This document shows, piece by piece, positions 1-64,000 of a stretch of DNA of 64,000 nucleotides (positions within the stretch are counted from its first letter, which is position 1; each line of letters opens with the position of its first letter). The notes beneath the pieces are model-generated. The model worked only from the letters and a program-made list of their open reading frames with translations. It was not told where the DNA came from and did not search any database. The DNA is from Natrinema caseinilyticum (lineage in GTDB: Archaea > Halobacteriota > Halobacteria > Halobacteriales > Natrialbaceae). The translations under genes were made by a program, and so were the position numbers. The DNA is taken from assembly GCF_024227435.1 (NCBI RefSeq), contig NZ_CP100445.1, forward strand, positions 2,291,369 through 2,355,368. The letters are read 5' to 3'.

Positions 1-104
1 GATGCGTGCCGATTTCGCGTCGACCTCGAGTGAATCGGCGACGGGGCCATCGAGGGGTTTCGCCAGCGGTGTCAGACGCGAGCGGGGGCGACGGGGGACG
101 AGAT

Positions 105-2222
105 TCAGCGACGGCGGGCCAACAGCGCACCGAGAAGCACCGTCGCGACGGCGGCGAGGCCCACCGGAACGCCGAACCCGGGCATCCCGTCGAGTCTCGC
201 GGCCGGTCCGGTGGCGACCCCGACGGTCGTGGTTTCACCGGCGACTGCGACCTCGTATCGACCGGTTTCCTCGAACCGAAGGGCCGCGTCGACCGTCGCC
301 GTCTCTCCGGCCCGAAGCGCTACCGGTCGCCTGGCGACGATACCCTCCGCCGTCCTGAACTCGAGGACGGTAGCGGCCGGTCGCTCGCCGGCGGCCTCGA
401 CCGTCGCGCTCACCGTCACGGGTTCGCCGGGATCCGTCCGCTCGGGTTCCGCCCGTAGATCGGCGACTGTCACGCTCGAGGGAGAGCGGACGACGGCGGT
501 CAGTCGCCGGGAGCCGACGCGAACGTCGTACTCACCGGGTCTGGCCGGCGCCCACGTCAGACGGTGGGTCGTCCGCTCGCCGGCAGGGAGCGTCCCCCCG
601 CGATGATCGACGACCCTGCCGTCGACCTGCAGCGTCGCGTCGTACGTGCCGTCGCGATCGCCGACGTTTTCGACCGCGACCGGGATCGAAACGGATTCGT
701 CGGCCGGAACCGCGATCACGTCGGCGGCGTCGCTGTCGATGGCCTCGATATCCGATGTACGCCAGCGAGTCCACTCCCGACCCGCCACCTCGAGCGGCTC
801 CGACCCGAACCCGTACTCGAAGACCGCGACCGGTTGCTCGAACGCCGCCCTGTGCTGTTTCCGGGTCCACATCTCCGGCGTCACCGCCGTCTGCGTGTAC
901 CGTTCGGCGACCGCCCGAACGTCCGCCCCGCCGGCGTCCTCGAGCGCCCCGAGGAAGTCGGCCTCGGTTATCGGTCCGCCCTGCGCGTTCAGCGTCCGAA
1001 AGACGTCCTCGAGCGTCCGGTCACCGTCCGTCGCGAGTCGGAGTCTGCGGTCGATCTCGCCGTAGACGAGCTCTCCTTTCGTATAATCCGTCTTCCGATC
1101 CTGCCACGTCGAGCGATCCGCGAGGACACCGTCGGCGGACGGCGAGCGCTCCCCCCGCTCGAGCAGGCCGCTGAAATCGTCGAAATCGGTGCGCCCGCTC
1201 TCGAAGGCGAGCAGCCCGGCGTAGTAGTCGGCCTGGGCCTCGACGAGCCAGTCCGTTTCCGGCGCCGTGGCGGTCTCCGAACTGGAAAACCGCTGGCGAA
1301 CGTGGACGTACTCGTGGAGCCAGACCGGGTTGGGGTCGTCGAGCGTGGCGTCGTCGACGACCCAGGCGTCCGATCGACCGTACTGGATTCCCCGTTTCTG
1401 TCCCCAGTCGACGCCGTTTGGCACCGCGACCACGAACACCTCCTCGCTTCGAGCGCCGACCTCGAGGCGGCCCCGTGCCGTCGCGAGAGCCGCGAGGATC
1501 GCGTCCGGCGATTCCCGGAGGGTCGCGACCTCGGGAACGACCAGCCTGATGGACCCGCCGTCGACGACCCGCTCGTACTCCGTCACCTCGCCGAAGAAGG
1601 CGATATCACCGCCCGTCGCACCGGGTCCGTCGACCGTCACGGTCTCCTCGATTCCGACCGGCTCGGTTCGTTGCAGCGAAATCGCCACGCCCGGGACCGG
1701 GACGACGCCCCAGTCGCCGGTGTCGACGAACGTGTAGCCGTCGGTCGACGAGTCGGCACCCTGCTGCTCGGTCCCCCGCCGGTCGGCCGGCATCGTATAC
1801 CGCACCGTCGGCTCGTCTGTCTCGCCGGTCCACTCGAGGGTTCGCTCGCCCGTCCGCTCGAACCCCGCCGTCGATTCGACGGTCGCGCCCGACTCGAGCG
1901 TGATCTCGAGTTCTCTGACCGAATCCGGGACGCGAAACGTCATCTCCGTCTCGAAAACGTCTGGGTCCGCCGGCCGATGTCGAAGAACCGTCGTCCGGTG
2001 GAGGACGTCCGGCGCAGAACCGGTCTGGGCCGCTGTCGGGGTCCGCACGGCCGTGGTCAGTCCGGACGGTGAGGCTACGTGAGCGCCTATCGACTCCGCC
2101 GACCCGATCGACTGGGCTTCCGAGGGAGCCGCGGCGGGATTGCCACTGATCGCTCCGACGCTGCCCGAGAGCGATCCCACGAGCAGCACGGTTACGAGAA
2201 CGACGCCGACGCGAGAGTTCAC
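105..2222 (-). CDS. Secreted gluzincin-like metallopeptidase with PGF-CTERM surface anchor
   Basis: Predicted cell-surface protein with a metallopeptidase-like core. A zinc-binding HEYVH motif lies at about residue 303, and WLVEAQADYYAG about 20 residues later offers the third Glu ligand typical of gluzincins. The second half contains Ig/CARDB-like beta domains. The C-terminus ends with PGF, a hydrophobic stretch and an Arg cluster, the tripartite PGF-CTERM signal that archaeosortase A replaces with a lipid anchor. I chose the GTG at 2222 because it directly precedes a Sec-type signal peptide (VNSRVGVVLVTVLLVGSL). An upstream start at 2297 would add 25 residues with no signal character. Substrate is unknown; the peptidase role is inferred from motifs. 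Confidence 0.75.
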   Translation of the reverse strand: MNSRVGVVLVTVLLVGSLSGSVGAISGNPAAAPSEAQSIGSAESIGAHVASPSGLTTAVRTPTAAQTGSAPDVLHRTTVLRHRPADPDVFETEMTFRVPDSVRELEITLESGATVESTAGFERTGERTLEWTGETDEPTVRYTMPADRRGTEQQGADSSTDGYTFVDTGDWGVVPVPGVAISLQRTEPVGIEETVTVDGPGATGGDIAFFGEVTEYERVVDGGSIRLVVPEVATLRESPDAILAALATARGRLEVGARSEEVFVVAVPNGVDWGQKRGIQYGRSDAWVVDDATLDDPNPVWLHEYVHVRQRFSSSETATAPETDWLVEAQADYYAGLLAFESGRTDFDDFSGLLERGERSPSADGVLADRSTWQDRKTDYTKGELVYGEIDRRLRLATDGDRTLEDVFRTLNAQGGPITEADFLGALEDAGGADVRAVAERYTQTAVTPEMWTRKQHRAAFEQPVAVFEYGFGSEPLEVAGREWTRWRTSDIEAIDSDAADVIAVPADESVSIPVAVENVGDRDGTYDATLQVDGRVVDHRGGTLPAGERTTHRLTWAPARPGEYDVRVGSRRLTAVVRSPSSVTVADLRAEPERTDPGEPVTVSATVEAAGERPAATVLEFRTAEGIVARRPVALRAGETATVDAALRFEETGRYEVAVAGETTTVGVATGPAARLDGMPGFGVPVGLAAVATVLLGALLARRR

Positions 2223-2366
2223 GAACGTACACTCGAAAGTGACTGTCAAGACTTTTGTGGCGCCGTCTCCCGGTAGCGCCGATCGGACTGCCCGCACAGG
2301 CGTGCTTCGGGGGGCGGGGAAATAATCCGCTCTCGAATACGATATATCATCGGAACTATCAATAGA

Positions 2367-2404
2367 ATTTATATATGATGAAATTTGTAATCACACTTTA
2401 TATG
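2367..2404 (+). promoter_or_regulatory. AT-rich TATA-like region before the GH13 gene
   Basis: Two TATA-like elements, near 2367-2376 (tttatatatg) and 2396-2404 (ctttatatg), lie in a markedly AT-rich island between the divergent peptidase gene and the Tat-leader reading frame at 2494. They would give a transcript with a 65-100 nt leader. Which of the two is used cannot be told from sequence. Confidence 0.35.
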
Positions 2405-2493
2405 TGCCACGCGGTGTCACGGAAACAAGCGGCTGACAGTGGGGACGGGCGGCCAAACGACGTAGGTGTGAGTAAGACGGGGGAGAGACTACT

Positions 2494-2859
2494 ATGACCG
2501 AGTACCCACGGACGCTGCCGCGACGGCGCGTCCTGTCCGGAATCACGGGACTCGGATCGCTCTCCGTGGGGGTTCCCTCGGTCGGGGCAGACGGTGCGTC
2601 GAAGACGAGTTCCACGTCGGGATACACGCCGAACGTCGAACGGTCCCGGCATCCCGGGCACCCGCGGTTCGTCGAGGTCGGCGAACGACTCACGAATCCC
2701 GTCTTCGTCGGCGAGGTAAGCGGCCACGACCAGGGGGTCTACGGCAGTCGGGACAACCTCGCACCCGGAGCGACACCGACGCAATCTCCCGAAAACTACG
2801 ATCCGGCCGACTCCCGGTGGTCGATCGCCGATCGACCGGAGGGGAGCACGCCGAGGTGA
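2494..2859 (+). CDS. N-terminal Tat-leader fragment of the frameshifted GH13 enzyme
   Basis: This 121-residue frame starts with a twin-arginine leader (TLPRRRVLSGITGLGSLSVG), followed by a linker ending in ENYDPADSRWSIADRPEGST, then runs into a stop at 2859. The sequence after the break is continued in another frame (AEVTFASPSEEIGEARYDEG) by the large downstream gene. I read the two as one exported protein split by loss of one base near 2850-2856: restoring a single G in acgcc would fuse them as EGS-T-AEVTF. Alone, the fragment has no catalytic part. It may be a real lesion or a sequencing error. Confidence 0.55.
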   Translation: MTEYPRTLPRRRVLSGITGLGSLSVGVPSVGADGASKTSSTSGYTPNVERSRHPGHPRFVEVGERLTNPVFVGEVSGHDQGVYGSRDNLAPGATPTQSPENYDPADSRWSIADRPEGSTPR

Positions 2860-5798
2860 CCTTCGCCTCGCCGAGCGAGGAAATCGGCGAAGCCCGCTAC
2901 GACGAGGGCCGCGAAAACGTCGCCGAGTTCGAAGCCGACGTTCCCGGACGGTACGCGCTCGAGCTCGAGGACGAAACCGGCGATATCCATCGCGTAACGA
3001 TCCACGCCTTCCCGGAAGGGGACGGCCCGCCGCCCCGGATCGAACTCGAGGGCAGGTACGAAGCCGAGAAAGACCGATTCGTCGTCGAGTCGAACCCGAA
3101 ACTCGCGCCCGACTCGAGCGCGGCGTCGGGCGACCTCTCGGTGGAGTTCCTCGCGGACGATCGGGACGCGCTGTCGACCGACGACATCGAGGTCGACGGA
3201 TCCCGGGCGTTCGTCGATCGGGACGCGCTCGGCGGCGACACGGCGCGAATCCACGCCGCGGCGTGGGACGGGGACGCTCACAGCATGCTGGATACGATCG
3301 AGGTCGATCCGGGCGACGACTCGGTTCACCTTCCGAACCGGCCGCCGGAGTGGATCCACGACGCGGTCGTCTACCAGATCTTCACGCGGTCGTGGGCCGG
3401 CGAGCGATACGCAACCGACTTCGACGTGCTCATCGACGGCGACGACAGCCTCGGCGCGGCGGGGGTCGACTACCTCGCGGACCTCGGTATCGACGCGGTC
3501 TGGCTCACGCCGGTCATCCCCTCGGTCAGTTCGACGATGCACGACGAGGAATTCATCGTCGGCGGCGGGCCACACGGCTACGACGCCACCGACTACTTCG
3601 ACGTCGCGCCGGACCTCGCTCCCGACGGGAAAGACCCGCTCCAGGCCTATCAGGACTTCGTCGATGCCTGCCACGAGCGGGGCATCAAGGTCGTCTTCGA
3701 CACGGTCCTCAACCACGCCGGGCGATTCCACGAGTTCTTCCAAAATACGATCGCCGCGAAAGAGGGCACCGTCGAAGACCTCTGGTGGTACTTTCCGCGG
3801 GTCACCCAGTGGAACGAGGGCTCGTCCTCCTTCGACTGGTTCGACCGCGTCGAGGAACCCCGCGTCGCCGGGGACGACCACCCGGAATTTGACGCCGGGG
3901 CGGTCCTCGAGCCGTCGCCGCGGGCGACCGGGTTCTTCGGCCTGCCGGTGATGCCGAACTGGAACTACGACAACCTCGCCGTCCGGGAGCACCTGCTCGC
4001 GATGGCGGACTTCTGGACGGGCGAGATCGGCGTCGACGGACTCCGGTGCGACATCGCGTGGGGCGTCCCGCACAGCTTCTGGAAGGAAGTCCGGGAGGTC
4101 GCCCGTTCGAACGACGGCGACGTGTTGCTGTTCGACGAGACGATTCCGAAAGAGCCCTCCTTCGCCGAGAACGAGTTCGACATGCACTACGACAAGGCGG
4201 CGTTCACCGATACCGCCTTGCACATCGGGCAGAACAAGGGCGACGCGAGCGGCTTCCGCGAGGCGATCGAGACCCGGAAGAACGAGGGGTTTCCCGATCA
4301 CACGCTGTTCTACAACGGCATCGAGAACCACGACGAGGAACGGGTCCTCGATGCGGCGCTGGACGCGTACGACGACGAGGCTTACGCCTCGAAGCTCCAA
4401 CGGGCGTGCTGGGCCGCCGGCATCACCCTACCCGGCGTTCCGGCGATCTACTACGGTCAGGAGCGCGAGATCAGCAAGTACGGCCAGGGCCGCCACCGCG
4501 GCGCAGACGATCCGCGCGACGGCGACGTCTCACCAGGCAGTACGCAGCGGGCGTTCATGAACTGGGGTGACGAATTCGACCAGCGCCACCTCGAGTTCTA
4601 CCGGGACCTGATCGACGTCTACCACCAGTACGAGGTCCTGCACACCGGGGCCGCAGTGCGGGACGACTGGTACGACCCGGGAGACGATCACGTCCTGGTG
4701 TTCGGTCGCGACGCGAGCGATCTCGCATCCGTCGACGGACCGGAACGGGTCCTCGTCGCAATCAACTACGAACCGGGCCCGGTCGAAATCGACGTCCGCG
4801 CCGCCGTCGACACCCACGACCTGGTTAGCGACGACCAGATCGACGTCGGCTCAGGTGACGGGAAAATGACCGTCGAAGTCGACACCGTCGCGATCCTCGA
4901 GACCCCGGACTTCGACCCCGTCTCCACGGTGATCGCACAGTGGTCGGACGAGACCGGCGACGACCACGGCCCCGGCTGGTACGAGTATCCGACGGCCGAC
5001 GCGTTCGCCGACGGCGCCTTCGACATTGAGCGATTCGAGGTCCGCGAAACCGGCAGCAGCTACGAGTTCGCCATCGAGGTCGGCCACCTCGAGAACGTCT
5101 GGGGGCTCGAGCACGGATTCTCCGTCCAGTTCCCGCAAGTGTACGTTCGGAATCCCGACGCGGACGACGGAACCAGCGGCGCCCGCCCCGGCGTCAACGC
5201 CTCCTTCGAGGACGACTACCACTACTGGCTCGCCGGCACGATGGAGTGGACGGCGCTCGAGGACGCGGCCGGAACCGACGTGGGGCGGCTCCACGTCGAC
5301 ATGCTACCCGACGAGAACGCGATCGTCCTGCGATTCCCGACGGACGCGATCGACGGCGATCTGACGGAGATGGACTTCGCCCCCCTGATGCTCGGCTACG
5401 ACGGGTACGGAACCGGCGGCGTCCGCAGCGTCACGGCGGGCGATCCGACGGCCTGGAAATTCGGTGGGGCCGAGAATGGAAACGCGCCCGCGGTGATCGA
5501 CCTGGCCACTCCGACCGGCCTCACGCACGCGGAGGCGCTCGCCTACAGCGCGGACGCGACGGCCGAAATCCCGTTCCGACCGGTGGTCGCGACCGTCCGC
5601 GAGGCCATCGTCGGGCGCGACGAGCCACCGTCGCCGGATCACATCCACGTGGCCAGAGAGTACAGAAAGAGCGGCGAGCCCGTTCCCGGCACCGGCGGTA
5701 AAACCGTCGACAAGGAGATTTTCCGCGAACTCGCCCGCGACGCTCGAGGACGCGGAAATCGCGACCGCGATCGGGACAGAAACCGGGACCGGGACTGA
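2817..5798 (+). CDS. GH13 alpha-amylase-family glycosidase with C-terminal glucodextranase-type domain
   Basis: Large extracellular glycoside hydrolase acting on alpha-glucans. After an N-terminal Ig-like domain (about 15-170) the GH13 barrel shows all four conserved regions: DTVLNH (from 295), GLRCD with the nucleophile Asp near 412, FDE with the acid/base Glu near 441, and ENHD with the third Asp near 506. The last 290 residues resemble the glucodextranase/pullulanase C-terminal beta-domain, probably substrate binding. The tail is rich in Arg-Asp repeats (RDRDRDRNRDRD). The GTG at 2817 is only the first in-frame start; the true N-terminus is probably the Tat leader at 2494 in another frame. 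Exact specificity cannot be assigned. Confidence 0.85.
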   Translation: MVDRRSTGGEHAEVTFASPSEEIGEARYDEGRENVAEFEADVPGRYALELEDETGDIHRVTIHAFPEGDGPPPRIELEGRYEAEKDRFVVESNPKLAPDSSAASGDLSVEFLADDRDALSTDDIEVDGSRAFVDRDALGGDTARIHAAAWDGDAHSMLDTIEVDPGDDSVHLPNRPPEWIHDAVVYQIFTRSWAGERYATDFDVLIDGDDSLGAAGVDYLADLGIDAVWLTPVIPSVSSTMHDEEFIVGGGPHGYDATDYFDVAPDLAPDGKDPLQAYQDFVDACHERGIKVVFDTVLNHAGRFHEFFQNTIAAKEGTVEDLWWYFPRVTQWNEGSSSFDWFDRVEEPRVAGDDHPEFDAGAVLEPSPRATGFFGLPVMPNWNYDNLAVREHLLAMADFWTGEIGVDGLRCDIAWGVPHSFWKEVREVARSNDGDVLLFDETIPKEPSFAENEFDMHYDKAAFTDTALHIGQNKGDASGFREAIETRKNEGFPDHTLFYNGIENHDEERVLDAALDAYDDEAYASKLQRACWAAGITLPGVPAIYYGQEREISKYGQGRHRGADDPRDGDVSPGSTQRAFMNWGDEFDQRHLEFYRDLIDVYHQYEVLHTGAAVRDDWYDPGDDHVLVFGRDASDLASVDGPERVLVAINYEPGPVEIDVRAAVDTHDLVSDDQIDVGSGDGKMTVEVDTVAILETPDFDPVSTVIAQWSDETGDDHGPGWYEYPTADAFADGAFDIERFEVRETGSSYEFAIEVGHLENVWGLEHGFSVQFPQVYVRNPDADDGTSGARPGVNASFEDDYHYWLAGTMEWTALEDAAGTDVGRLHVDMLPDENAIVLRFPTDAIDGDLTEMDFAPLMLGYDGYGTGGVRSVTAGDPTAWKFGGAENGNAPAVIDLATPTGLTHAEALAYSADATAEIPFRPVVATVREAIVGRDEPPSPDHIHVAREYRKSGEPVPGTGGKTVDKEIFRELARDARGRGNRDRDRDRNRDRD

Positions 5799-5906
5799 GA
5801 TCGAAATCGCGACTGTGAGCCGAACTACGACTGATACGACGGAGGTCGTGGGGCCAGCGTTACCGCCACCGACGGCATTCGAATACGAAACTTGAGCGAC
5901 GGCCGC

Positions 5907-8900
5907 TCAATCCGACGCTTCCGCCGCCGCCAACGGCTCGATGGCGATTTCCATCGTCACACCATCGACGTCCCACTCCTTGCGGTGTCCGTCTTCGACC
6001 GCGCGGCGTTCGTCCGCGCGAACTTCCTCGCTGATCAGGGACTCGCGCTCGGCGACCAGGTCGGCCACCCGATCGTCGTCGATCTCGAGGTCGAGCGCGA
6101 TCCGCTCTTCCACGTCGAGTTCGAGGTCCTTGCGCATCTCCTGAACGCGGCGGATGACTTCGCGGGCGTAGCCCTCGCTCTCGATGTCGTCGGTCAGCGA
6201 GGCGTCGACGTAGGCCACGCCACGGTCGTCGCCGTCGATACCGAACGCGGTGCCAGCGACGGAATCGGGCGTCTGCGTGACGAACGAGACCATCTCGTCG
6301 GTGATGGTCTCGTCGTCCTCGAGCACGTCGTCGACGGCGGCCGCGATCGATTCGAGTGTCGGCTCGTCGACGCGGGCCTCGTTGAGCGCGTTCATGACCT
6401 GCCCGGCGCGGTTGCCGAAGGCCGGCCCGAGTTCGCTCATGTCGGCCTCGGCGCTGTACTCGAGTTCGCTCCATCGGTCGTCGGGCCCGACAAGTTCGAT
6501 CGCGCGCGCGTTGAGCCGATCCTCGAGGAGTTCGGTGTGGCGCTCGACGGCCTCGACGACCCGGTCGTCGTCCGCGGCGACGACCACTCGCGCCACCGGC
6601 CAGCGAAGCTTTCGGCCGGCCTGCTGGCGGGCGTTCGCGCCCGCTTCCTCGATCGCGCGGAGGAGCGCGACGTCCTCCTCGAGCTGTTCGTCGACCCAGT
6701 ACTCCTCGACGGCGGGCCAGTCTGACATGTGGACGGTATCGTACTCGGCGTCGCCGGTCAGGGTCCCGTAGATCGTCTCGCTGATAAAGGGCGCATACGG
6801 TGCGAGGAGAGAGACGGTCTCACGAAGCACGCGGTAGATCGTCGCGTAGGCCGCCCTCTTCGAGGCGCTGTCTTCTTCCTCCCACATGCGCTCGCGGACG
6901 GCCTGGACGTAGAACCGAGAGACGTCCTCGACGATGAACTCGACGAGCGCGTCGACGGCGCGGTCCTGGCGGAAGTCCTCGAAGTGCTCGGTCATCTCGG
7001 CTTTGGTGGACTGGAGCCGGGCCAGCACCCACTCGTCGATCAGCTCGAGGTCGTCGTCGACGTCCGAAAGGCCCGTTTCCTGCGGATCGAACCCGTCCAG
7101 GCGCATGTACGGCAGCGGGAACCGGAAGACGTTCCACAGCGTCCGGAGGTGGTTCTCCATCGTCTGCATGCCGTCCCAGGAAAAGCGCATGTCGTCGCCC
7201 TGCGGGTTGTTCGACAGCAGGAACATGCGCATGACGTCCCGGCCGTGGCGGTCGATCGCCTCGTGCGGGTCGACCAGGATGTCCTTGGACTTGCTCATCG
7301 CGCGGCCGTCCGGCATCAGCGCGTGGCCGTGCATCAGCACCTCTTGGTAGGGAATCTCCCCGATCGCGGCGGTTCCCATCCCCAGCTGTGACCAGAACCA
7401 GCCGCGGGTCTGGTCGTGAGCCTCGAGGATGAAGTCCGCCGGCCAGAGTTCGTCGAACCGGCTGTCGTTGGAGGGGTAGTCGAGGGTCCCCCACGACGCG
7501 ACGGAGGAATCGAGCCAGACGTCGAAGACGTCGGGAACGCGCGTATAGGTGGTCCCGTCCTCGGTGATGGTCAACTCGTCGACCGTGTCCTTGTGGAGGT
7601 CGACCGTCTCGGGGTCGACGTCCTGATCGACGCGCTCGGCGAGTTCCTCACGGGTTCCGACGACGATCGTGTCTTCGTCCGCGCGCCCGCTGGCGCGCTC
7701 TGGACTGGCGGCGGTAGCCGCCCCGTCGTCGTCCCGATCCTCGGGGGTCCAGACCGGAAGCGGAATCCCCCAGTAGCGCTGTCGGGAGACGTTCCAGTCG
7801 GGCGCCTCTTCGACGAAATCGCGGAACCGACTGTCGCGGGCCCACTCGGGGTGCCACTCGCTGTCCTCGATGTTCGCGAGGAGGTCGTCTTTGATGTCGG
7901 TGATCGTGATGAACCACTGGTCCGTGACGATCTGGAGGATGCCCGTGTCACAGCGCCAGCAGTGGCCGTAACTGTGCTCGACGGTGCCGGACGCGAGCAG
8001 CGCACCGTTGTCGTCCAGATCGGCCGTGATCTCGTCGTCGGCGTCCTTGACGAACTGCCCCGCGTAGGCACCCGCCTCGTCGGTGTAGACGCCGTCCCCG
8101 CCGACCGGACAGAAGATCGGGAACCCGAGTTCGCGGCCGCGCTCGAAGTCCTCCTCACCGTGACCGGGTGCGGAGTGGACGAGGCCGGTCCCGTCGCCGT
8201 GAACGTCGACGTAGTCGGCGGCGTAGATCTCGAGTGCGCCGTCGTGGTCCGGGTGCTTCGGAACCTCCTCGGATAGCGGGTGCTCGTACGACCAGCCGAG
8301 CAACTCCTCGCCGGTGCGTTCCTCGACGATCTCGTAGTCCTCGTAGCGGCCCTCCCCCAGGACGTCCTCGACTTTCGGTTCCGCGACGTACAGGAGTTCG
8401 TCGTCACCGTCCTTCTCGGCACGAACGCCGACGTACTCGCCCTCCTCGTCGACGGCGACGAAGGTGTTCGCCGGGATCGTCCACGGGGTCGTCGTCCAGA
8501 CGACGATCGATCCCTCGCGGTCGTTCAGGTCGAATTTTACGTAGATCGAGGGGTCCTCGACGTCCTCGTACTCGACTTCGTTGTTCGCGATGGCCGTTTC
8601 ACAGCGCGGACACTGCGAAATAGAGCGGTGGCCCTTCTCGACTAATCCGCGGTCTGCGGCCTTCGAGAACCCCCACCAGGCCGCCTCCATGTACTCTGGG
8701 CTGACCGTCCGATAGGGGTTCTCCCAGTCCATCCAGACGCCGAAATCCCGGAAATCAGACTGGAGTCCCTCGAGTTGCTCCTCGGCGTACTCCTTGCAGG
8801 CCTCGATGAAGTTCTCCTCGCCGTACTCCTCGATGTCCTTCTTGTTCTCGAATCCCAGTCGCTCCTCGACGCGGGTCTCGATGGGGAGTCCGTGCATGTC

Positions 8901-9161
8901 GTAGCCCGGACGGTCCGTCACGTCGTACCCCTGCATCCGGAGGTAGCGGATGTAGACGTCCTTCAGCGACTTGTTCCAGGTCGTCCCCATGTGCGCCGAT
9001 CCCGACGTGTACGGCGGGCCGTCGACGAAGAAGTAGGATTCGCCGTCCGATCGGTGCTCGACCGTCTGCTCGTAGGCGTCGACGTCGGCCCAGTACTCGA
9101 AGATCCGCTGCTCGAGTCGGTCTGGGTCGTACTGGTCGTCGACCTCGCCGAACCTGCTCAT
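5907..9161 (-). CDS. ileS: Isoleucyl-tRNA synthetase
   Basis: Charges tRNA-Ile with isoleucine in the cytoplasm. The 1084-residue class I synthetase has the HIGH signature as HMGT at residues 57-60 and the KMSKS loop as MSKSK at about 622-626. Between them lies the CP1 editing domain, followed by zinc-binding Cys pairs (SQCPRCE) and an anticodon-binding C-terminal region. Length fits the archaeal type. The start MSRFGEVDDQYDPDRLEQR matches the family, and a TATA-like ctctttact sits about 25 nt upstream, suggesting a leaderless transcript. It stands alone, with short flanking gaps. Confidence 0.97.
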   Translation of the reverse strand: MSRFGEVDDQYDPDRLEQRIFEYWADVDAYEQTVEHRSDGESYFFVDGPPYTSGSAHMGTTWNKSLKDVYIRYLRMQGYDVTDRPGYDMHGLPIETRVEERLGFENKKDIEEYGEENFIEACKEYAEEQLEGLQSDFRDFGVWMDWENPYRTVSPEYMEAAWWGFSKAADRGLVEKGHRSISQCPRCETAIANNEVEYEDVEDPSIYVKFDLNDREGSIVVWTTTPWTIPANTFVAVDEEGEYVGVRAEKDGDDELLYVAEPKVEDVLGEGRYEDYEIVEERTGEELLGWSYEHPLSEEVPKHPDHDGALEIYAADYVDVHGDGTGLVHSAPGHGEEDFERGRELGFPIFCPVGGDGVYTDEAGAYAGQFVKDADDEITADLDDNGALLASGTVEHSYGHCWRCDTGILQIVTDQWFITITDIKDDLLANIEDSEWHPEWARDSRFRDFVEEAPDWNVSRQRYWGIPLPVWTPEDRDDDGAATAASPERASGRADEDTIVVGTREELAERVDQDVDPETVDLHKDTVDELTITEDGTTYTRVPDVFDVWLDSSVASWGTLDYPSNDSRFDELWPADFILEAHDQTRGWFWSQLGMGTAAIGEIPYQEVLMHGHALMPDGRAMSKSKDILVDPHEAIDRHGRDVMRMFLLSNNPQGDDMRFSWDGMQTMENHLRTLWNVFRFPLPYMRLDGFDPQETGLSDVDDDLELIDEWVLARLQSTKAEMTEHFEDFRQDRAVDALVEFIVEDVSRFYVQAVRERMWEEEDSASKRAAYATIYRVLRETVSLLAPYAPFISETIYGTLTGDAEYDTVHMSDWPAVEEYWVDEQLEEDVALLRAIEEAGANARQQAGRKLRWPVARVVVAADDDRVVEAVERHTELLEDRLNARAIELVGPDDRWSELEYSAEADMSELGPAFGNRAGQVMNALNEARVDEPTLESIAAAVDDVLEDDETITDEMVSFVTQTPDSVAGTAFGIDGDDRGVAYVDASLTDDIESEGYAREVIRRVQEMRKDLELDVEERIALDLEIDDDRVADLVAERESLISEEVRADERRAVEDGHRKEWDVDGVTMEIAIEPLAAAEASD

Positions 9162-9254
9162 ACCGGACCTAATCGCCTCCGGGAGTAAAGAGGAATCGAT
9201 ATCGCAGGTCGCCCGTCTCGTCTCCGCTCTCGCCCGACTCCGAACCGTCTCGAG

Positions 9255-9485
9255 CTAGACGTATTCCGAGAGAACCTTCTGGTAGCCGAGTCCGTACGCG
9301 CCTGCATAGAGCATGACGCCGCCGAGCGCGGCGAGCCACAGCGCGATCATGGCCTCGCCGGCCCCCAGATGCTGGACGCTCGCTTGTTCGACGAGGACGC
9401 CGCCGACCGTCAGTATCCCGGCGACGATCGTATAGACGACCAGCGACAGCGATTCCGCGAGTAGTTCCGGACCGATGGATGTCAT
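9255..9485 (-). CDS. Small haloarchaeal membrane protein
   Basis: A 76-residue protein with two or three predicted membrane segments (LSLVVYTIVAGILTVGGVLV and AMIALWLAALGGVMLYAGAY). I start it at MTSIGPELLAE because the longer in-frame extension is low-complexity and overlaps the promoter of the divergent glycosylase. No functional motif is visible. It looks like a conserved haloarchaeal hypothetical, but I have no reliable family name for it. Confidence 0.7.
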   Translation of the reverse strand: MTSIGPELLAESLSLVVYTIVAGILTVGGVLVEQASVQHLGAGEAMIALWLAALGGVMLYAGAYGLGYQKVLSEYV

Positions 9486-9603
9486 TAGCAGTCTTGTACC
9501 CACGCACGGAAGGTAAACCTGTCCCCTCTCGTGCGACGCAACCACACGATTGCGGCCGTGGCGAACCGATTCGCACTCGGCCGTCGCGGACGGACTGGTG
9601 ACT

Positions 9604-10275
9604 GTGCCCGCATCCGATTCCGACTCCGATCCCAAATCGACTCCTACCGACGAACCCGCCGTTCCAACGAGGCGCAACGTTCTCGAGGCGGCCTGCTCGC
9701 GGTGTTCGGCACTGGCCGACTCTCGGGAGCGTATTTCGTGGGGAACCGGTCCTCCCGATGCGGAAATCGTGGTCGTCGGCGAAGCGCCCGGCTACGGCAC
9801 CCCCGAGGCCGACCGCTGGCGCGGTGGTAACTGGACCGGCAAGGCCTACACCTCGCGACACTCCGGTCGTCGAATTCGGCGCATGCTCGAGCGAATCGGC
9901 TACGGCGACGCCTACTACACGAACGCGGTGAAGTGTTTCCCGGCCGACCCGGACGACCCGACGACGAACCGCGAACCGACGCCCGAAGAGCGTGCGAACT
10001 GCCGACCGCACCTGCGAACCGAACTCGAGGACGTCGACCCGTCGGTCGTCCTCGCGACCGGCAAACACGCCACGTCGACCGTCCTCGCGGCCGAGGGACG
10101 GGAACTCGAGGGGTTTCTCGACTCCATCCTCGAGCCGGTGTGGTGCGAGCGACTCGGGGTCCACCTCGTCCCGATCCTGCACCCGTCGTATCAGGACGTC
10201 TGGATCGCCCGGCTCGGATTCGAACCGGACGAGTACCTCGAGGCGATCGGGGAAACACTCGGTAGGCTCTCTTGA
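9604..10275 (+). CDS. Uracil-DNA glycosylase (family 4-like)
   Basis: Removes uracil from DNA to start base-excision repair. The UDG fold is shown by the GEAPGYGTPE active-site loop, the N-terminal ACSRC cysteines that often bind a 4Fe-4S cluster with later Cys residues (KCFPAD, ERANC), and the C-terminal HPSY motif. The protein is about 223 residues with an acidic N-terminal tail. The start is uncertain: GTG at 9604 (VPASDSDSD) is preferred over GTG at 9598 or a TTG further upstream, because the upstream residues lack acidic bias. Confidence 0.85.
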   Translation: MPASDSDSDPKSTPTDEPAVPTRRNVLEAACSRCSALADSRERISWGTGPPDAEIVVVGEAPGYGTPEADRWRGGNWTGKAYTSRHSGRRIRRMLERIGYGDAYYTNAVKCFPADPDDPTTNREPTPEERANCRPHLRTELEDVDPSVVLATGKHATSTVLAAEGRELEGFLDSILEPVWCERLGVHLVPILHPSYQDVWIARLGFEPDEYLEAIGETLGRLS

Positions 10276-10415
10276 ATAGTATCTCGTCGACCTTTCCCCG
10301 ATCGCGGACGACCGGACGATCGGATTGCAGGGACTGATTCGTCAGGCAGCCCGCCAAATTGTAGATCCCACTACACATACTAGTTCTTATGTATAGTGAA
10401 TAGAATGTGTACTGC

Positions 10416-10742
10416 ATGTCGACCCATGCGGACGGCGATACGACGATGGCGGCACTGGCACATGTATCAGCACTCATCGCGGCGTTTCTCGGGCCGCTAC
10501 TCATCCTCGTGCTCGCGGACGACACCGACACGCTGGTCAAAGAGAACGCGAAAAACGCGTTGAACTTTCAGATCATAGTCTTCATCGCGGTCATCATCTC
10601 CTTCGCGCTCACGGTGGTCCTCATCGGCCTCCTCTTGCTCCCGGTAGTCGCACTGGTGGACGTCGTTCTGGTCGTCTTGGCGACCGTGAAAGCCAACAAC
10701 GGCGAGGTGTACTCGTACCCGCTCACGCCGAGCATCGTGTGA
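10416..10742 (+). CDS. DUF4870 membrane protein
   Basis: A 108-residue membrane protein of the DUF4870 type. The N-terminal helix MAALAHVSALIAAFLGPLL is followed by the family signature KENAKNALNFQ and two more hydrophobic helices. The function of the family is unknown. ATG at 10416 is chosen over GTG at 10407. A TATA-like ttatgtatag at 10388-10397 lies 24 nt upstream, consistent with a leaderless transcript. Confidence 0.85.
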   Translation: MSTHADGDTTMAALAHVSALIAAFLGPLLILVLADDTDTLVKENAKNALNFQIIVFIAVIISFALTVVLIGLLLLPVVALVDVVLVVLATVKANNGEVYSYPLTPSIV

Positions 10743-10760
10743 ACCACACCCCCTACTCGC

Positions 10761-10892
10761 TCACGGTTTCACCGTTCGCACCGCCTTCCAGGCGATGACG
10801 TCGAGTCCGTGGTCGCGTGCCGCGGAAACGACGTCGGTATCGACGCAGTGGTCGTGAAACATTTGCAGTTTTTCCTCGAAACAGTACGTATG
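10761..10892 (-). pseudogene. Possible C-terminal remnant of a phosphodiesterase-like gene
   Basis: On the minus strand an open stretch encodes FEEKLQMFHDHCVDTDVV followed by a Gly-Leu-Asp-Val-Ile-Ala-Trp segment and a stop. The pattern of a variable region, a 'door' for V-A-ARDHGL and then V-x-A-W resembles the last beta/alpha unit of glycerophosphodiester phosphodiesterases. There is no proper start and no upstream domain, so this is at most a decayed tail. A 6-bp inverted repeat (TCCACC at 10897-10902, GGTGGA at 10915-10920) lies just upstream. The family assignment is weak. Confidence 0.22.
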
Positions 10893-11025
10893 ACTATCCA
10901 CCGCCAGTTTTAGTGGTGGAAGCCACAGACGATACGGAACGAACGGCGCCGTCGACGGCGAGTCCCTATGGTCGACCGAGATGAGGCGAGTAAGCTACTT
11001 ACGGCGAGCCGACACATACCCGCGT

Positions 11026-11445
11026 ATGAGCACGATCTTCAGCCAGATCGTCGAGGGGGAGATCCCCGCTCGAGTCGTGTACGAAGACGAGACGACGATG
11101 GCCTTCCTCGACGCCAATCCGCTGGCTCCGGGCCACACGCTGGTGATCCCGAAAGACGAGCACGAGCGGCTGAACGACGTCCCCGACGCCGTCGCGACCG
11201 ATCTCTATGCGACGGTCCACCGACTGGTCCCCGCCGTCGAAGCGTCGGTCGATGCCGACGCGTCCACCGTCGCGTTCAACAACGGTGAGGCCGCCGGCCA
11301 GGAGGTCCCTCACGTCCACTGCCACATCGTGCCCCGCTTCGAAGGGGATGGCGGCGGCCCGATCCACGCCGTTGCGGGCGACACTCCGGACCTCGAGGAC
11401 GACGAACTCGACGAGATCGCAGGCGAGATCGAGTCTCGAGCGTAA
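11026..11445 (+). CDS. HIT family nucleotide hydrolase
   Basis: Histidine-triad protein of 139 residues, expected to hydrolyse or transfer nucleotidyl groups from nucleoside phosphoramidates or dinucleoside polyphosphates in the cytosol. The triad HVHCH is at residues 96-100, and the Hint-type N-terminus MSTIFSQIVEGEIPARVVYE is typical. The ATG at 11026 gives the exact family start. The physiological substrate cannot be told from sequence. Confidence 0.92.
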   Translation: MSTIFSQIVEGEIPARVVYEDETTMAFLDANPLAPGHTLVIPKDEHERLNDVPDAVATDLYATVHRLVPAVEASVDADASTVAFNNGEAAGQEVPHVHCHIVPRFEGDGGGPIHAVAGDTPDLEDDELDEIAGEIESRA

Positions 11446-11606
11446 CTGAGCCGCGCCGTTTCTAACGCACCGTTCGACGGCCGCCTTTGAAAACCGCTTC
11501 TGCGAGCGCGTTCGACGTCTCCGCGAGCGGCGCCCGCGTTCGAAGGTCACACGTACTCGGCCGCCGTGACGTTTTTACCGCCCCCGCGCGACTCTCGCGT
11601 ACACCG

Positions 11607-11843
11607 ATGACCATCGCCGGTATCGTGGCTCAGCTTCGACGTCACCCGATCGCCACGGTCGTCGAACTCGGCAGCGTTCTCGTCTGTTGCCTGCTGTTCG
11701 CGGGCACGTTCGTCCTCCTCTCGAGCGGTCTCCCGACCGGCCGTGGCGAGCCGTGGCTGGCGCTAATCGGGGTCGGCGTCGCTTTCGTGCTCTTCTGGAC
11801 GGTGCTGGTGCCGCTGTATTGGAAATACTCTGAATTAGAATAA
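11607..11843 (+). CDS. Small two-helix membrane protein
   Basis: A 78-residue protein with two membrane helices (residues about 18-40 and 50-70) and a short polar C-terminus (YWKYSELE). ATG at 11607 is preferred because the in-frame region before it is Arg/Ser-rich and not membrane-like. Its 3' end overlaps the convergent prepilin-peptidase-like gene by 9 nt. No family or function recognised. Confidence 0.65.
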   Translation: MTIAGIVAQLRRHPIATVVELGSVLVCCLLFAGTFVLLSSGLPTGRGEPWLALIGVGVAFVLFWTVLVPLYWKYSELE

Positions 11844-12872
11844 ATTAGCGAGTAGGAAATCACCGTAGACGAGTGCAACCAATATACCCACAAACACCGG
11901 CACAAGAAACGGTGTTCCCGGAGTGAACCAGACTTTTTCTTTAGTCACAAGGACATCTAGACCGTCACGCAGTTTCTCCGGCGTCGTGCCGTAGGCAGAT
12001 CTCTCTATGTCATCAAGAAATGCTTTGGCGCCCCATGGGTCGTCGAACTGGGTGGCCGATCTGCCTACTTTGGGTATGGCCTTCCTGGTAGTGGACTCAG
12101 ATTTCTCATCTTCCCTGTGGGCCTGCACTTCAGCAGTCACTGCTCCATCTGTCGGTGGATTTGGATCCGCGGGCAGCGTAGCGGGGTCGCGGTATCGATC
12201 TGGTTCGTCCCGGAGGTCTGCAAGTGAGATCCCTCGCCAGCGAAGGTACATTCGCAAAGCATCGAGATCAAGCCCACCTCCAGAAAATCCAACACTCACA
12301 GTGAATCCGGCAGGTGACTCTAATAACATACCATTTGTTTCTGGAATCTTCTTCCAGGAGATTGGCCATCCCAGAAACATGACGGGTGTGATCCGGCCGA
12401 TAGCGCCATTGTAAATCAGGAGGATAACAGGAATAGCAACGCCGATAAGCACGGCGTTGGTCAGAATAGTAAACGAGAACGCCCCAATTAGAGGCGTATT
12501 GAGTGGGAATGTCCATGTTCCCATTGTGTACTCGGGAAATGTTGGGAAGAAAACGGCGATCACTAACAAAGCCGAGGTGTCGGCCCAGCCGAAGCTGCCA
12601 ATTCTCCCAAAGAGGTAGGCGATAGGGACGACTAGCCCGAGACTAATTGTAGTAGGTAGGAGGAATCCATAGGTCCACGCGTATTGATCAGCGTTCCAAG
12701 CCAGCCAGCCATCCCAAATTAGCAGTAACGTTCCCAACAGGGAGAGGGGGACCCAGACGATACTCGAGACTCGCCTCGTCTTGATGTCTCGAATCGCGAC
12801 CCACGCGAAGACGGGAACGGCGATGAGCCGAAGCAGGTCCGGCCCCGTCGCCGAGACGCCGAGGAGTGTCAC
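11835..12872 (-). CDS. A24-type prepilin peptidase-like membrane protein (PibD/FlaK family)
   Basis: Polytopic membrane protein of 345 residues resembling archaeal preflagellin/prepilin peptidases, which cleave class III signal peptides of pilins and archaellins. The two catalytic Asp positions are plausible in RDIKTRRV after the first helix and in FGWADTSAL (a GxGD variant) after the fourth. After residue 200 a long soluble insertion precedes a final membrane helix. GTG at 12872 is used, with an AT-rich promoter-like patch about 25 nt upstream. The gene is visibly richer in A/T at third positions than its neighbours. No pilin or archaellin gene is adjacent. Confidence 0.8.
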   Translation of the reverse strand: MTLLGVSATGPDLLRLIAVPVFAWVAIRDIKTRRVSSIVWVPLSLLGTLLLIWDGWLAWNADQYAWTYGFLLPTTISLGLVVPIAYLFGRIGSFGWADTSALLVIAVFFPTFPEYTMGTWTFPLNTPLIGAFSFTILTNAVLIGVAIPVILLIYNGAIGRITPVMFLGWPISWKKIPETNGMLLESPAGFTVSVGFSGGGLDLDALRMYLRWRGISLADLRDEPDRYRDPATLPADPNPPTDGAVTAEVQAHREDEKSESTTRKAIPKVGRSATQFDDPWGAKAFLDDIERSAYGTTPEKLRDGLDVLVTKEKVWFTPGTPFLVPVFVGILVALVYGDFLLANLF

Positions 12873-12948
12873 GGCTGTGACTCTCGAGTGAAGGAGCGTT
12901 ACGTTTTCGGCTCGGTCGACGCGACCGATCGAATTCGATGGGGCCGCC

Positions 12949-14097
12949 TTACTGGACCGGACGATCGACCTCGACCGTCTCGAGGCGGCGATTGTGGAGT
13001 GCGTCGCCGCTTTGCTGGTCGAAGACGTGAATCGCGTCTTCCGGGACGCCGACCGTCACCGACTCGCCGCTCTCGAGTCGGCGCATCCCGTCGACGGTCG
13101 CGACGAGCGAGACGTCTGTCTCGGCCAGTTGCAGGTAGACGATGTTGTCGTCGCCCATCGGTTCGACGACGTCGACCGTCGCCGACACGGAGTGTGCATC
13201 GGTCGCCTGTCCGTCACCGACGGCGATGTCTTCGGGACGGATCCCGAGGACGAGATCGGTCGCGTCCCCGAGATTCGCCGCGACGTCCGACGAGAGGGGA
13301 TACGTGACGCCCTCCTCCGGCGTCACGAGAACGTCCTCGGTCGGTCGCTCCACGTCGAGAAAGTTCATCGAGGGTTCGCCGATGAAATCGGCGACGAAGC
13401 GATTCGCCGGGCGGTGATAACACTCGAGCGGTGTGCCGACCTGCATCAGCCGTCCCTCGTTGAGAACGGCGACGCGATCCGACATGGTCATCGCTTCGGT
13501 CTGATCGTGGGTGACGTAGACGGTCGTCACGCCGAGGTCCTGCTGGATTCGCTGGAGTTCGGTCCGCATCTGTGAGCGCAGTTTGGCGTCCAGATTCGAC
13601 AGCGGTTCGTCCATCAGGAAGACCTCGGGGTCGCGAACGATCGCCCGCCCGAGCGCGACGCGCTGTTGCTGCCCGCCGGAGAGGTCGCTCGGTTTCCGGC
13701 CGAGCAGGTCGTCGATTCCCATCATCTCCGCGCTCTCTTCGACCCGCCTGTCCATCTCGTCGTCGGAGAGATCCGTCGACTCCTCGAGCCCGAAGCGCAT
13801 GTTTTCCCGCACGGTCATGTGCGGATAGAGCGCGTAGGACTGGAACACCATCGCGACGTTCCGGTCCTTGGGCTGTCGGTGTTCGATCGCCTGCCCGTCG
13901 AGTTTGATGGAACCGTCCGTCACCGTCTCGAGGCCGGCGACCATCCGCAAGGTGGTCGATTTCCCGCAGCCGGACGGGCCGACGAGAACGAGGAACTCCC
14001 CGTCCTCGATGTCGATCGTTACGTCGTCGACGGCGACGATTTCGCCGTTGCTGTCCTGGAACGTCTTCGTTACGCCGTCGATCGTCACTCCTGTCAT
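12949..14097 (-). CDS. Sugar ABC transporter ATP-binding protein (MsmX/UgpC/MalK type)
   Basis: Energising ATPase of the CUT1 importer encoded upstream on the same strand. Walker A GPSGCGKST, signature LSGGQQQR, Walker B VFLMDEPLSNLD and the H-loop VTHDQTEA are all intact. The last 120 residues form the TOBE/OB regulatory domain (IRPEDIAVG). The start at 14097 (MTGVTIDGVTKTF) matches the family. It lies 19 nt after the second permease, as the last gene of the four-gene operon. Such ATPases can serve several importers. Confidence 0.95.
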   Translation of the reverse strand: MTGVTIDGVTKTFQDSNGEIVAVDDVTIDIEDGEFLVLVGPSGCGKSTTLRMVAGLETVTDGSIKLDGQAIEHRQPKDRNVAMVFQSYALYPHMTVRENMRFGLEESTDLSDDEMDRRVEESAEMMGIDDLLGRKPSDLSGGQQQRVALGRAIVRDPEVFLMDEPLSNLDAKLRSQMRTELQRIQQDLGVTTVYVTHDQTEAMTMSDRVAVLNEGRLMQVGTPLECYHRPANRFVADFIGEPSMNFLDVERPTEDVLVTPEEGVTYPLSSDVAANLGDATDLVLGIRPEDIAVGDGQATDAHSVSATVDVVEPMGDDNIVYLQLAETDVSLVATVDGMRRLESGESVTVGVPEDAIHVFDQQSGDALHNRRLETVEVDRPVQ

Positions 14098-14116
14098 ATG
14101 TCGTAATCCTCGTAAC

Positions 14117-15028
14117 TCACACCGTGGCACCTTTTGCGAACTGTTCTCCGAACGCGATGTAGACGAGCAACGTCGGCAACGCGGCGATGAACGCGCCGGC
14201 CATCTGAACGTTGTACATGCTCTGCATCGACCCGGCGAGCGCGTTCAGTTCCATCGTCACCACGAAGTTCTCCGGCGAGTTCAGGAGGACGAGCGCGATC
14301 AGGAAGTCGTTCCAGATCTGCGTGAACTGATAGATCAGCGTCACCGCGAACATAGGGACGGAAAGCGGCAGGACGATCCGCCGGTAGACCCGCCGCTCCG
14401 GTGCGCCGTCCAGTCGCGCTGCCTCCAGTATCTCGTCGTTTAACTTCTGGTAGTACGATCGAAAGAGGATCGTACAGATCGGTATCCCGTAGGCCGCGTG
14501 CGTGATGGTCAGTTCGATCATGCCGGTTCGCTCCACCAGCGTCTCGCCGACGACCGGAACCAGTGCGACCACCTGTTCGAGTCCGACTAACGACCACCCC
14601 AGTCGCAGCGGGACGAGGACCGCCTGATACGGGATGAAGATGGCTGCGAGAATGAGCGTGACGACGGTAAGCTGGCCGCGCCACTCGAGTTTCGTGAGGC
14701 CGTATGCCGTCATGCTCCCAAACAAAGCAGAGATCATCGTCGCCGGAACGGCGACCAGAGCGCTGTTCACCATCGCGTGGCCGAGCCGCGAAAACGCGGT
14801 CGACCAGGGCTCGAGTGTCGCAGCGTCGGCCGACGGCGGGACGAAGGGGAGGCTCGTTGCGAACGCGTTCCCGCCCTTGAGCGACGTCATCAACCCGCTG
14901 TGCAGGGGAACGAGAAAGAGGACGGCGATGACGGTCAACAGCACGTAGAGACCGATCCGCCGGTACTCTATGTGTTCGAACCTCGATTCGGTCGTCTCCT
15001 GTGGTGTGGACGCTTGCGCGTTGCTCAT
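14117..15028 (-). CDS. Carbohydrate ABC transporter permease (MalG/CUT1 type)
   Basis: Inner-membrane permease of 303 residues with six predicted helices. The cytoplasmic EAA loop that docks the ATPase is present (EILEAARLDGAPERRVYRRIV). The N-terminus MSNAQASTPQETTE is soluble, followed by the first helix. It overlaps the preceding permease gene by 4 nt (ATGA), indicating translational coupling. It forms the membrane channel with that permease; the sugar carried is not evident. Confidence 0.94.
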   Translation of the reverse strand: MSNAQASTPQETTESRFEHIEYRRIGLYVLLTVIAVLFLVPLHSGLMTSLKGGNAFATSLPFVPPSADAATLEPWSTAFSRLGHAMVNSALVAVPATMISALFGSMTAYGLTKLEWRGQLTVVTLILAAIFIPYQAVLVPLRLGWSLVGLEQVVALVPVVGETLVERTGMIELTITHAAYGIPICTILFRSYYQKLNDEILEAARLDGAPERRVYRRIVLPLSVPMFAVTLIYQFTQIWNDFLIALVLLNSPENFVVTMELNALAGSMQSMYNVQMAGAFIAALPTLLVYIAFGEQFAKGATV

Positions 15029-16068
15029 AGGGCACCTCGTCGATACTGCGCGATCGCGTAGGGGGCGATCACGGAGAGGGCCAGCACGAACAGTACCATC
15101 GCCACGGCGGATCCGTACGCCCACTCCGGATTCCCGGAGAAGGCCTCGCGATACATCATCACTCCGAGGATGTCGGCCGAAGGACCCGGCTGACTGCCCC
15201 CGTAGATGACGTAGATGAAGTCGAACGCTTTCAACGCGAAGACCATGAGCACGACCGTCGCACCCATCGTCGCCGCGCGGAGTTGCGGGATGATCACGCG
15301 CCAGTACATCCGGACGGTCGTCGCCCCGTCGACGCGGGCCGCCTCGTAGTGATCGTCGGGAATCGCTCTCAGCGCCGCCAGGTAGACGATCATACAATAC
15401 CCGCTGAACTGCCAGATGAGGGCGATGATGACGGCCCAGAGCTTGAATTGTGGATCACCGAGCCAGTTGGGAGCGATCCCACCGAGCCCGACCGCCTGAA
15501 ATCCCACGTTGATGACGCCGTCCTGGGCGTTGTACATCCACTTCCAGAAGATGGCAGTGACGACGAACGAGAGACTCATCGGCAACAGGTAGATCGTCCG
15601 AAACCCGTTCCCGAAGCGGATCTCCCGGTCCATCAGAATCGCCAGGAAGAGTCCGACTGCGAGCGCGATAACGGTAAACGACACCATCAACACGAACGTG
15701 TTCCACGTCGCGTTTCGGAACGCACCGTCCTGGAAGAGCTGGAGGTACGTATCGAACGAAATGTTCGAATAGGTCGGCGAACCCAGCCCCGACCAGTCGG
15801 TCAGCGAGATCAGGAAATTCCACCCGATCGCACCGTAGACGAACGCGGCAACGAGGAGGAATCCGGGAAGCCAGAAGGGAAGCGACTGCACGAAATCGTT
15901 CCGACGGAGGGAGGCGAGCGCCGATTCCGACGAGCCGAAGTCGGCCTCGTCCGGCGTTGGACGGCCGGAATCGGTCGCGTCGACACCGCCGTCGGTTCGC
16001 AGCGACCGTGACGAATCCGTACTCGACGGTTTCGCTTTCCGGAGAGAGCGAACGAGTCGCGCGATCAT
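15025..16068 (-). CDS. Carbohydrate ABC transporter permease (MalF/CUT1 type)
   Basis: Partner permease of the importer, 347 residues. A polar N-terminal extension of about 55 residues precedes the first helix (LPFWLPGFLLVAAFVYGAIG). The EAA loop reads YEAARVDGATTVRMYWRVII. Its stop overlaps the start of the next permease, and it begins 30 nt after the binding-protein gene. Topology and spacing make it the second gene of the operon. Confidence 0.94.
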   Translation of the reverse strand: MIARLVRSLRKAKPSSTDSSRSLRTDGGVDATDSGRPTPDEADFGSSESALASLRRNDFVQSLPFWLPGFLLVAAFVYGAIGWNFLISLTDWSGLGSPTYSNISFDTYLQLFQDGAFRNATWNTFVLMVSFTVIALAVGLFLAILMDREIRFGNGFRTIYLLPMSLSFVVTAIFWKWMYNAQDGVINVGFQAVGLGGIAPNWLGDPQFKLWAVIIALIWQFSGYCMIVYLAALRAIPDDHYEAARVDGATTVRMYWRVIIPQLRAATMGATVVLMVFALKAFDFIYVIYGGSQPGPSADILGVMMYREAFSGNPEWAYGSAVAMVLFVLALSVIAPYAIAQYRRGAL

Positions 16069-16098
16069 GTATTTGAAGCCCCGTTTCGGTGAACCATC

Positions 16099-17451
16099 TT
16101 ACTCGAGAGCGTCGACGATGCCGTCGTAGGCCTTGTCGGCGTTCCAGTTTTCGGCCATCGAGGTCATGACGCTCTCGACCTCGGACTTCTTTCCGGGCGC
16201 TAACGCCAGTCCGTGGGCGACCGATGGCGGTTGCGCGTCGGACGACTGGAATTTCTCGATCTGGCGCTTGTGGAAGTCGGTATACTCCTCGGTGTTGACG
16301 TCGGTTCGCGGCGGGATCGAGCCCTTGTGCTCGTTGAACCGCCGCTGTGCGTCCGCCGTCCCGACGTACTCGAGGAACGCGAGCGTCGCGTTCGGCGATG
16401 GGTTGTATTTCGGGAAGACGAACGAGTCCATGTTCAGCGCGTACATCCCCGACGTGCCCGGGAACGGGATGTAGTCCCAGTCGTCTTCGAAGGCGAAGTC
16501 TTCCTCGCTGAGATACTGACCGGCCGCCCAATCGCCGTTGTGGTGGAACGCCGCGTCGCCGGCGATGACGTCGCCGTTGGCCTCGTCCCACGCGACGGAA
16601 CTCGCGTCTTCGGGGAAGTACTCCGAGAACTCGATCATGCGCTCGAGCGAGGCCTTGACGGTCTCTTCGTTGTCGGAGACGTTCCCGTCCAGAACTGCGT
16701 TGTAGGTGTCGGTACCGCCCTCGCCGAGTAGCGTCATCCCCCACAGTTGTACCATCATGAACGTCGCGTTGCTCGACTGGGCGAACCCGGTATACCCTGC
16801 TTCGTCGACGGTCGCAAGCGCGTCGACGAGATCGCTCGGGCTTTCGAGGGACCCCGGATCGACGCCCGCATCCTCGACCACCGACACGTTGTAGAACACG
16901 TTGTTGAGTCGGTGAATGTTGAGCGGGACCGCGTAGTAGGCCCCGTCGATCTGGGCCTGTTCTTTGGGGCCCGCGAGGTAGGCGTCTTGCATGTCGCTCT
17001 TCCAGACGTGTTCGCCGATGTCGAACAACAGATCGTCGTTCGTGTACGTGGTCAGCGCCTGACCCGGCCAGATCTGGAAGGTACTGGGCGGACTTTTGTC
17101 GACGACCTGGCTTCGGACGTCGGTCGCAAGCGCGCTTCCGCCGCCGCCGGGGGATTCCTGCGGTTCCACCGTGATGTCCGGGTGTTTCTCTTCGAATCCG
17201 GATTTCAGGGCGTCGAACGCTTTCTTTTCGCCCCCTGCGGTCCACCAGTGCCCGATTTCGAGCGGTTCGTACTCGCTCTCCTCGAGATCCGAATCGATCA
17301 CGTCCTCGAGCGAATCGGCCTTCGATCCCCCACCGCCCAGGCAGCCAGCGAGCGCCAATCCCCCTGTGACCCCCACCGCGCCGAGAACGTGACGCCGACC
17401 GAGTGTTTCGTTCTTGCCTTCCCTCTGTTTGCTCATGTCTGAGTCTGTCAT
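16099..17451 (-). CDS. CUT1 sugar-binding lipoprotein
   Basis: Extracellular solute-binding protein of family 1 (maltose/glucose-binding type), which delivers sugar to the two permeases. It has a Tat lipoprotein leader (RRHVLGAVGVTGGLALAGC), so it is exported folded and lipid-anchored at the Cys after LAG. The mature protein begins with an acidic Gly/Ser linker, then the two-lobed binding domain with features such as FNEHKGSIPPR near the C-terminus. ATG at 17451 is used; ATG at 17436 is possible. As first gene of the operon it follows a TATA element and a candidate operator. Confidence 0.93.
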   Translation of the reverse strand: MTDSDMSKQREGKNETLGRRHVLGAVGVTGGLALAGCLGGGGSKADSLEDVIDSDLEESEYEPLEIGHWWTAGGEKKAFDALKSGFEEKHPDITVEPQESPGGGGSALATDVRSQVVDKSPPSTFQIWPGQALTTYTNDDLLFDIGEHVWKSDMQDAYLAGPKEQAQIDGAYYAVPLNIHRLNNVFYNVSVVEDAGVDPGSLESPSDLVDALATVDEAGYTGFAQSSNATFMMVQLWGMTLLGEGGTDTYNAVLDGNVSDNEETVKASLERMIEFSEYFPEDASSVAWDEANGDVIAGDAAFHHNGDWAAGQYLSEEDFAFEDDWDYIPFPGTSGMYALNMDSFVFPKYNPSPNATLAFLEYVGTADAQRRFNEHKGSIPPRTDVNTEEYTDFHKRQIEKFQSSDAQPPSVAHGLALAPGKKSEVESVMTSMAENWNADKAYDGIVDALE

Positions 17452-17456
17452 GATAC

Positions 17457-17494
17457 AATACACACAAGGCATCCATAATAAAGTTTTGTGTATT
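17457..17494 (-). promoter_or_regulatory. Promoter with inverted-repeat operator candidate for the sugar ABC operon
   Basis: A TATA element (ctttattatg on the minus strand, 17474-17483) sits about 27 nt before the ATG at 17451, predicting a leaderless transcript. It is bracketed by an imperfect inverted repeat: aatacacac at 17457-17465 and ttgtgtatt at 17486-17494. An inverted repeat spanning TATA and start site is the usual position for an archaeal repressor such as a TrmB-type sugar regulator. The regulator itself is not identified. Confidence 0.5.
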
Positions 17495-17718
17495 AATTCA
17501 TCGTAGAGTAAAGGTTCTGGGTGCGAAGGCCGAGCCGTACGGCCGTTAGGCTAGTACGTGACTTCGAAAAGTGAGTCAGCTAGAAATACCGAAACCGTGA
17601 TACAGCGCCGGATGTTGAGCGACAGCGAGCCATGAAGAGACGAACGCCGCCACCTCGTGCTGGGACGCCGGGCCCGGTAACAAACGGTATATGAGGTCGT
17701 GCTGACAAGGCGACGAAT

Positions 17719-18222
17719 ATGAGAGAGGAGGCGCCGTTTTCGACGCTGTACGTCGGTGTATTGCTCGCCGTCCCCGGACTGCTGGCCTGGGTGACCGGAC
17801 GGGCGCTCCTCTTTCCGAGCCTTGGACCCTCCGCGTTCCTGTTAGCGACGGTACGGAGCGGCGAGGTCACCGAGCCGCGGCGAGTCGTCGGCGGTCACGT
17901 GATCGGGGCCCTCGCCGGCCTCGTCGCCTACCACACGATCGCGCCGGGACTCGAGGTGACCGCGAGTGCACCCGTGCTCGCGATTCCACAGCTTCGGCTC
18001 GTCGCCAGCGGAATCCTCGCCGCCACGCTCACGTCGGGCGGGATGCTCGCGACCGAGACGGTCCACCCGCCCGCCTGCGCGACGACGCTCATCGTCTCGC
18101 TCGGCTTACTCCCGTCGGTCGTCGACGGCGCGCTCATCGTCGTGGCCGTCGTCGTCCTCGTTCTCGTCCACGCGCTGGTGACCGACGCGTTGTCGTTCGA
18201 CGGGGCGCTGCGCTCGCGATGA
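17719..18222 (+). CDS. HPP family membrane protein
   Basis: A 167-residue integral membrane protein with four to five helices and the family signature HPPACATTL, preceded by GPSAFLLA. HPP proteins have been linked to nitrite or other anion transport at organelle membranes, but the role in archaea is unsettled. No C-terminal CBS pair is present. Its stop overlaps an ATG (ATGA at 18219), but the reading frame there is not convincingly coding. Confidence 0.88.
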   Translation: MREEAPFSTLYVGVLLAVPGLLAWVTGRALLFPSLGPSAFLLATVRSGEVTEPRRVVGGHVIGALAGLVAYHTIAPGLEVTASAPVLAIPQLRLVASGILAATLTSGGMLATETVHPPACATTLIVSLGLLPSVVDGALIVVAVVVLVLVHALVTDALSFDGALRSR

Positions 18223-18542
18223 CCGAATCTCCCACGAATCGTCGCCGGTCGGCGAACGTAAAACGAACAACTCGAGTCCCAGCCGCCAGGTCGTCGCGTC
18301 GATCAGGTCCTGCGTTCTCCCGGGAGAACGCCTTTGGCGCCTCCGAGGCGACGTCGCCTCGCTCGGTGACGGCGAGGATCGGCTGCGCCGCCGTTTCGTC
18401 CCCGGTATCTGTCCGATCTGGACCGTTTCTCGTCGTACCCCCGTCGCTTATACCAGTCGTTGGCATAGGCGGATACTGACATCGATCACGACCGGCGGAC
18501 GCGCCTCTCCCGACTACCTGGCGACACCCGACGGAGCATTCT
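18223..18542. other. Intergenic stretch with two palindromes
   Basis: About 320 bases between the HPP gene and the ECF-like gene. No frame has haloarchaeal codon or acidic character. The notable content is two perfect palindromes at 18312-18331 and 18345-18360, described separately. Confidence 0.5.
18312..18360. repeat. Two adjacent perfect palindromes
   Basis: A perfect 20-bp palindrome, GCGTTCTCCCGGGAGAACGC, occupies 18312-18331. Thirteen bases later a perfect 16-bp palindrome, GAGGCGACGTCGCCTC, occupies 18345-18360. With no spacer in either, they suit a dimeric protein-binding site or DNA cruciform better than an RNA terminator. The function is unknown. Confidence 0.6.
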
Positions 18543-19187
18543 ATGGACGAAGGCGTAGCCCACGACCGCGCGGAAGCGAATTGGCTCGAGCGGATCGCGT
18601 CTGACTTTACGCGCGAGGCCTGGGTCTTTATCCCGATCGCCGTTACGATCAACGTCGCCGGTAGCTTCGTGGTCGACATCCTCGGCATCCCGCTGTTTTT
18701 CAACGTGATCGGCACGATCGCGCTCGCGATCGTGTCCGGGCCGTGGGTGGCCGCCGTCGCCGGCGCGTCGACGAACGTCGTCCTCGGCCTCCTACGGGCC
18801 CCGTTCTTCGTTCCGTTCGGGCTCGTCCAGGTTGGTATCGCGTTGGTCGTGGGATACCTGGCAACCCGTGGCTGGTTCCGCGTCCGGAAATTCGGAGACC
18901 ACGTCTGGCTCGTCGCGACCGGCCTCCTCGTTGCGGCGACTGCGGTCGTCATCAGCACCCCGATCATCGTACTCGTCTTCGGTGACCTGACCGGCGGTCC
19001 GGCGGACGTAGTGATAGAATTCTTCCTCGTCACCTGGACCGAACTTCTCACCGCCGTACTGGTCGCCGAGTTCGTTTACGAACCGATCGACAAGATCGTC
19101 AGCGTGTTCGTCGCTTACTTCATCGCCACGTCGATTCCGCGCCGATATCTCCCCCCGTTCGGACGGCGGACGCTGACGCGCGAGTGA
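18543..19187 (+). CDS. ECF transporter S-component-like membrane protein
   Basis: A 214-residue membrane protein with five to six helices. The layout, with a short amphipathic N-terminus, then VAGSFVVDILGIPLFFNVIG and GPWVAAVAGASTNVVLGLL, resembles substrate-binding S components of energy-coupling-factor vitamin or metal importers. No ECF ATPases or T component are adjacent, so it would need distant partners. The assignment rests on helix pattern rather than on a firm motif. Confidence 0.6.
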   Translation: MDEGVAHDRAEANWLERIASDFTREAWVFIPIAVTINVAGSFVVDILGIPLFFNVIGTIALAIVSGPWVAAVAGASTNVVLGLLRAPFFVPFGLVQVGIALVVGYLATRGWFRVRKFGDHVWLVATGLLVAATAVVISTPIIVLVFGDLTGGPADVVIEFFLVTWTELLTAVLVAEFVYEPIDKIVSVFVAYFIATSIPRRYLPPFGRRTLTRE

Positions 19188-19349
19188 CGAACGCGATCGG
19201 TACCGAAAGCGGTCGGACTCGATCCACGGACTGTGCGCTCGAACCGGACGACCTCACCGCTTCCGTTGCGATTACGTGAAAAAGAGAGGAGAACCAACCG
19301 CGATACGCGGGGAGACTTTTCTGGGCCGGTTTCGCGATTGGATAGTCGT

Positions 19350-19733
19350 TCACCCATTTCGTGAGAACCTGCCGTTCGGATCGTCCGTCACCGCGGACTC
19401 CCCGATCTCGCGGCTCGAGAGCGCGTCGCTGTCGGTGTGATCGGTCAGGAATATGCGAACGGTGCCGTCCGATAGCTCGGCGAGGTCGGAGCGCTCGTCT
19501 CCAACGACGAGTTCGTGACCGGCGATTTCTCCGGCAGGACGAAGAGTTCGTCGTACGTCCCCGATCCGTCGACGACGTACCCCTGGTCGCTTCGCTCGAA
19601 GTCCCCGGTGGACGGCCAGCCCGAAAGCCCCGGTGAAAGTCATCGTCCACGGATACGCCGTGCCGCGAACCACACCCGCCGCATCGACTGCCTCGACCAC
19701 ATTTCGTCGTGTGACGGCCGTCTGTCCCATCGT
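19350..19733 (-). pseudogene. Degenerate gene with compensating frameshifts
   Basis: Coding character on the minus strand jumps between frames. The start reads TAVTRRNVVEAVDAAGVVRG, but from about 19640 to 19540 the protein-like acidic sequence is in another frame (DFERSDQGYVVDGSGTYDEL). It then returns to the first frame (IAGHELVVGDERSDLAEL and onward to the stop at 19350). A +1 and a -1 change would produce this. In the nominal frame the middle becomes an Arg-rich run atypical of haloarchaea. No family recognised; it could also reflect two sequence errors. Confidence 0.4.
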
Positions 19734-19771
19734 CGTTGGTTGGCCCACGTCGTAGCAATGCGGGATGGACG

Positions 19772-20056
19772 CTACTCTGGGAACTCACTGATGATATCTT
19801 CGGGGAGGGCTTTGAGCGTTTGACCGGTGATATACCCCTCACTCTCGACCTTCAGTATGGCCTTCGCGTAACTTTCATCGTCGGGGAACTCGGAGATCAC
19901 GACGTTGTCGTACGGTCCCATCGTATAGTATACGTCTTTGACCGCTCCCCCTTGCGACTCGACTATTTCGGCCCCGGCTTCGTCTCGATCGAGGCTATCT
20001 TCGACGTTCTCGATCCCCTTTTGCGTCCAGTTCAACAGCGTGATATACGTTGGCAT
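19772..20056 (-). CDS. GYD domain protein
   Basis: A 94-residue cytosolic protein of the GYD family, named for a conserved Gly-Tyr-Asp which appears here as GPYDNVV. It has a ferredoxin-like alpha/beta fold and begins MPTYITLLNWTQKGIENVED. The family is widespread, its biochemical role unknown. The start at 20056 matches the family N-terminus; an in-frame ATG at 20086 would add ten low-complexity residues. Confidence 0.88.
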   Translation of the reverse strand: MPTYITLLNWTQKGIENVEDSLDRDEAGAEIVESQGGAVKDVYYTMGPYDNVVISEFPDDESYAKAILKVESEGYITGQTLKALPEDIISEFPE

Positions 20057-20271
20057 TGCGTCGGCACTTCCACCGTCAGACGGCATAATACCCCCATTTG
20101 CTGCGTGTAGTCGGGCGACGCCGCTGCTACTCGTGGGCTAGCGCTGCTGGCGCTCAGTATGTCAGGACGGCCGTGCGCGATACGGAGTGTGAGTGTTGCA
20201 CAGTGTGCGTTTAGGACAGCAATACGGACAGCGGAGGTGTTCTCCCGGCCGAGACGGGGACAGATCCCCGA

Positions 20272-21063
20272 TTATCCGTCGCGGAACGCGGTGACTTCCG
20301 CCGAGATCCGGGCCGGCGCTTCGCCGGGACCGCTGTGACTGACGCCGTCGAACTCCACGAAACGGCTGTGGGGGAGCGCCTCGTGGACGTCGCGGGCGCT
20401 CTTCCGAAGGAAGTCCGGGCCGTCGGTACCGGACATCACGAGCACGGGAGCGTCGACATCGAGACGGGCAGGGAGTTCGTATCGCTCGACGGCGCGGTTC
20501 ATTCGGACGACTTCTTCGGCGAGGTCGACGCAATCCGGCCAGACCGGCCACGCTGCCAGCCACGCATCGAGGTCGTCGATGCCGTCGGGATGGAGGACCG
20601 TCTCGACGTACCGTTTGACCGCCTCGCGTCGCCGTCCATCCGCGATGAGCTTCTCCATGCGGTCGGCAAGGTCGGCCTGCTCCCGGAAGCCGTCGGGAAG
20701 GATTGCCGGTTCGTAGACGAGGACAGCCTCGACCGCTGCGTCCGTCGCAGTCTCGAGTGCAGTCAGCGCGCCAAACGAGTGGCCGAACAGGATCGGGTCG
20801 CCGTCGACGGCGTCGACGAGCGTTTGTACGTCGGTGGTTTCGCGGTCCAGCACCTCGGCGGCGCTCGTCGTCTCCGGGTCGTCCAGACAGGTTCCGAACC
20901 CCGGCCGCTGAGGGAGGACGACACCGAAGTCGTCGAAGTGAGGCACGACCGCACTCCAGTACTCCCGCGGAGCCATGCCCCCGTGGAGGAGGATCAGCGG
21001 CTGACCGTCGCCGCGACGTTCGTAGGTCAATTCTGTGCCAGCTGCGGACTGTGTCACCTGCAT
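20272..21063 (-). CDS. Alpha/beta hydrolase
   Basis: A 263-residue alpha/beta-fold hydrolase with an apparently complete triad: oxyanion segment LLHGGMAP, nucleophile elbow GHSFG, acid in SGTDGPDF and the catalytic His in VSHSG. Substrate is unknown; esterase or small-molecule hydrolase is likely. It is divergent from the HTH-10 regulator at 21275, which may or may not control it. Confidence 0.88.
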   Translation of the reverse strand: MQVTQSAAGTELTYERRGDGQPLILLHGGMAPREYWSAVVPHFDDFGVVLPQRPGFGTCLDDPETTSAAEVLDRETTDVQTLVDAVDGDPILFGHSFGALTALETATDAAVEAVLVYEPAILPDGFREQADLADRMEKLIADGRRREAVKRYVETVLHPDGIDDLDAWLAAWPVWPDCVDLAEEVVRMNRAVERYELPARLDVDAPVLVMSGTDGPDFLRKSARDVHEALPHSRFVEFDGVSHSGPGEAPARISAEVTAFRDG

Positions 21064-21274
21064 GTATCTTTCCGTACCCGGACGGGTAGGCTAAGCCGTT
21101 CTCTCAGTAATCCGGCAGTTTAAATGGGGGCAGTCGGAGAGGGTGAGCTGCTTGCGGGCAGGTAGTCGGACGTGGGGCCGATCGAATCGCCGGGACTCAA
21201 CTTCAGTCTCGGCGATTCGATCGTGTGCCCGGCGCTTTCGGCACGCCCATTAGCGTCCGCACGGACGGCAGCGT

Positions 21275-21967
21275 ATGGGTCTAGTCGCCGAATTCGAGAT
21301 CCACTGCGAGGCGCTTCCGCTGGCCGGGGTTGCGGCGGCCGTCCCCGAGGCGACGCTGATCCTGGAATTGCAGTTCAACCACGGTGACCGACCGCTGTTT
21401 TTGGTCACCGCGAGTGGCGTGTCCAGGACAGAACTCGAGCACGCCCTCGGTGCCGCTCGTGACGTCGAAAGGTGGACGCTCGTCGGCCAGGCCGGGGACA
21501 CGCGCCGGTATCAGATACGGCCGGCGCTGAGCCTCGAAGAACAACTCGGAGACGCGATCGACGACCTGACCGGGCTCAAAGCGCTCGCGACAGCCGAGGC
21601 CATCATCGAACGGATCGAGGTACGGGACGACGGATGGCGCCAAACCGGCTGGTTTGCCAGCCGAGACGCGTTCACCGAGTTCTCGTCGTTCTGGCAACAC
21701 AACGCCGGCTTTCGATTGCGCCGTCTCACGCAGGATGGAGAGAGTGAACCGCCGGGTGAGGGACTCACTGACCGCCAACACGAAGCGCTCCGAACGGCCT
21801 ACGAACTGGGCCATTTCGATATCCCGCGACGGGCGTCTCTGGAAGACGTTGCCACAGAGTTGGATATCTCTGCGTCTTCGGTCTCCGAACGATTACGTCG
21901 TGCGCAAACCCGACTCATCGAGGAGACAGTGGCCCCGACGTGGCCGCCACTCCCCACCCGATCGTGA
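21275..21967 (+). CDS. HTH-10 (bacterio-opsin activator family) transcriptional regulator
   Basis: A 230-residue DNA-binding regulator. An N-terminal sensor-like domain covers about residues 1-150, and the C-terminal HTH-10 domain begins at LTDRQHEALRTAYELGHFDIPR with the recognition helix in ELDISASSVSERLRRAQ. This architecture is characteristic of haloarchaeal Bat-type regulators. No PAS or GAF domain is present. It is divergent from the alpha/beta hydrolase gene, so control of that gene is plausible but unproven. Confidence 0.9.
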   Translation: MGLVAEFEIHCEALPLAGVAAAVPEATLILELQFNHGDRPLFLVTASGVSRTELEHALGAARDVERWTLVGQAGDTRRYQIRPALSLEEQLGDAIDDLTGLKALATAEAIIERIEVRDDGWRQTGWFASRDAFTEFSSFWQHNAGFRLRRLTQDGESEPPGEGLTDRQHEALRTAYELGHFDIPRRASLEDVATELDISASSVSERLRRAQTRLIEETVAPTWPPLPTRS

Positions 21968-22122
21968 TCGCTCGGCTACGAGCGACACCGTCGCCGTGCC
22001 AATCTGCGCCTTCGCCGAAGTAACGTGTCAACCACCGGTGACCCGGAGAAACTGCTACATTCGCGCTGTGTAGTCAGCACGACGGTGGAAACGTATCACC
22101 GCTCGAGGGTTTCACCACGTCC

Positions 22123-22290
22123 CTACTTCCGAGCCGAACGCGCCTCATCGTCGCTGCCTTCTCGAGGATCGTCCGCGAGTTCGGAGACCCCTTCGGATAC
22201 CATCCGTGCGTTGCCACGTTCCACGAGACGACCAAGCCGGTCACGCACGTACCGCAGACTGGAGCCTGGAGCCGGCGACGAACGGCGCGG
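22123..22290 (-). pseudogene. Remnant of a winged-helix (PhiH1 repressor-like) regulator
   Basis: The last 45 or so codons of a minus-strand frame encode LRYVRDRLGRLVERGNARMV, then SEGVSELADDPRE and an acidic tail ending at 22123. This resembles the recognition helix and wing of phage PhiH1-repressor-like winged-helix proteins (YVxxRLxRLxEHG...YELxDDPRE). No start or N-terminal half is found upstream, so it is read as a decayed tail. Confidence 0.35.
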
Positions 22291-22400
22291 TTACGACCAG
22301 CGGACACCGTGGTGAGGCGTCCTGGCTGGGACACACAGCGCCTCGACGCACTCGAGGCGAAAAACGCCGAGCGAGCGACTACGCCGGCGCTACTCGGTTT

Positions 22401-24677
22401 CTAGCTGACAGACACTGACGTACTCGAGGTCTGTGAGTTACCGTCCTCGTCTTCTTGATGCTGCGTCTGTGAGGCCTCGACCTCGTCACCCTCCGAGGCG
22501 GTGACGTCCGTCGATTGAGACTGGCTCATTCCGTCGTCGTCGGCAACCTGGGACTGGTCTTGTTCGACTTCGGAAGCTGACGGGGTATCCTCGGACTCTG
22601 ATTGGGTGTCCGCGGCATCGTCGCTCTGCGAGATGGATGCTTCCTGACTGAAGTCTTGTTCGATGCCGTCACCCACGATCACCTGTTCTAGCGATTGATC
22701 GATGGTTGCGCTCTGTTCCGTGTCGCCGTCTCCATCTTGGGATGCGGATTGGTCGATTTCAGCGCGTTGGTCTCCGTTCTGCTCGTTGTCGGTACCGTCT
22801 ACGGTCTGGGTATGGTTCTGGTCGATTTCGGCCTCCTGACCGATATTCTGTTCTTCGTTGCTGTCGTCTGCCTGCTGTGCAGCATCTTGGTTGATGTCAC
22901 TGTGCTGTGACGAATTTTGCTCGTTGTCGGTACCGTCTGCGGTCTGGGTCTGATCCTGGTCGATTTCGGCTTCCTGTCCGATATCCTGATCGTTGTCGCT
23001 GTCGTCTGCCTGCTGTGCAGCGTCTTGACTGATGTCACTACGCTTCGTCGCGTTTTGCTCGTTGTCGAACCCTATCGCAGTCTGGCTCTGGCTGCCATCC
23101 TGGCCGCTGCTCTGATCGACGTTCTGTTCGTTGGTGGTCGCGTTACTCTCTTCACCATCACCAACACCGAGGAACCCGTCTTCGCCTTCAGCTGAACTCT
23201 CGACGTCCTGGTCGACGTTCTGGTCGGCGGTCTGTTCGCTCTCGGCGGTTTGGTCGTTGCCGCTACCAAACTGTGCAACCTGGGTCTGACTGCTGTCCTG
23301 GTCGCTCTCCTGTGATGCACGCTGATCGTTCTCGGTGGCGTCACTCTCCGCGTCACCGCCGACGCCAAAGACGGCGTCACCATCGTCGGCCGAACTGGCG
23401 ACACTCTGATCGACGTGCTGGTCGGCGGTCTGTTCGTTCTCGGCAGTCTGGCCGTTGCTCTCGTCCGCAGTTTGGCTCTGGTCGCTGTCCTGGCTGCTCA
23501 CCTGTGACGCACGCTGGTCGTTCTCGGTGGCGTTACTCTCCGCGTTGCCGCCACCACCCAGGATGGCGTCACCACCGTCGGCCGAACTGGCGACGCTCTG
23601 GTCGACGTTCTGGTCGGCGGCCTGTGCGTTCTCGGCGGTTTGGTCGTTGTTATCGAACTGGGCAAATTGGCGCTGATCGCTGTCCTGGCTGCTCGCCTGT
23701 GACGCACGCTGGTCGTTCTCGGTGGCGTCACTCTCCGCGTCACCGCCGACGCCAAAGACGGCGTCACCACCGTCGGCTGAACTCTCGACGCTCTGATCGA
23801 CGTGCTGGTCGGCGGCCTGTGCGTTCTCGGCGGTTTGGTCGTTGTTGTCACCTTGTGCGGTCTGACTTGGATCGAATCTGCTATCCTGGCTGCTCACCTG
23901 CGACGTACTCTGGTCGTTCTCGGTAGCGTCACTCTCTGCGTCACCGCCGACGCCAAAGATGGCGTCACCACCGTCGGCCGAACTGGCGACGTTCTGGTCG
24001 ACGTGCTGGCCGGCGGTCTGTTCACTCTCGACAGTTTGGTCGTTGTCGCTACCGAACTGTGCAAACTGGCGCTGTTCGCTGAACTGGCTGCTCGCCTGTG
24101 ACGCACGCTGATCGGTCTCGGTGGCGTCACTCTCCGCGTTACCGCCGACACCAAAGATGGCGTCACCACCATCGGCTGAACTCTCGACGTTCTGGTCGAC
24201 GTGCTGGTCGGCGGCCTGTGCGTTCTCCGCAGTTTGGTCGTTGTTGCTGCCGAACTGTACCTGCTGGAGCTGATTGCTGTCCTGGCCGCTCTCCTGTGAC
24301 GCACGCTGGTCGGTCTCGGTGGCGTCACTCTCCGCGTCACCGCCGACACCAACGATTCCAGTACCGTCCTCACTGGAAGTGGTGACGGACTGGTCGATAC
24401 CCTGTATACTCTCTTGTATCGATTGAGCTTCCTGTGAGTTGTCTCCAACGTTGTTTCGCGATCTATCAAGATTCTGTTCGATCAGCTGGGTGAATTGTTG
24501 TACGGTATCCTCACCCTCGTCGATCGAGTTGTACTCTTGTTCCGGCTCTTGCACGGCCGAGTCGTCGGCTGCTGCCGTCATTGCGACGCTGCCGGCGATC
24601 ATACCCGTTAGCACGAGCAGGGAGATCAATCCGACTGCAATCCGCCTGGGAAATCGGTTTTTCGTACTCGTATCCAT
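22401..24677 (-). CDS. Exported Gln/Asp-rich repeat protein, possible curli-like fibre protein
   Basis: A 758-residue secreted protein. Residues 1-36 form a Sec signal peptide (RRIAVGLISLLVLTGMIAG), so ATG at 24677 is used. The mature protein is almost entirely repeats, very acidic, rich in Gln, Asp, Ser and Ala and with no Cys. About seven repeats of 64-67 residues carry FGVGGDAESDATENDQ and then many xxxQ tetrads. Five 23-residue repeats with NEQN and EIDQ motifs follow, then a Ser/Gln/Asp tail. No membrane anchor is seen at the C-terminus. Regular Gln/Asn spacing resembles curlin and beta-solenoid repeats, hence the fibre suggestion, which is inference. Confidence 0.75.
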   Translation of the reverse strand: MDTSTKNRFPRRIAVGLISLLVLTGMIAGSVAMTAAADDSAVQEPEQEYNSIDEGEDTVQQFTQLIEQNLDRSRNNVGDNSQEAQSIQESIQGIDQSVTTSSEDGTGIVGVGGDAESDATETDQRASQESGQDSNQLQQVQFGSNNDQTAENAQAADQHVDQNVESSADGGDAIFGVGGNAESDATETDQRASQASSQFSEQRQFAQFGSDNDQTVESEQTAGQHVDQNVASSADGGDAIFGVGGDAESDATENDQSTSQVSSQDSRFDPSQTAQGDNNDQTAENAQAADQHVDQSVESSADGGDAVFGVGGDAESDATENDQRASQASSQDSDQRQFAQFDNNDQTAENAQAADQNVDQSVASSADGGDAILGGGGNAESNATENDQRASQVSSQDSDQSQTADESNGQTAENEQTADQHVDQSVASSADDGDAVFGVGGDAESDATENDQRASQESDQDSSQTQVAQFGSGNDQTAESEQTADQNVDQDVESSAEGEDGFLGVGDGEESNATTNEQNVDQSSGQDGSQSQTAIGFDNEQNATKRSDISQDAAQQADDSDNDQDIGQEAEIDQDQTQTADGTDNEQNSSQHSDINQDAAQQADDSNEEQNIGQEAEIDQNHTQTVDGTDNEQNGDQRAEIDQSASQDGDGDTEQSATIDQSLEQVIVGDGIEQDFSQEASISQSDDAADTQSESEDTPSASEVEQDQSQVADDDGMSQSQSTDVTASEGDEVEASQTQHQEDEDGNSQTSSTSVSVS
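22722..23066 (-). repeat. Five tandem 69-bp (23-residue) repeats
   Basis: Within the repeat protein, five consecutive 23-codon units start at about 23066 and run to 22722. Each unit begins with an acidic pair and EQN or DQD, then xxQ, an EI-D-Q or DI-S-Q block, and ends DGT or DDS. Units 2 and 4 (IGQEAEIDQ) and units 1 and 3 (DAAQQADDS) are most alike, suggesting duplication of a two-unit block. Confidence 0.7.
23070..24377 (-). repeat. About seven near-identical repeats of 190-200 bp
   Basis: DNA-level direct repeats with a period of 192-201 bp. The segment ggtcgttctcggtggcgtca or a close variant recurs near 23330, 23517, 23710, 23910, 24110 and 24308. Each unit encodes about 65 residues. 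Units differ mainly in a short central stretch, as expected for repeats kept alike by recombination. Confidence 0.75.
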
Positions 24678-25268
24678 CGTATCACACGTGCCGATGACCG
24701 GCACTCGTCTAGAGTGTCGAAGGGATCTGATCACTCAGAACGGAGCGTCCGCCATCGGTTCCGTGGTCTCCCCTCGACGTATCTGCCACCTCACACGAGA
24801 CGACATCTACCGAGGATGACAGAATCGCTCTTGAACCGGTCAGATAGTTCACGCGAGAATTGTGTGCGAACAGCGGAGCCACTGCCGAGAGAAGCGTAGA
24901 AACGGCCTCCCACGGACTGTTTCAGTGACATCGCAGACTCACGGAGGGAATCGGCCAATCATCCATATCTGGCCCCTCGAGGTACCGCCGCCGAGACTGA
25001 GAAAGTGACGATTGGCACAGGCCTCTCAAAAATCATATTTATCCGATGTAAATTCGGTGCTTCCCAATCGGTGTGGGAACCGGAGCGAGAGCGCTGGTCT
25101 GAGTCGGGTGCGATCTGGTCGAGTGAATCTGTACGAGCGCTCTCAGCCGGACGGTGTTCGGTCCAGAACAGCCGTAGCTCCGTCCTCTCGTTCCGGTTCG
25201 CTCCTTCTGTGGACACGATTCCCTCCTCGAACAGTCATCACACGAAGTGTCACGGTCACAAGACGTCG
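24678..25268. other. Long intergenic region, no gene recognised
   Basis: About 590 bases between the repeat-protein start and the VTT-type gene. Open frames here lack acidic bias and known motifs. The AT-rich patch near 25020-25050 is promoter-like, but no downstream plus-strand gene follows it. It may hold the promoter and leader of the repeat-protein gene. Confidence 0.4.
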
Positions 25269-25835
25269 TCAAACGAACGTGGCGGCGCCTCCGACGAGTC
25301 CGAGCGTCACGATCAGGCGCCCGAGGCTCCCGAGGAACGTCGCGGCGGCGAACTTCAGGTGATCCTCTTCGAGGACGGCGAACGCGTAGATCGACAGCGT
25401 ATCGGGGAAAAACGGGACGCACAGCGCGAGCGCCAGGCCGCCATACCCGTAGCGCCGCGCCAGCGTGAACGTGCGGCGTTCCGTCCACGCGAGGACGTCG
25501 ACGCGCGAGCGTCGCAGCCAGCGCACGAGTGGGCCGGCCTGTTTGGCCTCTTGGCCCACCTGAAACGCGACGAGGCTCCCGACGGTTTTCCCCGTCGCGC
25601 TGACTCCCATGATGAGACCGAAGTGCGCCCACGTCGGGATGCCGAGGTCCAGGGGGGTCGCGAGGACGACCTCGCTCGGGCCGGGGAGCGCGAACGCGAT
25701 CAGTACCGAGTACACGAAGACGAAGCTCAACCCTGGCCACCCCGTTGCGCCAGCCGCGAGGGCGTGGACGCTGTCGGAGAGCCACGGCAAGACCTCGGTC
25801 CAGATAACCAGCCACGAAGTGCCCGTCGTACTCAC
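25269..25835 (-). CDS. VTT/YqaA-type membrane protein
   Basis: A 188-residue membrane protein of the VTT (SNARE-associated, DedA/YqaA-like) group. Hallmarks are the re-entrant segment with PGPSEVVLATPLDLGIPTW, a Gly-rich stretch GVSATGKTVGSLVAFQVGQ, and the Arg/Pro segment RYGYGGLALALCVPFFPDTL. Members act in membrane homeostasis or lipid movement. The start at 25835 overlaps the stop of a doubtful upstream frame. Confidence 0.8.
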   Translation of the reverse strand: MSTTGTSWLVIWTEVLPWLSDSVHALAAGATGWPGLSFVFVYSVLIAFALPGPSEVVLATPLDLGIPTWAHFGLIMGVSATGKTVGSLVAFQVGQEAKQAGPLVRWLRRSRVDVLAWTERRTFTLARRYGYGGLALALCVPFFPDTLSIYAFAVLEEDHLKFAAATFLGSLGRLIVTLGLVGGAATFV

Positions 25836-26233
25836 GGTCGAGGATGGGCGAGAGTCATCGTATATGCTTTCTGATCCGCCCCCTCAGTATCGAGGCCCCA
25901 CAACAGACACACTCGCGACCCCCTCCTCGTCCCGGTGGACGTCTCCGTCGCGGCTCGACGGTCGAAGACCGCGGTCGGCCCGCCCCGATGAACCACCCAC
26001 GCGCGACGCCAGCGCGCCGACCGTGCCGCGCCCTGCCGGCGCCACTCGTGGCGGATAAGCGAAAGGGCGCCGCCACCGATCATCGTGATCGTGATCGTAA
26101 TCGGGTGAAAGCGTACGAACAGCACCGGGCCGCACGGGCTCCCGGCTGGCAGTCAGCGGGGCGACCGCCACGAGACGGGAGCTCCGAAAGCGAACTGTGC
26201 TCGTAAAACGGGTTCACGCCGCAAAAGATGGGT
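25836..26233. other. Intergenic stretch, doubtful small frame
   Basis: About 400 bases. A minus-strand frame ending at 25832 would overlap the VTT gene by ATGA, but its protein is Arg-rich and without acidic residues, unlike haloarchaeal proteins. I see no convincing gene. Confidence 0.35.
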
Positions 26234-26252
26234 CTGTGGCCGGCGGCCACAG
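26234..26252 (-). terminator. Hairpin after the ferredoxin gene
   Basis: CTGTGGCC and GGCCACAG form an 8-bp perfect stem with a 3-nt loop, starting a few bases after the ferredoxin stop codon. On the minus strand it is followed by catcttttgc, a short T run. This fits a terminator-like or 3'-end-stabilising hairpin. Confidence 0.55.
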
Positions 26253-26258
26253 CGGCGA

Positions 26259-26648
26259 TTAAATGACGCGGTTCTGCAGGTAGTCGAGGTGCTTTGCGTT
26301 GTACACGATCTTGACCTCGTCCGTCTCGGCCGAACCGATGCAGGTCAGACGGACGTTTTTGTCCTCGACTTCCTCGTCCGAGAGGATCTGCTGCATGTCC
26401 ATCTGGATCTCGCCCTCCGTGATGATCGCCGCACAGTTCGCACAGGCACCTGCGCGACACGAGAACGGCCAGTCGTAGCCCTGGGCTTCGGCCGCCTCGA
26501 GGATGTATTCGCCCTCGGCAACGTCGAGCGTGCCGTAGTCCTCCTCGTCGAGGCCAGCATCGGCTGCCTCGTCGAAGAGATCATCATCGTCCATGTCCCA
26601 ACCCTGATCGTCCAGTACTTCGTAATTGAGGTATTCTACCGTGGGCAT
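26259..26648 (-). CDS. Plant-type 2Fe-2S ferredoxin of haloarchaea
   Basis: Soluble electron carrier of 129 residues. Cluster ligands are Cys64, Cys69, Cys72 and Cys103 in CRAGACANC and TCIG. Residues 10-40 are the acidic helical insertion ([15 protein letters not shown]) characteristic of halophilic ferredoxins, which serve as acceptors for 2-oxoacid oxidoreductases. The start [17 protein letters not shown] is the standard one. Monocistronic, followed by a hairpin. Confidence 0.96.
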
Positions 26649-27274
26649 CACTCGCCGGTTCGTGTCCCGCACTGGTATAGCTTGCTGTTCAGTCCTAAAT
26701 TGTCTTTGAGCCAGAATTGGCAACTTCCAAGGGAATAAGGGCCGCATTTGTTAGAAGATGTTCGGTCAAACGGGGGAGAAAAAGAATATCACGTGACTGG
26801 AGCAGGGTCTTTGCCTGATACGAACCGATGGGTCCGATGAGCGAGGACGAGCCGACAGATCGCACCGAACCGACGGGTCGCGGTCGGCCAGCTGCGATCA
26901 CGGCCAGGTCCGCATCGGTGGGCCGATCGAACGGCGGTCAGGGACGAACGAAACGAGTCACACCGGTCCGAAATCAGTTGGAACGGTCGAAAACGGCGCG
27001 AACGGTTCGAACCCGGTCGGACCGGCGAGAAATCGACCGGAACGACGCGAAGCGAGGGAAGTCGGCACGACGAGACAGAACACGTACGCCAGCCCGGCGG
27101 AGGCCGACGGGCCGATAACGCCGACGACGAGGACCGCGGAAACCATACCGGACCCCATTTTGCCTGCCGAAAAAGACGTCTCGGAACGTCGAGAGGACTA
27201 TCAGTGGGCGCGACAGGTACCGAACGCGAGTCGGAAACCGCATCGACTCGAGCCGGGTCGAGCCTCGCGATTCC
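26649..27274. other. Intergenic region with at most one small doubtful gene
   Basis: About 625 bases between the ferredoxin and the PiT permease genes. It holds a low-complexity stretch with many ggtcgaa/cgaacg variants around 26940-27060 and one small hydrophobic minus-strand frame, listed separately. No RNA gene was recognised. Confidence 0.4.
26958..27158 (-). CDS. Possible small membrane peptide
   Basis: A 66-residue frame with one or two hydrophobic segments at its start (MGSGMVSAVLVVGVIGPSAS, then GLAYVFCLVV) and a polar low-complexity tail. The helix pattern is credible, but the tail lacks acidic bias, and no family is recognised. Real only if conserved elsewhere. Confidence 0.25.
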   Translation of the reverse strand: MGSGMVSAVLVVGVIGPSASAGLAYVFCLVVPTSLASRRSGRFLAGPTGFEPFAPFSTVPTDFGPV

Positions 27275-28456
27275 TCAAAAACCGAATATCGGGACGAATC
27301 GGAACGTGAGGTAGGCACCGACGGTCGAGAGAGCCGGGACGACGTTTTGCATGAGGATGACGCGAGCCGTCGTCGACGGATCGAACAGGTCCGACGCCTG
27401 CGGGATGTCCTCGGGTTCCTCCTCGCCGATCTCGGGGGACTGTTCGCCCTCCTCGTCGGCGGTCAGCGCCCCGACGGAGACGGGGGGCTGTTCGCCCGCG
27501 CGGACGCCGGAGAGCGTCGTCGTCCGGGTCGCTCGCCCCCAGCCCAGGCCGACGATGCTCATCGTCGCGATGACGACGAAACTCGCCGGGATGCCGATCC
27601 ACGAGAGGGTGACGACGATTCCCGAACTGATGACCGCGACGACGATCGCCGCGGTCAACGGCAAGTTCGTGATGTCGCTCCCGAGCGTATCGAGGGTTCG
27701 ACGCGCTATCGTGAAGCAACCGACTGCTACCGCCGCCGAGCCGATCAGGATCAGCGTCGTCATGTCGACGTCGCCGGTGCCGTATATCGGTGCGATCGCG
27801 TTTGCGATGTTGCTCGTCCCCGACGCGAAGCCCATCAGACAGCCGATTGCGACGACGATCAGCGCCCCGGTGATCTCCCGTCGGGTGGCCCCGGCGCCGA
27901 ATCTGAGTCTGGGCGCAACGCCCGACCGATCGACCGTGACCATCGGTCGTCCGTCCCGGTTCCCTTCGATGGCGATCCAGGCGTTGATCCGCGGATAGAA
28001 GTACCGTCCGACCACGCCGGCGACCCAGAAGCCGGTGATCGGTGCGACGACCCACCAGATGACGATTTCGCCGAGCACGTCCATGTTGAGTTCGCCGGTC
28101 GCAAAGCCCAGTGCGGCGATGGCCCCGACGGCGGTCATCGACGTCGAGGCGGGAACGCCGGCGTAGTTGCCGACGAACAGCGCGCCGCCGATAAAGAACA
28201 GGACGGCGGCGTTCGTCCGAAGTGTAAAGACCGACGTATCTGCGACGAGTTCCGTCCCCAGCGTGTCGACGACTTGCGGGCCGATGGTGTAGGCCCCGAT
28301 GAAGAAGAAAATCGACATCAACCCCGCCGCCATCACCTTGGTGATCACGTTGGCCCCGACGGCCGGCCCGAACGCTGGGCCGGTGGTCGAGCCCCCGATG
28401 TTGTACCCGACGAAGATCGCCGTGAGGATTCCAACGATAAGCAGTACTTCCGGCAC
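27275..28456 (-). CDS. PiT family inorganic phosphate permease
   Basis: Cation-coupled phosphate permease of 393 residues with about ten helices. The two inverted PiT signatures are present: GYNIGGSTTGPAFGPAVGAN near the N-terminus and GFASGTSNIANAIAPIYGTG in the second half. A soluble acidic loop (EGEQSPEIGEEEPEDIP) precedes the last helix. GTG at 28456 is the start, with TATA gtacttttac at 28481-28490. It is a paralogue of the permease at 29729-30907, with which it shares the acidic loop. Confidence 0.92.
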   Translation of the reverse strand: MPEVLLIVGILTAIFVGYNIGGSTTGPAFGPAVGANVITKVMAAGLMSIFFFIGAYTIGPQVVDTLGTELVADTSVFTLRTNAAVLFFIGGALFVGNYAGVPASTSMTAVGAIAALGFATGELNMDVLGEIVIWWVVAPITGFWVAGVVGRYFYPRINAWIAIEGNRDGRPMVTVDRSGVAPRLRFGAGATRREITGALIVVAIGCLMGFASGTSNIANAIAPIYGTGDVDMTTLILIGSAAVAVGCFTIARRTLDTLGSDITNLPLTAAIVVAVISSGIVVTLSWIGIPASFVVIATMSIVGLGWGRATRTTTLSGVRAGEQPPVSVGALTADEEGEQSPEIGEEEPEDIPQASDLFDPSTTARVILMQNVVPALSTVGAYLTFRFVPIFGF

Positions 28457-28480
28457 GTTCGAAAGTCACGCGATCCGAGC

Positions 28481-28490
28481 GTAAAAGTAC
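28481..28490 (-). promoter_or_regulatory. TATA element of the PiT gene
   Basis: gtacttttac on the minus strand, centred 29 nt before the GTG at 28456, consistent with a leaderless transcript. It lies just before the stop of the upstream 61-codon frame, so the two genes are probably transcribed separately. Confidence 0.45.
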
Positions 28491-28492
28491 GA

Positions 28493-28678
28493 CTATTCGC
28501 GGCCGTTCTGGCGCGCCGTCGGCCAGTCGTAAACCGATCGCCACTCGTCAGCGGCAACTCGCTCGAGGTCCGTCCCGACGGCCGACGTGCGCTCCCAGCG
28601 CAGACTCGATTCGAGTCCCTCGAGACGAGCGTACCCGGAGGCGCTCGCCGGCATCCCCGCGATCCCAAAGAATTTCAC
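28493..28678 (-). CDS. Small hypothetical protein
   Basis: A 61-codon frame starting with GTG: VKFFGIAGMPASASGYARLE, then a Trp-containing segment (LRWERTSAVGTDLERVAADE) and DWPTARQNGRE before the stop. The residue mix, helix pattern and codon use look genuinely coding, unlike the other frames here. It lies immediately upstream of the PiT gene on the same strand. No domain or function is recognised. Confidence 0.5.
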   Translation of the reverse strand: MKFFGIAGMPASASGYARLEGLESSLRWERTSAVGTDLERVAADEWRSVYDWPTARQNGRE

Positions 28679-28814
28679 CGAGTCAAACCGTGTGTTAGGA
28701 CAGTATGTTGCTACGCGTACCCACGGTTCGGTCGGACGACAGTCCGAGACCCGGATGCGTTCGCTCGGGGTCGAAGCACGCGCTGATCGCCGCGGGCCCG
28801 GACGTTGTTTGGCG

Positions 28815-29252
28815 ATGAGACCGGCGCGCGTCGACGCGGTCATCGACCTCGCGTACGGCGGATTGATCCTTCTCTCGATCGCGCTGATCGCGACGCTCGA
28901 TATTCGGGTCGGCCTGACGTTCGGGCTGGGTGTCTTCGCGTCGTACATCCTCCACGTCGTCTGGAAGATGGCACGGTTCGATCCCGACTGGATGACGTCG
29001 ACCGTGCAGGAAACCGTCGAGCAGTCGGTCGAGGAGACCGTCGGCGACGCCGTCGAGCAAACCGTAAGCGACACCGTCGAAGAGACGGTGGACCAGACGG
29101 TCGGTGAAACGGTCGAGGAGACGGTTGGCGAGCAACTGGAGGAGGTACAGGCGAAGGTCGAATCCGTCGACGAGCGCGTCGACCGCCGCCCTCGAGAGGA
29201 GGAAGTCGAGGAGATCATCGAGGAGTCGGTCGAAGACGAATCGGAGCGCTAG
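28815..29252 (+). CDS. Membrane protein with long tetrad-repeat helix
   Basis: A 145-residue protein. Residues 1-55 contain two membrane helices (LAYGGLILLSIALIATLD and a second). The rest is a long acidic helix in which every fourth residue is Val or Leu for about eleven tetrads (ETVEQSVEETVGDAVEQTV and onward), followed by a charged heptad-like tail. A strict 4-residue period is unusual for a coiled coil. It sits between two PiT genes and is convergent with the UspA gene. Function unknown; a structural or oligomeric membrane role is likely. Confidence 0.7.
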   Translation: MRPARVDAVIDLAYGGLILLSIALIATLDIRVGLTFGLGVFASYILHVVWKMARFDPDWMTSTVQETVEQSVEETVGDAVEQTVSDTVEETVDQTVGETVEETVGEQLEEVQAKVESVDERVDRRPREEEVEEIIEESVEDESER

Positions 29253-29263
29253 CGGCCGAGACG

Positions 29264-29692
29264 TCAGCGGACGATGGTCACCGGAACCGGTGCGCGCTTC
29301 GACACCGTCTCGGCGACGTTTCCGACCAGGAACTGGCGCGTCGCACGGCTCCAGTCCTCGCCGTGACCGCCGATGATGACCGCGTCGTACGCTTCGGAAC
29401 GGTCGATGATGTTTCGAGCCGGATGCCCGATGCCGACGATCGTTTCGATCTCGCGGTCGCGTTCGTCGGCGATCTCGCGAGCGCGCTCGAAGACCCCCGC
29501 GGCGCGCTCGGCGGCGGCGGCTTCGAGGTCGTCCTCGAGCGAGAGGCCCACTGCGTCGCCCATCATCATCGACGGGACGCCAACGACGTGGAGGACGGTG
29601 ACCTCGGCGTCGGGATTGTTCTCGAGCGCGTACTCGAGGGCGTGGCCGGAGTGTTCGGAGTCGTCCATCGGAACCAAAATGTCCGAGAGCAT
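29264..29692 (-). CDS. Universal stress protein (UspA family)
   Basis: A 142-residue cytosolic nucleotide-binding protein. The ATP-binding signature is GGHGEDWSRATRQFLVGNVA close to the C-terminus, a match to G-x2-G-x9-G(S/T). The N-terminus MLSDILVPMDDSEHSGHALE is typical. Position between two phosphate permease genes on the same strand suggests co-regulation with phosphate or energy status, an inference. 36 nt separate it from the upstream permease. Confidence 0.92.
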   Translation of the reverse strand: MLSDILVPMDDSEHSGHALEYALENNPDAEVTVLHVVGVPSMMMGDAVGLSLEDDLEAAAAERAAGVFERAREIADERDREIETIVGIGHPARNIIDRSEAYDAVIIGGHGEDWSRATRQFLVGNVAETVSKRAPVPVTIVR

Positions 29693-29728
29693 ACGCCGGG
29701 ATACGGCGGCCAGTGATGTAAGTTCCCG

Positions 29729-30907
29729 TTAGACGACTCCGGGGAGGATCGAGAAGAAGGCGTACGCGAGGACCGTCGACATCGACGGGCCGATGATCCA
29801 CATGGAGACGTACTTGATGATCGCGCGAGGGTTGAAGAGGTCCGCGCCGCGAAGCACCTCTTCGGGCTCTGGTTCGCCGATTTGAGGGGCCGTCTCGTCC
29901 GCTTTCTCCTCGGCGACGATGGCACCCAGTTCGATCTCGGGGTTCTCCACGTCGCGGGTGACCGCCTCGCGGACCGTGATCGGACGGGTTGCCCGGCCCC
30001 AGCCGATGCCGACGATCGTCATCACCGTCGCCATCACGAGGCTGATCGGGATGCCGGCCCACGAGAGCACTGTCGTGATCGTGGACGCGGTCACCATGAC
30101 GAACAGCGCCGCGAGCAGCGGGATGTCGCTCAGTTCGCCGCCGACGGAGTCCATCGTTCGCCGAGCGATCGTGAAGCCGCCGAGGCCGATCGCGAGCGTG
30201 GCGACGACGATGGCGGTGTCGGCGTCCAGTCCGCTGGCGGTCCCGACCAGCGGTGCGGCGGCGTTCGGAACGTTGCTCGCGCCGGCGCTGAACGCCATGT
30301 AACAGCCGATGACGAGGACGGCGACCGTCGTGACCAGTTCCCGCCAGGTCGTGTTCGGACCGAGCGCCGGCGTCGGAACCGCGCCTCGGCGATCGAGACG
30401 CAACAAGGGTCCCTCGGACTTCTCGATTTTCACTCGCCGATTGATCCACGAATAGATGTAGCGGCCGATCAGTACGCCGATCCAGAGGCCGATGATCGGC
30501 GTCACGATCCACCAGGAGATGATCCCTGCGATCGTCTCGTAGTTGAGCGTCCCGGTCGCCAGTCCGAGGCCGGCGATCGCGCCAACGGTCGTCATCGACG
30601 TCGGGACCGGGACGCCGAAAACGTTGGCGACGAGCATCCCCAGGCCGATGAAAAAGAGGACCGCGACGCCGGCAGTCAGCGTGAGGTCCGTCGTGATGAT
30701 TCCCTCGCTGAGCGTGTCCATCACGTTCCGACCGACGGTCCAGCCCCCGAAGAAGACGAAGAACGTCATGACCGCCGCCGCCGTGGTCTTCGTTACGATC
30801 CCGGCGCCGACGGACGGACCCCACGTGATCCCCGTCGACGAACCGCCGATGTTGAAGCCGACGAAAACCGACGCGACGACACCGACCAACAGCACGGTTT
30901 CGACCAT
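29729..30907 (-). CDS. PiT family inorganic phosphate permease (second copy)
   Basis: A 392-residue phosphate permease, paralogous to the one ending at 27275. Signatures are GFNIGGSSTGITWGPSVGAG and AFSAGASNVPNAAAPLVGT. The loop AEEKADETAPQIGEPEPEEV before the last helices parallels that of the paralogue. ATG at 30907 (MVETVLLVG) is used instead of an in-frame codon five residues earlier, because the TATA element lies 30 nt upstream. UspA follows, probably co-transcribed. Confidence 0.92.
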   Translation of the reverse strand: MVETVLLVGVVASVFVGFNIGGSSTGITWGPSVGAGIVTKTTAAAVMTFFVFFGGWTVGRNVMDTLSEGIITTDLTLTAGVAVLFFIGLGMLVANVFGVPVPTSMTTVGAIAGLGLATGTLNYETIAGIISWWIVTPIIGLWIGVLIGRYIYSWINRRVKIEKSEGPLLRLDRRGAVPTPALGPNTTWRELVTTVAVLVIGCYMAFSAGASNVPNAAAPLVGTASGLDADTAIVVATLAIGLGGFTIARRTMDSVGGELSDIPLLAALFVMVTASTITTVLSWAGIPISLVMATVMTIVGIGWGRATRPITVREAVTRDVENPEIELGAIVAEEKADETAPQIGEPEPEEVLRGADLFNPRAIIKYVSMWIIGPSMSTVLAYAFFSILPGVV

Positions 30908-30931
30908 CGATCGACGGTACACTACTGTCGG

Positions 30932-30964
30932 CCAAATAAGTGGGGGAACCTAAGTGGGGGAACC
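30932..30964 (-). promoter_or_regulatory. TATA element and tandem 14-bp operator candidate of the PiT-UspA unit
   Basis: The minus-strand TATA acttatttgg (30933-30942) is centred 30 nt before the permease ATG. It overlaps a perfect tandem duplication of TAAGTGGGGGAACC at 30937-30950 and 30951-30964. A direct repeat covering TATA and upstream recognition element is well placed for a regulator responding to phosphate. No matching repeat was seen before the other two PiT genes. Confidence 0.5.
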
Positions 30965-31328
30965 ACGTGATACGTTGGCCGGCTGATACCGATATCCCGC
31001 ACTCTCGAGCGCTGATTATCCGTCCGGAAGCGAGCGATAACAGATTCGACAGCTGTCACGTGTCGGTCATCGCGTGGAGGAACCGCCGCTGGCTGATCCA
31101 CTGCGTGCGCTCGACGAGCAGGCGGTACGTGACGCCGATCCGTGGCCGGCCCGCCGAAGCTGTAGGCCGAGACCTGCCCCAGACGCGGGGCGTCTCGCGA
31201 ATCCCGACGTTACACCTCGAGACGACGTCGCTCGCCGTCGGACTCGAGTCGGTCGGACCGTCTCCGCTGGTGGCGTCGGCCATCGCGTCGGGGAGGGTTC
31301 AACCGGCGAGACATCGTTCATCCACCCC
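30965..31328. other. Intergenic region, no convincing gene
   Basis: About 360 bases between the PiT promoter and the 3' end of the SLC13 gene. A minus-strand 75-codon frame (31056-31283) has a protein-like end (YRLLVERTQWISQRRFL) but no acidic bias and no promoter, so I leave it unassigned. Confidence 0.35.
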
Positions 31329-33191
31329 TCAGATGCCCCAGAAAAACGCGATGCCGAGTACGGTCACGATCGATAGAATCAGTTGTAACGGCGCACCGAT
31401 ACGAAAGTAGTCACTGAACCGGTAGCCGCCGGGGCCGTAGACGAACAGGTTCGTCTGATAGCCGATCGGACCGAGGAACGCGGTGCTCGCCGCGAAGGTC
31501 ACGGCCAGGACGAACGCGAACGGGTTCGCACCGATCCCGCTCGCCGCTGCCGCGGCCACCGGGATCAGGAGTACCACGCTCGCGTTGTTGCTGATGACCT
31601 CCGTGAGGAAGCCGGTCAGGAGGTAAAACAGCCACAGGACGACGATCGTCGGCAGGAATCCAGCCGACTGGACGACCAGCCAGGCGAGATACGCAGCCCC
31701 GCCGGTCTCCTCGAGTGCGATCCCGAGGGGAATCACGCCCGCGAGCAGGAAGATGACGTCCCACTCGACGGCGTCGTACAGTTCGTTGGGTTCGAGAACG
31801 CCGGAGACGACCATCGCCACGACGCCCGCGAGCGCGGCGATCAGTATCGGATAGAGTTCGAGGGCCGCGACGCCGACGACGCCGATCATGATTGCGACGG
31901 CAATCGGGGCCTTGTTCGCGCGGTACTCCGGGCGGGGCGGTTCGCGGGCGACGATCACGTCGTTACGGCGAGCGAGTCGATCGAGCGTGTCTGGCGGTGC
32001 CTGAACGAGCAGCGTGTCGCCGACGTCGAGGCGTTTGCCCACGATGCGCTCGGCGACGAGTTCGCCGTGACTCCGTAATCCGAGGACGGCGGCGTTGAAC
32101 TCCTCGCGGAACCGCTCGGGGTCGAGGCGCTCGCCGACCAGGCGGGAATCCAGTGAGACGACCAGTTCCGTGAGAACGCCCGTCTCCTCGTCCGTCGGGA
32201 GCGTGGCCACCGCGTTGGGGCCGCCGACGAGTTCGAATCCCGTCGTGTCCTCGAGCGTCGCGATCGCGTCACGGTTCGTCCTGACGACCAGGACGTCACC
32301 CTCCCTGAGGGCGGTCGCCTGGCGGGGGGCGACCGACCGCGTCCCGTCGTGGAGCACCTGAACGATGTCGACTTCCGAGCCGAGCACCGTCGTCGCATCG
32401 CGTACCGTCCCGCCGGCGATCGGCGACCCCGGTACCACGGCGAGGTCGGCCACGTAGTCGCCCACGTCGTACGCCTCGAGGTAGTCGGCACGCGGCGGGA
32501 CGCGTTCGGGCAGGAGGTAGTGGCCGACGAAGATCAGATAGAGGCCCCCGACGAGGACGACGAGAATCCCGAGTCCGGTGAACTCGAACATCGAGAACCG
32601 ATGGAGTTCGGGGTATTGCGACCCGAGGCGGGCACTGACGTCGCTCGCGAGGATGTTGGTCGAGGTACCGATGAGCGTGAGCATCCCGCCCATCTGCGAG
32701 GCGTACGAGAGCGGGATGAGAAGTTTCGACGGAGACGTTTGCCCCCGATTCGCGACGTCGGTGACGACCGGGACCAGCAGCGCGACGACCGGCGTGTTGT
32801 TCAGGAATCCCGAGACGGGACTGGTCGCGGCGACGGTCGCGAACAGTTGGCGCCGCAGGCTGTCGCCCGCGAAGTCGGCCATCCGCCGCCCCAGTTCCTG
32901 GACGAGTCCCGTTCGGCTGATGCCACCGCTCAGGATCAACATCGCCAACACCGTGATCGTCGCCTCGTTCGCGAAGCCGGAGATGCCGGTCGCGGGATCG
33001 ACGTTCGTCCAGGGCTCGAGGACGACGAGCACCACGATCAACAGGATCGCGGTGACGTCGATCGGCAGGCGCTCCGTCAGAAACAGGACGAGTGCGAGGA
33101 CGACGACGCCGAAAACGACGACCATGTCCGTCGTCGGTTCGGGCCGGGTCGCGGTCGCCTGTGCGAGAAAAGCGCACGCCGGCGGGAGCAT
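31329..33191 (-). CDS. SLC13/DASS-type anion permease with RCK (TrkA-C) domains
   Basis: A 620-residue membrane transporter for divalent anions such as sulfate or dicarboxylates. It has two transmembrane halves with the paired re-entrant signatures FLNNTPVVALLVPVVTD and EVISNNASVVLLIPVA. A central soluble part (about 210-390) contains two TrkA-C domains (GGTVRDATTVLGSEVDIVQV and RLDVGDTLLVQAPPDTLD), typical of the YfbS-like subgroup. ATG at 33191 is chosen because a TATA element lies 27 nt upstream. The substrate is undetermined. Confidence 0.88.
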   Translation of the reverse strand: MLPPACAFLAQATATRPEPTTDMVVVFGVVVLALVLFLTERLPIDVTAILLIVVLVVLEPWTNVDPATGISGFANEATITVLAMLILSGGISRTGLVQELGRRMADFAGDSLRRQLFATVAATSPVSGFLNNTPVVALLVPVVTDVANRGQTSPSKLLIPLSYASQMGGMLTLIGTSTNILASDVSARLGSQYPELHRFSMFEFTGLGILVVLVGGLYLIFVGHYLLPERVPPRADYLEAYDVGDYVADLAVVPGSPIAGGTVRDATTVLGSEVDIVQVLHDGTRSVAPRQATALREGDVLVVRTNRDAIATLEDTTGFELVGGPNAVATLPTDEETGVLTELVVSLDSRLVGERLDPERFREEFNAAVLGLRSHGELVAERIVGKRLDVGDTLLVQAPPDTLDRLARRNDVIVAREPPRPEYRANKAPIAVAIMIGVVGVAALELYPILIAALAGVVAMVVSGVLEPNELYDAVEWDVIFLLAGVIPLGIALEETGGAAYLAWLVVQSAGFLPTIVVLWLFYLLTGFLTEVISNNASVVLLIPVAAAAASGIGANPFAFVLAVTFAASTAFLGPIGYQTNLFVYGPGGYRFSDYFRIGAPLQLILSIVTVLGIAFFWGI

Positions 33192-33213
33192 AGGGAGCCA
33201 CACACCGACCACA

Positions 33214-33223
33214 CATGTAAAAA
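33214..33223 (-). promoter_or_regulatory. TATA element of the SLC13 gene
   Basis: tttttacatg on the minus strand, centred 27 nt upstream of the ATG at 33191. It favours this start over neighbouring in-frame ATGs. It lies in the roughly 120-nt divergent gap shared with hisA. Confidence 0.45.
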
Positions 33224-33309
33224 TTCTGTTGAGAAAGGGAACTGTGTGGCGCCGATGGTCGTCCGGCGAAACCGTCGCCTTTACTCGCGGCGGCCTCGGT
33301 CACACGGAT

Positions 33310-34071
33310 ATGAGCCCAGAGACAGGCGCGGAGGCGGGCGGACGCGAGTCGTTCGAGGTGATTCCCGCGGTCGACGTTCAAGACGGCGCGGTCGTCCAGC
33401 TCGTCCAGGGCGAGCGCGGCACCGAAACGACCTACGGCGACCCCGTCGAAGCGGCCAGGCGGTGGATCGACGCCGGGGCGCAAACGCTTCACCTGGTCGA
33501 TCTCGACGGCGCATTCGAGGGCGACCGAGCGAACGCGGGCGCCATCGACGCGGTCATCGACGCCGTCGACGTGCCCACGCAACTCGGCGGCGGAATCCGC
33601 ACCGCGGACGACGCCGTCGACCTGCTCGAGCGCGGCGTCGACCGCGTCATCCTCGGCACGGCGGCGGTCGAGGACCCGTCCATCGTGGCCGAGATCGGCG
33701 CCGACCATCCCGACAGCGTGGTCGTCAGCCTCGACGCGAAAGGCGGCGAGGTCGTCGTCGAAGGGTGGACCGAAGGTGCGGGGATTTCACCCGTCGAGGC
33801 CGCCGAGCGATACGAGGACCTCGGTGCGGCCGCGATCCTCTTTACGAACGTCGACGTCGAAGGACAACTCGAGGGCGTCGCGACCGATCCCGTCCGCGAA
33901 CTGGTCGCCGCGACCGACGTCCCCGTGATCGCGAGCGGCGGCGTCGCGACGCTCGAAGACGTCCGGGCGCTCGCGGACGCGGGCGCTACCGCGGTGGTCG
34001 TCGGCAGCGCGCTGTACGAGGGGAACTTCACGCTCGAGGAGGCCCAGAACGCGGCCGAAACCGTCGAGTAG
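33310..34071 (+). CDS. hisA: ProFAR isomerase
   Basis: Catalyses isomerisation of ProFAR to PRFAR, the fourth step of histidine synthesis, in the cytosol. The 253-residue TIM barrel has the catalytic Asp in IPAVDVQDG and the second in TNVDVEG, with phosphate-binding GGGIRT and ASGGV loops. A 13-residue acidic N-terminal extension (MSPETGAEAGG) is a haloarchaeal feature. Stands alone; hisB lies about 2 kb downstream on the same strand, separated by two minus-strand genes. Confidence 0.95.
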   Translation: MSPETGAEAGGRESFEVIPAVDVQDGAVVQLVQGERGTETTYGDPVEAARRWIDAGAQTLHLVDLDGAFEGDRANAGAIDAVIDAVDVPTQLGGGIRTADDAVDLLERGVDRVILGTAAVEDPSIVAEIGADHPDSVVVSLDAKGGEVVVEGWTEGAGISPVEAAERYEDLGAAAILFTNVDVEGQLEGVATDPVRELVAATDVPVIASGGVATLEDVRALADAGATAVVVGSALYEGNFTLEEAQNAAETVE

Positions 34072-34172
34072 GTACCCCTCGAAGTGGTGAACGTGACCGC
34101 TTTTGCGGCCCGATCGGAGGCGCGCGGATCTGCGACCGAACCGACGAACGACTGCGAGCCAACGGTCGCTCG

Positions 34173-35669
34173 TCACGATTTCCAGAACTCGGGCGTCAGC
34201 AAGACGAGAACGGGAATGATTTCGATACGGCCGATCCACATCATGACGATCATCACGGTCCGGGTAAACGGCGAGAAGACGGCGTAGTTGTCGAACGGGC
34301 CGGCCACGCCGAACGCCGGCCCGATGTTGAGGAAGATCGACGCGGCCGCACCCAGCGCGTCGAACTCGTTTACGGGTTCACCGACTCGAGCGCTGTCGGC
34401 GACGATGACCACCGTCAGGAGGAAGAAGATCACGATCGCGAGCATGACGTACGTGAAGATGTCACCGACCGTCTCTTCGTCGACCACCGAGTCGTCGAGA
34501 CGGATCGGACGAACGGCATTCGGGTGAATTGCCACGAACAGGTTTCGCCGGAACGCTTTGAGAATGACCAGCCATCGCAACGACTTGATCGAACACGTCG
34601 TCGAACCGGCCATCCCGCCCGTAAACATACACAGGAACAGCATGTGCTTGGCACCGGGAGACCAGAGGTCGAAGTTCGTCGACGCGTAGCCCGTCGTCGT
34701 CACCATCGAGACCACGTTGAACAGGCTGTGGCGGATCGTCGCCTCGAGGCCCGGACCGAGATGCGGGTCGAGAACGAGCAAGATGGCAACGAGAGTCCCG
34801 AACGACGCGAGAAGACCGACGTAGAAACGGAACTCCGCGGACTCGAGGGGTCGTCGATACTCCCCCTGAACGACGTAGTAGAGGAGGATGAAGTTGGTCG
34901 CACCGACGATCATGACGGGGATCAACGTCCACTGCACCGCCGGTGAAAACGCGCCGATGCTGTCGGGTTGGGGGGAGAAGCCGGCCGTCGAGATGCTGGT
35001 CAGCGCGTGTGCGACTGCGTCGTAGAGGCTCATGTCGGGTGCGAGCCCGACCAGATGGAGCAGATAGAGAGCGAGCGTCGTGAGGACGGTCAACCCGACG
35101 TACAACCACCAGATGAGCCGTGCCGTTTCACCGATTCGCGGCCGAAGTCTGTGGACGTCACGCGTTTGCGTCTCGGTTTCCATCAACTGGGCGCCGCCGA
35201 CCAGCAGGTGCGAAAAGAGGCCGATCGCGACGATCAGAATGCCGAGGCCACCCAGCCACTGGAGGATCGCCCGCCAGAGCATGGTCGCCCGAGAGTGAAC
35301 GCCGAAATCTTCGATCACGGTCGCGCCCGTCGTCGTGACACCGCTCGTACTCTCGAAAACGGCATTGACCGGCCGCGAAAAGACGCCCTCGCCGGCGACG
35401 AAAAACGGTATCGCACCGACCAGTGCGACCCCCAGCCAGGTCAACGCGACCATCAGGAACGCTTCGCGCTGACCGATCTTCCGGTCGTCGGTCAGCCGCT
35501 CGAGGCCGGCCGCGAGGACGAGGGTTACGACGATCGTGACGAGAAACGGACCGGGAGAATCACCGTCGATCAGTGCGAGCGCGATCGGAGCTACTAGCGC
35601 GACGGAGAACCACTTCAGGACGGTTCCGGTGAGGCTACAACTCGAGCGCCAGTCGACACGAATCGGCAT
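34173..35669 (-). CDS. TrkH family potassium uptake membrane subunit
   Basis: Potassium channel-like subunit of about 498 residues with four M1-P-M2 repeats. Selectivity-filter-like loops are recognised in ESTSGVTTTGATV, SISTAGFSP, MVTTTGYAST and NIGPAFG. It works with a cytoplasmic TrkA regulator, which is not adjacent. The start MPIRVDWRSSCSLTG at 35669 is preferred over a longer frame with non-membrane extension. Potassium uptake is central to salt-in osmoadaptation. Confidence 0.93.
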   Translation of the reverse strand: MPIRVDWRSSCSLTGTVLKWFSVALVAPIALALIDGDSPGPFLVTIVVTLVLAAGLERLTDDRKIGQREAFLMVALTWLGVALVGAIPFFVAGEGVFSRPVNAVFESTSGVTTTGATVIEDFGVHSRATMLWRAILQWLGGLGILIVAIGLFSHLLVGGAQLMETETQTRDVHRLRPRIGETARLIWWLYVGLTVLTTLALYLLHLVGLAPDMSLYDAVAHALTSISTAGFSPQPDSIGAFSPAVQWTLIPVMIVGATNFILLYYVVQGEYRRPLESAEFRFYVGLLASFGTLVAILLVLDPHLGPGLEATIRHSLFNVVSMVTTTGYASTNFDLWSPGAKHMLFLCMFTGGMAGSTTCSIKSLRWLVILKAFRRNLFVAIHPNAVRPIRLDDSVVDEETVGDIFTYVMLAIVIFFLLTVVIVADSARVGEPVNEFDALGAAASIFLNIGPAFGVAGPFDNYAVFSPFTRTVMIVMMWIGRIEIIPVLVLLTPEFWKS

Positions 35670-35775
35670 CTCACGTTCCGAAATGAGCCGGCGAGAGGAA
35701 TAACAGTTCGGACCGAGTGAACGGGGCCAGAGTGGAACGGAACGCACCCTCGTCCCGAACGGCGAGTGGAGACGA

Positions 35776-36045
35776 TTAGCTCCGATTGTACCCGTGACCG
35801 AGATAGAGCGCGAAGACGTTGACCAGCAGCAGGGCGAAAAACGTCAACGTGACGGCGGGATCGCCGAGTCCCTGTGCGAGAAGCGGGAGGTGGACGAACG
35901 GCAGCGCGATAGCGACCCAGAACGACAGGAACTGCGTCGGGCCTTTGATCGAACGGACGAGACGGTGGCGTCGCTCGGGTTGGGTCTCCGCCTCAGGGCT
36001 CGACGGAGCGATCGATTCGTTCGAAAGCGGGGAGGGGTTGGACAT
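35776..36045 (-). CDS. Small haloarchaeal membrane protein
   Basis: An 89-residue protein with a Ser/Pro/Glu-rich first third (SNPSPLSNESIAPSSPEAE) and two membrane helices (FLSFWVAIALPFVHLPLLA and VTLTFFALLLVNVFALYLG). It lies just upstream of trkH on the same strand, 106 nt away, so co-transcription is possible. A TATA-like gttatatgc is about 50 nt upstream. Function unknown. Confidence 0.7.
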   Translation of the reverse strand: MSNPSPLSNESIAPSSPEAETQPERRHRLVRSIKGPTQFLSFWVAIALPFVHLPLLAQGLGDPAVTLTFFALLLVNVFALYLGHGYNRS

Positions 36046-36119
36046 CGGGTCGGGGCACCTCTTCTCGATCACGACATTCAACCCACAGAGCATATAACGG
36101 GCTGAATATTGGTGTTGTT

Positions 36120-36213
36120 TCGGTCCGTTTTATCGCGATCCACCAATCTGACGATATTTTTTTACGCGTTTAGAAACGTTTAGACCTTTTAGTACCTTGT
36201 CTCGGTCCGTTTT
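36120..36213. repeat. Pair of 12-bp direct repeats in an AT-rich gap
   Basis: tcggtccgtttt occurs at 36120-36131 and again at 36202-36213. Between them lie a T-rich run (gatatttttttacg) and a shorter duplication (cgtttaga). The gap separates the divergent small membrane protein and hisB. Binding sites or a remnant duplication are both possible. Confidence 0.35.
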
Positions 36214-36320
36214 CCTGGTCAGTCGATCTCGAGGGAGAACTCGTCGCGACGGTCGCCGGTCGGACCGATCCGACGCCGACGAACGGAACCCCCTTGTACC
36301 GTGGGCGTAATGAATTCGCC

Positions 36321-36908
36321 ATGAGCGAGCGAACGGCAACCGTCACGCGCGAGACGGCCGAGACGTCGATCGAGTGTACGCTCGAGGTCGACGGAAACGG
36401 TGCGGCGACGATCGACACTGGAATCGGATTCTTCGACCACATGTTGACGTCGTTCGCCAAACACGGGCTGTTCGACCTCGAGATCGAGTGCGACGGCGAC
36501 CTGGAGATCGACGACCACCACACTGTCGAGGACGTGGCGATCGTCCTCGGGCGAGCGTTCGACGAGGCGCTCGGCGATCGGTCGGGGATCGTCAGATACG
36601 CTGATCGACGCGTTCCGCTCGACGAAGCCGTCGCGAGCGCGGTCGTCGATGTGAGCGGACGGCCGCGCTGTTACTTCGACGGCCGGTTCTCCCAGGAGTC
36701 GATCGGCGAGTTCACGAGCGACATGGCGCGTCACTTCGGCGAAACGCTCGCGATGAACGCCGGCCTGACGCTCCACCTCGAGGTCGCCGGCGAGAACGCC
36801 CACCACGAGGTCGAGGCGCTGTTCAAGGCGCTCACGCGATGTCTCGACGACGCGACGCGAATCGACGAGCGGCGAGAGGGAACGCCGAGTACGAAAGGGA
36901 CCCTTTGA
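36321..36908 (+). CDS. hisB: Imidazoleglycerol-phosphate dehydratase
   Basis: Seventh step of histidine synthesis: dehydrates imidazole glycerol phosphate in a manganese-dependent manner. The 195-residue protein has the metal-binding His motifs [22 protein letters not shown] and [11 protein letters not shown], the complete IGPD set. No fused phosphatase domain is present, as expected for archaea. ATG at 36321 matches the family start. Confidence 0.96.
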
Positions 36909-36974
36909 CGGCCGACGCGACCCGGAGACGACGTCCGTGCCGTCGCGCCCGGAACGAACGAGACGCGGGCACCG

Positions 36975-37739
36975 TTACGGCCTGTCGAGCATCTCTCGCT
37001 CCTCGACGAACTCCCCGGTTTCGACCGCGTGGTCAACGATGGCCTCGACCTCCTGACCCTCGAGGTCGTAGGCCCCCGCCACCAACTCCTCGACGGCGCT
37101 TCGTTGCATCGGAAAGTGGCGGTTGCGAAGGAGCCGGATGACCTTGCTGTAGGCACCCGGTGGGCGGTTCGACTGCTCCACCGCCGCGGTCGATTCGTCC
37201 GCATCGACCCCCTCACCCGACGGTTCGGCGTTCGAATCCGCACCATCACCCGAACTGGACTCGTCCGTCTCGTTCTCCCGTCCCTCCACCGTTTCCGCGC
37301 CGTTTCCGGCCGTCGGCTCGGTTCGTTCGAAGGTGATTCCGTCCTCGCGTTCCGATTTGGCGGACGCCCCCGAGCGGGTGTCGGGATCAGTCTCGGCTTC
37401 GGACTCCACAGCCGATGTCGGATCCGAGACGGGCGCGTTCGACCGCGACGGTCGACGACGTTTCTCCGTCGATTCGTTCGCCGTGGCGACGACGGATCTC
37501 GTCCGCTCGACCCCTCCGTTTCCCGTCGACTCGCGCTGGCGCTGGCCGGCGCGAGACTCGGCCTCGACGCCCGCTCGAGCGAGCAGCGGTTCGATCAGCG
37601 CCTCGAGCCGGTCCCGACAATCCGGACAGAGGACGACGCGGCGCTGTTCGGCCTCCGTCGGCTCGAGCGAGGGCGGAACGACCTCGAACGCACCGGCAGC
37701 GTCGGCACCACAGAAATCACAGTTCCGGAGTTCGCGCAT
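36975..37739 (-). CDS. Zinc-ribbon protein with long disordered linker
   Basis: A 254-residue protein in three parts. Residues 1-60 hold a CxxC...CxxC zinc site (CDFCGADA and LCPDCRDRL). Residues 70-190 are disordered, rich in Glu, Ser, Asp and Arg. The last 65 residues form a helical domain (GAYSKVIRLLRNRHFPMQRS, VEELVAGAYDLEGQEVEAIV). The tail resembles small winged-helix-like domains. No family known to me; a nucleic-acid-binding or adaptor role is plausible. It is convergent with hisB. Confidence 0.7.
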   Translation of the reverse strand: MRELRNCDFCGADAAGAFEVVPPSLEPTEAEQRRVVLCPDCRDRLEALIEPLLARAGVEAESRAGQRQRESTGNGGVERTRSVVATANESTEKRRRPSRSNAPVSDPTSAVESEAETDPDTRSGASAKSEREDGITFERTEPTAGNGAETVEGRENETDESSSGDGADSNAEPSGEGVDADESTAAVEQSNRPPGAYSKVIRLLRNRHFPMQRSAVEELVAGAYDLEGQEVEAIVDHAVETGEFVEEREMLDRP

Positions 37740-37890
37740 AGTACCGACTCTCTCGGAGAGCGTAAAAATCATCTGTCAACTTACACCACGAGAAAACGGA
37801 TCGACACCGCTGGCGGGAGCGTGAATCGAGCGGATCGGATCCTCGTCCAGCGGTGCGGATCGGCGGCTGATGCGAGGCATATCACCGAAC

Positions 37891-37898
37891 ATTATACC
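37891..37898 (+). promoter_or_regulatory. TATA element of the ACT-domain gene
   Basis: attatacc centred 30 nt before the ATG at 37924, consistent with a leaderless transcript. Confidence 0.45.
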
Positions 37899-37923
37899 GC
37901 GGCGCCCGTAGACCCGACACCGA

Positions 37924-38427
37924 ATGTTCGACGAGATCATGGAAAAATTCGAGGGGTCGCCGAGCCAGCAGGCCGTTATCCGCCTGCTGTTAGAGCGGGG
38001 ATTCTCGGTCAACGACGACGGCCGGGTCGTCTCGGGCGGAATCGAGATTCCGAACACCGGGATCGCCCGCGAGATCGGCGTCGACCGTCGAGTGGTCGAC
38101 TCGACCACCGACGTCATCCTCGAGGATCCCGAACTGCGCCGTATTTTTCAGAACATCTCGCAAGTGCCGAGCCTGATGGATCTGGCTCCCGTACTCGACC
38201 TGACGGTGCTGTCGATCGCCGTCGACGACGCCGAACGGGAAGGAATCGTCGCCGAAATCACGGGAACGCTCGCCGACCACGGAATCTCGATTCGCCAGAC
38301 TATCAGCGAAGACCCGGAGTTTACCGACGAACCGCGGTTGTACCTGATTACGGACGAGGACTTGCCGGGCGAGGCGATCACCGCGATTCGCAATCTCGGG
38401 TTCGTCCGGAAGATCGAACTCCAGTGA
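37924..38427 (+). CDS. ACT-domain regulator of amino acid metabolism
   Basis: A 167-residue cytosolic protein. The N-terminal 70 residues look like a helix-turn-helix (SQQAVIRLLLERGFSV, TGIAREIGVDRRVVDSTTDV), and residues 88-167 form an ACT domain (LDLTVLSIAVDDAEREGIVA, HGISIRQTISEDPEF). This fits predicted archaeal regulators that sense an amino acid. The ligand and target genes are unknown; the his genes nearby are only a weak hint. Confidence 0.85.
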   Translation: MFDEIMEKFEGSPSQQAVIRLLLERGFSVNDDGRVVSGGIEIPNTGIAREIGVDRRVVDSTTDVILEDPELRRIFQNISQVPSLMDLAPVLDLTVLSIAVDDAEREGIVAEITGTLADHGISIRQTISEDPEFTDEPRLYLITDEDLPGEAITAIRNLGFVRKIELQ

Positions 38428-38439
38428 GGGCGTCGCGGG

Positions 38440-38865
38440 TCACTCGTCGCCGGTCGACTCGTCGTCACCGTCGACGTCGACGGTCTCCGCGAACTCGTCG
38501 AGAACCGACGCGAGGGCGCTCGTCAGTTCTTCGAACCGCTCGATCGACATATCATCCGTCGTCACCCAGACGCCGTGAGGACCGCGAATCACCCGCGAGA
38601 GAAAGCCGTTGTCGAACATTCGGATCGTCGCCTGGTACTCGCCGAGTTGCGTGTTCCGGTAGGCCGACTGCGAGTGAAATCCCAGCCGCTCGTGGTCGGC
38701 GAACCCGACGAGATCCGCGGTCTGCTCGAGGTCCGAGCGGAGGTACAGTTGCTCGACGTCGTCCTCGGTGAAGTAGGTGATACTGCGTAGTTCGTCGCCC
38801 ACCGTCGTCCGGCAGACGCTGTATAGTTCGTCCGCGAGTTCGGAATCGATGGTCTCGCCGTCCAT
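38440..38865 (-). CDS. Conserved haloarchaeal protein (DUF7522-like)
   Basis: A 141-residue soluble acidic protein starting MDGETIDSELADELYSV, with DELRSITYFTEDDVEQLYLR and a C-terminal DDMSIERFEELTSALASVL. I recognise the pattern from haloarchaeal genomes, where it is annotated as a domain of unknown function (possibly DUF7522; the number is from memory). No catalytic motif. It is convergent with the ACT regulator, 13 nt apart. Confidence 0.75.
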   Translation of the reverse strand: MDGETIDSELADELYSVCRTTVGDELRSITYFTEDDVEQLYLRSDLEQTADLVGFADHERLGFHSQSAYRNTQLGEYQATIRMFDNGFLSRVIRGPHGVWVTTDDMSIERFEELTSALASVLDEFAETVDVDGDDESTGDE

Positions 38866-39070
38866 ACATGGATTCAACACTCGGAATACCAATAGCGTAC
38901 GGGTCCCAGCGAAACCGCCTGTGTCACCGGTCCCGCTTCCCTGGCGGCAAAAAGCGGGACGGGTGCGCCGACGACCGGCGACCGACGACCTCTTTTCGGG
39001 GCCCGACGTACCGATCGCCCATGGACGGCGTCGAAGCGCCGGACGCGTGGAACGCGCGAGGTGACCGGCC

Positions 39071-39679
39071 GTGAGCGGCGCCTACCGTACCGTGGCTGAA
39101 CCCGCGACCGCGGAATTCGTCGTCCAGGGCTCGCAGTTCATCGGTCACGTCCGACCGGTCGGTTCCGTCTCGGCCGCCGACGAGTTCATCGACGCCGTTC
39201 GGGTCGAGTACGCCGACGCCACGCACAACGTCCCCGCGTATCGCGTGCGCGCCGACGCCGACGGTGACTTCCTGCGCGAGTACGCGAGCGACGAGGGCGA
39301 ACCCTCCGGCTCGGCCGGCAAACCGGCGTTGAACGTCCTCACCCAGCGGGATCTCGAGAACTGCGCGGTCGTCGTGACCCGCTACTACGGCGGGACGAAC
39401 CTCGGCATCGGCGGCCTCGTTCGGGCCTACTCTCGAGCCGTCAAAGAGGCCGTCGAGCGAGCCGGCATCGTCGAGGAACGACCGCACGAGCAGGTATCGA
39501 TCACCGTCGAATACGACGACTCGGGCACCGTCCGCTCTATTCTGGAGAGCGAGGGGTGCGAGTTCGACGCCGACTACGCGGCCACCGTCACCTTCGACGT
39601 TCGCGTCCCGGTCGCCGAGGGCGACGCGCTCCGCGACCGCATCCGAAGCGCGACGAGCGGCCGGGCCGACCTCGGGTAG
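39071..39679 (+). CDS. YigZ/IMPACT family protein
   Basis: A 202-residue protein of the YigZ/IMPACT (UPF0029) family. The N-terminal domain has SQFIGHV, the conserved DEGEPSGSAGKP loop and VVVTRYYGGTNLGIGGLVRAY. A C-terminal DUF1949-like domain begins near residue 140. The family is linked to translation control in eukaryotes and has an unsettled role in prokaryotes. GTG at 39071 is the start. Confidence 0.93.
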   Translation: MSGAYRTVAEPATAEFVVQGSQFIGHVRPVGSVSAADEFIDAVRVEYADATHNVPAYRVRADADGDFLREYASDEGEPSGSAGKPALNVLTQRDLENCAVVVTRYYGGTNLGIGGLVRAYSRAVKEAVERAGIVEERPHEQVSITVEYDDSGTVRSILESEGCEFDADYAATVTFDVRVPVAEGDALRDRIRSATSGRADLG

Positions 39680-39714
39680 CCCGTTCGAACGATACCCGAC
39701 TCGAGACGAACCGT

Positions 39715-40557
39715 CTACCGTGGGAGTGCCACGGGACCGTCGGCCGAAACGCGCTCCAGGCGCCGTTCGATCTCCGTCGCGACGGCCTCGAGATCTGCGA
39801 CCTCGTCGCGCTCGAACCGCACGTCGAACAAGCCTCTGTCCAGGACGAGTTCGTTATCGCGAAGCCGGACGTGGTCTACCTCGTCCCACCGCACGATCGA
39901 TCGTCTGAAGGGCCACTGTTTGACGACTCCCGCCTCGTGGACCCGGATCTCCGGCGTCGCGCCCAGCGTTTCGATCCGCCACGTCCCCTCCTCGAGGGCG
40001 ACACAGACCCCCGTCGTGGCGAATCCCGTCCGTACGATCGAAGCCGTCCAGTCACCGGAGAAAACGGACACCGTTCCCATCAGCAACCACCAGACGACGA
40101 AAATCGCGTACAGCCACGATCTGCCCTGTGGTTCCCACCGCCACGTCGCGCTCGGTTCGTCGGCAGTGATCGAATCCACGTAGCAGGTTTCTCCCAGCTC
40201 CGCGGCGGCCCAGCCCGTGAACAAGAGGGCGAACGTGAACGTGAGTGCGACGACGCCGACTCGTGGATCGAACAAACCGAGCATTGCGGCGCAACCGAAC
40301 AGTCCGAACGAGAGGGACGAAAACAGAACAACCGTCCCGTGGCGACGACGTCGACCGATACGGATCGGGGGCTGGGAATAACGTTTCGCGACGTTGATGC
40401 CGACGACCAGCCCTCCCAGGAAGCCGGTGACGGCCGCCCCGGCGACGATTGCGGGGGACGCGTCAGTGAAGGCGACACGAACTGTCACGAGACCGCCGAC
40501 GAGCGTGCCGACGTAGCCACCGAAGGCGAGTCGAAACGCCGACCCACGGGCACTCAT
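39715..40557 (-). CDS. Membrane protein with PH-like C-terminal domain
   Basis: A 280-residue protein with two N-terminal helices (LAFGGYVGTLVGGLVTV and later), a helical hairpin near residues 75-110, another helix near 150, and a C-terminal soluble domain of about 100 residues (FRRSIVRWDEVDHVRLRDNE) resembling bacterial PH-like domains. ATG at 40557 is chosen. No function assigned. The 3' end is convergent with YigZ/IMPACT. Confidence 0.65.
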   Translation of the reverse strand: MSARGSAFRLAFGGYVGTLVGGLVTVRVAFTDASPAIVAGAAVTGFLGGLVVGINVAKRYSQPPIRIGRRRRHGTVVLFSSLSFGLFGCAAMLGLFDPRVGVVALTFTFALLFTGWAAAELGETCYVDSITADEPSATWRWEPQGRSWLYAIFVVWWLLMGTVSVFSGDWTASIVRTGFATTGVCVALEEGTWRIETLGATPEIRVHEAGVVKQWPFRRSIVRWDEVDHVRLRDNELVLDRGLFDVRFERDEVADLEAVATEIERRLERVSADGPVALPR

Positions 40558-40752
40558 GAGCGCACAATCGTGTTTTCGTAATAGAGTGTGTTTGATTGCA
40601 AATAACACAGGGCACAATCGTCACGGATGGGGCCGGACGAACTATTCGACCGGTTCGTCTGGAACGACGCTCGGAAAATTCGGCAGACGGAAGGGAGGTT
40701 CGACCGGAAACGGGGGGGGTGCAGGGGTTATCGATATACGGCAGTCACCCGT

Positions 40753-40965
40753 ATGTCGAATATGGATCGGAACGTCTGCGGATTCGACCGCCTCGGCCGT
40801 ACCGTCCTCGCGACGATGTTGCTGCTGGTCGGCTATCGAAACCGAGACCGGACGGTCGGCACGCTCGCATTCGTCGCGGGGAGTGACCTTCTCGCGACCG
40901 CTATCATCCAGCGGTGCCCGATAAACGCACTTGTGGGGCTCGACACGTGCGGAGCTGACCGGTAG
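40753..40965 (+). CDS. DUF2892 membrane protein
   Basis: A 70-residue YgaP-type transmembrane domain protein (DUF2892). It has two helices and the typical end AIIQRCPINALVGLDTC with two Cys. Often found with rhodanese or sulfur-handling proteins; none is adjacent here. ATG at 40753 is preferred over longer frames, with an upstream TATA-like gttatcgatatac. Confidence 0.85.
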   Translation: MSNMDRNVCGFDRLGRTVLATMLLLVGYRNRDRTVGTLAFVAGSDLLATAIIQRCPINALVGLDTCGADR

Positions 40966-41048
40966 CGGCGCCGCAAACGACGCGATGGAGCGGCTCTCCG
41001 ACTTCCGAATCGCGCGAGCGATGACGGCCTCGTTCGCGGCCCTCGCGG

Positions 41049-41426
41049 TCACTCGTCGGTCTCGTACGGAACCGCGTCGCCGTCGACCGGCGGGGCACCG
41101 ATCGCGATGACGGAAACGGAATCGGCGGCGTCGGCGGGATTGTACGCTCGGTGGGGCGCTTCCGGCGAGGCCGCGAACATCGACCCCTCCGCCACCTCGA
41201 ATTCGCCGTCCGGAGTCTCGACGTGCAACGTTCCCGAGCAGACGACGAACGCCTCCTCCTGGGTCTCGTGATAGTGGTAGGCGAGCGGCAGCTGTTCGCC
41301 CGGTTCCGCGACGAACCGGTTGATCGCAACGCTATCCAGCCCGGCAGCCTCGCTCAATCGGCGGAGATCGCAGGGTCGATCGGCGACGGGCTCTCTATCC
41401 TCCGGGTCGATGACTGAATATCCCAT
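41049..41426 (-). CDS. Cupin domain protein
   Basis: A 125-residue single-domain cupin. Motif 1 holds His and Glu metal ligands (YHYHETQEEAFVVCSG), and motif 2 the last His (PEAPHRAYNP). Small haloarchaeal cupins of this kind bind a metal, but the substrate is unknown. ATG at 41426 (MGYSVIDPEDREPV) is the start. Confidence 0.88.
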   Translation of the reverse strand: MGYSVIDPEDREPVADRPCDLRRLSEAAGLDSVAINRFVAEPGEQLPLAYHYHETQEEAFVVCSGTLHVETPDGEFEVAEGSMFAASPEAPHRAYNPADAADSVSVIAIGAPPVDGDAVPYETDE

Positions 41427-41539
41427 GGGAGCCGTTTCCAGGGAACCCGCAAAAGTCCGTCGGCGCCCGAGACTCGAGGGGACGCCACCACAGCCGCCGG
41501 CGGCGGACGCAGACGTCGGACGGCGCGAACGATCGGACC

Positions 41540-42217
41540 TTACGTCGTCCGGAACGCTCGGTCGCCAGCGTCTCCGAGGCCCGGGACGATGAAGCCGTCG
41601 TCGTCGAGGCGGTCGTCGATCGACACCGTCAGCAGATCCGCCTCGGGACACGACTCGCCGACCCGGAGCAGCCCCTCCGGCGCCGACAACGCCGAGAGAA
41701 CGATCAGATTCTCCGGCTGCGTGGCGGTCTCGACGACGTGCTCGAGGACGGTACACATCGTACTCCCCGTCGCGAGCATGGGATCGGCGACGATGACGGT
41801 GTCCTCCTCGTGTATCTCGGGCAGTTTCACGTAGTCGACGGTGATGGGAAACGACCCGTCTTCGTCGCGACCCGCCTCCTCGTCCCGGCTCGCACTGATG
41901 ACGCCCTGACGAGCCCGGGGAAACGCCTTCAACAGTCCCTCGACGAACGGCGTCGCGGCGCGCAAGACGTTGATGATGACGACGTTATCGAGCCCGCGGA
42001 CGCGCTCGCCCATCGTCTTCTCGAGCGGGGTTTCGATCTCGACGTACTCGGTTTCCATCCGGCCGTCGATGATTTCGTAGCCGCAGATCCGGCCGAGTTT
42101 GACCAGCCCCTTTCGAAAGCTGACTTGCTCGGTCTCGACGTCGCGAAGCCGCGAGAGTGTGTCCTTCGCCAGTGCGTGGGTAACGAGATAGGCGTTTTCC
42201 CGGTCTTCGATCGGCAT
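41540..42217 (-). CDS. upp: Uracil phosphoribosyltransferase
   Basis: Salvages uracil to UMP using PRPP. The 225-residue enzyme has the PRPP-binding loop in [14 protein letters not shown] and the uracil-binding C-terminal motif [12 protein letters not shown]. The start [19 protein letters not shown] is typical. Flanked by the cupin gene downstream and a long divergent gap upstream. Confidence 0.96.
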
Positions 42218-42696
42218 ACTCGTATGGCCACTCGCCGGGTAGTTCACAGTATCGATCAGTGCGAACGGAGTCGCGCGCCTCGAGATCGGCTGCCGGATCG
42301 GGAGTCGACGGTCGATATCGTGCTCGCCACGGAGGTATTATCGACCGGCGAATCGCGCTCCGGGACGAATTCGGCCCGCCACTATCGCCCCGTGGACGTG
42401 GGCACGGCCTCCAGCCATCATCCTACGGGACGGGAGGCGGCAGGGCGGCTACGTACGGTCGCGGACAGGGCGACGGTCGCGGACTGGACAGCCGCTACCA
42501 GGCCGCCGCGATCCATCGATTTCTCGGGCGATACGTCCCCGCAGGCGTCCGTCAGTGACGGCTCCGCCCGATACCGTCCGTGACGTTCCCGTCTGTGACG
42601 GCTCCGCTCACTTCCGGACCGTGATCGTCCTGCCGTCCCTGCGGGCGACGGCAGAGAAGTTTATACCGATCCGCACGCTACCACACGCCCAGCCGA
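42218..42696. other. Divergent intergenic region with short repeats and a TATA element
   Basis: About 480 bases without a convincing gene. It contains acggtcgcgga twice (42455-42465, 42473-42483) and gtgacggctccgc twice (near 42555 and 42596). agtttatacc at 42658-42667 is a likely TATA element for the gene at 42697, a little over 30 nt before its ATG. Confidence 0.45.
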
Positions 42697-43419
42697 ATGG
42701 AAGAGAGCATCTCGGGATTCAAGGTTCGCGGTGACTGGGGCGACATCGTCGAACACGGCGAGCGGATCACGCGCGCATTGCAAGATGCCGGGGCTCACGA
42801 CCTCGACCGAGGCGACGGTGCGCAGTATGTTCGCGCATTCGAGGAGTGGGACGAGTGGCGGCCCAAGGCCCACGAAACACTCGATGCCGACGTCAGTGAA
42901 AAAACCGCAGACCAGGCGAGTGTCGAGGAAGGCAAGGGCGAAAAGGCCGGCAAAGAGCCGGACGAGGACATCAAGACGGCCGGTGAAAAGCTGTCCGAGT
43001 CCTACGAGAAACTCGAGGACGACGACGCGGAGGCCGCGGTCGGCAACTGGAAGGAGTCGATCGACTACGTCGCGCGAGCGGCCGACTCGGCGGGGCGCAA
43101 GGCCCTGCGCCGCGTCGAAGACACGGTCTATCAGAACGTGATGACGCAGCTCGCACCCTACTACTTCGACAACGAACTCGTCAGCGCAAACGTACAGCAG
43201 TCGACGCGAAACGGCGGAACCAGCGAGCAGTTCGTCTTCGAAGTCAACGTCAACGACGACGAACTCAAAGATGACGTCTCCGACCTGTTGGCCGAATACG
43301 AGGACGATATCGACCGCTGGCACGTCGAGGTCGAGAAAGACACGGACGCCGCCGAGGCTATCGAGGGGGCCGAGCCACCGCCCGAACCCGATGACAACTC
43401 CAGATCGACGACGAACTGA
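42697..43419 (+). CDS. Conserved haloarchaeal protein (DUF5828-like)
   Basis: A 240-residue acidic soluble protein starting MEESISGFKVRGDWGDIVEH. Residues 60-100 are a charged Lys/Glu-rich linker; the C-terminal half has GRKALRRVEDTVYQNVMTQL and YFDNELVSANVQQS, followed by a disordered tail. I recognise the family from haloarchaea as a domain of unknown function, probably DUF5828 (from memory). No enzymatic motif visible. Confidence 0.75.
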   Translation: MEESISGFKVRGDWGDIVEHGERITRALQDAGAHDLDRGDGAQYVRAFEEWDEWRPKAHETLDADVSEKTADQASVEEGKGEKAGKEPDEDIKTAGEKLSESYEKLEDDDAEAAVGNWKESIDYVARAADSAGRKALRRVEDTVYQNVMTQLAPYYFDNELVSANVQQSTRNGGTSEQFVFEVNVNDDELKDDVSDLLAEYEDDIDRWHVEVEKDTDAAEAIEGAEPPPEPDDNSRSTTN

Positions 43420-43509
43420 GGGATTGCCCGTCGGTCGGCAGCCACCGGCCGACTCTCGCAGCCGACGGTCGGCACACACTTGTAGGGTCGGCAAATAGGG
43501 AGCGAGTAG

Positions 43510-44703
43510 ATGGTCGACATCGCCACGCTCGGGACCTTCGCCGTGGCCGCAGTCGCGAGCCTCTTTATGGCCTGGGCGATCGGCGCTGGCTCGAGCGGTT
43601 CCACGCCGTTCGCACCGGCCGTCGGTGCGAACGCAATTTCAGTGATGCGAGCCGGATTTCTCGTCGGATTGCTCGGTTTCGGCGGTGCGGTGCTCCAGGG
43701 GGCGAACGTCTCCGAAGCGGTCGGCACGGAGCTTATCGGCGGAGTGATGCTTTCGTCGATCGCCGCCACCCTGGCTCTCCTGATCGCGGCCGCCCTCGTG
43801 GCCACCGGTATCTTCACCGGGTATCCGATCGCGACGGCGTTTACCGTGACCGGGGCCGTCATCGGCGTCGGCCTCGCGCTGGGCGGCGATCCGGCGTGGC
43901 CGAAGTACACCGAGATGGCCACGCTATGGCTGTTGACACCGTTGGTCGGCGGGGGAATCGCCTACGCGGTCGCCCGGCTTCTCCGCGCCGCGTGGGTCTC
44001 GGAGACGTATTTCATCGTCTTGCTGGCCGGACTCGTCGGCGGAATCGTCGCCAACATCAAATTCGCCCTCCTCGGCCCGCCGGGGGGCGGCGGCGCATCG
44101 ATCGCCCAGGTCTCGGGCGAGTGGCTCCCCGGCCCGGACATCGCCGGCCTCGCCGCCGCGACGCTGGTGATCGCGGCGGTCTGGGCGGGCCTGATCGCGT
44201 TCGACCTCGGAAACGGACTCGAACGCGGCGAACGACATTTCCTGCTCGTCCTCGGCGGCCTGGTCGCCTTTTCCGCCGGGGGCAGTCAGGTCGGGCTGGC
44301 GATCGGTCCGCTGGTCCCCCTCTCGAGCGAGTTCGAGTTGCCGTTGTTTGCGATGCTCGTCGGCGGCGGATTCGGTCTCCTGCTCGGATCGTGGACCGGC
44401 GCACCGCGGATGATCAAGGCGATTTCGCAGGACTACTCCTCGCTGGGGCCCCGTCGGTCGATCGCCGCACTCATTCCCTCGTTCATCATCGCACAGGCCG
44501 CGGTGTTCTACGGTATCCCGGTCTCGTTCAACGAGATTATCGTCAGCGCAATTATCGGCAGCGGGTACGCTGCGGCCGACGCCGGCGGCGGCGTCAGCGC
44601 TCGGAAAATGGGGTTCACCGTCCTCGCGTGGATCGGCTCGCTGGCCGGTTCGATCATCGTCGCGTACGTCGGCTACGCTGCCATCGATGCGATCGCGCTC
44701 TGA
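43510..44703 (+). CDS. PiT family inorganic phosphate permease (third copy)
   Basis: A 397-residue permease of the PiT type. The N-terminal signature is GAGSSGSTPFAPAVGANAIS; the second half has FSAGGSQVGLAIGPLVPL in place of the usual GxNDxANA. It lacks the acidic loop shared by the copies at 27275 and 29729, so it belongs to a different subgroup. Transport of phosphate is likely, but the altered second signature leaves substrate uncertain. Ten to eleven helices. Confidence 0.85.
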   Translation: MVDIATLGTFAVAAVASLFMAWAIGAGSSGSTPFAPAVGANAISVMRAGFLVGLLGFGGAVLQGANVSEAVGTELIGGVMLSSIAATLALLIAAALVATGIFTGYPIATAFTVTGAVIGVGLALGGDPAWPKYTEMATLWLLTPLVGGGIAYAVARLLRAAWVSETYFIVLLAGLVGGIVANIKFALLGPPGGGGASIAQVSGEWLPGPDIAGLAAATLVIAAVWAGLIAFDLGNGLERGERHFLLVLGGLVAFSAGGSQVGLAIGPLVPLSSEFELPLFAMLVGGGFGLLLGSWTGAPRMIKAISQDYSSLGPRRSIAALIPSFIIAQAAVFYGIPVSFNEIIVSAIIGSGYAAADAGGGVSARKMGFTVLAWIGSLAGSIIVAYVGYAAIDAIAL

Positions 44704-44751
44704 GCCGGCCGATATCGAACGGTCTTTACACGACGGCTTGTGAGTGTGTCT

Positions 44752-45498
44752 ATGGACGAGGACACCGTCGATTCCCCGAGGGATGGAGGTGGGGACGAGT
44801 CGATCCAGTGGCGACGGGACGCGAGTACGTCCCGAACCGTTCGACTCCTGTGGACGTTCGGCGTCGGTACGTTCTTCGCCGCGATCGGGATCGTCATCTG
44901 CTGGCGGCTCTACCGGCTGGCCGGTGAGGCAGCCGGCGGACTCGGCCGAAACGCCGTCCTCGCACTCATCGCGGCCTTCGCAGCGACGATCCTCGCGCTC
45001 GCCGTCGCAGCGGACACCGAACGACACCTCGAGCGCCTCGCCGACCCGCTCTCGATCGACGTTCCGACGGGAACGCGCCTGGACCGGGCGATGGATGCCG
45101 CGGTCGGCACGGTCGTGATGGGCGCTTTCATCGGCGTACTGATGGGAGTCGGGCGATACGTCTCCCAGAACGAACTTCTGGCCGTCGGTGCGGGCCCCTT
45201 CACCGGGTTCGCCGCATTTTTGCTGCCACTCGCACTCGTCGCGCTCGTCCTGGCGTCGTTCCTCCAGTCGGTCGGCACGCTCGACCGTTCGGAACGGGTG
45301 ATCTACCTCTACGAGCCGAAACAACGAGTCGATCTGACGGTGATTACCGACGTTTCGGTTCGACGTCTCGGCGACGCCGCCGTGGTGAAACTCGGTTACG
45401 CACAACCCGACGGGCAGTACGTTCAGGGGCCGCGTCGAATCGTCGTTCCGCCCGAAATCGCACGCGACGTCGCGTCCCTCGTCGACGCGAACGGTTGA
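44752..45498 (+). CDS. Haloarchaeal membrane protein
   Basis: A 248-residue protein with an acidic start (MDEDTVDSPRDGGGDE), four membrane helices between about residues 38 and 180, and a soluble C-terminal beta-rich part (YEPKQRVDLTVITDVSVRRL). ATG at 44752 is supported by ggtctttaca about 25 nt upstream. No named family. Its stop is 4 bases before the stop of the convergent CNNM/CBS gene. Confidence 0.7.
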   Translation: MDEDTVDSPRDGGGDESIQWRRDASTSRTVRLLWTFGVGTFFAAIGIVICWRLYRLAGEAAGGLGRNAVLALIAAFAATILALAVAADTERHLERLADPLSIDVPTGTRLDRAMDAAVGTVVMGAFIGVLMGVGRYVSQNELLAVGAGPFTGFAAFLLPLALVALVLASFLQSVGTLDRSERVIYLYEPKQRVDLTVITDVSVRRLGDAAVVKLGYAQPDGQYVQGPRRIVVPPEIARDVASLVDANG

Positions 45499-45502
45499 CC
45501 GG

Positions 45503-46909
45503 TCACGTATCGTTTTCGTCGATTTCGAGGGCCGTGGGGCCGCCCTCCTCGTCGGGTTCGGGTTCCTCGTCGACGAGGTCGAGCTTTCGGAGGCGGGCTT
45601 TCATGATCCGGGTATTCTCGACCGTTTCGACGGTGATGCGGACGCCGTCGTAGGTGATCTCCTCACCCTCCTCCACGAGGCGTCCCGCGCGGTTGAAGAT
45701 GAAGCCGGCGATGGTCTCGAACTCCTGGCCCTCCGGGAGATCGATCTCGAGGGCCTCGTTGACGTCTTCGATGTTAACCTCGCCCCGGACGAGAACGGTG
45801 TCCGCGTCGATCTCCTCGATCGGCTGTTCCTCGCCGCCCTCGAGGATCTCGCCGACGATCTCCTCGATCATATCCTCCATCGTCACCAGCCCCTCCGTGG
45901 TCCCGAACTCGTCGATGACGATCGCCATGTGCATCCGATTTTCGCGCATTTCGGAGAGGAGTTCGTCGACGTTCTTCGACTCGGGAACGTGCAGCGTCGG
46001 CTGGATGAGATCGCCGAGTTCGAGTTCGTCGCCGCCGGGTTCGCCGTAGTTGAGGTCCCGGACGAGATCGCGGATGTGGACGACCCCTTGAACGTTGTCG
46101 AGGCTCCCTTCGTAGACCGGGACGCGGGCGTGGCCGCTCTGAATACAGGTCTCGATGGCTTCGTCGATGCCGGCGTCTTTCGGGACCGCCGTCATGTCCA
46201 GTCGCGGCGTCATGACCTCCTTGACGATCGTGTTGTTGAACCGGAATATCCGCTGGAGCATCTCGTGTTCTTCTTCCTCCAGGACGCCCTCGCGCTCGCC
46301 GGATTCGATCATCTCCTGGATCTCGTCTCTGGTGACGTACGGCGTCTCGATCGCACCCGTAGAGCCGGTGAGACGGTTGATCTGTCGCGTGAGGTAATCG
46401 AAGAGAACGACGAGCGGATACATCACCCGCTCTGCGATCTTCAAGGGTCTCGCGACGCGGATCGACCAGGACTCGGTATTTTCGACGGCGTAGGACTTGG
46501 GCGCGCTCTCGCCGAACAGGAGGACGATCGCGGCGATGCCGAACGTCGCGATCACGACGGACGCCAGACTGCCGAAGTAGAACGCGAGGATCGCCGTCGC
46601 TATCGACGACATCGCGATGTTGACGAGGTTGTTCCCGACGAGGATCGTCACGAGCAACCGGTGCGGGTCCGCCTTCAACGCCTTCACGCGCTCCGCGCCC
46701 GGAATTCCGTCCTCGGCCATCCCCTCGACGCGGTGTTTCGGGATGGAAAATAACGCGATTTCCGACGACGAGAAGAACGCGGAGAGACCGACGAGGACGA
46801 CGAGGGCGAGCACACCGAGGATCGTCACCACCGACTGATCGATCTCGAGTCCCACCACCGGGATCTCGTACAGGGCCAACATAATCTCGATGGGTGGAGG
46901 CAACGCCAT
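45503..46909 (-). CDS. CNNM/hemolysin C-type transporter with CBS pair
   Basis: A 468-residue membrane protein. DUF21/CNNM transmembrane domain (about 25-215) has SAFFSSSEIALFSIPKHRV, then a CBS pair (MTPRLDMTAVPKDAGIDEAI, HVPESKNVDELLSEMRENRM) and a C-terminal CorC/HlyC domain (GEVNIEDVNEALEIDLPEG). Such proteins act in magnesium or other cation export and homeostasis; the older hemolysin name is historical. Confidence 0.93.
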   Translation of the reverse strand: MALPPPIEIMLALYEIPVVGLEIDQSVVTILGVLALVVLVGLSAFFSSSEIALFSIPKHRVEGMAEDGIPGAERVKALKADPHRLLVTILVGNNLVNIAMSSIATAILAFYFGSLASVVIATFGIAAIVLLFGESAPKSYAVENTESWSIRVARPLKIAERVMYPLVVLFDYLTRQINRLTGSTGAIETPYVTRDEIQEMIESGEREGVLEEEEHEMLQRIFRFNNTIVKEVMTPRLDMTAVPKDAGIDEAIETCIQSGHARVPVYEGSLDNVQGVVHIRDLVRDLNYGEPGGDELELGDLIQPTLHVPESKNVDELLSEMRENRMHMAIVIDEFGTTEGLVTMEDMIEEIVGEILEGGEEQPIEEIDADTVLVRGEVNIEDVNEALEIDLPEGQEFETIAGFIFNRAGRLVEEGEEITYDGVRITVETVENTRIMKARLRKLDLVDEEPEPDEEGGPTALEIDENDT

Positions 46910-47104
46910 TGATATACTTCGTTATAGCTGGATCGGTTAACAGTTTCCCATTTGAGGATCAGTGACAGTTATCACCGGGTCCGATCGATGACGGCAATCG
47001 GTTCCGAACGCGGGCGCTCGAGGACTCGGCGTTGGGTCCGACCGGTCACGGCCATCGTCGCCGCCGACGACACGGTTTTCCGCTCGTTTCCCCAACGGTC
47101 GAGT

Positions 47105-47410
47105 ATGAGCGCGACCGCAGAGTCACCGATCACGTTCTACCGGCTGCAGGGCTGTCCGTTCTGCGAGCGGGTCGCCCGGTTGCTGTCAGCGTACGATCTC
47201 GACTACCGATCGCGGTTCGTCGAACCCATGCACTCCGAACGGGACGTCGTCAAACGGATCGCCGGGGTCCGGACCGTTCCCGTCATCGTCGACGAGAATA
47301 CCGGTGTCACGATGGCCGAAAGCGCAAACATCGTCGGCTATCTCGAGTCGACCTACGGTGAGGGAGCGCGCCCCGACCGAGCCGCGGCGGACGCGGGAGG
47401 TGACGACTGA
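47105..47410 (+). CDS. Glutaredoxin-like protein
   Basis: A 101-residue thioredoxin-fold protein with an active-site CPFC (FYRLQGCPFCERV), the cis-Pro loop VRTVPVIV and MAESANIVGYL, as in GST N-terminal/glutaredoxin domains. The tail is acidic and disordered. Its stop overlaps the start of the following redoxin gene (TGATG at 47408-47412), so the two are translationally coupled and may act together. Confidence 0.9.
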   Translation: MSATAESPITFYRLQGCPFCERVARLLSAYDLDYRSRFVEPMHSERDVVKRIAGVRTVPVIVDENTGVTMAESANIVGYLESTYGEGARPDRAAADAGGDD

Positions 47411-47925
47411 TGCTCGACTTCGAGGTCGTCGAACTCGGCCCGACGGATCACCCCGAGCCCGGCGACGAGGCGCCGGAATTCACCCGGCCGCTCGTCACCG
47501 CCGAATTCTGGGAGGACCGAACCCTCTCGGACCTCGTCCGCGACACCGACGGGCGGACGATTCTCGTCTTCACCCCAATGACGGGGTCGTTTCTCGCGAA
47601 ATACGTCTGGGACGAACTCGCGGATCGAAACTGGGACGAGCGCTCGGCCCGGATCGTCGGCGTCACGGCGTCGACCCCCTACGGCATCAAACGATTCCTC
47701 GCCGACAACGACTATCCCTTCCAGTTCGTCAGCGATCCGGGCAACGGGGTCGCGGCGGCGTACGACGTCGCACACGACTTGGACGGGATGACCGGGATCA
47801 GCGAACCCCGCATCGCGTTCTTCGCACTCGACAGCGATCGCACGGTCCAGAGCGCGTGGGTCGCCACCGACTGGCCCGAATTTCCCGACTACGACGACCT
47901 CGAGTCGGACCTCGGACTCGCGTGA
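47410..47925 (+). CDS. Redoxin-fold protein without cysteine
   Basis: A 171-residue protein with the peroxiredoxin/AhpC-TSA fold: GDEAPEFTRPLVTAEFW, then the region where the peroxidatic Cys normally lies (VFTPMTGSFLAKYVWDEL), and SDPGNGVAAAYDV later. There is no Cys in the whole protein, so classical peroxidase chemistry is impossible. Coupled to the glutaredoxin gene upstream. It may be a non-catalytic partner or use another mechanism. Confidence 0.85.
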   Translation: MLDFEVVELGPTDHPEPGDEAPEFTRPLVTAEFWEDRTLSDLVRDTDGRTILVFTPMTGSFLAKYVWDELADRNWDERSARIVGVTASTPYGIKRFLADNDYPFQFVSDPGNGVAAAYDVAHDLDGMTGISEPRIAFFALDSDRTVQSAWVATDWPEFPDYDDLESDLGLA

Positions 47926-47986
47926 GGGGCGTCTCGAGGTGCGCACCCGACAGCTTTTTGCGCGAGATCCGCCGAGTTCGAACCGA

Positions 47987-48571
47987 ATGAGCGAACTCGA
48001 CCGCGCGGCGGACGCGATCGAATCCGGGTCTCTCGTCGTCTACCCGACCGAGACGGTCTACGGGCTCGGAGCGGCGGCGCTCGATCCCGACGCCGTCGAT
48101 CGCGTCTTCGAGGTGAAAGGGCGTGACCGATCGAAACCGATCTCGTTCGCGGTGCCGTCAGTCCCGTCGGCGCTTCCGTACGTCCGAACGACGGATCGCG
48201 AACGACGGTTCATGGCGACGTTTCTTCCGGGGCCCGTGACGGTCCTCTGTCGTCGACGTGACGCCGTCCCGGACGAACTCACCGCGGGCCGCGACCACGT
48301 CGGCGTCCGCGTGCCGGATCACGACCTCGCGCTCGCGCTGTGTGAGCGCGCCGGAACGCCGGTCACCGCGACGAGCGCGAACGTCAGCGGTCGCGAGAGC
48401 GCCCGGAAACTCGCCGATCTCGACCCCGAGATTCGTGAGGCGGCCGCGGTCGTCATAGACGGTGGCGAAACCCACGGCAGCGAAAGCACCGTCGTCGACG
48501 TCTCGACGGAGACGATCCACAGACGCGGCGCGCTGGCCGACGAGATCGAGGGCTGGCTCGAGCGCCACTAG
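47987..48571 (+). CDS. L-threonylcarbamoyladenylate synthase (Sua5/YwlC/YrdC family)
   Basis: Makes threonylcarbamoyl-AMP for the t6A37 tRNA modification. The 194-residue single-domain protein has PTETVYGLGA, KGRDRSKPISF, a GPVTV motif and SANVSGRES. The additional C-terminal Sua5 domain is absent, so it is YrdC-sized. ATG at 47987 is the start. Confidence 0.94.
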   Translation: MSELDRAADAIESGSLVVYPTETVYGLGAAALDPDAVDRVFEVKGRDRSKPISFAVPSVPSALPYVRTTDRERRFMATFLPGPVTVLCRRRDAVPDELTAGRDHVGVRVPDHDLALALCERAGTPVTATSANVSGRESARKLADLDPEIREAAAVVIDGGETHGSESTVVDVSTETIHRRGALADEIEGWLERH

Positions 48572-48617
48572 CGCTCTGGAGCGTGGACGGAATCAACGTC
48601 CCGAGCCGTAGACGCCA

Positions 48618-49301
48618 CTAGATACCCAGGAGCGATCGCAGCGTTCTCGTTTTCACGCCACATTCGGCCGCGAACTCGCAGGGCTCGCACTTCGAACGAT
48701 TGGTCGTTCTGGCCGGCGGCCCGTCCAGTTCTCGGACGGTACGGAGGGCGCGTCGATACTGTGCCGTCCGCCGAGTCGTCAGTTCGAGCGACCGAATCAC
48801 GCCGTAGGCCGGATACTCGAGCCAGGCCCGTTCGACTCGCACGCCGTGTTGCCAGGAAAGCGCCTTCGCGGCCGCGACCGCGTGAACCGACTGGGGCTCC
48901 CAGACCCCGGTATCGGGCGGTTCGCCGGACGAAATCAGGACCGGCTCGAGCGGGTCCCCGAGGACCTTGTGGACGATCCCCCGGCAGTGGCGGCCGATTG
49001 CGAACACAGCCCGGTCGTCGGGGTCGCACAGCCGTTCCCAGTGCCCCGCGGCCTCGAGTCGTCGGCGGGTAGCGGCCAGCCGGTCGCGGTACCGGATCGC
49101 GGAGACGGCGATCGGCTCACAGTCGAAGTCGTCCGCCGGGGCCTCGAGCAACTCGGTGTACCGGGTCGCCAGTGCCCGAATCGCTTCGACTTCGGGCGGC
49201 GGCTCGCGATCCTCTTCGGGCAGCGTCCGCTGATAGTAGCACTTCCGCGGACAGTAGGCGGCGGTCCGAAGATCGCTGAACGAGACGTGCGCGCGGGTCA
49301 C
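48618..49301 (-). CDS. Solo Cas4-like protein lacking nuclease residues
   Basis: A 227-residue protein of the Cas4/Dna2-like group. It retains iron-sulfur Cys sites: CPRKC at the N-terminus and CEPCEFAAEC at the C-terminus. But the RecB nuclease motifs are altered: GIVHKV stands where GxxD is expected, and PVLISSGEPP where the E-x-K motif should be. GTG at 49301 is chosen because a TATA element lies 26 nt upstream. No CRISPR array or other cas gene is present. Function unknown; possibly a structural or DNA-binding descendant. Confidence 0.8.
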   Translation of the reverse strand: MTRAHVSFSDLRTAAYCPRKCYYQRTLPEEDREPPPEVEAIRALATRYTELLEAPADDFDCEPIAVSAIRYRDRLAATRRRLEAAGHWERLCDPDDRAVFAIGRHCRGIVHKVLGDPLEPVLISSGEPPDTGVWEPQSVHAVAAAKALSWQHGVRVERAWLEYPAYGVIRSLELTTRRTAQYRRALRTVRELDGPPARTTNRSKCEPCEFAAECGVKTRTLRSLLGI

Positions 49302-49323
49302 GGGCCGTCTGGCCGCGGCTTCG

Positions 49324-49331
49324 TATAAAAA
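49324..49331 (-). promoter_or_regulatory. TATA element of the Cas4-like gene
   Basis: tttttata-like sequence on the minus strand, centred 26 nt before the GTG at 49301. It supports that start over a GTG at 49340 which would lie upstream of the element. Confidence 0.5.
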
Positions 49332-49465
49332 GCCACGCACGAACGGAGAGCGGACGCCAGAAATCGGATGGTCGGTGGTTCAAATCCGACACGGACCGTA
49401 AGAGACGACCCGCGGGATATCACGGTGAACGGGAATGTTACGTAGGCAAACCGTACCCGACCGCG

Positions 49466-49475
49466 TATTTAAATA
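49466..49475 (+). promoter_or_regulatory. TATA element of the toxin-antitoxin remnant
   Basis: tatttaaata centred 28 nt upstream of the ATG at 49499, a strong leaderless promoter for the antitoxin-toxin pair. Confidence 0.55.
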
Positions 49476-49498
49476 TGATAGCGGCCGAAACGGTTCTC

Positions 49499-49725
49499 AT
49501 GACCATCGTCCGGGACCCAGATCACAGCGACGGAGCACCGACGATAGAAGGAACGGGCATTCGCGTAAAAGACATCGCAATAGCCTACGAGCACAGCGGC
49601 TACGAGCCGGATGAAATCACCCAACTGTATCCAGATCTCTCTCTCTCGGAGACGTCCACCGTGCACTCGCATACTACTACGATCACATTGATGATTTCAG
49701 GCCAACCGAATCGGCACCGGCATGA
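49499..49725 (+). pseudogene. Frameshifted DUF433 antitoxin
   Basis: The first 50 codons (MTIVRDPDHSDGAPTIEGTG, IRVKDIAIAYEHSGYEPDEI) are a clear DUF433 antitoxin with HTH. At about 49650 a CTCTCTCTCTC run carries two extra bases, after which the original frame reads nonsense. The correct end, VHRALAYYYDHIDDFRP and a stop at 49723-49725, lies in another frame. That stop overlaps the toxin ATG at 49722 (ATGA), confirming the original gene order and coupling. Confidence 0.75.
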
Positions 49726-50044
49726 GGCCGATTTACTGCGGCGAGGGCATCTGGATCCCGGTTGCCGACGGATTACGTCGCCGAGGATGGACCGTTCATA
49801 CGGTTCGTGACGAGGGGAAACTGGGCGCTCCCGACCGCGAACACCTCTCGTATGCCGTCGAGAACGACTGGGTTCTGGTGACGTTCGACGACAATTTTCT
49901 CTCGCTTGTCGAGCGAGCCGATCTCGAGACGCCGGCATAATCTCCATCCAGCAAGGGGGGCGCGACATTGGTGACGTCGTGAAAGCCGTCGACTCTCATC
50001 TCGAGGAGCGTTCGGATGACGACGACGGAATTCACTACTGTTGA
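49722..50044 (+). pseudogene. Frameshifted DUF5615 PIN-like toxin
   Basis: The frame from 49722 encodes MRPIYCGEGIWIPVADGLRR, then LVTFDDNFLSLVERADLE and stops at 49940. The rest of the toxin (AGIISIQQGGRDIGDVVKAV to the stop at 50042-50044) follows in another frame, so one base is missing near 49929-49933. In addition the first acidic active-site residue expected in YCDEGIW is Gly (YCGEG). Both a catalytic change and a truncation suggest a dead nuclease. Confidence 0.75.
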
Positions 50045-50146
50045 GGTAGCATCAGACCCTCATCTTCGGAGCCGACTTCACGTGATTCAAAAGCCCAGGT
50101 CGTACCTGGATCGACTACAAAGTCGGTTCGTCGACCGAGAAAATCC

Positions 50147-50737
50147 TCAAAAGTCCACGTCCGTTTCCATCCCCTCGGTCGCGTCCTCGAGTCCGTCCTC
50201 GCGGAGGTCGGACGCCATCCGCTCCGAGAGTTCCGCGTCCGCGAGGATACTGTCGAACTCGTCGCGGTACCGGTCGTTCGCCGACCGAGACTCGTCTTCC
50301 GCTCGGGCGACGCGGCGGTAGCGGCGAATCTTCGCCTCGCTGACGTCGTATTCGTCCGCCAGCGTCTCGTCGCCCTCCTCGCGGTCGCGGATGGCCGCGA
50401 GGTCCACTTCGTCCGCATCGGTCTCGCCCACGAGGTGCAACGACATTCGCGCCTCGAAGACGTCCTCCGCGTCGACCCCGATCCCCCCTGCGATCGCATC
50501 GTCGGACCGGCCGTCGTAGAATTCCCTGGCGACCGTGATCAATTCGTCGTCGGTCAGTTCCGTGTCGAACGCGTAGCGCTCGCGCATCTGCTGGACGACG
50601 CTCTCGAGGCGCTCCTCGTCGGTTCGCTCGTCGCGCTCGAGGGAGCCGCGGGTGTCCTCCTGCGATTCGGTGATCGTTTCCTCGCCATCGGTGACGGACG
50701 TGAAGATATCCCGGAGTTCCTCGGTTTTCTCGTTCAT
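50147..50737 (-). CDS. Conditioned medium-induced protein 4-like (Cmi4)
   Basis: A 196-residue acidic soluble protein starting MNEKTEELRDIFTSVTDGEE, with VVQQMRERYAFDTELTDDEL, GIGVDAEDVFEARMSLHLVG and a helix-turn-helix-like EYDVSEAKIRRYRRVARAED. It resembles the haloarchaeal protein named conditioned medium-induced protein 4, whose function is unclear; the name is recalled, not verified. The TATA element is 28 nt upstream. Confidence 0.75.
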   Translation of the reverse strand: MNEKTEELRDIFTSVTDGEETITESQEDTRGSLERDERTDEERLESVVQQMRERYAFDTELTDDELITVAREFYDGRSDDAIAGGIGVDAEDVFEARMSLHLVGETDADEVDLAAIRDREEGDETLADEYDVSEAKIRRYRRVARAEDESRSANDRYRDEFDSILADAELSERMASDLREDGLEDATEGMETDVDF

Positions 50738-50760
50738 GAGTGGACACTCCCGAGGGGTGG

Positions 50761-50770
50761 CTATTTAAGC
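50761..50770 (-). promoter_or_regulatory. TATA element of the Cmi4-like gene
   Basis: gcttaaatag on the minus strand, centred 28 nt before the ATG at 50737, consistent with a leaderless transcript. Confidence 0.5.
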
Positions 50771-51146
50771 CTGTTGCCAGCTTAGATCGGCATCGTTCGG
50801 CGACGTCGGTTCGAATGCTGTGCGTCCCGCTCGAACATTCGGACGGGCTTCTATTTGTGGTCTCGAAACAATTTCTCAGCCGGCCAACGAACCGATTTAT
50901 TTCTCGAAGCGGTGACTGGAGGGCGTTCCACTTTCCTCTGCTACGTGCCCAAATCGGAGGGGGAGACGCCCGATTCTGTCTTCAGACGGGAGACGGAATC
51001 GACGAGAAACGCGGCGTCCCGACGACGTATCGCTCGAGACGGTCGGAGAAAACGCTCGCCGTCGACGTGGCGCGTCGAAAGAGCCGTGGCGGAACGCGTT
51101 CGGAACAGGGATCGACGGTAGCGGACAGCCGGTCGCGTCGATCGGC

Positions 51147-51175
51147 GCGTTGGATGCAGTTTTCGCATCCAGCGC
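51147..51175. ncRNA. Candidate RNA stem-loop
   Basis: GCGTTGGATGC (51147-51157) and GCATCCAGCGC (51165-51175) form an 11-bp stem with one G-U type pair and a 7-nt loop, AGTTTTC. It lies in the middle of a long gap without a recognised gene, so it may belong to a small RNA. It is not followed by a clear T run, so a terminator is less likely. Confidence 0.3.
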
Positions 51176-51445
51176 CCACGGCGGCTGCTCGCGCGCAGTA
51201 CCGGCTACCGAACGCTCGATCCTCGCCCCGTCGAGGCGATCCAATTCGTGTATATTCACTTCGAGGACGCCCCCTCGCTTCGGCAAACACAGGTCCGGAT
51301 AATTCCGCTCAGACTGAGGACAGTAATCAAACATGGTCAACTATTATAAACTCGAAATAAGTTGGAAATTTACGCAGGACGGCGGCGGGAAAGCCCAACG
51401 GACGGTGTGGCAAGAATTAAGTTCCAGCCCTGCCCCTCATTGGAT

Positions 51446-53632
51446 ATGCACACCGTAGCACAGTCGAACGTGGCGAGGGAGACGTACTGGGGAATCACCA
51501 GCGTCGAGTACGCGGTGTTTTACCTCCTCGCCTTTACCACCGTTGCCGTCTTCCTGTACGGCGTCTATCGGCGGTTCGCCCGCTATTCGGACGGCGACGA
51601 CGATTCGTTCGATCGGCTCGACGATCTGCAGAATCGCATCGTGAGCGCGTCCAAGATCGTGCTCTCGAACGAGAAACAATTCAACAGGGACCTCTACGGC
51701 GGTCTGATGCACTCCTTTATTCTCTGGGGATTCCTGTCTCTGTTTATTGCCACGTCCATCCTGATGGCCGAAGAGTACGGCGCCAAAAAGATCCTGAACG
51801 TGTCGTTCTGGGACGGCGACTTCTATCTCGCCTACCAGTTCATGGTCGACGCGATGGGCCTGCTGTTCGTCGTCGGCATCGGAATGGCGATGTACCGACG
51901 CTACTGGGTTCGGAACCACCGCCTCTGGGACCGCCACACCTCCGTCGAGGACGACCTCTTCATCTGGACGCTGTTCGCGCTCGGGGCCGGCGGCTTCCTG
52001 CTCGAGGGGTTGCGCGTTTACAGCGCCGGCATCCCGGACCACGAGGTCGTCAGCTTCGTCGCCTACGGGATGGCACTCGGCTTCGAGGCGATCGGACTGC
52101 CGACGCTCGGGCCCGAACAGGCCGGGCTCAACGGCGCCGGGTTCAACGTCGAGAACCTGCACTGGCTCGCGTGGTGGACCCACTCCCTGATCGCGTTCTT
52201 CTTCATCGCGTGGATCCCGTACGCCAAGCCGTTCCACATGATCTCCTCCTTCGCGAACGTCGTCACCCGAGACGAGAAAGCGGGCCAGCGCCTGCCCAAC
52301 GTCCCCTCGGACCTCGACGCGACCAACGCGGAATCTATCGACGACTTCACCTGGAAGGAGATGCTCGACCAGGACGCCTGTACCAAGTGCGGTCGCTGTT
52401 CCTCGGTCTGTCCCGCCAAGGCCTCCGACCGCCCGCTCGACCCGCGTAACGTCATCCTCGACCTGAAATCCTACCGCGAGGACCTCGAGGCCGGCGGGGA
52501 CGAACAGCCGATCATCGCCGACGGCGGCACGAGCGTCATCGACACGGAGACGATGGAATCGTGTATGGCCTGCATGGCCTGCATGGACGCCTGTCCCGTC
52601 GAGATCGAGCACCTGAAGAGCTTCACCCGGCTCAACCGCCAGATGACCGACCAGGGGGACATCAACTCGAGCATGCAGGACGTCTTCCAGAACGTCATGC
52701 AAAACGGCAACACCTTCGGCGATTCGCCCCGAAACCGGGGCGACTGGACGGAGGAGCTGGATTTCGACGTCGCCGACGCTCGCGAGGAGGAAGTCGACTA
52801 CCTCTGGTACGTCGGGGACTTCCCGAGCTACGACGAGCGCAACAAGCAGGTCGCCCGCTCGCTGGCGACCATCCTGAAGGAGGCCGACGTCAGCTTCGGC
52901 ATCCTCTTCGACGACGAGAAATTCGACGGCAACGACATCCGCCGCGTCGGCGAGGAGTTCCTCTACATCGAACTCGCCGGCCACCACGTCGAAACCTGGG
53001 AGGACTGCGAGTTCGACAAAATCGTCTGTACCGACCCCCACTCGTACAACACGTTCAAGAACGAGTATCCGGAGGTCGACTTCGAGGAGTTCGCCGACGA
53101 CCCGATGATGCCCTTCGAGTACGAGGAGCAGTGGAACGCAGACGGCGACGTCGACGTCCTCCACTGGACCCAGGCGGTGGAGGAACTCGTCACCGACGGT
53201 AAACTCGAACTGTCGGGCACCGAACTCGACTACACGGTCACCTACCACGATCCGTGTCACCTCGGCCGATACAACGACGAGTACGAGGCGCCGCGCGAAC
53301 TCATCGAAGCCACTGGCTGCACGCTCGACGAGATGCCCCGCAACCGCAGCAACTCCTTCTGCTGTGGCGGCGGCGGTGGCGGCCTGTGGATGGACTTCGA
53401 AGAGGAACCCAAACCCAGCGAAGAACGGATTCGAGAGGCGCTCGAGGACACGGACGCCGGCAGCGGGGTCGAGAAGTTCGTCGTCGCCTGTCCGATGTGT
53501 ATGACGATGTACGAGGACGGCCGCAAGACCGGCGGCTACGAGGACGAAATCGAGATCGTCGACGTCGCCGAACTCATCGTGGAAGCGATCGGGAAGGAAG
53601 ACGAAGCGAAGGTCCAGGTCGCGGCCGACTGA
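51446..53632 (+). CDS. Membrane-bound (Fe-S)-binding oxidoreductase, HdrD/GlpC-like
   Basis: A 728-residue membrane-bound electron-transfer protein. The first 290 residues contain about five helices of a NarI-like haem b module (LMHSFILWGFLSLFIATSIL, WTHSLIAFFFIAWIPYAKPF). Two 4Fe-4S ferredoxin motifs follow near residues 311 and 371 (CTKCGRCSSVCP, CMACMACMDACP). The C-terminal CCG domain has DPCHLGRY, SFCCGGGGGG and CPMC; the first CCG domain is degenerate. The likely role is passing electrons to quinone from a soluble dehydrogenase or ETF. ATG at 51446 is the start. Confidence 0.92.
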   Translation: MHTVAQSNVARETYWGITSVEYAVFYLLAFTTVAVFLYGVYRRFARYSDGDDDSFDRLDDLQNRIVSASKIVLSNEKQFNRDLYGGLMHSFILWGFLSLFIATSILMAEEYGAKKILNVSFWDGDFYLAYQFMVDAMGLLFVVGIGMAMYRRYWVRNHRLWDRHTSVEDDLFIWTLFALGAGGFLLEGLRVYSAGIPDHEVVSFVAYGMALGFEAIGLPTLGPEQAGLNGAGFNVENLHWLAWWTHSLIAFFFIAWIPYAKPFHMISSFANVVTRDEKAGQRLPNVPSDLDATNAESIDDFTWKEMLDQDACTKCGRCSSVCPAKASDRPLDPRNVILDLKSYREDLEAGGDEQPIIADGGTSVIDTETMESCMACMACMDACPVEIEHLKSFTRLNRQMTDQGDINSSMQDVFQNVMQNGNTFGDSPRNRGDWTEELDFDVADAREEEVDYLWYVGDFPSYDERNKQVARSLATILKEADVSFGILFDDEKFDGNDIRRVGEEFLYIELAGHHVETWEDCEFDKIVCTDPHSYNTFKNEYPEVDFEEFADDPMMPFEYEEQWNADGDVDVLHWTQAVEELVTDGKLELSGTELDYTVTYHDPCHLGRYNDEYEAPRELIEATGCTLDEMPRNRSNSFCCGGGGGGLWMDFEEEPKPSEERIREALEDTDAGSGVEKFVVACPMCMTMYEDGRKTGGYEDEIEIVDVAELIVEAIGKEDEAKVQVAAD

Positions 53633-53639
53633 CGGCGCA

Positions 53640-53667
53640 CCCGGTTCGATCCGGGAGCCGCTGTTTT
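53640..53667 (+). terminator. Hairpin plus T run after the Fe-S protein gene
   Basis: CCCGG (53640-53644) and CCGGG (53651-53655) form a 5-bp stem with a 6-nt loop just after the stop, followed by a short T run at 53664-53667. A T-rich archaeal-style terminator is plausible. Confidence 0.4.
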
Positions 53668-53812
53668 GTCAGTCGATTTTCTCCAGACGGAACGGATCGA
53701 ACGTCTCGAGGGCACGCCCCGAAGCGGTTCCAGCCCGCACTCGTCGACCGGGGGCTATCGACCGGAAACTACCGCGTTCTCGCAAGACGCGGCATCGTCT
53801 GCGTGTCGATCG

Positions 53813-54100
53813 TTACTCGCCTTCGCTACGATAGATAATGTCGTCGATGTCGTCCTCGTCGATGCGGTCGCCGGTCGCTGCCGATTCGGAAAGCAACCCA
53901 TCGATGTCCTCGTCAGCGAGTCCGTCCCACTCGTCGCAGAGCGAATCGATGAATTCGGATCGAGACTCGTAGACAGTATCGACCAGTCGCTCGAGCAGTT
54001 CCTGTTCGGTTACGACGTGACCGGTCTCGGACTCGATTTCCGTCTGTAAGTCCTGCAGGCGCCCCTTCGTCCGGCTATCTATTTTTACCGATGTAATCAT
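53813..54100 (-). CDS. VapB-like antitoxin or small regulator (orphan)
   Basis: A 95-residue protein. The N-terminus MITSVKIDSRTKGRLQDLQT looks like a ribbon-helix-helix DNA-binding element, followed by a helical TEQELLERLVDTVYESRSEF and an acidic tail (EDIDGLLSESAATGDRIDED). This is the architecture of haloarchaeal VapB-type antitoxins. No PIN toxin follows; downstream is the Fe-S protein gene. TATA gttttacaat lies 26 nt upstream. Confidence 0.7.
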   Translation of the reverse strand: MITSVKIDSRTKGRLQDLQTEIESETGHVVTEQELLERLVDTVYESRSEFIDSLCDEWDGLADEDIDGLLSESAATGDRIDEDDIDDIIYRSEGE

Positions 54101-54224
54101 AGTCGGTATAAGGGCGCTTCGATTGTAAAACTTTTGTTGGCCAAATTCCGATACAAAAGCGGTGACGGCACGGGTTCCGACGGTTCGGATAGCCTCGGTC
54201 GCGACCGGCGATCCTGGGCGTCAC

Positions 54225-54965
54225 TCAGTCGGTTCGACCGACTCGCGGCGACGCTTCACGTGGCGGTTCGTCGGGTGCGGCGTCGGTCGCAGTTACCTCG
54301 CGGACGAACTCGAGGAAGTTATCGAACACGAGTTTCGCCTCGCACGCCCGCCGGTAGTTCGCCTCCGTTATGTCGTCGAGGAGCGTCTCGCGGCGCTCGT
54401 CGGAGAGGTCCTTCCGATTGACGAGGCCGCGTGCGGTCGTGATGTCGTACTCCGGGTGGAACTGGACCCCGAAGACCCGTTCCTTGCGGAAACCGTGGTT
54501 CGAGTAGTCGTTTTCGGCGAGGGAGGTGCTCCCCGGCGGGAGTTCGGACACTTCGTCGGTGTGGCTGGTGAAGACGGTGAACGTTTCGTCGATGCCGTCG
54601 AACAGCCGTGATTCGCCGGTATGTTCGACCTCGCTGTACCCGACCTCGTAGACCCCCATATCCGTGACGGCGCCGCCGAGGACGTCGGCCAGGAGCTGGT
54701 GGCCCCAGCAAACGCCCAGAAACGGCATCCCGCGATCGATCGCGTCGTCGACCCACTCCGCGAGCGGCCGCATCCAGTCTTCCTCCCAGTACACCGACGC
54801 TCGAGAGCCGGTGATCACGGCCCCGTCGTAGTCGAAGCCGTCCGGTACGGCCCCGTCCGTGACGTCGAATTCCGCCAGTGACGCGTCGAGTTCGCGCCGA
54901 AAATTCCGCGTCGTATTCTCGTCCCGATACGCTGCGTTCAGGACGACGATCCGAAGCTGACTCAT
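54225..54965 (-). CDS. Class I glutamine amidotransferase
   Basis: A 246-residue GATase1-fold protein. The nucleophile Cys is in GVCWGHQ, and the His and Glu in QFHPEYD. It is similar to stand-alone GMP synthase-like amidotransferases that act on unknown amide acceptors. An extension of about 25 acidic and Arg residues follows the fold. No synthetase partner gene is adjacent, so the substrate is open. Confidence 0.9.
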   Translation of the reverse strand: MSQLRIVVLNAAYRDENTTRNFRRELDASLAEFDVTDGAVPDGFDYDGAVITGSRASVYWEEDWMRPLAEWVDDAIDRGMPFLGVCWGHQLLADVLGGAVTDMGVYEVGYSEVEHTGESRLFDGIDETFTVFTSHTDEVSELPPGSTSLAENDYSNHGFRKERVFGVQFHPEYDITTARGLVNRKDLSDERRETLLDDITEANYRRACEAKLVFDNFLEFVREVTATDAAPDEPPREASPRVGRTD

Positions 54966-55079
54966 TACTCGCTAATGACGCCTCGAAAGAAATAGGCCTT
55001 CCGCCCGTTCGCGATGGCGGCGCCGTGACAGCCGCCGACGAGTCGACTGTCCCCCTCGAACACACTGGCAGATCGTCCG

Positions 55080-56318
55080 TCACTGCGGGTGATAGGTGCC
55101 GTTTTCGTCCCGATGGAATCGTTCGCCGGTGTCGAACCAGCCGTCGGTGAACCGTCCGATATCAGCGGGCCGATCGGCACCGCCACGTCCAGATTCGTCG
55201 GATTCGTCCCGTTCCTCGAGCGGACCGGAGCTGGGGAAGTAGCCGTCGGCGACCATCGGTCCCGAAAGCTGGAGGCGACCGGTCGCCGCGCCGGAGAGAA
55301 CGGTTCCGTCGCTATCGACCAGTCGGACTCGACAATCAGGGACCGGGCGACCGACACCGGACCCGTCGGCCGCCGACTCGGATCGATCCGCGACGAACCC
55401 CTGGCTCAGGGCGGTCGGACACTCGAGGCGGCCGTACGCCCGTGCGAATTCCACGCCGCGGTCTCGATAGGCACCGGCCACGTCAGTGGCGACCGGTCCC
55501 TCGCAGACGACGCGCTCGAGGGAGTCGGCGGCCGCCTCGAATCCCGATTCGGCCGCGATCGCCCGGATCGCCTGCTCGCGCCCCGCCAGAAACGTCGCGC
55601 TTTCGGCGGCCGTCGCTGTCACGGCATCCGCGGGGTCGAACGCGCGATCGATCACGAGCGTGGCGCCGACGTAGAGCACCGACAGCGCCACCCGAACGAG
55701 GCCGTCTGCAGCCGCGAGCGGGGTCGGAAGCGGGACGACGTCGTTCGCGGCGAGTCCCCACGCGACGACGGCCGTGAGACAGTTCCGCTCGACGGCGCCA
55801 TCGGAAAAGCCGACGACCGGACGACCCGATTCGCCGTGCAGCGCCAGCACCGGGTCCGGCTTCGGCGAGTCGTCGTCCGGATCGCGGGGATCGCCGACGG
55901 TCTCGGCCAGTTTCTCGAGCGTCACGATCCGATCGTATGGGATCGACCGCACCAGATCACGCTGGGCGGGTTCGGCGACGACCAGGTCGGGCACCAGGGC
56001 GTCGAACGGCCGCTCGACCGAGGCGGGCGTCAGCAGATGAGAGATGGGCGCGAACGTCGCACCCAGGCGCCGACACGCGAAAAAGAGGGCGAGCGAGACG
56101 ACTCGGTTGCGCGTGACGAGACAGACCGTATCGCCGGGTCCGATTCCACGCGCCGAGAGAGACGTGGCCGTCCTCGCCGCGAGCGCCGACAGTTCGCCGT
56201 AGGAGACCCGGTCCTCGTCGATCGTCCCCGCGGGGGCATCCCGCCGCTCCTCGGAGATGTCGATGACCGCGGTCCGATCCGGGAAGTGCGCTGCCCGCCG
56301 CGCAAGCGAGAGGGTCAC
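55080..56318 (-). CDS. Truncated, degenerate AMP-binding (adenylate-forming) protein
   Basis: A 412-residue protein of the acyl-CoA synthetase-like superfamily, but without the usual C-terminal domain: it ends at the A7 motif (GWFDTGERFHRDENGTYHPQ), removing the catalytic Lys region. The ATP-binding P-loop motif is altered to LHGESGRPVV. The A5-like motif is AYGRLECPTALS. Full-length relatives have over 500 residues. GTG at 56318 is the start. It follows an alpha/beta hydrolase with an altered elbow; the two may work together non-catalytically or as a specialised pair. Confidence 0.7.
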   Translation of the reverse strand: MTLSLARRAAHFPDRTAVIDISEERRDAPAGTIDEDRVSYGELSALAARTATSLSARGIGPGDTVCLVTRNRVVSLALFFACRRLGATFAPISHLLTPASVERPFDALVPDLVVAEPAQRDLVRSIPYDRIVTLEKLAETVGDPRDPDDDSPKPDPVLALHGESGRPVVGFSDGAVERNCLTAVVAWGLAANDVVPLPTPLAAADGLVRVALSVLYVGATLVIDRAFDPADAVTATAAESATFLAGREQAIRAIAAESGFEAAADSLERVVCEGPVATDVAGAYRDRGVEFARAYGRLECPTALSQGFVADRSESAADGSGVGRPVPDCRVRLVDSDGTVLSGAATGRLQLSGPMVADGYFPSSGPLEERDESDESGRGGADRPADIGRFTDGWFDTGERFHRDENGTYHPQ

Positions 56319-56375
56319 GGGAGAGACTCCACCGCTCGAGTACGTAGTAGACGGGGGTCGATCGATGGACGTCGA

Positions 56376-57161
56376 TCACGTCGACTCGTTCGTCCCGTCC
56401 TCGAGAAACCCGCGCAACCGATCGTTGACCGTTCGCGAGCGTTCGACGAAACAGAGGTGACCCGCCCCCTCGAGTTCCCAGAACGTCCCGCGGGGCAGCC
56501 GTCGCGCGAGGTCCCGGCCGTCCGCCGGAGAGACCAGTTCGTCCGCGCCGCCGTGGATCACCCGCGTCGGCTGGGTCACCTCGACCAGCCAGTCGGTCGC
56601 GTCGAATCCGTCGAGCGCAGCGACCTGGGCCTGCCACCCCGCTCGATCGGCGTCACCGTCGGCCCGCCAGTCGACGATGCCGTCCCGGACGTCCGGCTGT
56701 GACTCGAGGAACGCGGCCGAGAGTCCCGCCTCGAGCGACTCCCGGAGCGCCCGCCGGTCGTCCGGCGAGGCGAACAGGGCCTCGAGCGCCAGCGCGTCTC
56801 CCCGCGGGGCGGTTCCGAAGAGCGTGAGCGTCTCGACGCGATTCGACGACCGTGCCGCAGACAGCGCGATCGCACCGCCGAGTCCGCATCCCACGAGGTG
56901 ACCGTTTCGGATCCCGCAGTCGGACAGCACCGCCTCGAGGTCGGCGACGAGCGTCTCGAGGGTGTAGGGCCCGTCGGGGGCGTCCGAGCGGCCCGTCCCG
57001 CGGAGATCCCAGACGACGACCTCGTAGGGACCGGCGAGGGCGGCGTGTTGCCAGCCCCAGAGCCAGCCGCCGAGACCCGCTTCGGAAACGAAGACGACGG
57101 GGTCACCCTTGCCGTCGCGGTCGTAATACAGCGAGACGCCCTCGTTCGATGCGGTCGGCAT
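56376..57161 (-). CDS. Alpha/beta hydrolase-fold protein lacking the nucleophile Ser
   Basis: A 261-residue alpha/beta-hydrolase-fold protein. At the nucleophile elbow, GxSxG is replaced by GCGLG (HLVGCGLGGAIAL), so the Ser position is Gly. An acid in HGGADELVSP and a His in GAGHLCFVE are kept. It begins 93 nt after alaS and ends 57 nt before the AMP-binding gene, all on one strand. Non-classical catalysis or a binding role is likely. Confidence 0.8.
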   Translation of the reverse strand: MPTASNEGVSLYYDRDGKGDPVVFVSEAGLGGWLWGWQHAALAGPYEVVVWDLRGTGRSDAPDGPYTLETLVADLEAVLSDCGIRNGHLVGCGLGGAIALSAARSSNRVETLTLFGTAPRGDALALEALFASPDDRRALRESLEAGLSAAFLESQPDVRDGIVDWRADGDADRAGWQAQVAALDGFDATDWLVEVTQPTRVIHGGADELVSPADGRDLARRLPRGTFWELEGAGHLCFVERSRTVNDRLRGFLEDGTNEST

Positions 57162-57254
57162 GGGCGTACCCTCGGGACGGAGACCGAAAGAAGGGGTGGA
57201 TTTCGACTCGAGCCCGGAACCGCCCGCGGGGGCCGTTTCGAGGAGTCGACCGAT

Positions 57255-60032
57255 TCAGGCGTTCAGAATCTGGCGGAGAACGTCGGGAGCGTCCTCGAGC
57301 GCGTCGTCCAGGTCGTCGACGTTGGGGCCGCCGCCCTGTGCGAAGTCCGGCGGACCGCCACCGCCGCCGCCGACGCGGCCGGCGAGTTCGCCGACGACCT
57401 CGCCGGCGTTGACGCCCACGTCGTCCGGGACGGCCACGACGAACTGCGCGCCGTTCGCGCCGCTGCCGAGCACGGCGATCCGATCCTCCTCGACGAGGGC
57501 GTTGGCGGTCGCTCGCAGTTCGTCCATGTCGGCGTCGATCCGATCGACGACGGCGGTCGTGTCGCCGACCTCGACTTCCTCGCCGCCGCCACCGCCTCCG
57601 GCGCGAGCCTCGGCGAGTTGTTCTTTCAGGTCTTCGATCTGCTTGCCGCGACCTTTCCACTCCTCGAAGAACCGATCGGCGGTCTCGGGAACCGCGTCGG
57701 GCGACACGTCGAGGATCTCGGCGGCCTCGTAGAGGGCGTCTTCCGTGCGCTGGGTGGCCTCGAGGGCGGCCGCTCCCGCGGCGAACGTGATGCGTTCGAC
57801 GCCGTCCTGGACGCGCTCGGTGGTGAGCACTTTGATCGCGCCGATGTCGCCGGTCCGGGCGACGTGGGTGCCGCCGCAGGCCTGGACGTCCGCTTCGACG
57901 TGAATGAGGCGGATCTGCTCGCCCGGCGGGATACCGCCCTGGTAGAGATCGAAGCCGTGTTCGGCCTCCGCGTCGTGTCGATCGGGCCACTCCTGGCTGA
58001 CCGCGGTGTTGTTCATGACGATCTCGTTCGCGCGGTTCTCGATGGCTTTGACCTCCTCGCGTGAGATCCGATCGTAGTGGCGGAGATCGATCCGGGAACT
58101 CTCGACGCCCTTCTGGGCGCCGGCCTGTCGGATGTGGTCGCCGAGCACCTGTCGGGCCGAGTGGATGACGATGTGGGTCGCCGTGTGATGGCGCATGAGC
58201 TGCCGGCGGCGTTCGCCGTCGATCTGCCCGTTGACCAGTTCGCCCTTCCCCGGGTCCTCGTCGGTCCGATGAAGGATGACGCCGTCGACGATCTGAACGT
58301 CTTCGATCTCGACGGACGTGTCGTCCGTCGAGAGCGTCCCCGTATCCGAGGGTTGGCCGCCGCCTTCGGGGTAGAACATCGTCTGATCGAGGACGACGTC
58401 GTAGCCGTCCTCACGCTCGAAGACGTCGAGGACGACCGCCTCGAACTGGGTTCGCTCCTGGTCGTCGTAGTAGAGTTTCTCCGTCTCCGGGAGGTCCTCG
58501 AAGCGATCGCGTTCGCCCTCGTCGGTTTCGGCGACGGCCTCGGGCGTGTCGTGGCGCTTCGCGACGAGGCTGTAGAAGTCGTCCGGGACGTCGACGGACG
58601 CACCCGTCTCCTCGGCGATTTCGGCGACCATGTCCGGCTGGATCCCGTGAGAGTCGTAGAGTTCGATCAGCTCGTCGGTGGGAATCGGCTCGCCTTTCGT
58701 CGCGTACTCTTCGGCCAGGCTTTCGACTCGACGACCCCCGCGCTCGAGCGTCTCGCGGTACTTTTCGACCTCGGTGCGGACGATGTCGCGGATCGTGTCG
58801 CGGTTCTGGTACTCGAGGCGCTCGGCTTGCATGTCGACCAGTTCGTCGAGGGGCGCGTCGACGCCGGCGGTGTCACAGAGGCGCTTGGTGCGTCGGAGGA
58901 CCATTCGCGCGAGATAGCCCGTCCCGACGTTCGAGGGAACGATTCCGTCGCCGAGCATGTACGCGAGCGTCCGACAGTGGTCTGCGATCGCGTAGATGTC
59001 CTCGAGCGGCTCCATCAGGGCCTCGAGATCGTCGGCGTCGACGTCGAGTTCGGCGGCGATCTCGCCGCGGGCGGTCTCCATGTCCTCGGCCTCGTCGATA
59101 TCCATGTGGCCCGCGAGTTTGGCGGCCCGGTGAATGAGATCCTCCTGCTCGGCCGTGTGCTCGATCCCCGCATTGTCCTTCAGGAAGGCGATCATGTCGG
59201 GATAGACCGCCTCGTAGACGGTCGGCGTTCCCTGCGAGACCCAGGTCCACCGCTCGAGCCCGTATCCGGTGTCGACGATGTAGGTGTCCATCGGGCTGTA
59301 GCGGTTCCCGTCTTTCATCTCGTACTCGCCGTCGGGGTCTTGCTCCATGGACATGAAGACTAGCGTGGCGAGTTCGACGCCGCGGTAGATGACCTCGATC
59401 GCGGGGCCGGCGTTTCCGCCGCCGACCCACGGGTCCTCGATATAGATGACCTCCTCGAGATCGACGCCCAGCGAGTCGAAGAAGCTGTCGCAGAGTTCGA
59501 CGGTTCGATCTTTCCAGTACACCTCGCCGTGGTAGGCGTACTCGTCCTCCGGGACGTCCTCGCGCGTGTTGAACGCGTGATGGGCCATCATCTCGAAGGC
59601 CATCGTGTGCCGGCCCGTCTTGCCGACGTTGTCGATGTCCTGCATGCGGATGCAGGGCTGTGAGACACACAGCGGGTTGGCCGGCGGCGGGGTCTGCCCG
59701 CTCGTCACCAGCGGCTGGAAGTCGTAGATCGACGCCTGAGTCAGCAGGACGTCGTCACGCCAGCGGTTCGCCGCGACCGGATACGGGTCGATTCGCTCGT
59801 GGTCGTTGGCCTCGAAGAAAGAGAGGAAGGCCTCGCGCATCTCCTCGAGACTGTACGACTCCTCGAAACCGGCGTTGTCGATGAAGCCGTACTCCTCGCA
59901 GGGGGGCTCGCCGCAGGTTTCCCTGCCGTGATCGCGCGTCCAGAAGTGAGCGCCACACGTCGGGCACTCTTTGCGCTCGAATCCTTCCTCCTCGAAGTAC
60001 TCGAGGCGGTATTCGTCCGCCAGTTCGCTCAT
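57255..60032 (-). CDS. alaS: Alanyl-tRNA synthetase
   Basis: Charges tRNA-Ala and edits mischarged Ser or Gly. The 925-residue archaeal-type enzyme has a class II catalytic core with [20 protein letters not shown], an editing domain with the HxxxH zinc motif (RHHTATH), [13 protein letters not shown], and a C-terminal C-Ala/DHHA1-like domain with Gly-rich stretch (GGGGGG). ATG at 60032 ([20 protein letters not shown]) is chosen because a TATA element lies 30 nt upstream; a longer frame reaching 60335 would have an unrelated N-terminal extension. Confidence 0.97.
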
Positions 60033-60057
60033 TACGCATCTAGTGACCCTGCAACGT

Positions 60058-60066
60058 GTAAAACAG
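60058..60066 (-). promoter_or_regulatory. TATA element of alaS
   Basis: ctgttttac on the minus strand, centred 30 nt before the ATG at 60032, consistent with a leaderless transcript and with the shorter start. Confidence 0.45.
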
Positions 60067-60384
60067 TTCCGCAAATCGCCCCGCGAAACCATCGTCTGAC
60101 GGCGCCCAGATCGAACCGTGACGGGCGATTCTCGGCCCGTCACGCCTTCGTTTCCACCGGTTCGGCCGCCGGCTTCACTGACCGGCCAGCCGTCGACTGA
60201 CGGACCCTCGCGCGCCGGATCGGTCGGCCCGGTCGAGTCGATCGCCTCGGGATCGGTCGACCTGCCGTCGTCGACCGAATTCGAGACGGGGCCGTGGAGT
60301 ACGAACACACCATCCGGTGTATCCAATAAATCCATTAGTCTGGCTTGAGGTCATCAGGTAGAGACTGTCACCACTATCGACACA
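60067..60384. other. Divergent intergenic region between alaS and the sensor gene
   Basis: About 320 bases. An in-frame extension of alaS exists here ([20 protein letters not shown]), but it is placed before the likely promoter. I see no further gene; the promoter of the divergent sensor gene must lie here without a clear TATA box. Confidence 0.35.
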
Positions 60385-62628
60385 ATGACGCAGCCGCCAG
60401 CGACCACCCGACCCCGAACGATCCTCTACGTCGCAGCGACCGACGACGCGGCGAGCGACGGCGCCGCCGCGCTCGAGAACGTCGACGCCGCGCCGGATCG
60501 GTCGGTCCGACCGGCGACGACGGTCGAACGCGTCCGTAACTGGTCTCCCGCGGTTGACTGCGTCGTCTTCGCCGAAACGCCGACGACCGCAGCGGGCTCG
60601 AATCTGCTCGAGATGGTCGACGCGTGCGGTTCGACGCCGCTCGTGCTCTTTTCGGACCCGTCGTATGCGGCCACGGCCGCACGGTCGACGGACGGCATCG
60701 ACGGCTACGTTCGCCGCGGCACCGACGACGCCGTCGCGCACCTCGCCGACGAGATCGAGTGGGTCTGCAGCGGCGGAACCGACCTCGACTCGGCGGACGA
60801 CACCGAACGCGAGGCCGAACCGATCGACGCGACCGGCAAAACGACGGCCGCGACGAACGCGTCGACCGCCCGGTTCATCGGGTCGCTCGCCGAACTGGCC
60901 GCCTGTCGCGACCGCGAGTCCCTCTTCGAGGAGGTAGTCGAGACCGTCGCCGACAGCCTGGATCGCGACTACTGTTGGCTCTCCACGGTTCAGTTCGGTC
61001 AGTTCACCCCGCGAGCGACCGCGCCGGCCGTCCCGGACGACGACCTCGAGGTCCTCTCGTGTTCGGGCCCGCTCGGTGACGCCCTCGGAACGGACGAGCC
61101 GATCCGGTTCGACCGCGTCGGGGTCGGGGCCGGCGCCGAGGTCGAAGCGCCGTTCGAGGGGATCGAATCGCTGTGTTGCGTCCCAGTCGGCGACATCGGA
61201 CTGCTACTGGTGGCTGCCGACGAGCCGACGGCGTTCGACCAGCGCGACTGCGAGCTCCTCGGGTCGTGGGGACGGGTCGCGACCGCCCTCCTCGAGCGAA
61301 TCGACGCGGAAGCCGCGTCCGAGACGCAGCACGATCGACTGCGTGTGGAACGGGACCGGCTGCGATCGGAACGGGACCGGTTGCAAGCGTCTCGGGATCA
61401 CTTGTCGGCCGAGCGAGACGACCTCGCTGCCGAACGCGACCGCTATCGGACGTTCTTCGAAAACGCGCCGGAGCCGGTGATCCGCTACGAGGTCGACGAC
61501 GGCCAACCCGTCGTCAGGACCGTCAACGAAGCGTTTAGGGAGGTCTTTGGCACCGATCTCGAGGCGGTCGTCGACGAGCCGGTCGACGAGGAAACCGTTC
61601 CGCCGGGGCTCGAGCACCGCCGGAAGACGCTGCTCGAATCGCTCCGGTCGGGCGAGCGTCGACAGCTCGTCAGCCGCCGGGAAACCGTCGACGGAGTGCG
61701 CGAATTCCTGCTCACACTGGTCCCGATCGAATCGGAGGCCGACGGAGCCGTCGAAGACGCCGAAACGGACGACGAGAACGCCGAAATCGACGACTGGGAC
61801 ACCGAAACGCGTGCCAGGTACACCGAAATCGACGGCGGATTCGCCGAACCGGGCGATCCCTCGGACGACCGCGCCGACACCACCCGGGAGGGACTGATCG
61901 TCTACAGGGACGTCACCGAGATCAACCGCCGCGAACGCGAACTCGCCGCCGCGGAGTCGCGACTCGAGACGATCGCCGCGCTGGTCGACGACGACGTCCG
62001 AACCCCGCTGATCGTCGCCCGCGGCTATCTCGAACTCGCGGCGGAGACCGGCGACAGGGAACACTTCGCGGAGGTCGACGAGGCCCAGGAGCGGCTGCGA
62101 GAGCTGGTCGATCGGGTCGTCTCGATCGCCCGACACGACGCCGTGGTCGTCGAGACCGAACCCGTCGCCATCCACGACGTCGCGCGCCGGGCCTGGGTCG
62201 CGGTCGAAACCGGGGACGCGCGCCTCGTCACACGGTCGACCGAAAATCGGGTCCTCGAGGCCGACAAATCGCAGCTTCGGGAGCTGTTCGAACGGCTGTT
62301 TCAGGCCGTCGTCGACGGAGACAGTTTCGACGACGAGCGGGACGGAACCGCTGGCTCGGGTGGCGCGACGGCGGTGGTCACCGTCGGCGCGACCGACGAC
62401 GGATTCTACGTCGCTCGACGCGCCCCCGAAACCGCAGCCCTCGGTGGCGAGGGGGGACTCGAGACGGACCCCGTTCCGGGCCGACTGGCCGCGGCCGACG
62501 GCACCGGCTTCGGACTCGGCAGCGTCGAACACATCGCCGACGCCCACGGCTGGAGCGTCGGCGTTGCAGAGGACGAGGGTCGGATCGCCTTCGCGTTTCG
62601 GGGCGTCGACGCTCGCGACGTCGATTGA
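60385..62628 (+). CDS. Degenerate multi-domain histidine kinase (GAF-PAS pseudokinase)
   Basis: A 747-residue cytosolic sensor. Domains in order: receiver-like N-terminus (about 10-125) without the phospho-acceptor Asp (VDCVVFAETP), GAF (about 165-305), a coiled coil of ERDRLRS-type heptads (310-355), PAS (about 355-520), and a histidine-kinase-like end. The H-box reads DDDVRTPLIVARGYLEL where His should follow Ser. The N-box (LRELFERLFQAVVDG) and the G1 box (ARRAPETA) are altered; the G2 box (GTGFGLGSV) survives. It probably does not autophosphorylate; a scaffold or ligand-sensing role is likely. Confidence 0.85.
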   Translation: MTQPPATTRPRTILYVAATDDAASDGAAALENVDAAPDRSVRPATTVERVRNWSPAVDCVVFAETPTTAAGSNLLEMVDACGSTPLVLFSDPSYAATAARSTDGIDGYVRRGTDDAVAHLADEIEWVCSGGTDLDSADDTEREAEPIDATGKTTAATNASTARFIGSLAELAACRDRESLFEEVVETVADSLDRDYCWLSTVQFGQFTPRATAPAVPDDDLEVLSCSGPLGDALGTDEPIRFDRVGVGAGAEVEAPFEGIESLCCVPVGDIGLLLVAADEPTAFDQRDCELLGSWGRVATALLERIDAEAASETQHDRLRVERDRLRSERDRLQASRDHLSAERDDLAAERDRYRTFFENAPEPVIRYEVDDGQPVVRTVNEAFREVFGTDLEAVVDEPVDEETVPPGLEHRRKTLLESLRSGERRQLVSRRETVDGVREFLLTLVPIESEADGAVEDAETDDENAEIDDWDTETRARYTEIDGGFAEPGDPSDDRADTTREGLIVYRDVTEINRRERELAAAESRLETIAALVDDDVRTPLIVARGYLELAAETGDREHFAEVDEAQERLRELVDRVVSIARHDAVVVETEPVAIHDVARRAWVAVETGDARLVTRSTENRVLEADKSQLRELFERLFQAVVDGDSFDDERDGTAGSGGATAVVTVGATDDGFYVARRAPETAALGGEGGLETDPVPGRLAAADGTGFGLGSVEHIADAHGWSVGVAEDEGRIAFAFRGVDARDVD

Positions 62629-62839
62629 CTCACCGAGTGGGCATCGTCCGTCGGTAGGATCGAGGTCCACGGTCAACCGACGCGTCCGGGAAGCCGTCGA
62701 GCGAGCGGACCCCACGTGACGGTCGATCGGACCCACGTTCCGGTGGAGGAGGCTAGCCACGAGCACCGACCACCCATCACCGATGCGAGATCGTGGACGG
62801 TCACCAAACATTTTTCTCGACATACCCGCTACTAGTGGA

Positions 62840-62848
62840 TGTATAATA
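62840..62848 (+). promoter_or_regulatory. TATA element of the SDR gene
   Basis: tgtataata centred 25 nt before the ATG at 62869, a strong leaderless promoter. Confidence 0.55.
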
Positions 62849-62868
62849 GCTGACAATTCGAGAGAATT

Positions 62869-63627
62869 ATGAACGGCATTCGAGACTCAGCGGTGATCGT
62901 AACTGGAGCGAGTACCGGTATTGGCCAAGCGGCGGCACTGCGGTTCGCCGAAGAGGGCGCGAACGTCGTCGTGGCGGACGTCGACGTTCAGGACGGCGAA
63001 CAGACCGTCGAGGACATCCAGGATGCGGGAGGCGAGGCGACGTTCGTCGAGACGGACGTGAGTGAGCGAACGGACGTCGAGGCGATGGTCGAGGAAACCG
63101 TCGAGACGTACGGCGGGCTCGATTTCGCGGTCAACAACGCCGGCGTCGAGGGCGACACGCACCCGACGGCCGACCAGCCGATAGACAACTGGGAGCGCGT
63201 CATCGACATCAACCTCAAGGGTGTGTTCCTCGGGATCCGCGCTGAACTGCCCGCGATGCTCGAGGACGGTGGCGGCGCGATCGTCAACATCTCGTCGACC
63301 GCTGGCGAGGTCGGCTTTCGGGGAGGTAGTCCGTACGTCGCGAGCAAGCACGGCGTCATCGGGCTGACCAAGACGGCCGCCCTCGAATACGGCAACCAGG
63401 ACGTCCGGGTCAACGCCGTCTGTCCCGGGGTAATCCAGACACAGATGGTCGACCGGGCGGCCGAACGCGATCCCGAGATGATAGAGCAGATCAGCGCAGC
63501 GACGCCGCTGGGCCGCATCGGCCAGCCCGAAGAAATCGGCGACGCTGTGGTCTGGCTCTGTTCGGACGACGCCTCGTTCGTGACCGGCGAAGCGTTGGTC
63601 ATCGACGGCGGCTACGTGAGTCAGTAG
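62869..63627 (+). CDS. Classical SDR oxidoreductase
   Basis: A 252-residue NAD(P)-dependent short-chain dehydrogenase. It has the TGASTGIGQ nucleotide-binding motif, an acidic residue after beta-2 (VVADVDV) favouring NAD, NNAGVEG, and catalytic Ser in NISSTAG with Tyr and Lys in YVASK. The C-terminus EALVIDGGYVSQ is typical of 3-oxoacyl-ACP reductase and glucose dehydrogenase-like SDRs. The substrate is not evident. Confidence 0.94.
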   Translation: MNGIRDSAVIVTGASTGIGQAAALRFAEEGANVVVADVDVQDGEQTVEDIQDAGGEATFVETDVSERTDVEAMVEETVETYGGLDFAVNNAGVEGDTHPTADQPIDNWERVIDINLKGVFLGIRAELPAMLEDGGGAIVNISSTAGEVGFRGGSPYVASKHGVIGLTKTAALEYGNQDVRVNAVCPGVIQTQMVDRAAERDPEMIEQISAATPLGRIGQPEEIGDAVVWLCSDDASFVTGEALVIDGGYVSQ

Positions 63628-63860
63628 GGCGTCGAGCCTGAACGAGGAACTCGACACCCGAACACGGGAGCAGCGACGCTACTCGGGGGCGAAGTCGATC
63701 GCGTCGCCGCAACACGGACTCGGCGAACCACGCCGATCGGTGCCGTTCGAACGGCCGGAATCGGTACGTCCGCTGTGACGGGTCTCCGTTCCGTCTCGCG
63801 TGCCGGACAATCGCTTGCGATCCGGTGTGTCGCACTCCGCCAGCAGAAACGCGGATTGCG

Positions 63861-64000
63861 CTATCCGTCCGCCTCGAGCGCCAGCGACGCCAGCATCGCC
63901 TCGAGTTGCAGGCGTTCGTTCGCGCCCTCGGTGATCCGGTAGTCGACCTCGCCGAGGCGTTCGAGCAGTCGGACCGTCGCCTGCTCGGGAATGTCGAATT
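63861..64000 (-). CDS. Replication factor C small subunit, C-terminal end (partial)
   Basis: The window cuts this gene. The last 45 codons read [20 protein letters not shown], then [20 protein letters not shown] and a short acidic end. This is the collar-domain C-terminus of archaeal RFC small subunits, the clamp loader for PCNA. Which of the haloarchaeal small subunits it is cannot be told from the fragment. Confidence 0.85.

Follow-up and report, generated by a model that had tools for sequence, protein, structure and literature searches.

A candidate extracellular fibre protein built from Gln-ladder repeats in haloarchaea

Among the closest described counterparts of the protein analysed here are the curli proteins CsgA and CsgB. 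The minimal curli repeat has been defined as X6QXGX2NX10 (PMC3521004), and curlin repeats recur with a period of 23 ± 5 residues (PMC10192328). A single archaeal protein whose repeats resemble those of curli is mentioned in passing by Dueholm et al. (PMC3521004). Biofilms of Haloferax volcanii bind Congo red and thioflavin T, and an unrelated amyloid candidate has been proposed in Haloferax (PMC4180959). This dye staining makes amyloid-like material plausible in haloarchaea, although nothing ties it to the gene described below, and no such gene is named for it in the literature that we found.

The gene lies in a 64,000-nucleotide stretch of the Natrinema caseinilyticum genome, hereafter the window, and encodes a protein designated P0001. 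We give a probability of about 0.5 to the reading of P0001 as a secreted structural protein of acid-coated beta repeats that stacks on itself into an extracellular fibre or sheet.

Repeat architecture of P0001

The gene occupies positions 22401–24677 of the minus strand, with an ATG at 24677, a stop codon at 22401–22403 and 758 codons ahead of the stop; a genome search found it to be the only copy in its own genome. Residues 1–37 (24567–24677) form a putative signal peptide of the kind that also leads the relatives' chains, consisting of KNRFPRR, about 24 mainly apolar residues and a terminal MTAAA. Both the signal peptide and its cleavage near residue 37 were read by eye rather than taken from a prediction program, and this leader is the Sec signal that the initial annotation had reported. 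The same annotation described a protein without Cys or visible anchor, and both descriptions hold: the mature part contains 0 Cys, and inspection of the C-terminus revealed no transmembrane or sorting segment. Mature P0001 is 15.7% Gln and 14.8% Asp, carries 172 acidic (D/E) against 13 basic (K/R) residues, and has few large hydrophobic residues.

An N-terminal region (residues 38–100, 24378–24566) precedes the repeats. Six complete long repeats follow at residues 101–493 (23199–24377), with lengths in order of 65, 66, 67, 65, 64 and 66 residues. Each consists of an A unit of 24 residues (NDQRASQESDQDSSQTQVAQFGSG), a B unit of about 23 residues (NDQTAESEQTADQNVDQDVESSA) and a Gly-rich insert of about 19 residues such as GGDAVFGVGGDAESDATE, and a partial seventh, Gly-rich insert (residues 494–515, 23133–23198) runs into the short repeats. 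The short-repeat array (residues 516–652, 22722–23132), which is matched by a family profile at E 1.4e-27, contains five units of exactly 23 residues (516–630) and one of 22, alternating between A and B. The unit of 22 is already degenerate and is followed by another of 19; degenerate repeats and an acidic linker fill residues 653–703 (22569–22721). The chain closes with a predicted four-strand beta unit at residues 704–758 (22404–22568). The earlier count of about seven repeats of 64–67 residues and five strict 23-residue repeats is thereby borne out as six plus a partial seventh, and as exactly five.

Autocorrelation against shuffled sequences supports both periods. Identity at lag 66 in the long-repeat region is 0.336 compared with 0.104 ± 0.016 in shuffles, and identity at lag 23 in the short repeats is 0.397 compared with 0.112. 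At lag 46 the short repeats reach 0.581, compared with 0.10–0.11 in shuffles, and in all three cases none of 2000 shuffles reached the observed value. The higher identity at lag 46 than at lag 23 indicates that the short units are of two alternating types, a feature absent from the initial annotation. Since the 66-mer is A plus B plus a Gly-rich insert and the 23-mers are A and B, the two repeat classes of P0001 are one. Gln pairs at a spacing of four residues number 50, where 17.4 ± 3.5 are expected (0 of 2000 shuffles reach this), in keeping with the reported Gln at every fourth residue. Motifs at fixed spacing in the 23-mers were likewise recovered, with NEQN, NDQD or EEQN at the unit start and I-x-Q at +10/+12.

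Relatives and gene neighbourhoods

Sequence and profile searches of Pfam, NCBIfam and the PDB returned no fitting family for P0001, with no Pfam match at E ≤ 1. The homologue search proposed in the initial annotation showed that P0001 does not stand alone. With a profile of the 23-residue unit that took in rows from genomes G035 and G098, 12 of 391 haloarchaeal genomes, spread over 7 genera and 4 families, proved to carry relatives, and a profile of the long repeat (A2) matched nine haloarchaeal genomes. P0001 as the sole query reached G035 at 3.2e-20 and G098 at 2.0e-9, while blastp with SEG linked the gene to loci L070–L072 of genus g6. Two of the relatives have names, Halostella pelagica DL-M4 and Halobacteria archaeon HArc-gm2; in the Halostella protein (L081, 8001–10712), the units within residues 60–375 are richer in Val/Ile/Phe. 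The match at 1.4e-27 cited above was obtained with a profile (A10) in which P0001 itself is one of 31 rows.

One clear ortholog was found, in G035 (locus L006), another genus of the same family. It has a similar leader, the same long repeat with its Gly-rich insert and the same short repeats, and shares with P0001 the sequence EQDQSQVADDD near the C-terminal end; its gene contains two runs of 100 N in the assembly. When the chains of the relatives, each a long single chain of about 40 units, are cut at Asn, they resolve into a near-perfect alternation of an A unit of 24 residues (N-x-Q-x3-Q-x3-Q-x3-Q-x-Q-x-V-x-D-G-D-D) and a B unit of 23 (N-x-Q-x-A-x-S/N-x-Q-x3-Q-x3-Q-x3-G-x-x), of which a 25-residue form with V/I/L/F also occurs. 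P0001 has the same N-x-Q...Q...Q...Q-x-Q...G-D-D units at a period of 23–24 residues, together with the signal peptide read by eye and the acidic outer positions that account for its 172 D/E against 13 K/R. Judged by its sequence, P0001 is a member of a scattered, hitherto unnamed haloarchaeal family of Gln-ladder A/B repeat proteins.

The 28 congeners searched contain no relative, and the flanks of the gene are conserved there piecemeal; the gene is missing from all of them and is thus dispensable. Plasmids and GTDB contigs yielded no relatives of P0001. Viral contigs, searched with a 258-residue piece of P0001 and with the family alignment, yielded none either, and so give no sign of a viral Gln-ladder family. 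A Gln-ladder gene in G299 (L078, 8017–9414) is broken by in-frame stops beside an open FG-GAP neighbour and is an apparent pseudogene; relatives have open copies.

The genes adjacent to the family members differ between lineages, which makes an adjacent partner a loose family criterion. In six of six loci (L007, L068, L075, L078, L081 and L082, with Pfam run on one; the G275 locus is of another type and is excepted), from families f4, f7 and f17, a gene for an FG-GAP protein with a Gln-ladder tract of its own lies upstream of the Gln-ladder gene on the same strand, and this protein may be an anchor or nucleator. Q-C-Q motifs recur in these partners. In genus g6, the gene near the Gln-ladder gene encodes a V/A/Q-ladder protein whose C-terminal tail is basic (L069 3351–4670, L070 9904–11184, L071 8975–10408 and L072 9331–10782); its L072 copy matched no NCBIfam family. 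The neighbouring gene in G035 encodes about 209 residues, and the best match to it elsewhere is in G055, where two nearly identical small secreted Gln/Asp proteins stand in tandem beside that relative (L098, 388–1126). The P0001 genome has no match to any of these three partner types.

The P0001 gene is surrounded by genes for an alpha/beta hydrolase, an HTH_10 regulator, a VTT protein, a ferredoxin and phosphate transporters, and no assembly gene is recognisable among these genes of the window. The two PHO4 phosphate transporter genes (27275–28456 and 29729–30922) have a UspA-looking gene in between. A 221-residue ORF on the plus strand (28587–29249), with no Pfam family, encodes a membrane segment and, after it, short TVEETV/QTV repeats, which probably form a coiled coil. 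Just downstream of the P0001 gene, positions 22053–22295 recur in the same genome, where two of the copies are about 5 kb from each other, as well as in several congeners, and this segment appears to be a dispersed element or gene remnant.

Conservation pattern and predicted structure

To describe the conservation of the units, 30 six-unit windows from the two named relatives were aligned to P0001 (the 31-row alignment A10). In the first unit, Gln is invariant at positions 2, 6, 10, 14 and 16; G at unit position 20 is invariant and N at position 0 nearly so, while D, E, S or G may stand at the odd positions. Even positions have a mean entropy of 1.09 bits and odd ones of 2.06 bits, values that describe a pattern rather than independent sampling, since the windows are overlapping pieces of proteins from two genomes. 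A beta strand with one Gln face would be expected to show just such an even/odd alternation.

Two AlphaFold2 runs were made. Residues 364–758, modelled with four rows (A5, a shallow alignment with partly misaligned rows), gave an unstructured array with pLDDT of about 40, followed by four-stranded beta structure in the last 55 residues at 82–89. Residues 516–758, modelled with the 31 rows of A10, gave strands of 14–20 residues (3–19, 24–43, 46–65, 70–89, 92–111 and 116–133) that turn at G-x-x-N, with pLDDT of about 50 in the array and the same C-terminal beta unit at about 72–87. Neither run contains a helix. A coiled coil was considered and is ruled out by the Gln spacing of four rather than a heptad, by the Gly/Asn turns and by this lack of helix. 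Of the two outcomes that the initial annotation had set against its structural model, coiled coil did not occur, while disorder appeared with the shallow alignment and keeps some probability, as the array stayed at pLDDT of about 50 with A10.

The low values of the four-row run could be taken to mean that P0001 is a disordered, acidic, Gln-rich polymer, a hydration or ion sponge or a flexible matrix filler folded only at its C-terminus, and both the excess of acidic over basic residues (172 to 13) and the scarcity of large hydrophobics agree with this. However, such a polymer needs neither invariant Gln at even positions over periods of 23–24 residues nor A/B alternation, nor a Gln ladder kept across four families, and AlphaFold2 assigned beta strands once the repeats were properly aligned. 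We therefore regard disorder as unlikely. That P0001 has beta structure is quite probable. The exported beta repeat protein of the initial annotation retains the signal peptide (by eye), the conservation alternation and the helix-free strands in its favour, and is weakened by array pLDDT values of only about 40 to about 50. Together the data strongly suggest units of beta strands joined by G-x-x-N turns, with a Gln (plus Ala/Val) face opposite an Asp/Glu face, the latter, again as strongly suggested, suited to high salt.

The beta-solenoid of the initial annotation fared less well. Foldseek searches of the PDB with both models gave no significant match, with low TM-scores and E values never under 0.009, and the nearest matches of the low-confidence 31-row model were mostly long-stranded antiparallel sheets, also without significance. 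As for a left-handed parallel beta-solenoid, the strands stand at pLDDT of about 50, at which the topology is unreliable.

In a self-stacking fibre or sheet, P0001 would be exported by the Sec pathway and fold outside the cell, where the Gln side chains of successive strands would stack as hydrogen-bonded ladders. Molecules would then join through their Gln faces, by pairing or stacking, into an extracellular fibre or sheet with a role in matrix, adhesion or biofilm. In relatives, the neighbouring gene, whether for the FG-GAP protein with a Gln ladder or for the V/A-ladder protein, may supply the anchor or nucleator.

Comparison with curli and other repeat proteins

The initial annotation had called the fibre curli-like, and this stands as a resemblance and falls as a membership. 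The period of P0001 agrees with the approximately 23 residues of curlin (the lag-23 identity of 0.397), a G-x-x-N turn is present, and the N-x5-Q spacing occurs 17 times compared with 7.2 in shuffles. On the other side, PF07012 matched neither P0001, nor its long relatives, nor any protein of its own genome. The proposed profile–profile check, hhalign against CsgA/CsgB and haloarchaeal curlin, gave probabilities below 1% and no significance, repeats of biased composition being a hard case for such comparison. The QxGx2N motif occurs 3 times in P0001 (0.6 in shuffles) and 0–2 times in the long relatives, compared with 5 times each in CsgA and CsgB and 4–10 times across CsgA, CsgB and the haloarchaeal proteins of g28 and G275 described below. 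CsgG (PF03783) was not found in the P0001 genome. Archaea such as this host lack the outer membrane in which CsgG sits, and its absence is for that reason weak evidence. On these four results, P0001 is not classed as a curlin.

True curlin repeats do occur in haloarchaea. In g28, a genus of the same archaeal family, four genomes (G055 at L008/L079, G236 at L009/L080, G328 at L010 and G385 at L011) encode secreted proteins that pass the PF07012 cut-off, with curlin units of 19 residues such as NNDADVDQRNKAFVDQDGK; this suggests that such fibres are possible in the haloarchaeal class. Three neighbouring secreted repeat proteins of G275 (L077, 6712–9874) have units of about 21 residues, such as NYQDQYQDNDQKQKAKQSGAF, with Gln at the core positions and QxGx2N in 4, 4 and 9 copies. 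From their sequences, they have an intermediate look, with curlin on one side and the Gln-ladder family on the other.

The intermediate look of the G275 proteins and the presence of true curlin-repeat proteins in g28, added to the shared period, turn and N-x5-Q spacing, would fit a P0001 that is a strongly diverged homologue of CsgA, a parallel beta-solenoid of 22–24 residues per turn in which the core Ala/Val have become Gln. Against this stand the PF07012, hhalign, CsgG and QxGx2N results above, and an antiparallel meander would account no less well for the 46-residue alternation and the AlphaFold2 model; we consider such an origin improbable. Judged on sequence, P0001 is curli-like in principle only, with Gln where curlin has its hydrophobic core.

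Alternatively, the protein could be a monomeric, non-polymerising surface stalk or adhesin, resembling a single-layer beta-sheet rod. The long single chains of about 40 units in relatives and the confident C-terminal unit are compatible with this, as is a weak PDB similarity to the engineered single-layer beta-sheet repeats of Borrelia OspA (2fkg, 2fkj), which share the 23-residue period. That phmmer match is marginal (E 0.009) and probably driven by composition, and the Lys/Glu hairpins of the engineered protein are unlike P0001, so no homology is claimed. P0001 moreover has no anchor or binding domain, and pairing would be needed to keep its polar Gln faces from exposure. A stalk or adhesin is thus also improbable.

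If P0001 instead forms the self-stacking fibre or sheet, one might tentatively go further, with the odds leaning against it, and see in it an archaeal functional amyloid of a class of its own: a Gln-faced "polar zipper" beta-fibre, acid-coated for concentrated salt, whose anchor or nucleator partners differ between lineages, and convergent with or long diverged from curli. Named members of the Gln-ladder family occur in culturable species, and the family provides direct candidates for amyloid genes. Should the Gln faces stack, they would offer a natural and useful glutamine-ladder beta structure and a design for a salt-proof fibre.

Set beside known systems, P0001 shares with CsgA and CsgB secreted repeats of mean period 23, the G-x-x-N turn, the N-x5-Q spacing and an alternate inward ladder. 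It differs from them in having Gln rather than hydrophobic residues at core positions, very acidic outer positions, an A/B alternation with a 46–47-residue period and most units without QxGx2N, as well as in the missing PF07012 match and CsgG; chains of its family are also much longer than E. coli CsgA. The g28 curlin proteins are, like P0001, secreted and haloarchaeal, with an alternating A/V/Q ladder and Q-x-G-x-x-N turns, but they are short, have 19-residue repeats, pass PF07012 and are unmatched by the Gln-ladder profiles. By description, the sheath protein SH of Methanospirillum hungatei is set apart by its cap domain, its two six-stranded sheets and its assembly into rings, and resembles the fibre proposed for P0001 in being an archaeal extracellular, amyloid-like beta-arch polymer (PMC10593813).

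Follow-up and report, generated by a model that had tools for sequence, protein, structure and literature searches.

What do two neighbouring genes do when the product of each has lost the residues for its family's chemistry? The question is raised by a locus in the window, by which we mean the whole 64-kb stretch of DNA that was analysed, where an alpha/beta-hydrolase-fold protein (hyd) lies beside an adenylate-forming protein (amp). The frame listing and the sequence of the window show a four-gene run on the minus strand, alaS, hyd, amp and gat. As a preliminary description of this DNA had it, the frames of hyd and amp are both intact and follow alaS on one strand; gat is a third gene of the run, which we add to the pair described there. 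The features of the locus are as follows.

57255..60335, minus strand: alaS (alanyl-tRNA synthetase) frame, 5' of hyd, named in the preliminary description and recognised by eye
56376..57161, minus strand: hyd, a PcaD-like alpha/beta-hydrolase-fold protein of 261 aa with the Ser nucleophile replaced by Gly (Pfam, alignment, model)
56883..56885, minus strand: codon of hyd Gly93, at the Ser nucleophile position, in VGCGLGG (sequence, alignments)
57081..57083, minus strand: codon of hyd Glu27, an acidic residue where the Ser-bearing sister clade has Gly (alignments)
56541..56543, minus strand: codon of hyd Asp207, the triad acid (kept in 171/171)
56457..56459, minus strand: codon of hyd His235, the triad histidine (kept in 164/171)
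55080..56318, minus strand: amp, the N-terminal domain alone of an adenylate-forming (ANL) protein, 412 aa, GTG start (Pfam, model)
55809..55844, minus strand: degenerate P-loop of amp (ALHGESGRPVVG) (sequence)
55422..55436, minus strand: A5-type adenine motif of amp, YGRLE, still recognisable (counts in the Glu column)
55122..55130, minus strand: A7-type motif of amp, TGE, soon after which the protein ends (alignment)
54225..54965, minus strand: gat, a class I glutamine amidotransferase of 246 aa with catalytic Cys, His and Glu present (Pfam, motifs)

Pfam places PF00561/PF12697 in hyd and PF00117 in gat, and PF00501 is the sole family in amp (residues 6-361, 122.3 bits against a cut-off of 29.9). 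A frame of 95 aa 3' of gat (53813-54100, minus strand) has no Pfam match. Among the loci retrieved, Natrinema gelatinilyticum (Natrialbaceae) is the closest named relative (hyd 93%, amp 87%). In the family labels used below, f1 is Natrialbaceae, f5 is probably Haloferacaceae, f12 is probably Halobacteriaceae, and f17 is, we presume, perhaps Haladaptataceae.

The nucleophile elbow of hyd reads VGCGLGG (residues 90-96). In alignments, Gly93 stands opposite the serine of GLSMGG (2xua), GNSIGG (5egn) and GVSMGG (6eb3), which confirms the earlier reading that Gly takes the place of the nucleophile. The other two triad residues, Asp207 and His235, are both present in the window. The predicted model is a confident alpha/beta-hydrolase fold (AF2 pLDDT 95.1) that matches esterases and PcaD (Z 35.2 and 1.6 A over 254 residues for 6eb3), and the score against TIGR02427 (PcaD 3-oxoadipate enol-lactonase), 116.7 bits, is below the cut-off of 255.85.

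Gly at the nucleophile position is a property of the orthologous group as sampled, well beyond what chance would give. It occurs in 171/171 distinct hyd orthologues from nine haloarchaeal families (f1, f3, f4, f5, f6, f7, f8, f14 and f17), as it did in smaller earlier samples (99/99, then 107/107). These 171 distinct sequences come from 182 rows, for which the best match per stretch was taken whatever its residues, the genomes being those of the higher-ranked listed matches. In f12, the best match is of the Ser type in three genomes (L175, L176 and L210). When 40 Gly rows are placed in a tree with 19 Ser-bearing ones, the Gly rows form one clade at 100/100, with the bootstrap nearly, not fully, settled. 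In the window's own genome the relative closest to hyd keeps Ser (GASMGG), which makes it an internal control; it lies at L163:1492-2418 (minus strand), and a frame nearby looks PCNA-like by eye.

The remainder of the site has changed less. Asp207 is kept in 171/171 orthologues and His235 in 164/171, the other seven having Arg (6) or Asn (1). The sequences with Arg or Asn (L203, L204, L131, L140, L248, L267 and L263) are natural variants that carry a further lesion. Position 27 is Asp or Glu in 165/171 (Pro in 5, Ala in 1), and in a smaller alignment it was acidic in 106/107 of the Gly clade versus Gly in 13/13 of the Ser clade; L263 lacks both the acidic residue and the His. By alignment with an HG-type motif, position 27 immediately precedes what we take to be the oxyanion-hole residue. 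The stops seen in rows L058 and L236 are gene ends that the alignment read past; the TAG in the match of G140 is likewise the gene end, and that of G271 is not seen in the aligned part.

In ANL enzymes, whose motifs are numbered (A3, A5, A7, A10), the P-loop, motif A3, follows a [ST]GxTGxPK-type pattern. In amp of the window it is LALHGESGRPVVGF, and the canonical form is found in 0/65 f1 and 0/16 f17 amp sequences. The role of this loop in class I adenylate-forming enzymes is described in PMC6122825. The C-terminal end of amp, ...WFDTGERFHRDENGTYHPQ, comes directly after the A7-type motif; the C-terminal domain is gone in 65/65 distinct f1 sequences, with a tail of at most 35 aa after that motif. 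The preliminary description was thus right that amp lacks this domain with its catalytic Lys and has an altered P-loop. In f17 the domain is kept in 13/16 sequences and gone in 3/16, and in 13/13 of the domain-bearing sequences the A10 Lys is Glu (LPRRxTGELxR-type, versus LPRSGPGKLDR in L134). The same parts are therefore missing from orthologues as from the window's pair, a comparison that the preliminary description had proposed: Gly throughout hyd, and in amp no P-loop and Glu for Lys even where f17 keeps the domain. The two f14 sequences (361 and 362 aa) have the same end point and also lack the P-loop.

The A5-type Glu is kept in 58/65 f1 and 15/16 f17 amp sequences, so that some of the adenine site may remain. 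Among 28 Natrialbaceae sequences 51 residues are invariant, many of them outside the classical motifs. The core of amp is modelled well (82.5), and the structural matches of the model include feruloyl-CoA synthetase and further ligases. A full-length orthologue is present in 29/29 genomes of the genus (64-100% identical) and, in the order sample, in 29/47 Natrialbaceae genomes outside the genus (a hand count, judged by identity); five of those outside (G033, G129, G140, G255 and G282) have weaker, intact-type relatives alone, and 13 of the 47 have no amp match at 1e-32. No listed amp match in the genus set or the order sample has an internal stop. In a tree of 63 amp rows, the 37 sequences without the catalytic parts (f1, f14 and f17) form one clade (100/100), adjoined by the intact rows L134, L183 and L184a of amp3, with amp2 farther out.

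A C-terminal domain encoded separately may complement amp in trans, yet amp also lacks the P-loop. A scan of the window's own genome for PF13193 found 41 matches. Open frames of at least 397 aa account for 38 of them; the other 3 lie on contig C2, in frames of 297, 171 and 86 aa. The short-frame matches in this genome (G000) lie at C2:592809-593036, C2:659359-659595 and C2:637111-637257 and could be stand-alone or broken domains.

Wherever both genes occur in a stretch, their order is the same. We find hyd 5' of amp on one strand in 28/28 stretches (27 of the genus and one other Natrialbaceae), in 38/38 named Natrialbaceae, whose genomes overlap with the 28-stretch set, and in 16/16 f17 stretches, so that the conservation of the gene pair, for which a check had been suggested, holds. 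In many stretches alaS precedes hyd on the same strand. The pair is not obligatory, and the joint role proposed in the preliminary description does not hold in that strict form: in 25 hyd stretches that were checked for amp, none matched at 1e-3, and in both f14 genomes looked at amp lies away from hyd (about 1.2 Mb apart in G049, on different contigs in G063). The other half of that proposal, two pseudoenzymes, stands as far as the lost classical residues and the intact, conserved genes are concerned.

The steadier partner of hyd is gat. It lies on the same strand as hyd in 76/94 hyd stretches and on the opposite strand in 0; it was not found in 18/94, some of which are contig ends. Of the 94 stretches, some break off where a contig ends, and some genomes may be represented twice. 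The motifs of a predicted Cys-His-Glu triad, G(V/I)C(W/Y/F)GHQ and (V/L/I)QFHPE, are present in 93/93 gat sequences. Thus, hyd and gat are a more widely kept unit than hyd and amp, and amp is accessory.

Further neighbours are found beyond gat. An acyl-CoA dehydrogenase gene lies 3' of gat on the same strand in 21/76 hyd-gat stretches (f1, f5, f7, f14 and f17), and a convergent Fe-S oxidoreductase gene lies beside gat in 27 f1 stretches, the window included. Of the 76 stretches, 23 show neither gene although they extend 1600 bases or more past gat, and 4 others show neither in less room; 1 has the dehydrogenase elsewhere. In the window, the acyl-CoA dehydrogenase is absent beyond gat and the Fe-S oxidoreductase is there, a 756-aa protein with 4Fe-4S and CCG domains (51362-53632, plus strand, convergent with gat). 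This protein presumably resembles the menaquinone-reducing oxidoreductases fed by acyl-CoA dehydrogenases. When all frames of 37 stretches are compared, the genes that recur are alaS, hyd, gat, amp and one acyl-CoA dehydrogenase; four further frame clusters were looked into, and the rest were judged by eye to be shadow frames.

Could the two genes simply be recent pseudogenes, decaying in the window genome? That both lack catalytic parts is what local decay would produce. The same lesions, however, are fixed in orthologues of many genera and families, the frames are open, and purifying selection acts on both genes. Compared with its nearest relative, the window genome gives dN/dS values of 0.14 (hyd), 0.23 (gat) and 0.29 (amp), and of 0.10 for alaS, the last from a fragment of some 184 codons. 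For the other pairs of the genus set the median is 0.20 in hyd (325 pairs), 0.21 in gat (378) and 0.28 in amp (378), all from simple Nei-Gojobori counts on pairs that are not independent. The preliminary description had named in advance orthologues with full domains and a Ser nucleophile as the mark of local decay, and Ser occurs in 0/171. We therefore reject this explanation, which is scarcely credible.

If the losses are old, intact counterparts may show what was lost. In 11 stretches (f1, f4, f5, f7, f12 and f17) a Ser hydrolase (GASMGG) has behind it, in the same orientation, a full-length ligase that carries TGGSTG(T/V)P and, at its end, GP(S/D)K(I/L)DR. These intact adjacent relatives form clades separate from the Gly hyd and from the amp that lacks its catalytic parts. 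Intact pairs are found in three annotated plasmid records (Salarchaeum pJOR178, a Halobaculum roseum plasmid and a Halomicrococcus plasmid), in all of which a MaoC gene lies beside the pair; LIV-type ABC transporter genes are near it in Salarchaeum and Halobaculum roseum, with none in the Halomicrococcus stretch. The gene families of L184 and L174 agree with these annotated plasmid pairs. At L184:4719-14130 (plus strand), intact amp2 and amp3 stand around an LIV-type ABC transporter and an HVO_2525-type HTH protein in one run.

The sister group of hyd is the Ser clade, most of which lies beside amp2, but the group nearest to amp is amp3, with amp2 the next, and the amp3 stretches L183 and L184 gave no hydrolase match. 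That hyd-amp and the intact pair go back to a single co-duplication is thus no more than plausible. Intact adjacent pairs exist in the same order, and catalysis would therefore have been lost stepwise in an old pair; as they are alive in haloarchaea, the inactivated pair has living intact counterparts. We propose that hyd and amp descend from a working PcaD-like serine hydrolase and an AMP-forming acyl-CoA-type ligase. The hydrolase would have lost its Ser nucleophile in the ancestor of the Gly clade, Asp207 and mostly His235 staying in place, and the ligase would have lost its P-loop and, before or after this, its A10 Lys, which became Glu in f17, while the whole C-terminal domain was lost in f1 and f14. 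Living haloarchaea would then display a series of loss, from the intact pair through a ligase without P-loop and Lys to one without the domain, with the genes kept throughout.

By the definition of pseudoenzymes used here (PMC10211241), both proteins would qualify, as each has lost conserved catalytic motifs by sequence; migrated catalytic residues are possible in hyd. That the genes are kept across many genera despite their lost catalytic parts suggests that they now serve a purpose other than the reactions of their ancestors. The explanation we put forward, and give an even chance, is that hyd and amp bind ligands, hyd perhaps near acyl-CoA oxidation together with gat, and amp as a dispensable partner. 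Both would now most likely be non-hydrolytic and non-adenylating. In its old pocket hyd would probably hold a small acyl or CoA-type ligand, working with the neighbouring gat in or near acyl-CoA oxidation; amp may bind a nucleotide or an acyl ligand and would be unable to form an adenylate. We infer the ligand binding, a physical partnership and the link to acyl-CoA metabolism, the last entirely from the neighbouring genes. The top-ranked literature matches, by their titles and abstract openings, hold nothing on the hyd-amp pair or on a Gly-nucleophile haloarchaeal hydrolase.

Against ligand binding, a pure binding protein need not keep an invariant Asp and a near-invariant His or gain an acidic residue. 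The 25 hyd stretches with no amp nearby, the 18 in which gat was not found and the 23 with neither dehydrogenase nor Fe-S oxidoreductase also count against the explanation as a whole. The strongest rival takes these residues as a rewired, non-serine active site, in which Glu or Asp27 would do acid-base chemistry with His235 and Asp207, for example as a lyase, hydratase or tautomerase on an acyl-CoA or enol; the lost Ser side chain is proposed to have left room for the carboxylate. The switch at position 27 (165/171 acidic, or 106/107 in the smaller set, versus Gly in 13/13 of the Ser clade) speaks for it, as do Asp207 in 171/171, His235 in 164/171 and the retention near position 27 of Trp33, Trp35 and Trp37, which are likewise kept in the Ser clade. 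However, His has become Arg in 6 orthologues and Asn in 1, five have Pro and one has Ala at position 27, L263 has neither residue, and the switch is a single branch of the tree, which puts covariation beyond a statistical test; overall we think a rewired site unlikely. It is quite unlikely, too, that the Gly clade of nine families carries out catalysis off the nucleophile elbow together with gat, having taken on a dismantled acyl-CoA ligase as a binding subunit in some of them. A substitute nucleophile in a shifted elbow might be sought in Cys92, beside Gly93, which is Cys in the window and in many Natrialbaceae, but the position varies (Cys in 54/107, Ala in 42, the rest Leu, Tyr, Thr, Ser or Val); this very improbable candidate was rejected.

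For amp, ligand binding has to be weighed against the suggestion that only hyd and gat matter and that amp is a slowly eroding passenger, lost in several lineages. The progressive erosion from f17 to f1 fits such a passenger, as do a dN/dS above those of hyd and gat, the lack of any remnant near hyd in the 25 stretches, and retention in 29/47 Natrialbaceae genomes outside the genus. Yet dN/dS is well below 1, the listed matches have no internal stop, the gene is full length in 29/29 genomes of the genus, and 51 residues are invariant among the 28 Natrialbaceae sequences, and we hold an idle amp to be decidedly unlikely. The Gly clade is a widespread archaeal family that the bare annotation "hydrolase" would describe wrongly or incompletely, and the acidic replacement at position 27 makes a specific claim on whether the site is dead or rewired.

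Among known systems, hyd is most like the PcaD-type 3-oxoadipate enol-lactonases and PcaD-like esterases (TIGR02427; 2xua, 6eb3 and 8v16). It shares their fold and length (Z 33-35) and their triad Asp and His, and they are among its best family and sequence matches; it differs in having Gly for Ser, in having Glu or Asp at position 27, where the Ser-bearing haloarchaeal clade has Gly, and in scoring below the TIGR02427 cut-off. Similarly, amp shares the N-terminal fold and the A5-type motif of ANL enzymes such as feruloyl-CoA synthetase (8wev) and MenE/FadD-type ligases, but not their P-loop, C-terminal domain or A10 Lys. The intact haloarchaeal pair is like hyd-amp in adjacency, order and strand, and in the trees its members stand closest, or second closest, to hyd and amp; unlike hyd-amp, it has Ser, P-loop and A10 Lys in its 11 stretches, and MaoC beside the plasmid copies. 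The NDRG proteins are described as having a non-enzymatic alpha/beta-hydrolase fold in which the nucleophile is lost and activity presumed lost (PMC7022630). They resemble hyd in keeping the fold without the nucleophile. In NDRG3, by the same account (PMC7022630), the whole triad is replaced and the path to the pocket is blocked, whereas in hyd the Asp is invariant and the His mostly kept.
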